Below, piece by piece: positions 1 through 36,737 of a stretch of 36,737 nt of DNA. Within the stretch, counting starts at the first letter, position 1; each line of letters starts with the position of its first letter. The DNA is from Myxococcaceae bacterium (GTDB taxonomy: Bacteria; Myxococcota; Myxococcia; Myxococcales; Myxococcaceae). The notes beneath the pieces were generated by a model. The model had not been told where the DNA came from and searched no databases. It worked only from the letters and a program-made list of their open reading frames with translations. A program made the translations under genes and the position numbers. Location of the stretch: contig JAIBBR010000041.1 of NCBI GenBank assembly GCA_019694575.1, positions 1 to 36,737 on the forward strand, given 5' to 3'.

Positions 1-124
1 TTTAGAACCCTTCCCCGTGGGGCGGCCCCCACACCCCCGAGTCATTGACGCCCGGCCTCAAATGCTCCCTTCTCACCAACGGCAAAAGATTCAGCGCGGT
101 CGTCCTTGAGGCCTCGGGTCGCGT

Positions 125-189
125 GATTTGGGACTTAGATTTGGGGTTTAGATTTTGGGGTTTGGATAATGTGTGAGTTGGGGTTTAGA
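125..189. repeat. G/T-rich short tandem repeat, telomere-like, with four G-runs
   Basis: Three near-identical 13-14 base units lie head to tail at 125-137, 138-150 and 151-164, each of the form GATTTGGGGTTTA with small changes. A fourth degenerate copy is at 177-189. The G-runs at 130-132, 143-146, 157-160 and 180-183 could form a G-quadruplex on the plus strand, although the last loop is long. The repeat starts 9 bases beyond the stop of the exporter gene. The rest of bases 1-197 shows no gene that I can support. The function is unknown. Confidence 0.6.
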
Positions 190-197
190 CAGTGGCT

Positions 198-1970
198 TTA
201 TGTGTTTTGTTGGGCCCACAGCCGCGCGTAGAGGCCTCCGCGTTTGAGCAGTTGGGCGTGCACCCCGCTTTCGACGATTCGACCTTGGCTCAGCACGTCG
301 ATGCGGTCGGCATTGATGATGCTTGAGAGCCGGTGGGCGATGACCATCACGGTGCGCCCTTGGAGCACGGTTTTGAGCGCCGCTTCGACTTCGCGCTCGC
401 CTTGAGCATCGAGGTTGCTGGTGGCTTCGTCGAGTATCAACACTTGCGCTTCGGCCAACACCGCGCGCGCGAGACAGAGCCGTTGTTTTTGGCCCCCGCT
501 CAAGGTGACGCCGCGCTCGCCGATGGGTGTTTGGTAGCCGTTGGGGAGCTCGGTGATGAAGTCGTGCGCTTGGGCGATGCGCGCGGCACGTTCGAGTTGC
601 AAGTCGGTTGCGTTACGATTGGCTACCCGCAGATTTTCTGCCACCGTCATGTCGAAGAGCATGGGCTCTTGCGTCACCAACGCGAATTGACGACGCAAGC
701 TGTCGAGGCGGGCGTTGCGAATGTCGACTCCGTCGAGCAACACCCTGCCCTCGTACGGCTGCTCGAAACGAAGCATCAGCCGCGCGATGGTGCTTTTGCC
801 TCCACCGCTCTCGCCCACCAAGGCGATGACTTTGCCCACCGGCAAGTCGAACGAGAGCGACTTGAAGACCAGCCGGTCACCATAGCGAAAACGTATGGCT
901 TCGAAGCGCAGCTCGCGACTCAGCGGCTTCAGTTCGGTTTTGCCGGTGGCCACTTCGGGCAGGCCAAGCACCGCGTCGATGCGCTCAAAAGCAGCGGCGG
1001 CGCCAAGCGCGAACTGGCTCACCCGCCCCACGTCTTTCGCCGGTTGGTAGAGCAAAATCAGCGCGCCTAAGAAAGAAACCAGCGCTTCGGGCTCTATCCA
1101 CCGGGTGGCGGCAAAAACGGCGAGCCAGAGGGCAATCGCCGCCGCGCCCATGAATTCAATCGCCGAGGGCACCAACGCCCGGTTCCATTCGGCGCGCACC
1201 AGCGAGTGGCCCAACGCTTGGGCCCGTCGAAAAAAGCGGTCACCTTCGGCCTGTTGCGCGTTGAAGACTTGCAAGGTGCGCATCGCCCCCACGCCTTCTT
1301 GCACTTGCGCGGCGAGAAGCCCCATTGAAGCCTGCGCTTCACGCAGACGCGCCAAGACTTTTTGGGTGAGAAACCAGGCGGGCAAGACGACGAGCAGAAA
1401 GATGAGCGCCGTGCCTAACGCGAGCTGCCACGAGAGCGCCACGCACACCCCGCCCAACACCAGAATGAGGAACCCGTCGCGAAACCACGAGGCCAGCGTG
1501 TAGGTGGCGGCCGTTTCGACGGCGGCCACGTCGGCGGTGAAACGGCTCAGCAAATCGCCAGTTCGCTGTTGCGACATTTGGGTGGGCGAGAGCGTGAGGA
1601 AGTGCGCGAAAAGTTGCCGCCGCACGTCGCCTACCACCCGTTGCCCGTACAAGCCCGCGTAATAAAACTGCCCGAGGTAAGCGATGCCTTTGATGAGGCC
1701 AATGGCGACAATCAACGCGGGCAGCACCCAGCGCCACTGCGCGTTGCTCCACCCCCCGAGCCAGGGTACAGCGTTCGCGAGCCACTGCGTGCCGTCGCGG
1801 CCCCCCGAGAGCACGAAGCGCAGCGCCGGGCCCAACAACCACGCATAGAGACCCGTGGTGAGGCCCAGCACCACCATGCACGCAAAGGCGCGCCCGAGCA
1901 GCCCAAAATGAGGGCGGCCAGTTGCCCATAGACGGGCGGCTCCAAAAAAGCGGGGGCTCGGCGATGGCAC
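198..1970 (-). CDS. ABC exporter, MsbA-like (fused membrane and ATPase domains)
   Basis: This is a 590-residue half-transporter of the type-1 exporter family, expected to work as a homodimer in the inner membrane. Hydrophobic segments near residues 25-50, 80-105, 160-200 and 265-310 make the membrane domain. The ATPase domain has Walker A GESGGGKS at 386-393, the Q-loop VTQEP near 432-436, signature LSGGQ at 490-494, Walker B LILDE at 511-515 and the H-loop histidine at 546. Its place 48 bases from the divergent lpxB suggests lipid A-core flipping, but neighbouring genes are the only evidence for that substrate; other lipid or multidrug exporters look the same. The start is GTG at 1970, with no clear ribosome site. 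The next methionine, residue 31, would cut into the first membrane segment. Confidence 0.9.
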   Translation of the reverse strand: MPSPSPRFFGAARLWATGRPHFGLLGRAFACMVVLGLTTGLYAWLLGPALRFVLSGGRDGTQWLANAVPWLGGWSNAQWRWVLPALIVAIGLIKGIAYLGQFYYAGLYGQRVVGDVRRQLFAHFLTLSPTQMSQQRTGDLLSRFTADVAAVETAATYTLASWFRDGFLILVLGGVCVALSWQLALGTALIFLLVVLPAWFLTQKVLARLREAQASMGLLAAQVQEGVGAMRTLQVFNAQQAEGDRFFRRAQALGHSLVRAEWNRALVPSAIEFMGAAAIALWLAVFAATRWIEPEALVSFLGALILLYQPAKDVGRVSQFALGAAAAFERIDAVLGLPEVATGKTELKPLSRELRFEAIRFRYGDRLVFKSLSFDLPVGKVIALVGESGGGKSTIARLMLRFEQPYEGRVLLDGVDIRNARLDSLRRQFALVTQEPMLFDMTVAENLRVANRNATDLQLERAARIAQAHDFITELPNGYQTPIGERGVTLSGGQKQRLCLARAVLAEAQVLILDEATSNLDAQGEREVEAALKTVLQGRTVMVIAHRLSSIINADRIDVLSQGRIVESGVHAQLLKRGGLYARLWAQQNT

Positions 1971-2018
1971 GGAACGGCAACTCTTACTCTGCTCCCCGCG
2001 ACGGTTCTACGCCCAGGT

Positions 2019-3173
2019 GTGCTAGCAGCCGTTGGGGTGGACATTCTCGTCGTCGCCGGCGAAGCGTCAGGCGATTTACACGCTGCCAACCTGGTCGCCG
2101 CCTTGAAGGCGCGCCACCCCGAGGTACGGCTTTTCGGTATGGGTGGCGAAAAGCTGAAAGCACAAGGGGTAGACCTGCTCTTTGGCTCGCACGAAATTTC
2201 GGTGATGGGCATCGCCGAAGTGGTGCCGAAAATTCCGCGCATTTTGCACGTGCTGTCGAAGCTGGCCGAGGCCGCCGCCGCGCGCAAACCTTGGTGCGCG
2301 TTGCTCGTCGACGTGCCCGACTTCAACTTGCGGCTCGCTACCCGGCTCAAGGCCCTGGGCATCAAAGTGGTTTGGTACATCAGCCCCATGGTGTGGGCAT
2401 GGCGCAAAGACCGCGTCAAACGCATTGCCCAGCTCGTCGACCGCATGTTGTGCATTTTGCCGTTCGAAGAGCGCTTCTATGCCGACACCTCCGTTTCAGC
2501 GCGCTATGTCGGCAACCCGCTGCTCGATGCGCTTCCTCAGCTGGCGCCCACGGCGTCATTTCGCCAGCAGTTGGGCCTGGCCAACGAGGGCAAGGTGCTG
2601 GCGTTGCTCCCCGGCAGCCGCCAGAGCGAAATCAACCGCATTCTTCCCACGCTGGTGGCGTCGGCCAAGGTGTTGGCGGCCCAAAACCCGGGGTTGCGCT
2701 GCGTGGTGCCCGTCGCGCCGGGGCTGAGCCGCGCGGGCATCGAAGCGCCGTTCGTCGCCGCAGGTGTCGCGGTGACGCTCGTCGAAGGGCAAGCGGCGCA
2801 AGTGGTGGGTGCTTGTGACGTGGCGGTGGTCGCGTCGGGCACTGCCACGCTCGAAGCCGCGCTGATGCAGCGCCCGCTCATCGCCGTCTACCGGCTGTCA
2901 CTTTTGAGTTACGCAGTGGGCCGTGCACTGGTGCGGTTGGAGCATTTTTCGCTCGTCAACTTGTTGCTTCGCCGCCGCGCGATACCCGAATTGTTGCAAG
3001 GCGATTTTACGCCTAAGCGCGTGGCGCAGCACGTCGAGGCATTGTGGGTCGGTGCCGAGCGCGAGCGGTTATTGGGCGACCTGACGGAACTGCGCAGTGT
3101 GTTGGGGCCAGCGGGCGCTTCAGAACGTGCCGCTGAAGAATTGTGGGCCGTTGCTACTGGCGAAAGAGGTTGA
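2019..3173 (+). CDS. lpxB: lipid-A-disaccharide synthase
   Basis: LpxB joins UDP-diacylglucosamine and lipid X to give the disaccharide of lipid A, at the inner face of the cytoplasmic membrane (GT19 family). The 384-residue product has the family landmarks in order: VVAGEASGDLHAAN at the N-terminus, YISPMVWAWR followed by LPFEERFY in the middle, then GNPLLD, LPGSRQSEI, and the nucleotide-sugar binding segment SGTATLEAAL. The length is normal. The start is taken as GTG at 2019; GTG at 2037, just before DILVVAGEASGD, is equally possible and no ribosome site decides it. The gene diverges from the MsbA-like exporter. Its last 20 bases overlap the end of the convergent kinase gene. Confidence 0.95.
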   Translation: MLAAVGVDILVVAGEASGDLHAANLVAALKARHPEVRLFGMGGEKLKAQGVDLLFGSHEISVMGIAEVVPKIPRILHVLSKLAEAAAARKPWCALLVDVPDFNLRLATRLKALGIKVVWYISPMVWAWRKDRVKRIAQLVDRMLCILPFEERFYADTSVSARYVGNPLLDALPQLAPTASFRQQLGLANEGKVLALLPGSRQSEINRILPTLVASAKVLAAQNPGLRCVVPVAPGLSRAGIEAPFVAAGVAVTLVEGQAAQVVGACDVAVVASGTATLEAALMQRPLIAVYRLSLLSYAVGRALVRLEHFSLVNLLLRRRAIPELLQGDFTPKRVAQHVEALWVGAERERLLGDLTELRSVLGPAGASERAAEELWAVATGERG

Positions 3174-5100
3174 AGCGCACTTCAGTGTCTTGGCCGTTTT
3201 TGATTTCAACGGTCTGCTCTTGCGCTTTGCCCAGCTCTTGGTTCGACACCTTCACCAGATAGCGGCCGTCCCAGAGCTCGACTTCAGAGAATGACTTGGG
3301 CTGGGTCGTCACCAATTTGCCGTCGACGAACATTTCGGCAAACGGCTCGACATGAATCGCCAGCTTGCCGCGCTGGGCCACGAACGACACTTCTATCGGT
3401 TCACCCGGCGAAAGCACCAGCGATTGTGCGCGCGAAAAGTTCAGCCCTTTGTTGACGAATTTCAACTGGTGACGCCCGGCCGGCAGCTTGAGCTCGAAAG
3501 GTGTCGAGCCGCGCTTTTTGCCGTCGACGAAAACTTCGGTGGTGGGCTCGGTCTTGAACGTCACCAATGCCTCGTCGCGGCCGGGCGGGCGGCTGGCTTC
3601 GCGGTGCGGCATGGGGTTTTCGACGTGCGACGGAGCGGGCTTTTGACTCTCGACTTCTTCAGGCTTGGCTGCTTCGGTTTCGGCGGCAGGCGGCGGCACT
3701 TCAGGTTCGGGGTTCACCGCGGGTGGGGCTGCCACCACGGCCAACACCGGCGCGGGCGGCGGAGCAATGTCGACTTTGGGTGGCTCGCCCCCCCAGACCC
3801 AGAACGCGACAGCTGCCACCAACGCCAACGCTGCAATGCCACCGCCCAGCCACACCGCCTTCGACAGGCCTGGCCCGCCCGCCAACACCACGGGGTCAGC
3901 GAGCGCGCGCGGAGGCACCTGCGACGGCAATTGGTTCGAAGCCACCGGTGGGGCAGGCAAGTGGCGCTCGGTGGGGTGATCATACCCTGGGTCAGCGCTC
4001 ACAGGCTGCACGGTGAGTTGAAGGGGCGCAGGCCCCACCGCCGGGTTGTGCAGCGGCAGCGGTTGCAGCTGAAGGGGCGCGCCTTGGTCAGGCGTGGGCA
4101 GCCACGGCTCGGTGGGCTTGCCGGGAATCAGCGTTTCGTCTTCAGGCTTCTCGGCGTTGGCGGTGACTGACGGCACGCCTCCCGAAGCGAGGTGGGTGGC
4201 ATCAGCGGCAATCACCCGAAAGAGCCGCAGCAGGTCTTCTTGCCCCACCGGGCGGCGCTCGCTCTTCAGGTAAATTTCGAGGTCGCTCTGCAACGCCGCG
4301 GCGGTCGGGTAGCGGCCTTCAGGGCTGGGGTGCAGCGCTCCGGCGAGAATGCGGCGCAGCGGCTCGGGCACGTTGGGCCGCACCTGCTCTACCGGCTTGA
4401 TGCGACCCGAGCGGGCGTTGTCGATTTGCTCGAGCTCTGTGTCACCCGCGATGGCACGGCTGTTGGTGAGCAATTCGTACAGCACCAGCCCCAGCGCGTA
4501 CACGTCGACGCGGCGGTCGATGGCTTGCCCGGTAATTTGCTCGGGCGACATGTACGGGTACTTGCCCTTCACCAAACCGGCCTGCGTTTTATGCGCGGTC
4601 TGGCTGGCCTTGGCGACGCCGAAGTCAATCACCTTCACCTGACCGGTGGTCGACAAGAGAATGTTGTGCGGGGTGACGTCGCGGTGAATGATGTGCAGCG
4701 CTTGGCCGCGGGCATTCACCGCTTGGTGGGCATAGTGGAGCGCCGAAGCCGCGTCAGCCACCACCCGGGCGGCGAGCTCAGGGTCCATAAATTCGCCTTG
4801 ACGCTCGTGCTCAAGGCTAATGGTCATCAGGTCAAAGCCGGGCACATATTCCATCGCCAGGTAGTAGCTGCCGGCGACATGGCCCAGGTCGAAAACGCGG
4901 GCGATGCCGGGGTGGTTGAGCTGTGCCACCAGGGCCGCTTCATCTAAAAACATGCGTACGAATTCGGCGTTCTCACACAGGTGTGGGTGGGGCCGCTTGA
5001 CGACGCAAATGCCCGCCGGGCCACGCGCTAAAAACACATCGGCCATGCCGCCAGCGCCAATTTTTTTCTCGAGCGTGTAGTTGCCCAAAATGTCCGGCAT
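3154..5100 (-). CDS. membrane Ser/Thr protein kinase with two C-terminal PEGA domains
   Basis: This is a Hanks-type kinase of 648 residues. The kinase domain spans about residues 8-285: glycine loop GAGGMADV near 15-22, ATP lysine K35, catalytic HRDVTPHN with D141 and N146, DFG at 159-161, and SPEQ in the activation segment. The usual lysine of HRDLKPxN is a threonine here, as in many myxobacterial kinases I know. A Pro-rich linker leads to one membrane helix near 415-436, a second Pro/Glu-rich linker, then two PEGA repeats (about 509-574 and 578-646, each with an FVDGK core) outside the membrane. I chose ATG 5100 because GAAGG lies four bases upstream; a GTG at 5118 in the same frame would add six residues. 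The target is unknown. PEGA domains often bind polymers, so an envelope-sensing role is an inference. Confidence 0.9.
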   Translation of the reverse strand: MPDILGNYTLEKKIGAGGMADVFLARGPAGICVVKRPHPHLCENAEFVRMFLDEAALVAQLNHPGIARVFDLGHVAGSYYLAMEYVPGFDLMTISLEHERQGEFMDPELAARVVADAASALHYAHQAVNARGQALHIIHRDVTPHNILLSTTGQVKVIDFGVAKASQTAHKTQAGLVKGKYPYMSPEQITGQAIDRRVDVYALGLVLYELLTNSRAIAGDTELEQIDNARSGRIKPVEQVRPNVPEPLRRILAGALHPSPEGRYPTAAALQSDLEIYLKSERRPVGQEDLLRLFRVIAADATHLASGGVPSVTANAEKPEDETLIPGKPTEPWLPTPDQGAPLQLQPLPLHNPAVGPAPLQLTVQPVSADPGYDHPTERHLPAPPVASNQLPSQVPPRALADPVVLAGGPGLSKAVWLGGGIAALALVAAVAFWVWGGEPPKVDIAPPPAPVLAVVAAPPAVNPEPEVPPPAAETEAAKPEEVESQKPAPSHVENPMPHREASRPPGRDEALVTFKTEPTTEVFVDGKKRGSTPFELKLPAGRHQLKFVNKGLNFSRAQSLVLSPGEPIEVSFVAQRGKLAIHVEPFAEMFVDGKLVTTQPKSFSEVELWDGRYLVKVSNQELGKAQEQTVEIKNGQDTEVRFNLFRQ

Positions 5101-5176
5101 GGCGCCTTCGCTTACCACCTTTTTAGAACCGTGAGCCGCCCACTTCTTTGCAACATGCTAGACGGCTTCGCACTTC

Positions 5177-5881
5177 ATGAACCCCGCCTTGGTCATCATT
5201 CCAACCTATAACGAGCGAGACAACCTCGAACCGATCAGCAGCGCTGTGCTGGCCGCCGAGCCTCGCGCTGACATATTGGTCGTCGACGACAACAGCCCTG
5301 ACGGCACCGGCCCCTTAGCCGACGCGCTGGCAGCAAAAGAGCCGCGAATTCGCGTGCTTCACCGGCAAAAAAAAGAGGGCTTGGGCCGCGCTTATTTGCA
5401 TGCATTTCAATGGGCGCTCGACGCCGGCTACACCTTCATCATCGAGATGGACGCCGACTTCAGCCATGACCCCAAGTACTTGCCGCGGCTCATCGACGAA
5501 GCGATGGCCGGCGCCGACTTGGTGCTCGGCTCGCGCTACGTCAAAGGTGGCGGCACCCTCAACTGGGGTACCGGGCGCCAAATCATCAGCAAGGGAGGCT
5601 CACTTTATGCCCGCTCGATTTTGGGCGTGGGAGTGCGCGACCTCACTGGCGGCTTCAAGTGTTTTCGCCGCGAAGTGCTGCAGTCGATGAACTTTTCGCA
5701 AGTGAAGAGCAGCGGCTATGCGTTTCAAATCGAGCTCACGTTTCGCGCGCTCAAAGCCGGTTTCAAGGTGAAAGAAATACCCATCGTCTTTGAAGACCGC
5801 CGCGTTGGCCAGTCGAAGATGAGCCGCAAGATTTTCGTCGAAGCGCTCACCATGGTGTGGAAGCTGCGGCTGACTGTTTAA
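5177..5881 (+). CDS. polyprenol-phosphate mannosyltransferase, GT2 (DPM1-like)
   Basis: This 234-residue GT-A glycosyltransferase probably moves a hexose from a nucleotide sugar to polyprenyl phosphate at the cytoplasmic membrane face. It starts IIPTYNERDNL, with the nucleotide-binding VVDDNSPDGT at about 35-44, the metal-binding DAD at 92-94 within MDADFSHDP, LVLGSRYVKGG near 120-130, and the family mark LTGGFKCFRREVL. No membrane segments or GtrA-like tail follow, so it is the soluble DPM1 form. The length is typical of bacterial polyprenol monophosphomannose synthases. The sugar (mannose or another) cannot be told from sequence alone. It lies 9 bases before the MarC-like gene, presumably in one transcript, and 76 bases from the divergent kinase. 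Confidence 0.9.
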   Translation: MNPALVIIPTYNERDNLEPISSAVLAAEPRADILVVDDNSPDGTGPLADALAAKEPRIRVLHRQKKEGLGRAYLHAFQWALDAGYTFIIEMDADFSHDPKYLPRLIDEAMAGADLVLGSRYVKGGGTLNWGTGRQIISKGGSLYARSILGVGVRDLTGGFKCFRREVLQSMNFSQVKSSGYAFQIELTFRALKAGFKVKEIPIVFEDRRVGQSKMSRKIFVEALTMVWKLRLTV

Positions 5882-5890
5882 AGGCTGGCC

Positions 5891-6508
5891 GTGGAACACC
5901 TGCTCATCGCCCTGCCCGCGGTCTTTGCCATTGTCGACCCGCTCGGCTGCGTGCCGCTTTTCATTGCCATGACCGCGCGTGACACGCCTGAAAAAGCACG
6001 CCAAATGGCGCTCAAGGCCTGCGTTACCGGAGCGGGTCTGCTGATTGTCTTCGCGCTCTTCGGAGGGCTCATTTTCAAGCTCTTCGGCGTCACCCTGGGC
6101 GCGTTTCGCGTCGCCGGCGGCATGCTCTTGATGCTGACCTCGCTCGACATGTTGCGCGGTAAGCAGTCGGCAACCCGCACTTCTGACGAAGAAGAAAAAG
6201 AAGGCGTCGAAAAAGACGACATCGCCATCGTGCCTTTGGCCATGCCGCTGTTGGCGGGGCCCGGCTCTATCGCCACGGTGATGGTGCTGATGGCCGAGGG
6301 AGACGGCCTGCAAACCGGTACCGCGGTGGTGCTGTCGATTCTCATCACCTTCGCTGCCGCTTACGCGATTTTGTCGGGCGCACCGTACATCAAGCGGGTG
6401 TTGCGACAGACCGGCATCAGCGTGATGCAACGTGTGTTCGGCTTGATTCTCGGCGCCATTGCCGTCGAAGTCATTGCCAATGGTGTGCGCGCGTTGATGA
6501 AGGCGTGA
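5891..6508 (+). CDS. MarC/SnatA-family integral membrane protein
   Basis: This is a 205-residue protein with about six membrane helices. The first helix carries FAIVDPLGCVPLF, the MarC family mark (normally DPxGxxPxF). The second half has PLAMPLLAGPGSIATVM, the matching repeat motif. A charged loop rich in Glu and Lys (about residues 98-113) separates the halves and probably lies in the cytoplasm. Members have been linked to amino-acid export, but the family is poorly defined and the old link to multiple antibiotic resistance is not supported. The start is GTG 5891, with AAAGG overlapping the upstream stop. It is convergent with rodA, 10 bases away. Confidence 0.9.
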   Translation: MEHLLIALPAVFAIVDPLGCVPLFIAMTARDTPEKARQMALKACVTGAGLLIVFALFGGLIFKLFGVTLGAFRVAGGMLLMLTSLDMLRGKQSATRTSDEEEKEGVEKDDIAIVPLAMPLLAGPGSIATVMVLMAEGDGLQTGTAVVLSILITFAAAYAILSGAPYIKRVLRQTGISVMQRVFGLILGAIAVEVIANGVRALMKA

Positions 6509-6518
6509 CGCTTCATGC

Positions 6519-7670
6519 CTAAAAAATATGCCGACGCATGCCAATGTTGATGAGCAGGCCAATGCCGAGCATCACTGAAAGCATCGAGCTGCCTCCGTAG
6601 CTCATCAGCGGCAAGGTAATGCCCGTCACCGGCAACAAACCTGTCACCATGCCGACGTTCTCGAAGACCTGCCAAAAAATCATCGCCGCGATGCCCACCG
6701 CGACGAAGGCTCCGAACCGGTCTTTGGCGTTGAACGCGACGGTGAGCGCGGCGAAGAGCAGCGCGGCGTAGAGCGTGAGCAAGAAGAGACACATGAAGAA
6801 CCCATGCTCTTCGGCCCAGACCGAGAAAATGAAGTCGGTGTGCTGCTCGGGCAGGTAACGCAAATAGGTCTGCGTGCCCTGGTTCCACCCTTTGCCCCAC
6901 ACGCCGCCAGAGCCCACTGCAATCTTCGATTGAAAAGAATGGTAGTTGCTGCCTCTCAAGTCGCTCTCGGGGTTTACCCACCCGGCGATGCGTGCGTCTT
7001 GGTGCTTCTTCAGCAAATGGCGCACCACGGTGAACTTGGGCTCGCTCTGCGGCCGCACGTAGTCGTTCCACAACACCCCGAGGCCAAGCACCGACGCGAC
7101 GAGCAAGGTCACCACCACCTGCCACTTGATGCGGGCAAAAAGAATCAGCGTCGTGGCGGTGAAAACCATCATCAGCGCGGTGCCCAGGTCAGGCTGAATC
7201 AACACCAGCACAATGGGAACCACCGCCAGCACCGACGGCACCACCAGGCGTAGAAAGCCGTAGCTCGGCTCAGTCGGCTTGAAGTCGTCGTGAAAATATT
7301 TGGCCATCATCAGCACCATGCCAATTTTCATGAACTCGGCGGGCTGCATGCGAACAGGGCCCAGCACCAACCAACTTTCGGCGCCCTTGGCTTTGTGGCC
7401 GACAAACTTCACCGCAATCAGCAACAGCAAGTTGATGATGAAAATGGGCACCGCCATGCGCTGAATCAACCGGTAGTCGACCCATGCCACCAGCGCCACG
7501 GTCATGGCTCCCAGCGCCAAATAAACAGCTTGGGCTTTCACCACCGGCGTGGGCAACCCTTTCGCCGCCGACGCCAAATTGTAAATACCCACCAGCGACA
7601 CCAAGAGCGTGGCCACCGCCAAGCCCCACGGCACGTTCATGACCATGCGCCGTTGCGCGCCGATTTGCAT
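6519..7670 (-). CDS. rodA: SEDS peptidoglycan glycosyltransferase RodA
   Basis: RodA polymerises glycan strands for lateral wall growth and pairs with the transpeptidase PBP2. The 383-residue product has about ten hydrophobic helices and the SEDS marks: GAESWLVLGPVRMQPAEFMK in the middle, AVGSGGVWGKGW with LPEQHTDFIFSVWAEE in the large loop, and PLMSYGGSSML near the C-terminus. The length matches RodA, and the neighbours favour RodA over FtsW. Its ATG shares one base with the stop of mrdA (TGATG arrangement), so translation is probably coupled. It is the last gene of the mreC-mreD-mrdA-rodA operon. Confidence 0.95.
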   Translation of the reverse strand: MQIGAQRRMVMNVPWGLAVATLLVSLVGIYNLASAAKGLPTPVVKAQAVYLALGAMTVALVAWVDYRLIQRMAVPIFIINLLLLIAVKFVGHKAKGAESWLVLGPVRMQPAEFMKIGMVLMMAKYFHDDFKPTEPSYGFLRLVVPSVLAVVPIVLVLIQPDLGTALMMVFTATTLILFARIKWQVVVTLLVASVLGLGVLWNDYVRPQSEPKFTVVRHLLKKHQDARIAGWVNPESDLRGSNYHSFQSKIAVGSGGVWGKGWNQGTQTYLRYLPEQHTDFIFSVWAEEHGFFMCLFLLTLYAALLFAALTVAFNAKDRFGAFVAVGIAAMIFWQVFENVGMVTGLLPVTGITLPLMSYGGSSMLSVMLGIGLLINIGMRRHIF

Positions 7671-9718
7671 CAGTGCTCCTGCGTGGGCGGCAAATCGCCG
7701 GCGAGCGAAGGGTGACCGGCATCGACGGGCATCAAGGCCATGGCGGCTGGGGGGTCAGGCTTTTCATCGCGCTTCGCCACAGGTTTGCTCAACACCGACG
7801 GCGCGGCGGTGAGCGGGGCCTTGACTTGCCAGTCAGGGCCAAACCCTTGCGCGTCAGACGCTTTCAACTCGAAGAATTTTTTGAAGACGGCGGCCGCGGC
7901 AGGCGCGGCATCGGAGCCACCATGACCGCCGTGCTCATTGAGCACCACCACCACCAATTCGGCATTTTCTGCCGGCGCAAACGCCGCAAACCACGCGTGA
8001 TCGCGTTCGAAATAGTCCATCTGCTCGGTTTTCAAGCGCACCGAGCCCAAGCGGGCGACCTGCGCGGTGCCCGTTTTGCCGGCCACCATGACGTTGGTGA
8101 GACGGCTGCGAAAGGCGGTACCTCCCGGCTCGTTCACCACCGCGGTGAGCGCGTCGACCAGCAAGCGGTGATTCTCTTCGCTCATGGGAATTTGGCGTAC
8201 CAGTTCGGGCTTGAATGACTGCGTTTCTTGCCCGGCAGAAGTCTCGACACGTTCAACCACCTGCGGCTTGAAGACGGCGCCTCCGTTGGCAATGGCGGCG
8301 TACATCACCGCCAGCTGCAGGGGGGTGACGTTGACGTCGCCTTGCCCGATGGCGGTGTTGAGCGCCATGCCCTTGGTGTACCCACCGGGCGTCACGCGTT
8401 GGTGATACGCAGCGTCAGGCATGATGCCTGACACTTCAGCCGCCACCGAAAACTTGGTGCTTGCACCGAGGCCAAAGAGGCGGCCCATGTCGGCGATAGG
8501 GTCGATACCAATGGTGTCGGCCACTCGGTAAAAATAGGTGTCACAGCTTTTCTGCATGGCGTCGCGCGCGTCGACGGGGCCGTGGCCAGACTCTTTGTGG
8601 CAGCGCCACACGCGGTTGCCGAGCCGGTAGCCGCCGGGGCAATTGGTCACCGTGTGCGGTGTGAAAGAGCCCGACTGCAGCCCCGCGAGCAAGGTAATGG
8701 GCTTGAACGTGGAGCCGGGGTGGTAGTGCTCGGCCGCGGCGCGAAACACCATTGGCTGCAGTGGGTCGGCGGCGAAGGCCGCCATCTGCTCTGCGGTCAC
8801 CCCCCGGCTGAGCAAGTTTGAATCGAACGACGGCCGCGAAACGATGGCCCGAATGAAGCCGGTCTGCGGGTCGAGCGCAATCAACGCGCCTGCTTTGCCG
8901 GGAAAAACGTTTTCAGCTTCAGCCTGCAACCGCGCATCGATAGAGAGCACCAGGTTGTTGCCGGGCACTGGCGCCGACACGTCGCTGCTCATCACCTGGC
9001 CGGTCGCTTCGTCGAGCACCACCTTGCCACGGGCGTCGACCACTTCTTTTCGCAAGCCGTCAGAGCCCCGCAGGGCTGATTCGAACGCCCGCTCGACACC
9101 GCGGCGGCCACGCGCGTCGCCCAGAAAATAAGCCGAGCCGCTGGTGTCGTTGACGACGTTCAGTTCTTCTTGCGTCACTTCGCTCATGTACCCGAGCACG
9201 TGCGCCATCGCGCTGCCGGCCCGGTAGTTGCGGCGGGCAATGGGCTCAATGCTGACTCCAGCGAGTTGAAACAAACGCACGCTCAAGAAGTCGAGTTGAT
9301 CTCTCGACAAGTCGATTTGCACCGCCATCGGTTGGTAGCGCTGGGGGCCATGGGCGGCGGTGAAACTCTGCTCGACGCGGGCGCGCTTCGTTTCGTCCCA
9401 CCCGAGCCATTCGCCCAGCACGGGCAACACTTCAGTGCTGCACTTCAAACAGAACGCCGGGGTGACGAAGACGTCGAACGAAGGCCGGCCGTCGACCAAC
9501 ACTTCGCCCCGGTGGTCACGAATTTCACCGCGCGCGGCGCGAATGCGCACGTCTTTGTACTGGTTGTCTTTCGAGAGCGCGAAGAACTCGTCGTAGCGCA
9601 CCACCATCAACCGGTAGAGGTTGATGGCCAACACCAACAGGCCCAAACCGAACACCGCGCCCACGATGAGCAAGCGGGTACGCAAGTCACGGCCTTCGGT
9701 ATTGCGGCCCAGCGTCAC
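7670..9718 (-). CDS. mrdA: peptidoglycan transpeptidase PBP2
   Basis: This class B penicillin-binding protein cross-links peptidoglycan in the elongasome and is anchored by one helix at residues 15-38. After the PBP dimerisation domain, the transpeptidase domain shows S336-T-F-K339 (catalytic serine in HPGSTFKP), SCD at 391-393 (the SxD variant of the SxN motif usual for PBP2), and KTG at 548-550. A tail of about 60 residues after the catalytic domain (from about residue 620) is Pro/Ala-rich with charged stretches and looks disordered; it is longer than needed for function. The start is GTG at 9718, whose G is shared with the TAG stop of mreD. The length of 682 residues is somewhat above the usual value because of this tail. 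Confidence 0.95.
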   Translation of the reverse strand: MTLGRNTEGRDLRTRLLIVGAVFGLGLLVLAINLYRLMVVRYDEFFALSKDNQYKDVRIRAARGEIRDHRGEVLVDGRPSFDVFVTPAFCLKCSTEVLPVLGEWLGWDETKRARVEQSFTAAHGPQRYQPMAVQIDLSRDQLDFLSVRLFQLAGVSIEPIARRNYRAGSAMAHVLGYMSEVTQEELNVVNDTSGSAYFLGDARGRRGVERAFESALRGSDGLRKEVVDARGKVVLDEATGQVMSSDVSAPVPGNNLVLSIDARLQAEAENVFPGKAGALIALDPQTGFIRAIVSRPSFDSNLLSRGVTAEQMAAFAADPLQPMVFRAAAEHYHPGSTFKPITLLAGLQSGSFTPHTVTNCPGGYRLGNRVWRCHKESGHGPVDARDAMQKSCDTYFYRVADTIGIDPIADMGRLFGLGASTKFSVAAEVSGIMPDAAYHQRVTPGGYTKGMALNTAIGQGDVNVTPLQLAVMYAAIANGGAVFKPQVVERVETSAGQETQSFKPELVRQIPMSEENHRLLVDALTAVVNEPGGTAFRSRLTNVMVAGKTGTAQVARLGSVRLKTEQMDYFERDHAWFAAFAPAENAELVVVVLNEHGGHGGSDAAPAAAAVFKKFFELKASDAQGFGPDWQVKAPLTAAPSVLSKPVAKRDEKPDPPAAMALMPVDAGHPSLAGDLPPTQEH

Positions 9719-10227
9719 TAGAGAAGCACTCCCGCTTCAGGCCGGTCATTGGCGGGGTCGAAGCGGCGCAACAGCGGCCACAGCAGCGCGGCGGCGGCGG
9801 TGGTGAGCACCACTTGCATCGGCAAACCAGCGAGCGAAATCGCCACCGGCGAATCTTCTTTGCTCGACGTCAACCAGTTGAAAAAAGTAGCCAGCAGCGC
9901 ATTGGCCAGGGTCGCTCCGCTGACAAAGAGCGCGTAGGTGGCGCGCGAGCGGGCGTCGACCAAGCCCGCGGCCAAGCGCACGAGCAGAAACGTGAGCACC
10001 GCCAAAAAGGGAAAAAGCCCCGTCGGGCGACCGGTGAAAACGTCGAGCATGTAACCGAGCGCAAAGGCCCCCAACGCCCCTTCACTGGTGTTGGCGCGCA
10101 GCCCAAGAAACACCACCAGGGCCACCACCACATCGACGCGGGTGAGCATCATGCCGAACATCTGCGAGAAGACCGAAGCCAACGACAGCAGCACCAGGCC
10201 GAGCGCGGTGACGAGCAAAAACCTCAT
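9718..10227 (-). CDS. mreD: rod shape-determining membrane protein MreD
   Basis: This is a small 169-residue integral membrane protein with about five hydrophobic helices. The segment NTSEGALGAFALGYMLDVF followed by TGRPTGLFPFLAVLTFL is the usual MreD core. MreD bridges the MreC filament and the transpeptidase/SEDS pair. Sequence conservation in this family is weak, so the call rests on size, topology and strict position between mreC and mrdA. The start ATG overlaps the mreC stop by four bases (ATGA) and its stop overlaps the start of mrdA by one base. Confidence 0.92.
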   Translation of the reverse strand: MRFLLVTALGLVLLSLASVFSQMFGMMLTRVDVVVALVVFLGLRANTSEGALGAFALGYMLDVFTGRPTGLFPFLAVLTFLLVRLAAGLVDARSRATYALFVSGATLANALLATFFNWLTSSKEDSPVAISLAGLPMQVVLTTAAAALLWPLLRRFDPANDRPEAGVLL

Positions 10228-11090
10228 CGCAGGCCTCCCGGCGGAGCGGCCAGCGCTTGGGGCCCCGTCACCACCGGCACCGGAATGACCAGCACCTCTT
10301 GCAGGCTGCGCAAATTCACGGCTGGGCGAACGGCGGCTTGCAGAAACAAGCTCGAGGGCTGGCGCTGCACTTGCTCGACTTTGCCCACCACGATACCGCG
10401 GGGAAAAATGCCGTCGACGCCTGAGGTGACAATCACGTCGCCGTCGGTGAGCTCGTCGCCCCGAAGGGCGTTGTCGAGGCTCAAGGTGCCGCGCCCTCCG
10501 CCGCCCGCCACGGTGGCCCGGCTGCCGGTGCGCTGCACCACCACGCCGATGCGGCTCGACGCGTCAGAGAGCAACATCACGTCAGAAGAGCTGCCCACGC
10601 TGCGCACGATTTGGCCCACCACGCCGTCGGCGGTGACGACCGGCATGCCCACTTTCACGCCGTCGTCTTCGCCACGGTCGAGCCGCATCGAAAGAAAGTT
10701 CGACGACGCGTTGACGCCGACCACGCGGGCCATGATGTCGTGTTCGACCGTGGTCTCGGTGTACGCCAACAAGTTGCGCAGACGCTCGTTTTCGAGCCTG
10801 GCCTGCTCGAGCGCGTTGATTTCAGCTTTGGAGCGCGAGAGCTCGGCGCGGCATTCGGCGGCCTCTTGGTGCGAACCGCGCAGCGCGACGTAACCGTTGA
10901 AGGTGCCTGACGTACTTTCGACCGCCCACGTGAGCGACTTTTGAATCGGCCAGGCGAGCGCCAAAATCAAGCGGTCGACGGCGTTGGGCGCGCGCCCTTT
11001 GTGGCCAAACGAGAGGTACGTAAAAAACGGGTACGCGAGCAGCGCCGCCACCAAAAGAAGCTCGCGAAAACGTGTCAGCAATGAGAACAA
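10224..11090 (-). CDS. mreC: rod shape-determining protein MreC
   Basis: MreC is a periplasmic elongasome scaffold anchored by one N-terminal helix. Here the helix (LLLVAALLAYPFF) is followed by a coiled coil (ECRAELSRSKAEINALEQ, then LENERLRNLL) and a double beta-barrel region with VVGVNASSNFLSMRLDRGE, GMPVVTADGVVGQIV and VDGIFPRGIVVGKV. I choose TTG at 11090 as the start because GAGG lies five bases upstream, giving 288 residues. The frame stays open to a TTG at 11165, but that start would lie inside the coding start of the divergent foldase gene. This leaves about 68 bases for promoters of both genes. No mreB is next to it. Confidence 0.9.
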   Translation of the reverse strand: MFSLLTRFRELLLVAALLAYPFFTYLSFGHKGRAPNAVDRLILALAWPIQKSLTWAVESTSGTFNGYVALRGSHQEAAECRAELSRSKAEINALEQARLENERLRNLLAYTETTVEHDIMARVVGVNASSNFLSMRLDRGEDDGVKVGMPVVTADGVVGQIVRSVGSSSDVMLLSDASSRIGVVVQRTGSRATVAGGGGRGTLSLDNALRGDELTDGDVIVTSGVDGIFPRGIVVGKVEQVQRQPSSLFLQAAVRPAVNLRSLQEVLVIPVPVVTGPQALAAPPGGLR

Positions 11091-11158
11091 ATGGGCCTCA
11101 TACCCCTTGCGGTTTCTACCTGCAGATCTTACAGGGCTGCGGCTGTCTAATCTAACCC

Positions 11159-12751
11159 GTGACAAAACCTATGAGTGATTCGTTCAATCTGCGCCGCGTC
11201 GGCACCTATGGTTTCATCGGTGCGTTGGTTCTGCTGTTCGCCTTGGAATGGGGCCCAGGCTCCCGCGGGTGTAACCGCACAGGCCAGCCCCAAGACGCCA
11301 CCGCCGCGCCCGCGGCCACGGTGAACGGCAAAGAAATACCCATGGTGCAGTTCAACCGGGCCTTCTCGCAGCGCATGCAAATGTTTCGTGGGCAGAACCT
11401 GCCTCCGGGCATTTTGAAGCAGCTGGGCCTGCAGACCCAAGTGGTCGACGAATTGGTGGCCGACGAGCTGCTCGCCCAAGCGGCCGAATCGCGCGGGGTG
11501 GTCGCTTCAGACAACGAGCTGCGCGACGAGCTTCGCCGTCAGCCGGTTTTTCAAAAAGACGGGCACTTCGACTACGACACTTACCGCAGCTTCTTGCGCG
11601 ACTACGACCGCCGCAGCGACGTGGAGTTCGAAAAAGACCTGCGCCGTCAGCTCTCTAAAAACAAGCTGCTCAGCCTGGTCGAGGCCACCGCCTTGGTGTC
11701 AGACGACGAGGTCAAGGCCCGCTACCAGAAAGAAGGCAACAAGGCGAAGGTGACCTTCGTCAAGTTCGACCCGCTGAACTACGTGGGCAAGGTGGGCGCG
11801 CCCAAGGGTGACGAACTGAAGAAGTGGACCGCCGAGCACGAAGCCGACATCGCCGCCCATTATGAAAAGAACAAGTCTTTCCAGTACTTCGTGCCCGAAA
11901 AAGTACACACCCGGCACATCGTGATTCGTGTCAGCGACAGTGACGACAAGGCCAAGCAAGACGACGCCAAGCTGAAAATCGAGAACGTGCGCAAAGAAAT
12001 TGTCGGGGGCAAAGACTTCGCCGAGATGGCGAAGCAAGTGTCAGAAGATGCGACGTCGAAAGACAAAGGCGGAGACTTGGGTTGGGTCGACCGCAGCGCG
12101 TTGCCTCCCGTTTTGGCTGACGCGCTGTTCCCGCTCGCGGTGGGCGAAGTGACCCAACCGGTGAAAACGGCGCAGGGCTGGCACATCGCCAAGGTTGAAG
12201 AAAAGAAAGCGCCCGAAACGAAGTCTCTCGATGCAGTGAAAAGTGACATCGCCCGGGAATTGTGGGTGAAAGACAAGAGCCGGGCCCTGGCCAAAGCCGA
12301 CGCCGAGGCCGCGCTGACGGCGGTGAAAGCAGGCAAGAAGTTGGCTGACCTCTACCCCCCAGCCGAACCGAAAGACCCTGAAAAGCCCGGCGCGGTGGGC
12401 GTGGGCTTCGAGAAGCCGGCCGCGACGCAGACGGGCGAGTTCAATTCGGGCGCGGGTTTGGTGCCCAGCCTCGAAGGCTCCACCGACATGTTGGGCGCGG
12501 TGTTTCGGCAAGACGCGGCCGGCCCGATGCCCGAAGTGCTCACCGTGGGCAACGCGCTGGTGGTGGCCACTGTCGATGAACGGGCCAAGCCGAGCGACGA
12601 AGACTTCGAGAAACAAAAGGCACAGCTGAAGACTGAAGCCATCAAAGGCAAGCAGTTCGAGTTGCGTGAAGCTTTCACCAAGAGCTTGAAAGCCACCGGC
12701 ACCGTGGTGGTGAATAACACCGCCATCGACAAGGCTATCGGCGACAGCTGA
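11159..12751 (+). CDS. PpiD/SurA-like periplasmic foldase with parvulin domain
   Basis: This 530-residue protein is anchored by one helix at about residues 17-30. A SurA/PpiD-type chaperone domain follows (about 50-235), with the marker ATVNGKEIPMVQFNRAFSQR and LGLQTQVVDELVADELLAQ. A parvulin prolyl isomerase domain spans about 247-348: HTRHIVIRV, FAEMAKQVSEDATS, KGGDLGWVDR and VKTAQGWHIAKV. A C-terminal chaperone arm completes the PpiD-like plan. It probably helps fold proteins leaving the Sec channel. The start is GTG 11159; ATG 11171 would lose four residues and no ribosome site decides. It is divergent from the elongasome operon and convergent with the cyclase, five bases away. Confidence 0.9.
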   Translation: MTKPMSDSFNLRRVGTYGFIGALVLLFALEWGPGSRGCNRTGQPQDATAAPAATVNGKEIPMVQFNRAFSQRMQMFRGQNLPPGILKQLGLQTQVVDELVADELLAQAAESRGVVASDNELRDELRRQPVFQKDGHFDYDTYRSFLRDYDRRSDVEFEKDLRRQLSKNKLLSLVEATALVSDDEVKARYQKEGNKAKVTFVKFDPLNYVGKVGAPKGDELKKWTAEHEADIAAHYEKNKSFQYFVPEKVHTRHIVIRVSDSDDKAKQDDAKLKIENVRKEIVGGKDFAEMAKQVSEDATSKDKGGDLGWVDRSALPPVLADALFPLAVGEVTQPVKTAQGWHIAKVEEKKAPETKSLDAVKSDIARELWVKDKSRALAKADAEAALTAVKAGKKLADLYPPAEPKDPEKPGAVGVGFEKPAATQTGEFNSGAGLVPSLEGSTDMLGAVFRQDAAGPMPEVLTVGNALVVATVDERAKPSDEDFEKQKAQLKTEAIKGKQFELREAFTKSLKATGTVVVNNTAIDKAIGDS

Positions 12752-12756
12752 AGGCG

Positions 12757-13890
12757 CTACCCAGCTTTCTTGCCATCTCCGACAGGCTCCGGCGCTTTGA
12801 GTTGCTGTATCGAGCGCCGACGCAAATGGCCGGGCGACGGCTCAGGCGCGGGAAAACGTTCGGCCGCCACCACCATTTGGTCGCGGCCATTCTTTTTCGC
12901 GCGGTACATCGCCTTGTCAGCCGCATCGAGCAAGTCGATGGTGGTGCCCGCATGGTCGGGAAAAGCCGCCACCCCTACCGACACCGTGACGGGTTTTTCC
13001 AGCCCGGTGTAGTTTCTCGAGTGCACCGCGTTCACCAGCCGCTTGGCGACTTCAGCCGCGCCCTGGGCGTGTGTTTCGAGCAACAGCACGGCGAATTCAT
13101 CGCCACCGTAACGGTACGCCGAATCGATGGCGCGAATGGTGCTGGCGATGACTTCTCCAATTTCTTTCAACACCGCGCTGCCCACCAAGTGGCCGTGTTG
13201 GTCATTCACTTCTTTGAAGTGGTCGACGTCGAGAAAGAGCAGCGCAATGGGGCGGGCAAAGCGTTCGCTGCGCGCCACTTCGCGGGTGAGCTGGGTCTTC
13301 AAATAGCGGGCATTGTAGAGGCCGGTGTGCTCGTCGGTCTGCAGCAGCTCGTGTGCCCGCTTGAAATTGCGCGCATTCTCAATGGCAATGGCGGCGAACT
13401 CAGAAATGCCGAGCACCGTCTGCATGTCTTCATCGGTGAAAGCGGGAGTTCCCTCGGCGTTGACCAGCTCAATCACTCCCAGGCTCTTGCCGTGAGAAAT
13501 GAGCGGCACCGCGAGCAGCGACGCGGTACGAAAGCGCGAAACTTCATCGAAGCGGGTAGAAAAATCGGCATCAGCCCGGGCATTCGACACCAAGCGAGGC
13601 TTCTGCGAACGAAACACCGAACCGGCAATGCCCTCACCAACGGGAATGCGCATCGTCTTCAGCGTCTCGGCCGCGGGGCCCACGCAAATTTCGAAGTACA
13701 GCTTGCCGTCTTCGCCCTCGAGCAACAGCGACCAGCTGCTGGGGTTGAGCAGTTGTGAAATCTTTTCCATCACCAGCGCCAACACTTCGTTGGTTTCCAA
13801 CGTCGAGGTCAGCGCCTTGGCGATGTCGTTGATTGCGGCCAATTGCTCGACGGTGCGCTTCATCGCGCCCAAGAGCTGCCCGGCATCCAT
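12757..13890 (-). CDS. GAF-GGDEF diguanylate cyclase
   Basis: This protein of 377 residues has a GAF domain followed by a GGDEF domain and makes cyclic di-GMP from two GTP. The GAF domain covers roughly residues 20-180 and includes IPVGEGIAGSVFRSQKPRLV and ASLLAVPLISHGKSLGVIEL. The active-site motif is intact (RYGGDEFAV), with LFLDVDHFKEVNDQHGH upstream. An RxxD product-inhibition site, RAID, lies exactly five residues before GGDEF, so feedback control is expected. There is no membrane segment. The C-terminal tail of about 35 residues is basic and Pro-rich. The start ATG at 13890 is chosen because a strong GGGAGG lies seven bases upstream. Frame-continuous starts at 13941 and 13947 have no ribosome site and collide with maf. 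The GAF ligand is unknown. Confidence 0.93.
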   Translation of the reverse strand: MDAGQLLGAMKRTVEQLAAINDIAKALTSTLETNEVLALVMEKISQLLNPSSWSLLLEGEDGKLYFEICVGPAAETLKTMRIPVGEGIAGSVFRSQKPRLVSNARADADFSTRFDEVSRFRTASLLAVPLISHGKSLGVIELVNAEGTPAFTDEDMQTVLGISEFAAIAIENARNFKRAHELLQTDEHTGLYNARYLKTQLTREVARSERFARPIALLFLDVDHFKEVNDQHGHLVGSAVLKEIGEVIASTIRAIDSAYRYGGDEFAVLLLETHAQGAAEVAKRLVNAVHSRNYTGLEKPVTVSVGVAAFPDHAGTTIDLLDAADKAMYRAKKNGRDQMVVAAERFPAPEPSPGHLRRRSIQQLKAPEPVGDGKKAG

Positions 13891-13897
13891 ATTGACG

Positions 13898-13903
13898 CCT
13901 CCC
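13898..13903 (-). promoter_or_regulatory. ribosome binding site that fixes the cyclase start
   Basis: On the minus strand GGGAGG sits seven bases before ATG 13890. It is the best ribosome site in this region. Choosing this start removes an apparent overlap of the cyclase with the maf start codon and leaves 49 bases between the two genes. Confidence 0.7.
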
Positions 13904-13939
13904 GAAGAATGCTCTACCGACTTCACGACAAACTTAGAC

Positions 13940-14536
13940 ATGACCACCGCAGCCCTACCAGCGTCGTTTGTGCTCGCTTCAACCTCGCCGCGCCGGCACG
14001 CGTTGCTTTCGCAACTGGGTTTGACGTTTGTCGTCGACGCGCCCGAGGTCGACGAAACGGTGCGCGCCGCTGAAGCGCCCGCCGTCTACGTCGAGCGGGT
14101 GGCCAGGGCCAAAGCCGCGGCAGTCGCCCACCGGCACCCGGCGCTCCCGGTTTTGGCCGCCGATACGTCGGTGGTGGTGGGCGACGATGTGCTGGGCAAG
14201 CCCGAAAACGATGCTCACGCCAAGCGCATGTTGCATCGTCTGAGCGGGGCTGACCACCGGGTGTTGACCGGCGTGGCGCTCGACGGGCCTGCCCGCGCCT
14301 TCGTGCTGGTAGAAACAGTGGTCACCTTTCGATTGTTGAGCCCTTCAGAAATTGACTGGTACGTGGCCACGGGCGAAGGCCGCGACAAAGCCGGCGGTTA
14401 CGCTTCTCAAGCGCGCGCGGCGGCCTTCATTTGTTCAATGCAAGGCAGCGCCACCAACGTCATTGGGCTGCCCTTGGCCGAAACGGTGGGCCTGTTGGCG
14501 AAAGCAGGCGTTCGGCTACCCTGGGCCGCGCCATGA
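13940..14536 (+). CDS. maf: Maf-family nucleotide pyrophosphatase
   Basis: Maf enzymes hydrolyse dTTP/UTP or modified nucleotides to the monophosphate and act as housecleaning enzymes. The 198-residue product shows the whole family pattern: LASTSPRRHALL near the start, the DE pair in APEVDETV, KAAAVAHRHP, AADTSVVVGDDVLGKPENDA, LSGADHRVLTGV, GRDKAGGYASQ and NVIGLPLAET. It starts at ATG 13940. GTG at 13970, directly before LASTSPRR, would match the usual family N-terminus and cannot be excluded, since neither has a clear ribosome site. The stop overlaps the next start as ATGA, so it is cotranslated with yggS. Confidence 0.95.
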   Translation: MTTAALPASFVLASTSPRRHALLSQLGLTFVVDAPEVDETVRAAEAPAVYVERVARAKAAAVAHRHPALPVLAADTSVVVGDDVLGKPENDAHAKRMLHRLSGADHRVLTGVALDGPARAFVLVETVVTFRLLSPSEIDWYVATGEGRDKAGGYASQARAAAFICSMQGSATNVIGLPLAETVGLLAKAGVRLPWAAP

Positions 14537-15207
14537 GCGAGCTCACCCTGGCGCAGCGTTTCGAAGCGGTGCAGGCGCGCATTCACGCGGCGTGCGCGCG
14601 CGCGGGCCGAAACGTTTCTTCGGTGCAGTTGATTGCCGTCTCGAAGCGGCAGCCGTTGGAGGCACTGCGCGAAGCGTACGCACTCGGCCAGCGGCACTTC
14701 GGTGAAAATTACGCGCAAGAATTGCGCGACAAGCACGCGGCCTTGTCAGACTTGCCGGGCCTGCGCTGGCACGCCATTGGCCCGCTGCAGGTGAAAAACG
14801 CCAAGTACGTGGCCCAAGCCGCGCACGTCTTTCACGCGTTAGAAAACGTCGAAGTGGCGCAAGCGCTCAACCGCCGCCGCACCCACGACGCGCTGCGCTG
14901 CCTGGTTGAAGTGAACGTCGCGGGCGAAGGCTCTAAAGCCGGCCTTTCACCCGACGCCCTGCCCGCTTTTTTGGCCCAAGCGGCGAATTGGCCGGCGCTC
15001 ACAGTGGTCGGGCTCATGGCGATGCCTCCGTTGTCTGACGACGCTGAAGCGAGTCGGCCGCACTTTCGCGCGGTGGCCACTTTGGCCAAGCAGCACGGCC
15101 TCACCGAGCTTTCAATGGGCAGCACCTTCGATTTCGAAGTGGCGATTGAAGAAGGGGCGACGTGGGTGCGGGTGGGCACCGCGCTTTTCGGTGAACGGCT
15201 ACGGTAG
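14533..15207 (+). CDS. yggS: PLP-binding homeostasis protein, YggS/PROSC family
   Basis: This 224-residue alanine-racemase-fold protein binds pyridoxal phosphate and balances B6 vitamers and amino/keto acids; no enzyme reaction is known for the family. The PLP lysine is in LIAVSKRQP, followed by GQRHFGENYAQEL, RWHAIGPLQVKNAK, LVEVNVAGEGSKAG, VVGLMAMPP and the phosphate-binding SMGSTFDFEVAIEEGA, then VRVGTALFGER. The canonical SMGMSxD reads SMGSTFD here, a small departure at the phosphate-binding loop. It starts at ATG 14533, overlapping the maf stop by four bases. Confidence 0.94.
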   Translation: MSELTLAQRFEAVQARIHAACARAGRNVSSVQLIAVSKRQPLEALREAYALGQRHFGENYAQELRDKHAALSDLPGLRWHAIGPLQVKNAKYVAQAAHVFHALENVEVAQALNRRRTHDALRCLVEVNVAGEGSKAGLSPDALPAFLAQAANWPALTVVGLMAMPPLSDDAEASRPHFRAVATLAKQHGLTELSMGSTFDFEVAIEEGATWVRVGTALFGERLR

Positions 15208-15220
15208 CTGTCGCCACCGC

Positions 15221-15448
15221 TTACATCTCTTTCAATTTCATGCGCCCATCGTCGGCAAGCTTCACCAAAAACTGACTGCCGCAGTAATTGCACAAAAGCT
15301 CGTCACCGTCGGTGAAGGCCGATTCTACCGGGTTGTTGGCCGTGCATACCGGGCAGTCGAACTCGCGAAACACTTTTCGGCCACTGACCTGGCCTTTGTT
15401 GTCGTCGTCATCGTCGACGGGCATGTTTGACTTGCCACCACCACTCAT
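15221..15448 (-). CDS. small zinc-ribbon protein
   Basis: This 75-residue protein has two CxxC knuckles, CPVC at residues 32-35 and CNYC at 53-56, spaced as in a zinc ribbon. An acidic run of five Asp residues comes near the N-terminus and a short basic C-terminal helix follows. I do not recognise a named family. ATG 15448 is chosen because AGGAG lies seven bases upstream; a longer frame with five more residues exists but lacks a ribosome site. It is the last gene of the esterase/cNMP operon, 11 bases after the previous stop. A nucleic-acid or protein-binding role is possible but not shown. Confidence 0.8.
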   Translation of the reverse strand: MSGGGKSNMPVDDDDDNKGQVSGRKVFREFDCPVCTANNPVESAFTDGDELLCNYCGSQFLVKLADDGRMKLKEM

Positions 15449-15459
15449 GAAGTCGCTCC

Positions 15460-15969
15460 TCACCAGCGCTGAAGAAAGTCAGCCATCGCCTCGAGGGCCG
15501 CCCGCCGCTGGGTGCGCACCCCGTTCAAAAATTTTAACAACGTGCGCTGCGAATCGCCCACGTCGAGCAGCGCCAAGCGGGGTATTTCGACCGCGTCGAC
15601 GTCGACCGCCGCTGCTGCTGAATAGCCGCGCGGGCCGTGACCGTCGAGCACCTCGGCTTCGCCCAGCACGTCACCCCGCCCTGCGACGCCCAATTCAACC
15701 CGCTCGGTGCCCTGTTGCAGAAAAAGCCGCACTTCGCCTTTGAGCACCAGAAACAGGCTGTCGCTGTCGTCATCTCTGGCGAACAGGCTGACCCCTTGCG
15801 GGTAGCGCCGCCCAGTGGCCTGGTGAAGCACCTGCCCGGCCGCGTCGCCCAACGCCAACAGCAGCGGAGCGTCTTTGAGCCAGCTGTCGCTTTTTACCAG
15901 CTCTGACAAATCGGCCCGCTTCAGGTCGACGCGAACGACGCCCGAATTGTCGTGGGCCGAATCGCTCAT
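15460..15969 (-). CDS. cyclic-nucleotide-binding-fold protein
   Basis: This 169-residue protein consists mainly of a CAP-type cNMP-binding domain. Visible marks are a beta-roll start (RRYPQGVSLFARDDD), SLFLVLKGEVRLFLQQG, then GRGDVLGEAEVLDG and GPRGYSAAAAVDV, which corresponds to the phosphate-binding cassette with its conserved Glu and Arg. There is no DNA-binding helix-turn-helix and no membrane segment; the C-terminal part is a short helical tail. It could be a stand-alone sensor or a protein partner, and ligand binding is not proven. The ATG overlaps the esterase stop by four bases, so it is translated with the esterase. Confidence 0.82.
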   Translation of the reverse strand: MSDSAHDNSGVVRVDLKRADLSELVKSDSWLKDAPLLLALGDAAGQVLHQATGRRYPQGVSLFARDDDSDSLFLVLKGEVRLFLQQGTERVELGVAGRGDVLGEAEVLDGHGPRGYSAAAAVDVDAVEIPRLALLDVGDSQRTLLKFLNGVRTQRRAALEAMADFLQRW

Positions 15970-18098
15970 CGCGCTTCGACCTCGGCCGGGCGCACGGTGC
16001 GGTAGGTGGCGTCGATGTGCTCCATCAGCTCTTCGAAGCTGTCGCCATAACGCCGCTCGTCGCCTTGTTTGTAGCCACGGCGGTTGACGTAGAAGCTGCC
16101 TTTTTCGCACTCGCGTTTCCAGCCCGGCTGATCGTCCCAGTCGACGCCGTTGTCGTCGCGCTCTCGGCAATCGACGCCGCCCGTCGCCGCGTTGGTGAAG
16201 CAGCACCGCCCGCTGGGGAAAACCAGAATCATGGGGCGAAACTGCACGTCAACGTCTTGCACGTAAGCGTCGGTAATCAACGAGCTGAACATCATCGACT
16301 GAGAGTCAGAGCCGTAACCATGGCCAATGAAAATCACCGGGTACCTTTTGTCTTTGTTTTCGGGCTCGTCATAGCCAGGCGGCAAGGCAATCGAGTACTC
16401 GCGTTTGCCTCCGAGAATCTTTGAATCAAACCAGGTGGTTTTCTGGCGCTCGCTGGCGCTGCTGCCGCCATAGGGCGTTGGGGGCCGCTCTAAATGGGGC
16501 CAGGTCATCGCTGCCCAATTGAACATCGCGTAAAAGCGGTTGACAGCCTGGGTGGCAGTGCCCACGTGGTCGCCTTCGCCTTCGATGCGCTCTTCATCGG
16601 TCGGCTCGGCTTTGCCAAAAATAATGTTCAGGTCGCGGGGCACATTTTTCCACCGCTTGTTCCACGGAGAAAAGACGCCTGTACGACGGTCAGCCATGCC
16701 GGGTATTTCGGTGAAGTCGCGGTAGCTGCCCGTGGTTTTACCCCCGGCGACTTCGGCGGCCTTGAAAACCATGCGCGCCTGCAAACCAAAGTTGAACAAG
16801 TCACGCAGCCCGCCATCGGTGAAAATGTCGACCCGCTTGAGCGCCTCGGGGTTCTGACGCATTTGTTCGCGCGCGTCATAGGCAAAGAAGGCCTGGCGAC
16901 CCGACGAAAGGTCGTACGTGCCGTTGCCTTCTCCAATGTCTAAAGTACCAGGCACACCATCGAGCCCATCGTCGCGAAAGGGTTCACCCACTTCGCGCTT
17001 CCAATCGTTTTCGGTGCCGAAGGGGTTGGTTTCCATATCGAAGTTGTCATGGTTGAAGTCTTCGACTGTGGCGCGCGCCGTGGTGAGACAACCGCCGTGG
17101 CCGTCTTCATTCGCGTCAGCACAGCCGTCGACGCCCACGTCGTCAAAACGCTCTTGCCCGTTGTTGAGCAGCGGTTCGCCATAGTCACGCCGCCCGTTGC
17201 CGTTGAAGTCGATGGCCAAGCCCGTCGCCACCGGGTTGAAGGTTTCGCGGCACGGGTCAACCTTGCCTGCTGAGCTCAACAGCAGCAGCGGCTCGTCTTC
17301 TCTCGACGCGCGCTTCACCACCCCTTTGCCTTGGCAAAACGCTTGTGCGAACGCCTGCTCTTGCGCCAGCGGCAGCGGCGTCACTTTGTTCTTCGCCACC
17401 GAGCAGAAGTCGACGCGCTCCTTGTTGTCAGCGCAGTAGTAGATGACGGGTTGGCCGTCACAGAAGGTAATCACGTCGTACTTGCCTTGGGGGTTGTATT
17501 CGGCGTTGTAGACGCCCTTCAGCCGAACCGGGTGGCTGCAATAGTCAGCCGGAGGAAACCGGGCTCGCTCTCGGTCGACGCCAGCGGGAGCAAAGGGCGA
17601 CTGCGGGTTCTCAGTGAGAAAATTGCCGAACGCCAACGTCAAGTCGTTGAGCAAGCGAATGTAGTTGTCGCGATCAAAGCTGCCGCCGCTGGTGGTGAAA
17701 ACCCAATTGTTGAAGTCTTCGGCCAGTTGAAACGACACCCGCTGGCCGTGCTGCGCGCAGGCATTCATCACCACTGGGTCATTGAGCGCTTGGGGGTTCT
17801 CGGCCAGCACGCGCTCGATGTCTGCCAGTGGGCAAAAGCCGCCCACCAAAAACTTGTCCAACATGTGCATGAAGAAGGCGCCTTCCAACGGGCCGCCCAT
17901 CGCTCCAATACCGTCGAAGCGCTCCAGGTTGCGAAAACCGAGCGCGTTGGCGCCAATGCCGCCCATCGAGACGCCCGAAATAATGCGGTAGGTGGTGGGA
18001 ATTTTCGCCGTCGGCAAAGGTGTTGGGCTGCCACACCCCGACAGCACCAGCGCCCACACTCCCCAAAACAGCGCACTTTGTCGTACCTGAAAGGTCAT
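15966..18098 (-). CDS. lipoprotein esterase, apparently circularly permuted esterase-D fold
   Basis: A lipoprotein signal (lipobox LSGC, Cys22) begins this 710-residue protein; ATG 18098 fits it, while GTG 18149 would add 17 residues. The nucleophile elbow GVSMGGIGANALGF (Ser44) and the following GIGAMGG lie at the N-terminus, right after the anchor. Two Asp/Gly-rich segments at about 296-335 and 347-396 look calcium-binding. VDIFTDGGLRDLFN (423-436) and GEGDHVG (His511) are candidates for the acid and base of the triad. The C-terminal 155 residues carry the part that normally comes before the elbow: EYSIALPPGYDE, YPVIFIGHGYGSDS, ILVFPSG and SFEELMEHIDATYRTV. That order is a circular permutation of family PF00756, by comparison from memory. 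The substrate is unknown. It heads an operon with the cNMP-fold and zinc-ribbon genes. Confidence 0.8.
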   Translation of the reverse strand: MTFQVRQSALFWGVWALVLSGCGSPTPLPTAKIPTTYRIISGVSMGGIGANALGFRNLERFDGIGAMGGPLEGAFFMHMLDKFLVGGFCPLADIERVLAENPQALNDPVVMNACAQHGQRVSFQLAEDFNNWVFTTSGGSFDRDNYIRLLNDLTLAFGNFLTENPQSPFAPAGVDRERARFPPADYCSHPVRLKGVYNAEYNPQGKYDVITFCDGQPVIYYCADNKERVDFCSVAKNKVTPLPLAQEQAFAQAFCQGKGVVKRASREDEPLLLLSSAGKVDPCRETFNPVATGLAIDFNGNGRRDYGEPLLNNGQERFDDVGVDGCADANEDGHGGCLTTARATVEDFNHDNFDMETNPFGTENDWKREVGEPFRDDGLDGVPGTLDIGEGNGTYDLSSGRQAFFAYDAREQMRQNPEALKRVDIFTDGGLRDLFNFGLQARMVFKAAEVAGGKTTGSYRDFTEIPGMADRRTGVFSPWNKRWKNVPRDLNIIFGKAEPTDEERIEGEGDHVGTATQAVNRFYAMFNWAAMTWPHLERPPTPYGGSSASERQKTTWFDSKILGGKREYSIALPPGYDEPENKDKRYPVIFIGHGYGSDSQSMMFSSLITDAYVQDVDVQFRPMILVFPSGRCCFTNAATGGVDCRERDDNGVDWDDQPGWKRECEKGSFYVNRRGYKQGDERRYGDSFEELMEHIDATYRTVRPAEVEAR

Positions 18099-18177
18099 GA
18101 GGGCGCGAACTGTAAGAGAAAACAGGGGGCGCTGTCTGCCCAAGGCCACATGAATCTTCCTCTGAAGCCTGACGTTA

Positions 18178-18972
18178 GTGTCGTTGATGACCTGGCAACG
18201 CTGTCACAGTGCAGTACGCGCGCTGCTGCTGCTGAGCGCGCTGGTTTTTCCCGCGGGGGCTGCCGAGCGTTCGGCCTTCGGGCCCGGCGAACAACTGACT
18301 TATGACGTCTCGTACTTGGGCGTCACCGCAGGTTGGGCACAGGTGACGGTGGGCGCGACAATGCAGCAATACGGCGCCGAGGTGTGGCCCATCGTCTGTC
18401 TCGCCAAGACGACCTCGCTCGCCGACATGTACCCGGTGAGAGACCGCTTCATCAGCTTCTGGGAGCCACGCCAGCGCCGCTCAGTGGGCAGCGACTTTTT
18501 TCAAGACGAAAACGGCAAGCGGCGGCGCGAGCGGGTGCGCATCGACGCCACAGAACGCAAAGCTTTCGTCACCCGTCAACGCGAGGGCGCCACCGCCGAA
18601 GTGAGCTACGACCTTAACGACGCCTTCGCCGACGTCGCAGGGGCGATGCTTTATTTGCGCAACGAAACGCTTCAAGAGGGCCATCGTGTACGGGTACCGG
18701 TGTTCACCGGCGACAACACCTTCGTGATGGAAGCAGTGGTGGAAGCGCGGCAAACAATTCGTACCGTGCTGGGCGACCGCGAGGTTTTTCGCCTACGGGT
18801 GAGCAGCGACTTTTCGGGCAAGCTGAAAACCAAGCGCGACATGCAGGTGTACCTCACCGCTGACGCGGCGCAGGTGCCAGTGCGCGTCGAAGCCGACTTC
18901 TTGCTCGGAACTTTGCGGGCCGAGCTTTCGGCATATTCCTCAGGGCGTGACTACACTCAAGGCGGGTTATGA
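18178..18972 (+). CDS. secreted DUF3108-like protein, copy 1
   Basis: This is a 264-residue protein with a cleavable signal peptide (hydrophobic ALLLLSALVFPAG, cleavage near AGA-AE). The mature part is beta-rich: FGPGEQLTYDVSYLGVTAGW near its start, then YPVRDRFISFWEP, LNDAFADVAGAMLYLRN, VPVFTGDN, and YLTADAAQVPVRVEADFLLG near the end. This matches the DUF3108 pattern as I know it, a periplasmic protein of unknown function. The start is GTG 18178; TTG 18184 and ATG 18187 are in frame. It is divergent from the esterase gene and overlaps copy 2 by four bases. Confidence 0.82.
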   Translation: MSLMTWQRCHSAVRALLLLSALVFPAGAAERSAFGPGEQLTYDVSYLGVTAGWAQVTVGATMQQYGAEVWPIVCLAKTTSLADMYPVRDRFISFWEPRQRRSVGSDFFQDENGKRRRERVRIDATERKAFVTRQREGATAEVSYDLNDAFADVAGAMLYLRNETLQEGHRVRVPVFTGDNTFVMEAVVEARQTIRTVLGDREVFRLRVSSDFSGKLKTKRDMQVYLTADAAQVPVRVEADFLLGTLRAELSAYSSGRDYTQGGL

Positions 18973-19817
18973 CCATTCGACAGTTTCGAAGCGCGGCGCT
19001 GGCGTTGTTGTGGTGTGCGGGAGCAGCGACGGCACAGAGCCCCGCCATTCACCCGGTGCCCGACAATAACGCGTGCCTGCCCCTGCCAGCGTTGCAGACG
19101 CCCTGGTCTTTCGGGCCCGGCGAAGTGTTGGAATACGACCTCGACGCCCTGGGCGCCAAAGCTGGCCGCATGACCATGCGTGTTTTGCCGGTGAAGCAGT
19201 CGCAGCTGCCCATTGAAATTCGCGCCGAGACCAACACCTTCTTTTCAAAAGTGCGAAAAGTCAGGGGCACCGGCACCAGCTACCTCAACCCCAAGACGCT
19301 GCGGCCATTGCGGTACTACGAAGACGCTTTAGAAAATGACGTGCACCGCACCGCCGACGTGGCCTTCGCCACCAAAGATCACTCGGTGAAGCTGGCGTTT
19401 ACCGTCAACGCTGACGCCGGCACTTCAGAATTTCGCTACGACGACGACGGGCTCGATGTGGCGGGCACCATTTTCTTGATGCGGCAGCTGCCCTTCAAAG
19501 AAGGCCTGCCCATTTGCTTCGACGCGTACGGCATTCGCCGGTTGTGGCGGGTGTTCGGCAAAGTCGAAGGCAAAGAACACGTGTCATTGCCGGTGGGCGA
19601 ATTCGACGCCTGGCACATTTCGGGCGAGGCAGCGGTCATCGGCAATGAAAACATGCGCCGCGAAATTCACGTGTGGATCTCAGCCGACGCGCGCCGGTTG
19701 CCGCTCGCGGCCATGGGGGTCATCGACCTGGGCGCCGTGCGTGCCACGCTCACCGCGGTAACGCGGCCCGGAGAAGCGAAGTCGCGGGCTGAGCCGAAAC
19801 AGAACTTGAAGTGGTGA
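18969..19817 (+). CDS. secreted DUF3108-like protein, copy 2
   Basis: This is a 282-residue paralogue of the preceding gene. A signal peptide ends near ATA-QS. The core repeats the same order: FGPGEVLEYDLDALGAKAG, then SYLNPKTLRPLRYYEDAL, DGLDVAGTIFLMRQLPF and VWISADARRLPLAAMGVIDL. The similarity to copy 1 is clear in the FGPGE, YD and ISADARRLP-like segments but otherwise low. Four residues from the mature start is a Pro-rich leader absent in copy 1. Its ATG overlaps the previous stop (ATGA), so the two are made together and may form a pair in the periplasm or envelope. No catalytic residues are evident. Confidence 0.82.
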   Translation: MTIRQFRSAALALLWCAGAATAQSPAIHPVPDNNACLPLPALQTPWSFGPGEVLEYDLDALGAKAGRMTMRVLPVKQSQLPIEIRAETNTFFSKVRKVRGTGTSYLNPKTLRPLRYYEDALENDVHRTADVAFATKDHSVKLAFTVNADAGTSEFRYDDDGLDVAGTIFLMRQLPFKEGLPICFDAYGIRRLWRVFGKVEGKEHVSLPVGEFDAWHISGEAAVIGNENMRREIHVWISADARRLPLAAMGVIDLGAVRATLTAVTRPGEAKSRAEPKQNLKW

Positions 19818-19826
19818 TTGAGCGAC

Positions 19827-19981
19827 TCAATGGCCGCGCGGGCCCGGAGCTTCTTTGAACCCATCGGGCACTTTGAACGCCGCATCGGGAGCCAAGCTTT
19901 TCTCCCGTGGCGGGGGTGCCCACCATGGGCAAAGTGACACAGCCCGACAAGGCCATGAGGCGCGCAAAAAAAACTTTGCAT
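19827..19981 (-). pseudogene. small lipoprotein gene broken by two frameshifts at homopolymers
   Basis: From ATG 19981 the minus strand reads MQSFF and then leaves frame at a run of eight T (19966-19973). Removing one T gives a perfect lipoprotein signal, MQSFFARLMALSGC, followed by VTLPMVGTP. A run of five C (complement of 19912-19916) causes a second shift. Removing one C joins it to REKSLAPDAAFKVPDGFKE and a stop at 19829-19827. The restored product is about 50 residues. Either the gene is decayed, the runs allow slippage, or the assembly has two indels. The evidence is pattern only. Confidence 0.4.
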
Positions 19982-19986
19982 GCTGC

Positions 19987-20010
19987 AAAACGCCCGCGGG
20001 TTCACCCGCG
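19987..20010 (-). terminator. possible Rho-independent terminator after the MopE lipoprotein gene
   Basis: On the minus strand a GC-rich hairpin, CGCGGG with TGAA loop and CCCGCG (19995-20010), is followed by GGCG and then four T (19990-19987). It lies 54 bases after the lipoprotein stop. The U-run is short and offset, so this is weak. Confidence 0.35.
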
Positions 20011-20045
20011 TGACTCGAATGAGCTTCACCCAAACCACGGTTTAC

Positions 20046-20067
20046 CTAGGTGACTGGTGTCACCTAG
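20046..20067. repeat. perfect 9-bp inverted repeat across the lipoprotein stop codon
   Basis: CTAGGTGAC at 20046-20054 and GTCACCTAG at 20059-20067 are perfect inverted copies with a four-base loop, TGGT. The right arm contains the stop codon of the MopE lipoprotein gene (20064-20066). No T-run follows on either strand. It may be an RNA 3' end stabiliser or a protein site. Confidence 0.5.
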
Positions 20068-21173
20068 AGCGCGCTGAACGGCACGACGAACATGTTGTAG
20101 CCGTCAGCGGTGAAGGCACAGTCGTTACCGCGGTACTCAATGGTACCCACCACCCACATGTCACCCAGGTCGGTGAAGGGGCGGGTTTTGGTCGCAACCA
20201 AGTTACCCGCGCAGTACACCTTGACCGTGGCATTCACCGCGCTCGGTGCCGCGTTGTAGGCATAGTTGTGCACCCCGATGGTGTACTTTTGACCCACCAC
20301 CGGGCTGTTGATGCGAATGTTTTCAGGGCCCGTAAAGACTTCGTCGTCACGGTCGAGCGACGGATCATCGGCCGTGCCCGGAGCGTCCCACGCGGGGGTC
20401 TTTTCGGCGAAGAAACAATCGTACGGCCCATTCAAAGGTGTCCACGCGATGGGAGAGTGCGAATTGCCCGCGCTGGGGTGAAGCAGGTGCAGGTCCATGT
20501 CGTTGTTGCGGTCCCAGGTAAGTTCTATCCACAAATCGCCGACGGGCAACACGGTGATGGTGGTGGCACAGGTCGACTTCTGGCCGTTGGAGTCAGTGGC
20601 GGTAAACCGCACGTTGTGCGTGCCCACCACGTCAGCGAAGTAGTTGGTCTGGTGGCAGTTGGTGGGCGAACTGAAATTACCCGCCGACGTCGCCGGGCGG
20701 CTGGCCACGTCCCACTCGCAGGTGAAGTTGTCGCCCTCGGCGTCGGTGGCGGTGGTCAAAAGCGCTACGGAGCTGTTGGCGTTGACGGTGCGGTCAGGCG
20801 GGCACGTCACCAAGGGAGGCGTGGAGCACAGGCCCCCTTCGTCAGAGAGGCCATCGCAGTCATTGTCGAGACCGTCGCAAACTTCGGCGGAAGAAACGGT
20901 GACGCCCACGCAGGGGCTCCAACCGGCGATCAACTCGCCTGATTCAACGCAGGTCGTCTTACCCGCTTCACACACGCCTTTAAGGCCAGTGGAGCAGTCT
21001 TTCACGTCGCCCACCACGCAGATCGGCGGAGGCCCCGCGTCTGGCGGCTCTGGAATCATCGAGATGCGGTCCTGACCACAGCCTTGTACGAAGAAGAACG
21101 TTGAGAAAGCCACCGAGCCAACCAACAAGGCAGAACGTTTCATGGCGCACCGAAATAGTTCGGCCGCGTTCAT
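20064..21173 (-). CDS. lipoprotein with MopE metal-binding motif and Ig/PKD-like domain
   Basis: The signal peptide ends in lipobox VQGC (Cys32 in this frame). After a Pro-rich linker comes a Cys-rich segment ending in a MopE-type motif, EVCDGLDNDCDGLSDEGG, at about 97-114. A PKD/Ig-like beta domain follows (about 118-210; VTCPPDRTVNANSSVAL, FTATDSNGQ), then a domain opening LWIELTWDRNNDMDLHLLHP, typical of surface proteins in these bacteria. Start choice: ATG 21173 has GGAGGTGA upstream but 10 bases away. ATG 21143 gives a more usual signal peptide (MKRSALLVGS) without a ribosome site. It is probably outer-membrane or surface anchored. The function is not known. Confidence 0.85.
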   Translation of the reverse strand: MNAAELFRCAMKRSALLVGSVAFSTFFFVQGCGQDRISMIPEPPDAGPPPICVVGDVKDCSTGLKGVCEAGKTTCVESGELIAGWSPCVGVTVSSAEVCDGLDNDCDGLSDEGGLCSTPPLVTCPPDRTVNANSSVALLTTATDAEGDNFTCEWDVASRPATSAGNFSSPTNCHQTNYFADVVGTHNVRFTATDSNGQKSTCATTITVLPVGDLWIELTWDRNNDMDLHLLHPSAGNSHSPIAWTPLNGPYDCFFAEKTPAWDAPGTADDPSLDRDDEVFTGPENIRINSPVVGQKYTIGVHNYAYNAAPSAVNATVKVYCAGNLVATKTRPFTDLGDMWVVGTIEYRGNDCAFTADGYNMFVVPFSAL

Positions 21174-21239
21174 GAAATCAAGCTCACCTCCCCGATTAGT
21201 GAGATTGATCTTCGACAGGCGTTGGAAAATTGTCAGTCA

Positions 21240-21593
21240 TTACGCGCCTTCTGAGCGCAACTTGCCGGCGGCTTGGGCGAGGCGCTTGCGCATTTGGGTC
21301 ACCACCACCATCAAGTACTCGAGGCGGTTGAGCACCCGAAAATCTTCGGCGACTTCGAGCAGAGAAACGGGGTGCAGGCGATCAGACCGCATGGCATCGA
21401 CGACGTCGTGGAAGTGGCTTTCGACTTGGGCAATCGCGTCGAGGCCTTCACGCAGATCATCTTCGAGAAAGTCCATCAGCACGGCGGTGTCTTCGCGCTT
21501 TGGGAGCATGCGCTCCAAGCGATCGACCGACTCTTTGATGGCGTCGACAGATTCAGACAACGGCAAAGCTGCTTCGACAGTCGCGGTACGCAT
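21240..21593 (-). CDS. small helical protein, unknown
   Basis: This 117-residue protein is predicted wholly alpha-helical from its pattern of hydrophobic and charged residues (VDAIKESVDRLERMLP, LEDDLREGLDAIAQVESHF, LNRLEYLMVVVTQMRKRL). It has no cysteine, signal or membrane segment. I do not recognise a family. ATG 21593 is taken as the start; a TTG at 21629 in frame would add 12 residues and neither has a clear ribosome site. It lies 55 bases downstream of the DUF507 gene on the same strand, which suggests joint transcription. Confidence 0.65.
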   Translation of the reverse strand: MRTATVEAALPLSESVDAIKESVDRLERMLPKREDTAVLMDFLEDDLREGLDAIAQVESHFHDVVDAMRSDRLHPVSLLEVAEDFRVLNRLEYLMVVVTQMRKRLAQAAGKLRSEGA

Positions 21594-21648
21594 TTCGCGA
21601 AAAGCTACCGGCCTGTAGCCAGCCGTCAAATTTTAGAAGCGCTGAAAC

Positions 21649-22167
21649 TCAGATCAACCCACGGGCACGGCGAATCTGCTCGACGGTCTTGTTGTACTCG
21701 ACTTCGAAGGCCGAAGTGCCTTCTTGCAAGTGCTTGAGCCGTGAACGCGCCTCGCGGTCGATCTCGTCGTCGACGTCGAGGTGCTTCTTCATGATCTGAA
21801 ACACCTTTTGGCGCAGCACGTTGTCGGCCGAAAACACCTCTTCGACATTGCGGCTGATCAGCAAGAACTCAATCATCTGGTTGATGACGTATTCGATACC
21901 GTCTTCACCCATTTTGAAGCCGCGCACATCGGCCATTTCGCGCTTCACTTGATTGAACTTTGAATGATCGTAGCCCCGGCGCTCGAGGGCCTCGCGGGTC
22001 GCTTGGTTGACGCGTTCTTCGCTTGCCAAGTACTCACGCATGATGGCCGAAAGGTCCATCTCAGCGTCGGCGATGCGCAGCGTTTCGACCTCGATGTCTC
22101 CGTCTTGCATGAGGCGTTGCACCGCCTCGCGCGAAATGATCGGAATCACCTTCGGGTACAGCCTCAT
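21649..22167 (-). CDS. DUF507 family protein
   Basis: This 172-residue protein begins MRLYPKVIPIISREAVQRLM, the usual DUF507 opening, and continues with DGDIEVETLRIADAEMDL. It appears to be the double-length form: a second half from about residue 88 (MGEDGIEYVINQMIEFLLIS, NVLRQKVFQIMKKHLDVDDE) looks like another copy of the same helical unit. The family function is unknown. The ribosome site AGGA lies eight bases upstream of ATG 22167. It is the first gene of a minus-strand pair with the helical protein. Confidence 0.88.
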   Translation of the reverse strand: MRLYPKVIPIISREAVQRLMQDGDIEVETLRIADAEMDLSAIMREYLASEERVNQATREALERRGYDHSKFNQVKREMADVRGFKMGEDGIEYVINQMIEFLLISRNVEEVFSADNVLRQKVFQIMKKHLDVDDEIDREARSRLKHLQEGTSAFEVEYNKTVEQIRRARGLI

Positions 22168-22269
22168 GGTCGTGTCCTATTCCCAGTTACCCAGTAAAAG
22201 AATGTGCCACGCGTTTACTTGAGCCACGCCTACGGTCGCAACGAAAACCTTCGTCTTTCCGCAGAATTC

Positions 22270-24177
22270 TTACGAGACGGGTTCAGAGCTCGGGGCGGCG
22301 TCTTCAAGCGAAGCCTCGCGCACCGCATCGGTCTGCCCATCGTGCGAGTGAAGAAAGGCGTAGATCCGCTCGGCCACCGCGGGCCCCACCGTTTCAGACA
22401 ACGCTTCAATCGAAGCACTGCGCATCGCCTTGACACTGCCAAACTGGGTGAGCAACGCGCGGCGGCGCCCTTCTCCCACACCGGGAACCTGCGACAGCTC
22501 GCTCCACAACCCGCGTTTACGCTTCACTTTGCGTTGAAAAGCAATGGCGAACCGGTGCGCTTCGTCACGCAGCCGAGTCAAAACGAACAACTCTGGTGAA
22601 GTCTGGGGCAGCACGATGGGGTCTTTTCGACCCAGCACGAAAACCCGCTCGGGGCTTCGCTCAGCTTCATCATCGGGGTGCACCGCCTCGAGCTCACGGC
22701 TCTTGGCCAAACCCACCAAGTCGATGCCCGACACATTCAAGTCGCGCATCGCCGCGTGGGCACTGGCGAGTTGCCCTTTGCCACCGTCGACCACTATCAA
22801 GTCGGGTAACTCGCCTTCGGCCAACCCCCGTTTCAACCGGCGGCTCAAAATTTCGTACATGCTCTTGAAGTCGTCGTTGCCAGCCACGGTCTTCAAATGA
22901 AACTTGCGGTACGCCGAACGCTCGGCCTCACCGTCGACCGCCACCACTTGCGAAGCCACCAACGCGCTGCCTTGAAAGTGCGAAATGTCGAAGCACTCGA
23001 TGCGACGCGGCAACTTCGAAAGGCCCAACTTGTCTTGCAACCGTTTGAGCACGTCTTGCGCTTCTTCACGGGTCTGCTTGCGTTCAGAGAAGGCCCGCTG
23101 CGCATTTTGGGTCGCGGTGGCCAGCAACGCCGCCTTGTCGCCGCGCTGAGGCACCGACACCCGCACCTTCTCGCCTTTGTTTTCTGACAGCAGCGCCGAC
23201 AACGCGTCGAGCGGGCCCGGAGCGAACGGCAACAAAACCTCTTTGGGCACGAAGTTGTTGTCGCCGTAATAAAGATTAACAAACGACTCGAGCAGCTCAG
23301 CATCGGGAAACTGCTGGCCGCTGAAATGAAACGCCTGCCCACCCGCCATGCGCCCACCCCGCACATAAAAGGCATAAATCACCAGCCGCTCGGCCTCGCG
23401 GTAAAAACCAAACACGTCTTGATCAACCGGCTCGACCCCAGCCACGGTCTGCCGCTCCATCGAGCGCTCGAGGGCGATGGTTTGATCACGCAGCCGAGCC
23501 GCCTCTTCGAACTCCAACTTGCTGGCGGCTCCTTTCATGCGTTGCCGCAGCGACGCAATCAACGGCTCACATTTGCCCTCGAGAAAGAGCAACACCGCGT
23601 CGACGTTTTGCTGGTAGCTCTGCGACGAAATGGGGTGCACGCACGGCGCTGGGCAACGGCCAATTTGGTAAAGCAGGCACGGCCGTTTGCGCTTCTCGAG
23701 CACGTAATCAGTGCACGTTCGCAGCTGAAAATATTTATTCACCACCCGCAACGTTTCGCGAATCGAACCGGCCGACGCGTAGGGCCCAAAGTACCGGGCA
23801 CCGTCTTTGGCGATGCGCCGCACGGTTTCTAGCCGCGGGTACGGGTGCGTCGTATCAATGCGCAGACAGAGAAAATTCTTGTCATCGCGCAGCGCCACGT
23901 TGAAGCGCGGTTTGTGCTTTTTGATCAGCTCGTTTTCGAGCAGCAGCGCTTCTTTCTCAGTGCGCACCACCAGCGTCTCTAAATCAGTCAGGTAGCGGTC
24001 AAGCACGCCGACAAACGCCCGGTTGTCGCTCGACGACCGCGTGAAATAAGAGCGCACGCGGCTGCGCAGATTCACCGCTTTACCCACGTAAATGACCTCG
24101 CCCCCCTCGCCCTTCATCAGGTACACGCCGGGCGCTTGCGGCAATTCAGCGAGCTTGGCTTGGAGCGCTTCGGTCAT
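22270..24177 (-). CDS. uvrC: excinuclease ABC subunit C
   Basis: UvrC makes both cuts beside a DNA lesion in nucleotide excision repair. It has a GIY-YIG domain at the N-terminus ([25 protein letters not shown]). Counting from the upstream GTG at 24180, four cysteines at 156, 168, 176 and 180 have the spacing known for the Fe-S cluster of Escherichia coli UvrC. A UVR motif with [13 protein letters not shown] lies near 222-235. The RNase-H-like 5' nuclease carries [11 protein letters not shown] and [11 protein letters not shown], and helix-hairpin-helix motifs near the end include [18 protein letters not shown]. The start is ATG 24177. About 14-17 bases separate it from uvrB, so the two are probably one transcript. 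Confidence 0.97.
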
Positions 24178-24194
24178 CACGGCGGAAGGTAATT

Positions 24195-26288
24195 CTAACG
24201 CTTGCGCCGGTAACGCGAAGGCTGGCCCTTCTTGGCGTACGGGCGCTGTTCTTCTTTCTTCTTCACCGGCCCCTCGAGCAAGGCGCGTGACGCCGCTTTG
24301 ACGCCCAAGTCCATCTCCTTGAGCAGCATCAAGCGGTCGCGTTGTGTGGCGGCCTTCTCAAACTCCATGTCGTCAGCGAACGCCATCATCTGCTTCTCGG
24401 TCGCCTTCATCAGCGCCTTGAGCTCGTCTTTGCTGATCAGATCAGCCCCGGGCTCGGCCGCGTTCTTCAGCGCTTCGGGCGTGCCTTCGTAAGAGAAGTA
24501 CATCAGATCTTGAATTTTCTTCTTCACCGAGGCGGGGGTAATGCCGTGTTTCTGATTGAACGCATGCTGCACCGCGCGACGTCGTTCGGTCTCGTCGATG
24601 GCCAGCTTCATCGACTCGGTCACCACGTCGGAATACATGATCACCCGGCCCTGTAAATTGCGCGCGGCGCGGCCGATGGTCTGAATCAATGACACGTGCG
24701 AGCGAAGAAAACCTTCCTTGTCGGCATCGAGAATCGCCACCAGTGACACCTCGGGAATGTCCAGCCCTTCGCGCAGCAGGTTGATGCCCACCAGCACGTC
24801 AAATTCACCCCGGCGCAGGTCACGCAGAATCGCCATGCGCTCAATGGCATCGATATCAGAATGCAGGTACCGCACGCGCACCCCGACGTCGGCGTAGTAC
24901 TCGCACAGGTCTTCGGCCATGCGCTTGGTGAGGGTGGTCACCAACACCCGCTCGTTCTTCTTGGCGCGCTCACGAATCTCGGCGAGCAAATCGTCAACTT
25001 GATTGCCAACCGGGCGTACCTCCACCATCGGGTCCAATAAGCCGGTGGGGCGAATAATCTGCTCCACCAACACGCCCTTGGCTTTCGACACTTCCCATTC
25101 GGCTGGCGTGGCCGACACGTACACCGCCTGCTTCACCATGTTTTCGAATTCAGAAAACTTGAGCGGCCGGTTATCGAGCGCAGAGGGCAGGCGAAAACCG
25201 AACCCCACCAACGTCTCTTTGCGTGAGCGGTCACCGCGAAACATCGCCCCAATCTGGGGAATCGTCTGGTGCGACTCGTCAATCATCACCAGCATGTCTT
25301 TGGGGAAATAGTCGATGAGACACGGAGGCGCTTCGCCTTCAGATCGCCCTGAAAGATGGCGCGAGTAATTCTCGATGCCGTTGCAAAAACCCATTTGCTC
25401 AATCATTTCCAAATCGAACATCGTGCGCTGCTCGAGCCGTTGCGCTTCGACCAGCTTGTTCTGCGCCTTGAGCTCGGCGAGCCGCTCGCGCAGCTCCTCG
25501 CGAATGTTAATCATCGCCACGCGCCGTTGCTCAGGCTCGGTGACGTAGTGGCTGCCAGGAAAGATGACGACTTTTTCCAGCTGCGCCAACGCCATGCCGC
25601 GCAACGGGTCGAACTCAGAAATTTTCTCGAGCGTGTCGCCAAACCATTCGAGCCTCAACGCGCGCTCTTCTTCGTAAATGGGAAACACTTCGACCGTGTC
25701 GCCGCGCACACGAAAAGTACCGCGGTGAAAGTCAGCGTCGTTGCGTTGGTACTGACATTCCACCAATTGCTTCAACGTCGCGTCGCGACCGCGGCCATCG
25801 CCGACAGCGAGCCGCACCGCCATTTCGACGTACGAGCGCGCGGTGCCCAAGCCGTAAATGCACGAGACCGACGCCACAATCACCACGTCGTCACGGGTGC
25901 GGAGCGAATGCGTGGCCGAGTGGCGCATGCGCTCAATCTCTTCGTTAATCGACGAGTCTTTCTCGATGTACGTGTCTGACGACGGCACGTACGCCTCGGG
26001 CTGGTAATAGTCGTAGTAGCTGACGAAGTATTCCACCGCGTTGTGGGGAAAGAGCTCTTTCAATTCGCCATACAACTGCGCCGCCAACGTCTTGTTGTGC
26101 GCGATAATCAGCGTCGGCCGGTTCACCTGGGCAATGACGTTGGCCATGGTGAACGTCTTGCCGCTGCCGGTGACACCCAGCAGCACCTGGTGCGGGTCAC
26201 CGCGTTGCAAACCTTGGGTCAGTTGGGCAATCGCCTGAGGCTGGTCACCTTGCGGTTTGAACGGGCTTTCGAGTTGAAAGGTTCCCAC
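24195..26288 (-). CDS. uvrB: excinuclease ABC subunit B
   Basis: UvrB is the damage-verifying helicase-like subunit of excision repair; it takes DNA from UvrA and recruits UvrC. The 697-residue product has Walker A ([14 protein letters not shown]), the damage-probing beta-hairpin region ([20 protein letters not shown]), the DEXX-type [15 protein letters not shown], helicase motif V-VI ([20 protein letters not shown], then QTIGRAARN), and a C-terminal UVR motif ([20 protein letters not shown]) which pairs with that of UvrC. It ends in a Lys/Arg-rich tail. The start is GTG 26288, giving [20 protein letters not shown], a normal UvrB N-terminus. The M28 peptidase gene ends 17 bases upstream. Confidence 0.97.
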
Positions 26289-26305
26289 TCGGGTCTCTTT
26301 GGGGT

Positions 26306-27955
26306 TTAGGGGCGCTGGGTGGTGGCTTTAACCGCGGCGAGCGCTTTCTGCCGCGGAACCTCGAATTCATCGCCCTTTTTCCACTCAGGCATTTTCGCTG
26401 CCTGGCCAATTTCCCAGCCGAGCTGAAAGAAGAGCTGCACGTCTTCAAGCGCTCCCAACAGGTTCCACCCGTCGGTCAATTCGTCGGAAGGCTGGTGGTA
26501 ATTCTTCTCTTCAAATTCTTCACGCTGTTTCTTGCCCCACTCAGGGGGTTGGCCCACGAAGTCTGAGCCGCTGGCAAAATATGCCGCCGGCACGCCCCAT
26601 TTGGCGAAGTTGAATTGATCAGAGCGGTAGAAAAACCCACGGTCTGACAGCTCGTCGGCTTTCACCGTGCGCTTCTGCGCCTTGGCGAGCTTGACGATGT
26701 ACGCGTCGACGTTCGACTTACCCAAGCCAACCACCGACACATCGCGCGTCTTGCCCCAAATATTCATTCCGTCGATGTTGATGTTCACCGCCATGCGCCC
26801 CACGGGCACTGGCGAGTGTTCCACCAGGTACTGGGAGCCGAGCAGCCCCTGCTCTTCAGCCGCCACCGCCGCGAAAAGAATAGACCGTTTGGGGGCCTTG
26901 GGCAGCGCCACGTGCGCGCGCGCAATGGTGAGCAACGCCGCCACGCCTGCCGCGTTGTCGAGCGCTCCGTTGTAAATGTCGTCTTGCCCGGGCTTGGCGT
27001 GGGGCAGCTTGCCCAAATGATCATGGTGCGCGGTGTACACCACCACTTCGTCTTTCAACTTCGCGTCGCTGCCGGGCAACATCGCCAGCACATTGGCGGT
27101 CTTTTTCTTCTGCACCACGTTCTTGAATTGGGTCGAAAGGCTCACGCCCAACGGCACCGGTTGAAAGTCACGCGACTGTGCCGCTTGCCGCAATTCATCG
27201 AGCGACTTGCCGGCCAGCGCCACCAACTTGCGCGACGCTTCTTCGGTGGTCCACCCTTTCATCTGCAGGCGCGATTCAGCACCATAGGGCAAGTCGAACT
27301 GCTCGCCCGACCATGAGGTCTGCACCACTTGCCACGGGTAACCGGCTGACGGCGTGGTGTGAATGATGATGCAGCCCACCGCGCCGACTTTGGCCGCCAT
27401 CTCGTATTTATAGTCCCACCGGCCGTACCAGAGCCGCGCTTTGCCCGCGAAGAGCGCAGGGTCGTCTTCGGGGTCACTGTTCATCACCAAGAGCACTTTG
27501 CCCTTCAAGTCGAGGCCCTTGAAGTCGTCCCACTGGTATTCGGGCGCCACGATGCCGTAGCCGACGAAAACGACTTCGGCGTCTTTGACGGTCGATTGCT
27601 CGAGCTGCGTGCCCGACACCGCGATGAAGTCGTCTGAGTAATTGAGCACGAGCTTTTTCGGCCCCTGCCCTTTGAAGGAAAGCGTTTGCGGGTTGCCCGT
27701 CACGCCCACCAAGTCAAAGGGCTGAAACCAGCTTCCATTCGCGCCGGCAGGCTTCAAGCCCATCGCTTCGAACTGAGCGGCGATGTACTGCTGTGCGAGC
27801 GTGTCTCCGAGGGTGGCGGGGCCGCGGCCTTCGAGCGCGTCAGAGGCGAGAAAGCGAACATGCGCACGTATCGCCGCTTCGCTGATTTCACGAGACGGCG
27901 GCACCGCATGGGCAGACAGCGCCAGTAACAAGGCGAAAAATGGGGAGCGAGTCAT
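26306..27955 (-). CDS. secreted M28 zinc aminopeptidase with PA-type insert
   Basis: The signal peptide has a short hydrophobic core ([12 protein letters not shown]). The enzyme is 549 residues. Zinc ligands of the M28 family are visible: H310 and D312 in the TAHHDHLG motif, D333 in [12 protein letters not shown], the E367-E368 pair in [13 protein letters not shown]395 in NINIDGMN, and H487 in NYHQPSDEL. Residues of about 120-240 form a PA-like insert ([38 protein letters not shown]). The family removes N-terminal residues from peptides, here in the periplasm or outside the cell. It sits upstream of uvrB with 17 bases between; a functional link to repair is not implied. Confidence 0.9.
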
Positions 27956-28047
27956 CAGCCGCGGGAGTTAACACGAGCGGGTGACAGCGACATAGCCAGG
28001 GAAGCGCGAACGCTTAGAGATTTTTGGCTGGGCGTCAACGTGGAGTC

Positions 28048-29334
28048 TTACAGCTCACTGGGCCGAGCAATAAAGACGGGGCGCGGACAATGTTTCACCA
28101 CGTATTCCGCCACCGCACCCACCGGGGCTTTGGGGTCTTGGGTTTTTCCATGCGAGCCAATGCAAACCACGTCAGCCCGGAGCGTCTTCGCAAGCCGCGC
28201 GATTTCTGGGCCGGGCCGACCCCCCTGCAAAATATGCGTCTCGACGCTCACTTTGAGTGGCGCCCCCGAATTGGGCAACGCGTCGCACAGCTTGAGCGCC
28301 AGGCTTTTGGCAAGGGCGTCTGACACCGGCTCTGCGGCAACATGAACCAGGTGCAAGGTACCGCCGTCGCGCATCATCGACAGCGCGCAAGCCAGCGCGT
28401 GGTTGCCTGACTCGGTGAAGTCTGTCGCGGCGACCAGGCGGGTCCACGGTGCGTAGTTCGACAAGTGCGGCACCGCGGTCATCGCCGGAACACAGGCCAC
28501 CGACATCGGAGCCTGCTTCAAGCAAGCGTGTGATACCGACCACAGTTTGCCCAGCGCACGGCGGCGGTGGCTGCCCATCACCAAGAGGTCGACCTGCTCT
28601 TCTCCCGCCATTGAAACGACTTGGTCGGCGGCGTGCCCTTTGCCCATTTCAATGCGCACGCGGCGGTTGATAACCCGCTCTGGCAGCCCGGCCAGCGCGG
28701 CTTCCATTTCGGTTTGAATTTGCGCGGTGAGGGCTCGATGACCTGCTTCAGGCGGCGGCGGCGTTTGCCCCAAGCGCTCGTATTCTTCTCGGGGCCAAAA
28801 GACGTGCCCAGCGACGAGCTCAATGGGCCCATAGTCACTGAGCCGAGAAACCCAGTCGCGAGCCACTGCTGAGCTTGCGGTGCGATCTAACGCCAGCATC
28901 ACCTTCAGTGGGCCGCCCCCGTTGGCCCAGTGGGTGAGCGGCCGCGCGTCGCGCACCACCAAGACCGGAGTTTCAACTCCGTAAGCGAGCCGGTCGAGCG
29001 GGCCGCCTGAAAAAAAAGTCTGGGGGTGGCTGGTGTCACCGACGACCAACAGCCGGGCAGCTTTTTCAACGCAAAAGCGCGCCACCTCTTCTTCTAAACG
29101 CCCGGTGAGCACCGCCGTCTTCACATGGTCGCCACCGCGCGCGAGGAGCACCGCGTCGCCTTTGAGCGCCGCTTCCACCGAGGCAGCGATGGTGTCATGA
29201 GACTCTCGCCCCGTGCGAGCAGGCAACACGTGAACCAGCCACAGTGTTTCTTTTTGCCGGCGGGCCAACTCGGCGGCTACGGCGGCTGCCTGGGCCGATT
29301 CTTCAGAGAAACGCGTCGCACAAACGATGGTCAT
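28048..29334 (-). CDS. universal stress protein with three tandem Usp domains
   Basis: This 428-residue cytoplasmic protein is built of three Usp-like units. Unit 1 (about 1-130) opens MTIVCATRFSEESAQAAA and has RLLVVGDTS and PVLVV. Unit 2 (about 142-290) has LKVMLALDRTASSAVARDW and DLLVMGSHRRRALGK. Unit 3 (about 302-428) has WTRLVAATDFTESGNHALA and VVCIGSHGK with CPRPVFIA. The G-S-H-G/R loops of units 2 and 3 resemble the ATP-binding pattern; unit 1 has a different GDTS loop. Usp proteins are usually single or double, so three is uncommon but known. ATG 29334 is the start; a TTG at 29346 adds four residues. It is monocistronic as far as can be seen. Confidence 0.85.
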   Translation of the reverse strand: MTIVCATRFSEESAQAAAVAAELARRQKETLWLVHVLPARTGRESHDTIAASVEAALKGDAVLLARGGDHVKTAVLTGRLEEEVARFCVEKAARLLVVGDTSHPQTFFSGGPLDRLAYGVETPVLVVRDARPLTHWANGGGPLKVMLALDRTASSAVARDWVSRLSDYGPIELVAGHVFWPREEYERLGQTPPPPEAGHRALTAQIQTEMEAALAGLPERVINRRVRIEMGKGHAADQVVSMAGEEQVDLLVMGSHRRRALGKLWSVSHACLKQAPMSVACVPAMTAVPHLSNYAPWTRLVAATDFTESGNHALACALSMMRDGGTLHLVHVAAEPVSDALAKSLALKLCDALPNSGAPLKVSVETHILQGGRPGPEIARLAKTLRADVVCIGSHGKTQDPKAPVGAVAEYVVKHCPRPVFIARPSEL

Positions 29335-29519
29335 ACCCAAGGCCAAAGCAACTCATGGGCCAAGGCGCCTGCCTGCGAGTGGAGCGAACAGGCACTGCAA
29401 GAACTGCGCAAAGAACCGGTTGGCGCTGAAAAAAATGCGCCATCAACGACGGTGCCTTCGAGTGGGCAGAGCTCATCTACCCCGGTGAATCACAACCCGT
29501 CTTCGGCAAGGGTTGCCGA

Positions 29520-30755
29520 TCATTCACAGAGACCGACGTCGCAAGTAGGAAAATCGAGGGGGCAGTCATCGTCACTGGTGCATTTCGGGATGCACGTGAT
29601 CATCGAGATAAGGGTGCCGAAGTTATACTGGCGGCAAACCTGATTGGGAGCACAAGAAGTTGCCCGGCAACTCTGACCATACGTTGGCACCCCTGACAGC
29701 GGCACGCAGACACAGACCGACTGACCTGCCACCTGCACAACGCGACCCGCACCAAACGCACCACAGTCAGTTTCGCGAAAACATTCCAGAAGGCACCCAC
29801 CCACCGCTGAGCCATTGAGATTGTTCGTGCACTGAAAGCCACTCGGGCAAGCATCGAATTCTGTACACCTTGGTGCACAGACACCCGACGAAAGCGTCGC
29901 CGGTGCCGTTCGCCCGATTAAACATGTCAGGGGAGCCACGCAGTCGTTGTCATTGGCGCAGATTGCTCCCACTTGCAGATGACCTTCGGGCCGACAAAAG
30001 CCATTGCGTGCCAAATACGTTGCGTCGCAGCGCTGCCCCATCGGGCAGGTGTCGTTGAAATAGTCGCAAGGTTGACGGCACGACTTCGCGGTGAGGCCCA
30101 CGCATGTCGAACCTGGAGCACAACGACACGCTTCTTTTCCGCAGTCGTCGTTGGGTGCACACTGCCCGTCGGTCCGTACGAAGGGCCGGGACCCGCACGT
30201 CACTTCGAGTCGTTCTGGCTCGGGGGGCACCTCGCACTGTTCGTCGCCCACGCATTGGGCACCCAGCGGCTCCAATTCCACACGCGCAGAACCGGGGCAC
30301 ACAGCCAGCAGATGGTGATCAATACGTTCACCCGACCAGCGAAGCGTAGCCCGCTTGGAATCTTGAGCAGTCAGAAAAACCGATGCCGTTGCCCACACCC
30401 CGCCGTCAGCCGAAGCCCGGCAGCTTTGCCCCAAAGCCAAGCACTTGTCGTTGAGCTCGAGCGCAATGCGGGTCAGCCGCATCGTCATAACGCCGGTCTT
30501 TGCCCCAGTCTGCTCGACCCAAAGCTGCTCGCCAGGCATAGGGAGATCAGGGCACTGGCCCGCGTCGCTATCGAGGGAAATCACGCGATAGGCGGCTGCG
30601 ATATCGCAGCTCGACCAGCTGACTTCTGTCGTGTGAGGTCCTCCATCGACATGAAAATCAACCCCCGCATCATCGATACACTCATTCGGGTTGAGCGAAC
30701 CCACGAGGGAGCAACCGACAAAAGCAACCAAAGCCAATGACGAGATGCGCCACAT
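29520..30755 (-). CDS. cysteine-rich lipoprotein
   Basis: This 411-residue lipoprotein has a short signal peptide and Cys15 in the lipobox (AFVGC). The mature protein starts with a beta-rich part (about 30-160, few cysteines). From residue 165 a long cysteine-rich region follows with repeated short modules such as CAPNDDC, CRCAPGSTC, CPMGQRCD, CANDNDC, CPSGFQCT and CTSDDDCP, in the style of Dickkopf/EGF-like repeats on myxobacterial surface proteins. No catalytic motif is seen. It is the distal gene of a pair with the TPR gene, 36 bases apart. A surface-exposed disulfide-bonded protein is the most that can be said. Confidence 0.82.
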   Translation of the reverse strand: MWRISSLALVAFVGCSLVGSLNPNECIDDAGVDFHVDGGPHTTEVSWSSCDIAAAYRVISLDSDAGQCPDLPMPGEQLWVEQTGAKTGVMTMRLTRIALELNDKCLALGQSCRASADGGVWATASVFLTAQDSKRATLRWSGERIDHHLLAVCPGSARVELEPLGAQCVGDEQCEVPPEPERLEVTCGSRPFVRTDGQCAPNDDCGKEACRCAPGSTCVGLTAKSCRQPCDYFNDTCPMGQRCDATYLARNGFCRPEGHLQVGAICANDNDCVAPLTCLIGRTAPATLSSGVCAPRCTEFDACPSGFQCTNNLNGSAVGGCLLECFRETDCGAFGAGRVVQVAGQSVCVCVPLSGVPTYGQSCRATSCAPNQVCRQYNFGTLISMITCIPKCTSDDDCPLDFPTCDVGLCE

Positions 30756-30791
30756 TGAAACTGGTGCGTACTACAAAAACGGCTCGGGGAA

Positions 30792-31583
30792 CTACCGCCG
30801 GCCAGCGCTCATTGGCCCACGGCACTTGCCTTCGTCGCGCAAGCGCTCCACGCGGTGCTTCACTTCAGGCTCGGTCGCCGATTGAGGGTACTGCTTCAAG
30901 TAGCGCTCTATCGCAGCGAGCGCTTCGCAGGGCTTGCCTTGCCGCTCGTACGCACGCGCCAAATTGAAGGGAATGTTCTTCAGTTTGGGCTGCACTTTGA
31001 GTGCTTGCTCATAGTCGGCCGCCGCTTTCTTCCAGTCTTGCGCGCCTTCGTAGGCAATGCCGCGCCACCACCAATAGTCTTTGTCATCGGGGTCGCTCTC
31101 AATCAGCTTCGTCGCAGCGAGAGCTGCCTTGTCGAACTCGCTCAGGTACTTATGCGCGGTGTACGTCACCCACAGCAAACGCGGGTATTCGCCGCAACGC
31201 GCGAAGAACGCTTCTGACTTCTCAATCGCCTTTCGGTACTCGCCGGCGCGGTTCCACGCTTCACTTTCTTTGATGATGCGTGTGCGGTCGCACGGTTCAG
31301 GCGCGGCAGGAATCACTTCAGCGGTTTTCGAAAGTGACAACACGGGCTTGGGCTGCATCGCGACCCAAGCCGCGGTTCCTGCTGTCGCTGCCAATACCAC
31401 GCCGACCACGGCCCATACGGCGAGCTTGTTACCTCGCGCTGCCCGCCGAACGGTTTCACGGCAACCCACACACAGCTCACTCGAGCCTTCGAAGACCAAG
31501 CACGCGCGGCACACCGGCTTGATGCAATGCGTACAGGTGGCAATCGCAGTGACTTCGGCGTGCTGGTAACAGACTGGGGACAT
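30792..31583 (-). CDS. B-box zinc finger, single-pass TPR protein
   Basis: The 263-residue protein opens with a B-box-like zinc finger (C5, H8, C17, C20, C25, C28, C38, C41). A membrane helix follows (residues 54-76, LAVWAVVGVVLAATAGTAAW). The C-terminal half (about 105-250) is formed of TPR repeats with FDKAALAATKLIESDPDD and WKKAAADYEQALKVQPK. The zinc finger should lie in the cytoplasm and the TPRs in the periplasm, by the positive charges before the helix. GGAG eight bases before ATG 31583 supports the start. This architecture recurs in myxobacterial envelope proteins. Its partner is unknown. Confidence 0.82.
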   Translation of the reverse strand: MSPVCYQHAEVTAIATCTHCIKPVCRACLVFEGSSELCVGCRETVRRAARGNKLAVWAVVGVVLAATAGTAAWVAMQPKPVLSLSKTAEVIPAAPEPCDRTRIIKESEAWNRAGEYRKAIEKSEAFFARCGEYPRLLWVTYTAHKYLSEFDKAALAATKLIESDPDDKDYWWWRGIAYEGAQDWKKAAADYEQALKVQPKLKNIPFNLARAYERQGKPCEALAAIERYLKQYPQSATEPEVKHRVERLRDEGKCRGPMSAGRR

Positions 31584-31718
31584 GAGCGTTTCTCCGGCGA
31601 GGCGGCTTCGACCCTACGACGCAACGTCGACAGGGTTGTTGCATGCCTGACGGCATAAGCGCCTGCTTAGGGCTCTGACGTGTACTGCGGAGGCGGCACG
31701 CGTAAACTGCTTGGCCCT

Positions 31719-33395
31719 CTAAGCCGTGACTTTCCACGTCGTGCCGCCGGGCGTATCCATAATTTCGACGCCCAACGTCTTCAGCTCGCCGCGCACACGG
31801 TCAGCTTCTTGAAAATTCTTTTCGGCCCTCGCCGTGGTGCGTGCGGCAATCAACGTTTCGACCCGTGTCGGGTCAATGCCCTTGGTTTTGACTTGCCGGT
31901 CACGACGGCGCAGCAGCCAAGCGGCGGGAGGCTCCTCGAATAAACCGAGCACACCCGACACACTGCCCACCATGCCGCGCAACGCATGCAGGGTGCGCGC
32001 CACCAACGCTTTGTCTTTCACCGGTGGCTTGTCAGTCAGCTCGTTCATCGCGGCGAATAACCCCGACACCGCGCTCAACGCGCCGGCGAAGTTGAAGTCG
32101 TCGTCCATCGCCTCTTCGAATTGCTTCAGCCACTTGCCGGGCTCTCCGTGCGTCGGGCCCGCACCTGCTTCTTTACCGGCCAAGCGCTCGTCGACTTTTT
32201 TCAAAGTCTCGTAAAAGTATTCAAGGCGCGCTTCGGCATCAGCGAGCGACTTGTCGTTGAACGCAATGGGGCTGCGGTAGTGCGTCGACAAGAAGAAGTA
32301 GCGGAGCGCCTCGGCGTCGACCTTCTCGAGCGCGTCACGCAGCCGCACCACGTTGCCCAAGCTCTTCGACATCTTGGCGCCTTCGAGGTCTAAAAAGCCG
32401 GCGTGCATCCAGCAATTGCACAAGGTCTTCCCCGACGCGGCTTCGCTCTGCGCAATCTCGTTTTCGTGGTGGGGGAAAATCAGGTCTAACGCGCCGCCGT
32501 GCATGTCGAACGTGTCGCCCAAATATTTCGACGACATCGCCGAGCACTCGATGTGCCAGCCCGGCCGCCCCTTGCCCCACGGAGAGTCCCAACTGGGCTC
32601 ACCTGGCTTCGCGGCTTTCCACAACGCGAAATCGAGCGGCTCTCGCTTTTGCTCGCCTACCGACACCCGCTCACCCGCCTGCATGTCTTCTAAATTGCGC
32701 TTCGACAGCTTGGCGTACTGCGGGTACTTGCTGACTTGAAAGTACACGTCGCCCTTCGACGCATAGGCGATGTCTTTCGCCACCAGCTTCTCGATGATGG
32801 CGACGATTTCGGGCATGTGTTCTGACACTTTGGGCGTCACGTCGGGCGGCAGCAAATGCAACGCCGCCACGTCGGTTTCGAATTCGCGCACGAAACGCGC
32901 CGAGAGCTCGACCGCCGACATTTCGGGCGTCTGCCGCGAGAGCTGCAGCGGAGCGCCCACTGGCTCGAGCATCATCTGCCCGCCTTCGAGCTTCATCGGG
33001 TACTTGAGCGGCTCTGCGTCGACGCCCACCAACGTCAAGCTGGCGCCGTCGGTGTTCCACTTCACCTTCTTGCCTTCGAATGTGCCCGAACCGTCGGCTT
33101 CGAGCAGCAAGCTGTCTTTGCCGTCACGTGTCCACCGGCCGACCACCCGTGAAGCGTTGATAATTTTGTCGTCGACGTCGGTGTAATTGCGCACGTACTT
33201 CACGTCGAAGCCGCAATAGCGCAGGTACCGCACAATCACGTCGAATGAGCAAAATGTGCGGGCGTTGCCAATGTGAATGAAGCTGTAAACCGTGGGCCCG
33301 CAGACGTAGATGCCGATTTTTCCCGGCGTGAGCGGCTTGAGCGGCTCTTTCTGCCCGGTCATCGTGTTGTTCACGCGAATTGAATCGAGACCCAT
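31719..33395 (-). CDS. cysS: cysteinyl-tRNA synthetase with an extra inserted domain
   Basis: CysS charges tRNA-Cys. All class I marks are present: VCGPTVYSFIHIGNART (Zn-ligand C32 and the HIGH motif), C284 in GWHIECSAM, FPHHENE and AKMSKSLGN (KMSKS). However, the product is 558 residues, whereas related enzymes are about 460-490. The excess is one block of about 70 residues at 83-153 (33149-32937), just after KYVRNYTDVDDKII. It is rich in beta-strand and glycine (VVGRWTRDGKDSLLLEADG, FEGKKVKW, MKLEGGQMMLEPVG), resembling small lipocalin-like beta domains. The normal synthetase sequence resumes at AVELSARFVREFETDVAALH. The frame is open throughout, so this is not an assembly gap. AAGGA five bases before ATG supports the start. 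Confidence 0.95.
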   Translation of the reverse strand: MGLDSIRVNNTMTGQKEPLKPLTPGKIGIYVCGPTVYSFIHIGNARTFCSFDVIVRYLRYCGFDVKYVRNYTDVDDKIINASRVVGRWTRDGKDSLLLEADGSGTFEGKKVKWNTDGASLTLVGVDAEPLKYPMKLEGGQMMLEPVGAPLQLSRQTPEMSAVELSARFVREFETDVAALHLLPPDVTPKVSEHMPEIVAIIEKLVAKDIAYASKGDVYFQVSKYPQYAKLSKRNLEDMQAGERVSVGEQKREPLDFALWKAAKPGEPSWDSPWGKGRPGWHIECSAMSSKYLGDTFDMHGGALDLIFPHHENEIAQSEAASGKTLCNCWMHAGFLDLEGAKMSKSLGNVVRLRDALEKVDAEALRYFFLSTHYRSPIAFNDKSLADAEARLEYFYETLKKVDERLAGKEAGAGPTHGEPGKWLKQFEEAMDDDFNFAGALSAVSGLFAAMNELTDKPPVKDKALVARTLHALRGMVGSVSGVLGLFEEPPAAWLLRRRDRQVKTKGIDPTRVETLIAARTTARAEKNFQEADRVRGELKTLGVEIMDTPGGTTWKVTA

Positions 33396-33438
33396 GTTTT
33401 TCCTTAAAAATTTTGGCTTGGCGCGTTTGATTCTTGAG

Positions 33439-33456
33439 CTGCCCGCCCCGGGGCAG
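33439..33456. promoter_or_regulatory. GC-rich palindrome between divergent cysS and FHA genes
   Basis: CTGCCC at 33439-33444 is mirrored by GGGCAG at 33451-33456 with a six-base loop. It sits in the 143-base region between divergent starts, so it could be an operator or a small hairpin in the leader of either gene. No known regulator site is recognised. Confidence 0.35.
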
Positions 33457-33538
33457 TCGCTCGAGTAGATTCGTACAACATTTTTCGGCTAAGACCGACA
33501 CAAACGTAGGCGCAAGTGGCAGCAAGTAAGGAGTTTCC

Positions 33539-35068
33539 ATGGCCCCCCCGAAGCGCAGCTCGACGCCTCAAGACGAGCGGTATGAGGAAGCCGACATCTT
33601 GCGCGCCGATGACCCAAGGCCCCAGCAGGTGCCGCAATTTCCCGCGGGTGCGCGCCGCAACCCTGCCACTGCGCGCAAGCCTGAAGAGCACATTCCCACC
33701 ACGGTTTACGACACCGAGAAGTCAGCCGACCAAGAGCTGAAGCCGGTGTATGACCCCACCGCGATTTCTGACGGCGGCTTCAAGCCGGCTTTTCTTTACG
33801 TCGAGCGCGGGCCAGGCCAAGGCCAGCTGGTGCAAGTGCTCCAGGGCCCTCTGGTGGTCGGTCGCGCCACCGTTTCTGATTTGCGGTTGCAGCACCCGTC
33901 GGTGAGCCGCCGCCACTCGCAAATTACCCGCGTGGGCGAGTCGTTTTACATCAAAGACTTGGGCAGCCAGAACGGCACTTTCGTCAACAAGCAGCGCATC
34001 GCGACCGAAGTCGAAATTTTTCCGGGTGATCACCTCGCCATCGGCAACGCGCTGGTGAAGCTGCGCGGGCCGTTGCAACCCGGCCAAGCGCTCGAAATTG
34101 CGCCGCCTGCCAAGAAGCCAACCGCCGCCAAGAGCAAGCGCGCCGTCACCACGTCGGTGGTGCGAAAAGTGCGGCCTCCCAACGCGGTACGGCTCGCCTT
34201 TTTTGCTGGGGCGGTGGGCTTTGGCCTGGCCGCGATGTTCGCACTCGCGCTGTGGAAGGTGCCGACCCGCGTGGCGTTCAACCCGTTGCCCGCCGCGCCT
34301 GTCACCAGCAAGGGCGAAAACAAAGACAAACAAATTGAAGCCGCCATCGCGCAAAAGATGGTTGAGCAGAAGACAAGTGAAGAAGCCGTGCAGCTCGACG
34401 TCGACCCGGTGCCTTTTGGCGACGCACGCGAGAAAAAAGAGAAAGCGTCGGCCACCAAGGCTGCAGCTCCAAAGCACACCGACCCGTTCGCCGACGCACC
34501 CGGCTCAGCCAAAGCCGACAAAGCCGAGAAGAAGACGAAAGAAGGCACCGCCGAGACCCCGAAAAGAGGCGTGACGCCCGCGGCGTATTTGCAAGGTGAC
34601 GCCCAGGCCGCGCTGGCCGAAGCTGAAAAGTCAGGCGATGCCGCCATGGCGCAAAAGCTTGAAAAGTTTGCCGCGGCTTACGAGGCGGCCCGAGCCGCGG
34701 TCACCGCCAACAACGGCAACCAAGCCATCAAAAGCTTTGAAGCCGCGCTCAAGCTCGACGCCAGCCTGTCGAACGGCAAGAGCAAGTACGCAAGCGACAT
34801 TCACCAGCAACTGTCATCACTCTATTCACTGGTCGGCTTTCACTATGTGTCGAACAACGCGCCCGACAATGCAAAGGCCGCGTTCAAAGCGTCGCTCAAG
34901 CACGACCCTTCGAACGAGAAAGCGAAAGAGCAACTCGCCAAGCTCGAGCAGTCTGACGAAGGCGAGGCGAACAAGGCCAAGGGGCCGCCGCCTCCGCTTC
35001 GCCGGCCAGGCGTGAAGACCGAACCCACGTCGAAGAAACAAGCCATCGACGACGCGTTCGGCGAATAA
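33539..35068 (+). CDS. FHA-domain, single-pass membrane protein with C-terminal repeats
   Basis: This 509-residue protein has a disordered Pro/Arg-rich N-terminus (1-80), an FHA domain at about 85-177 (GRATVSDLRLQHPSVSRRHS, then DLGSQNGTFVN: all phosphothreonine-binding signature residues are present), a basic linker, one membrane helix at about 217-239, a Lys/Glu/Ala-rich periplasmic stalk with VDPVPFGD (about 260-355) and a TPR-like helical tail (about 357-480). FHA domains bind phosphothreonine, so this protein probably reads the output of Ser/Thr kinases such as the PEGA kinase at 3154-5100; that link is inferred. AAGGAG five bases before ATG 33539 fixes the start. Confidence 0.85.
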   Translation: MAPPKRSSTPQDERYEEADILRADDPRPQQVPQFPAGARRNPATARKPEEHIPTTVYDTEKSADQELKPVYDPTAISDGGFKPAFLYVERGPGQGQLVQVLQGPLVVGRATVSDLRLQHPSVSRRHSQITRVGESFYIKDLGSQNGTFVNKQRIATEVEIFPGDHLAIGNALVKLRGPLQPGQALEIAPPAKKPTAAKSKRAVTTSVVRKVRPPNAVRLAFFAGAVGFGLAAMFALALWKVPTRVAFNPLPAAPVTSKGENKDKQIEAAIAQKMVEQKTSEEAVQLDVDPVPFGDAREKKEKASATKAAAPKHTDPFADAPGSAKADKAEKKTKEGTAETPKRGVTPAAYLQGDAQAALAEAEKSGDAAMAQKLEKFAAAYEAARAAVTANNGNQAIKSFEAALKLDASLSNGKSKYASDIHQQLSSLYSLVGFHYVSNNAPDNAKAAFKASLKHDPSNEKAKEQLAKLEQSDEGEANKAKGPPPPLRRPGVKTEPTSKKQAIDDAFGE

Positions 35069-35157
35069 CCCACGGCGCCCTGCCGCCACGGCCCCCCTGT
35101 CTACTGTGGTGCACAAACAAGGTGTGGTCGAAGCGCACGGCAAGCACACTGAACGCG

Positions 35158-35187
35158 TTGACACTTCAACTTAGGAAAGCAACCATA
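35158..35187 (+). promoter_or_regulatory. candidate promoter with perfect -35 element
   Basis: TTGACA at 35158-35163 matches the sigma-70 -35 box perfectly. A poor -10 (ACCATA, 35182-35187) lies 18 bases on, or CATAGT after 20 bases. It would serve the secreted cysteine-rich gene beginning at 35240. Confidence 0.3.
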
Positions 35188-35225
35188 GTGGGGTCAGGGG
35201 GCGCGCTCGTTCGCGTGAGAGCTTC

Positions 35226-35232
35226 AAAGGAG
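35226..35232 (+). promoter_or_regulatory. ribosome binding site before a TTG start
   Basis: AAAGGAG lies seven bases before TTG 35240. This strong site is what identifies the start of the last gene, whose signal peptide begins exactly there. Confidence 0.8.
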
Positions 35233-35239
35233 AATTCTT

Positions 35240-36737
35240 TTGCGACGCACATGGCTCCTCGTTGCGTGCTGCCTTTGCGCCAGTTGGGCACAGGCTGCTG
35301 ACACCTGTGAAGAAGCGCCTGCGCTTTCGCCTTCACGGTATTTGCGCCAGCTCTATTTAGACTTGTTGGGCCGCCCACCCAGCATCGACGAGTACCGTGC
35401 CGCCGCCATGAAGGGCGCCGTCACCGCCGAAGACTTGAACGAGCTGATGACGCGCGACGCGTTTTACGCGCAGACCAAGGCGTATCACCGTGCGTTGTTG
35501 CGGGCGAACGTCAACGCGTCGGTGTTCAACAACGGCGAAAGCCGGGTGCGCCCCACCACCGATGGCGCCAAACCACTCGAAGGCCGCCCCAACGGTTCAG
35601 GCACTACCCGCGGCCGCAACGGCATTGGGTGCGATCACTTCATCGAACAAGACAACTGCAACGCTTCACGCGAAGACGACCATGCCGAACCGGCGGTGAA
35701 AATATGCCGCGACAGCAACGGCGTGCCCATGCCGGTGTCGTTCGACTACGACAACACGGTGTACCAATGCACTGCGCTGACGGCGGCCAACTGCTTCGCA
35801 GCAGCGAGCGCGGGCCTGCTCGCAGGCACCGGCACAGGCGCGACTGACAAACTGCTTTATTACTGCGACATGCGCCGGCAGCCCGACGGCACCCTGCGGC
35901 CAAGCTTGTGCTTGCCTGACCCTACCAAGCCCACCACCGCGGCGCTGACCCAACAAGTGCTCGACAGTGACGGGCGGGTGGTGTCGTTCGTCAACCCCAC
36001 CCCAGTGGCGAGCGCTGCGTTCAACCAACTCGATCGCTGCGATTTGACGTTGCTCGACAACCGCGGCATCAAAGGCTCGTACATCGCGCGCCGTGGCTGC
36101 CTGCAACGCGACGGCTATACCACCGCGGCCGCGCCCTACTGGGACACCTCGGGCGCCACCACCGTCACCTCATGCGCGATTGAAGCGCAGACCAACGCGG
36201 TGAACCCGGCCACGTTGAGCTCCTGCGAAACAGGCGCTTTCACCAGCGACCGCTCCTGCGGTTGCGGCCAGAACTTTCGCCGCTGCGAATATGCCGAAGG
36301 CACCACCCAGGTACATGCCAGCCGCGTCAACGCGGTCAATGACGAGCCGCTGCAAATCATCGATTCGGTGGTGCGCCGCGACGAAGACTATTTCAACATT
36401 CTCACCACCCGCCGCAGCTTCATGAACTCAACGCTGTCGTCGTTCTACCGAGAGAAACTCGGCATCGGCGTGTGGACGGTGAGCCCCCCGACGTCGCTCG
36501 AGGCGATGCCCGCCATCGACGACACCGGCAGCGCCACCGAATGGGTTGAGTACACCCGCGATGAAAACGCCTCCGGAGTACTGACGACGCCTGCGTACTT
36601 GCTGCGCTTCCCCACCCAGCGTGCGCGGGTGAACGAATTTTACGAAGCATTCTTGTGCAAGCACTTCGCGCCGCCCGCCGGAGCCAAGGTGCCCGCGGCT
36701 GACGATGCGTGCAACCGCGAAAACAACTTGGCCAAGC
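35240..36737 (+). CDS. secreted cysteine-rich protein, DUF1588/DUF1592-like (partial)
   Basis: A 499-codon open frame starts at TTG 35240 (strong ribosome site) and runs off the window. It begins with a signal peptide, MRRTWLLVACCLCASWAQAA. Near the N-terminus RYLRQLYLDLLGRPPSIDEY resembles the YLDLLGRPP opening of planctomycete-type DUF1549-class proteins. A long Cys-rich central part (for example CGCGQNFRRC) follows, then DYFNILTTRRSFMNSTLSSF, similar to DUF1592, and VLTTPAYLLRFPTQRARVNE, like DUF1588. In those systems the proteins are secreted or periplasmic and often have cytochrome partners; no CxxCH haem motif is seen here. A C-terminal DUF1585 segment would be expected beyond the edge. 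Confidence 0.75.
   Translation, partial: MRRTWLLVACCLCASWAQAADTCEEAPALSPSRYLRQLYLDLLGRPPSIDEYRAAAMKGAVTAEDLNELMTRDAFYAQTKAYHRALLRANVNASVFNNGESRVRPTTDGAKPLEGRPNGSGTTRGRNGIGCDHFIEQDNCNASREDDHAEPAVKICRDSNGVPMPVSFDYDNTVYQCTALTAANCFAAASAGLLAGTGTGATDKLLYYCDMRRQPDGTLRPSLCLPDPTKPTTAALTQQVLDSDGRVVSFVNPTPVASAAFNQLDRCDLTLLDNRGIKGSYIARRGCLQRDGYTTAAAPYWDTSGATTVTSCAIEAQTNAVNPATLSSCETGAFTSDRSCGCGQNFRRCEYAEGTTQVHASRVNAVNDEPLQIIDSVVRRDEDYFNILTTRRSFMNSTLSSFYREKLGIGVWTVSPPTSLEAMPAIDDTGSATEWVEYTRDENASGVLTTPAYLLRFPTQRARVNEFYEAFLCKHFAPPAGAKVPAADDACNRENNLAK

What the first reader, a model, noticed from the sequence alone, without database searches (positions are those of the whole stretch)
15966..18098. Natural circular permutation of an esterase-D hydrolase, anchored as a lipoprotein
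In the esterase-D family (PF00756) the order is: strands with PPGYD and the oxyanion HG motif, a helix with EEL..Y, then the GxSMGG nucleophile elbow, then the acid and His. Here GVSMGG (Ser44) comes first, right after the lipid anchor. The acid/His candidates follow, and the whole pre-elbow half (PPGYDE, FIGHGYGSDS, SFEELMEHIDATYRTV) forms the last 155 residues, ending exactly where the elbow would normally start. One intact frame makes a broken pseudogene unlikely. The new termini would lie beside each other in the fold.
Basis: partly seen in the sequence, partly recalled or inferred. Interest (0 to 1): 0.82.

Follow-up and report, generated by a model that had tools for sequence, protein, structure and literature searches.

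The report
Circularly permuted lipoprotein esterase with cap
This myxobacterial gene encodes a membrane-anchored ester-cutting enzyme whose two halves have swapped order in the chain yet are predicted to fold into the usual shape, and the rearranged version is shared by many myxobacteria, so it is a real, inherited enzyme family rather than a damaged gene.

Summary
Confirmed. The minus-strand ORF (ATG at 18098, 710 aa) is an intact lipoprotein that starts at the nucleophile elbow (lipid Cys22, GVSMGG with Ser44). Its last ~155 residues are the pre-elbow half of a PF00756/CE1 (feruloyl esterase-like) domain. Profile alignment to solved feruloyl esterases runs in rotated order, and the protein's C-terminus and N-terminus meet at the same residue of the target. 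Rotating 77 family members raises the best single-domain score against canonical myxobacterial esterases from 25.9 to 42.4 bits. Ser44, Asp433 and His511 are invariant in 77/77. The order is conserved across the phylum (59 of 195 Myxococcota genomes). An AlphaFold2 model (pLDDT 95, pTM 0.93) aligns over its whole catalytic core, among the PDB chains compared, only with the P. funiculosum PHB depolymerase, whose type-2 catalytic domain has the same part order; canonical esterases align half by half. That precedent makes this a new variant of a known kind: apparently a separate permutation, inside the CE1/esterase-D family. Activity and substrate are untested.

The parts
15966..18098 (-). Gene for the 710-aa permuted, lipid-anchored esterase (stop codon 15966-15968)
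   Evidence: homologues
18033..18098 (-). Residues 1-22: lipoprotein signal peptide with lipobox LSGC, Cys22
   Evidence: Cys invariant in alignment A1, lipobox readable in most relatives
17880..17996 (-). Residues 35-73: strand, nucleophile elbow GVSMGG (Ser44) and following helix/strand = canonical second half, first piece
   Evidence: PF00756 positions 115-151 at residues 36-72; model strands and helix 11-46
16815..17879 (-). Residues 74-428: private cap insert, acidic, ten Cys, DxNGNGxxDxxEP loops; confident model, no PDB fold match by Foldseek
16464..16814 (-). Residues 429-545: canonical C-terminal part with catalytic acid Asp433 and His511
   Evidence: invariant 77/77; columns align with canonical Asp/Glu (22 of 31) and His (29 of 31)
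16446..16463 (-). Residues 546-551: approximate place where the old C- and N-termini are joined (boundary set by alignment, not exact)
   Evidence: inference
15969..16445 (-). Residues 552-710: canonical first half (PPGYDE, HGYG oxyanion loop His593-Gly594, helix before the elbow, YRT)
15460..15969 (-). Downstream gene, cyclic-nucleotide-binding domain protein, ATGA overlap with the esterase stop
   Evidence: PF00027 E = 5e-15; overlap; conserved neighbour
15221..15463 (-). Small zinc-ribbon-like protein, third gene of the cluster
   Evidence: identification by CxxC motifs is by eye
18178..18972 (+). Divergent neighbour, DUF3108
   Evidence: PF11306; conserved beside the esterase
18969..19817 (+). 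Second divergent DUF3108 gene
   Evidence: PF11306

Best explanation
The gene encodes an active serine esterase of the PF00756/CE1 (feruloyl-esterase-like) lineage that has been naturally circularly permuted. The old C- and N-termini are joined near residue 550, and new termini were opened just before the strand that leads into the nucleophile elbow. The chain is exported, lipidated at Cys22 and tethered to the cell envelope, with the elbow strand starting about 12 residues after the anchor. Ser44, Asp433 and His511 form the triad, and the HGYG loop (593-596), now near the C-terminus, supplies the oxyanion hole. A private 355-residue acidic, probably calcium-stabilised cap inserted after the elbow subdomain covers or shapes the active site and sets the substrate, most likely an ester of a bulky envelope or extracellular polymer or lipid. 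Shown here: part order, conservation, predicted fold, triad conservation. Inferred: catalysis, calcium, orientation, substrate.
For: PF00756 hit out of order. Profile of 62 members hits feruloyl esterase 7xrt at E = 8.5e-21, with query 472-554, 606-630 and then 4-71 lying at chain 24-104, 119-144, 144-210. The rotated profile gives one alignment through the junction, E = 1.2e-22. The rotation test raises best single-domain bits from 25.9 to 42.4 over 77 members; shuffled full-sequence score is -0.8. S44, D433, H511 in 77/77, G594 77/77, H593 70/77. Model pLDDT 95.3, pTM 0.93. VIA-align: 2D81 Z 16.4, rmsd 4.0, 240 residues over model 14..679, while canonical 1jt2 aligns 13..516 with chain 162-284 and 8bf3 aligns 495..683 with chain 115-262. 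Phylum-wide same order. Conserved neighbourhood.
Against: No activity data. The model is a prediction guided by an alignment of the same permuted family. Whole-model Foldseek hits are weak by E-value (best 1.9e-3), as expected for a permuted protein with a large insert. No intermediate (tandem duplicate) was found to document how the permutation arose.
Confidence: 0.9

Rival explanations
1. The permutation is not a separate event: this family and the type-2 PHB depolymerases (2D80) descend from one permuted ancestor, and the protein is a diverged PHB-depolymerase-like enzyme.
For: 2D80/2D81 is the only solved structure that aligns in the same order over the whole core (Z 16). NCBIfam type-1 PHA depolymerase model touches 44 of 62 members.
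Against: The sequence profile finds canonical CE1 feruloyl esterases at E = 1e-21 but not 2D80 even at E = 10. Identity to 2D80 is 12%.
Confidence: 0.15
2. Two partial domains that do not pair within one chain: the elbow-first half and the HG half each complement a partner in a dimer (domain swap) rather than each other.
For: Only sequence order is directly observed. A permuted chain and a swapped dimer share the same sequence.
Against: Each chain holds exactly one complete set of parts. The single-chain model is confident and aligns as one core with 2D81.
Confidence: 0.05
3. Catalytically dead, structural or binding lipoprotein with an esterase-like fold.
For: His593 of the HG loop is replaced in 7 of 77 members; no assay.
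Against: Ser44, Asp433, His511 and Gly594 are invariant in 77 of 77 across 28-60% identity.
Confidence: 0.05
4. Assembly or recombination artefact, or pseudogene remnant.
For: The window lies in a draft genome of 220 contigs.
Against: Same order and single frame in dozens of independently assembled genomes with invariant catalytic residues.
Confidence: 0.005

Closest known systems
CE1 / PF00756 feruloyl and acetyl-xylan esterases (BT_4077, PDB 7xrt; XynZ esterase domain 1jjf/1jt2)
   Same: Closest by sequence; PPGYD, HG loop, pre-elbow helix with YRT, GxSMGG elbow, Asp/Glu and His all align when the chain is rotated.
   Different: Canonical order, no cap of this size; this family opens the chain at the elbow and joins the old termini.
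Extracellular PHB depolymerases with catalytic domain type 2 (Penicillium funiculosum, PDB 2D80/2D81)
   Same: [quoted passage not shown] the same part order; structure aligns over the whole core.
   Different: No sequence match even at E = 10, 12% identity; at 318 residues it has no room for the 355-residue acidic cap; secreted polymer-degrading enzyme.
S-formylglutathione hydrolase / esterase D (TIGR02821)
   Same: Same Pfam family; elbow segment aligns.
   Different: Much weaker sequence similarity (E = 0.08 with NCBIfam); canonical order; cytosolic (general knowledge).
Other permuted alpha/beta hydrolases (peripheral strands beta1/beta2, reviewed in PMC11878206)
   Same: Natural change of strand order within the fold.
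   Different: There the permutation concerns peripheral strands; here the cut is at the central elbow strand.

Membership tests
PF00756 Esterase / CE1 | Sequence profile match above curated cut-off | tested here: met
   28.1 bits vs cut-off 22; 60 of 62 relatives match at E <= 0.1
PF00756 Esterase / CE1 | Linear order: oxyanion HG half, elbow, acid, His | tested here: not met
   Order is elbow, acid, His, HG half; so a permuted relative, not a canonical member
PF00756 Esterase / CE1 | Ser-Asp/Glu-His triad and HG oxyanion loop in homologous positions | tested here: met
   Columns align with 31 canonical proteins after rotation: Ser 30, Asp/Glu 22, His 29, Gly594 30; by sequence only, distances not measured
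PF00756 Esterase / CE1 | Ester hydrolysis | not testable with these tools
   No assay
PHB depolymerase, catalytic domain type 2 | Oxyanion hole C-terminal to the triad | tested here: met
   Order S44, D433, H511, HG593-594; definition from PMC2666664
PHB depolymerase, catalytic domain type 2 | Sequence relationship to known members | tested here: inconclusive
   2D80 absent from profile hits at E <= 10; structural Z 16 at 12% identity; no type-2 profile was among the matches
PHB depolymerase, catalytic domain type 2 | Linker and substrate-binding domain, PHB hydrolysis | not tested
   No such domain recognised in the ORF by Pfam; activity not testable here
Bacterial lipoprotein | Signal peptide with lipobox ending in Cys | tested here: met
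   LSGC, Cys22; conserved in relatives; lipidation itself not shown

The most novel reading that the evidence does not exclude
An independent natural circular permutation at the nucleophile elbow of a CE1/esterase-D-type hydrolase, fixed early in Myxococcota together with a 355-residue calcium-stabilised cap of a new fold. The permutation lets a lipid anchor sit at the base of the central strand so that the enzyme acts on a specific envelope ester, in a conserved cluster with a cNMP-binding protein and DUF3108 proteins.
Probability: 0.4. Interest if true: 0.65.

Novelty: new variant of a known kind. Interest (0 to 1): 0.52.

Why it matters
It appears to give a second case of an alpha/beta hydrolase opened at its catalytic elbow, in a family where both orders coexist in the same phylum and often the same genome. 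That makes it a natural test of how permutation survives in enzymes and of what it gains (here a short membrane tether next to the elbow strand). Automated annotation sees only a fragmentary esterase match and would miss the permutation. The cap is a candidate new fold.

Tried and rejected
A single-sequence scan of GTDB contigs found nothing; the profile scan found 118 relatives. I looked for a canonical-order protein carrying the same cap, which would be the un-permuted ancestor: none among 195 Myxococcota genomes; the three extra weak hits are unrelated proteins sharing only the acidic loop motif, and L147 is a deletion derivative. I looked for a vestigial first half in the N-terminal extensions of distant members by eye: they are beta-rich or low-complexity spacers, no HG half. 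A first canonical profile from only six sequences gave a small rotation gain and was replaced by one of 31. Foldseek and VIA-align gave no match for the cap; sequence search of the cap against PDB gave none. Literature search for a permuted myxobacterial esterase found none. Artefact and pseudogene readings were rejected on conservation.

Full report
OBSERVATION. The minus strand 18098..15966 holds one open frame of 710 codons that occurs once in its genome. It begins with a lipoprotein signal ending LSGC (Cys22), followed by TTYRIISGVSMGG; GVSMG at 42-46 is the only GxSxG in the protein. The last ~155 residues contain PPGYDE, IGHGYGSDS and SFEELMEHIDATYRT, and the chain ends ...VRPAEVEAR. The stop overlaps the ATG of the next gene (ATGA).

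IS IT A PERMUTED ESTERASE? Pfam reports PF00756 in the protein above its cut-off, with the best stretch (residues 36-72) matching the middle of the profile, 115-151 of 251. A profile built from 62 relatives (A2) searched against PDB sequences hits feruloyl esterase 7xrt at E = 8.5e-21 in three pieces: query 472-554, 606-630 and 4-71 lie on chain residues 24-104, 119-144 and 144-210. The end and the beginning of the protein therefore meet at the same target residue. When the core alignment is rotated (A3) the junction is crossed by one alignment and the E-value becomes 1.2e-22. Against a profile of 31 canonical PF00756 proteins from the same phylum, rotating each of 77 members raises the best single-domain score from a mean of 25.9 to 42.4 bits; the full-sequence score of shuffled copies averages -0.8. 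In the rotated alignment Ser44 falls on Ser in 30 of 31 canonical proteins, Asp433 on Asp/Glu in 22, His511 on His in 29 and Gly594 on Gly in 30.

CONSERVATION. A match is found in 37 of 98 close relatives (most are whole-length in the same order, a few are partial or weak) and in 59 of 195 Myxococcota genomes at E <= 1e-30. A GTDB-wide scan returned 118 relatives, the best 80 of which are from Myxococcota and MAGs labelled Deltaproteobacteria/Proteobacteria. In every complete one inspected the elbow comes first. In 77 aligned members Ser44, Asp433, His511 and Gly594 are invariant and His593 is kept in 70. A lipobox cysteine precedes the elbow closely in Myxococcia; distant members place an Asp-rich spacer or a beta-rich domain in between. 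This rules out an artefact or pseudogene.

STRUCTURE. AlphaFold2 on the mature protein with 62 sequences gives pLDDT 95.3 and pTM 0.93. Model residue n is protein residue n+21. In VIA-align 2 only the P. funiculosum PHB depolymerase aligns across the complete model range (2D81: Z 16.4, rmsd 4.0, 240 residues, 14..679). Canonical esterases align by halves: 1jt2 Z 9.7 (rmsd 2.5, 120 residues) with model 13..516 against chain 162-284, and 8bf3 Z 8.2 (rmsd 4.0, 130 residues) with model 495..683 against chain 115-262. That is the pattern expected for a permuted core. Whole-model Foldseek E-values are weak (best 1.9e-3, again 2D80).

THE CAP. Residues 74-428 are inserted between the elbow subdomain and the acid/His part. 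They hold strongly conserved acidic loops (D297, N299, N301, D305, E308, D320, D324, D376, D380, D387, E390) and ten cysteines. Folded alone the region is confident (pLDDT 94.1), yet Foldseek finds nothing in PDB better than E = 4.6 and VIA-align nothing at Z 2; sequence search finds nothing either. Within 195 genomes the full cap occurs only in the permuted family, which points to one origin of cap plus permutation. Calcium binding is inferred from the loop pattern.

MECHANISM. Most likely an envelope-tethered serine esterase: Ser44 attacks, His511/Asp433 relay, the HGYG loop gives the oxyanion hole, and the cap determines access. Because the cut lies at the start of the elbow strand, whose far end carries Ser44, the anchor should sit on the opposite side of the sheet from the active site (inference from the general fold). 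The substrate is unknown; relatives by sequence are feruloyl/acetyl-xylan esterases, while the part order is that of PHB depolymerases.

NEIGHBOURHOOD. In Myxococcia the gene is followed by a cyclic-nucleotide-binding-domain protein (in most), a small zinc-ribbon-like protein, and convergent YggS-like and Maf genes, and is divergent from one or two DUF3108 genes. This suggests a conserved envelope-related cluster but does not name the function.

COMPARISON. PHA depolymerases with catalytic domain type 2 have the oxyanion hole C-terminal to the triad (PMC2666664), so the part order itself is known. A 2024 survey of alpha/beta hydrolases mentions permutation of peripheral strands (PMC11878206). 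A search for a permuted esterase in myxobacteria gave no paper; only open-access papers are held. The sequence evidence (CE1 at 1e-21, 2D80 absent at E = 10) favours a separate permutation in the CE1 lineage; this is likely, not proven. Hence: new variant of a known kind.

Noticed in passing
L144, L145, L146: The acidic loop motif of the cap (DxNGNGxxDxxEP...GTEGNGxxDxGEPF) also occurs in proteins that look unrelated: an acidic lipoprotein, a neutral-ceramidase-like protein and an LptD-like barrel (identified by eye), so it may be a mobile acidic element of myxobacterial envelope proteins.
   Followed up: partly
L147 (G187:C109:12500-16000): A deletion derivative in which the cap is joined directly to the final helix (YELVALINERYRT) with neither elbow nor catalytic His; possibly a cap-only binding protein or a remnant.
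   Followed up: no
window 18178-19817 and flanks of L031-L059: A DUF3108 pair is divergently transcribed beside the permuted esterase across Myxococcia; a functional link between the two unknowns is plausible.
   Followed up: partly
L083, L070, L094, L081 N-terminal regions: Distant members carry a beta-rich domain (ZU5-like by eye) between the lipobox and the elbow.
   Followed up: no
L074, L092, L101: CNDGIDNDxDGxxD-type cysteine/acidic repeats inserted in the oxyanion half (NCBIfam NF033662 matches 5 of 62 members).
   Followed up: no
L024/L056 (G065:C62) and L025/L052 (G070:C5): Tandem duplicate copies of the permuted esterase on one contig.
   Followed up: no
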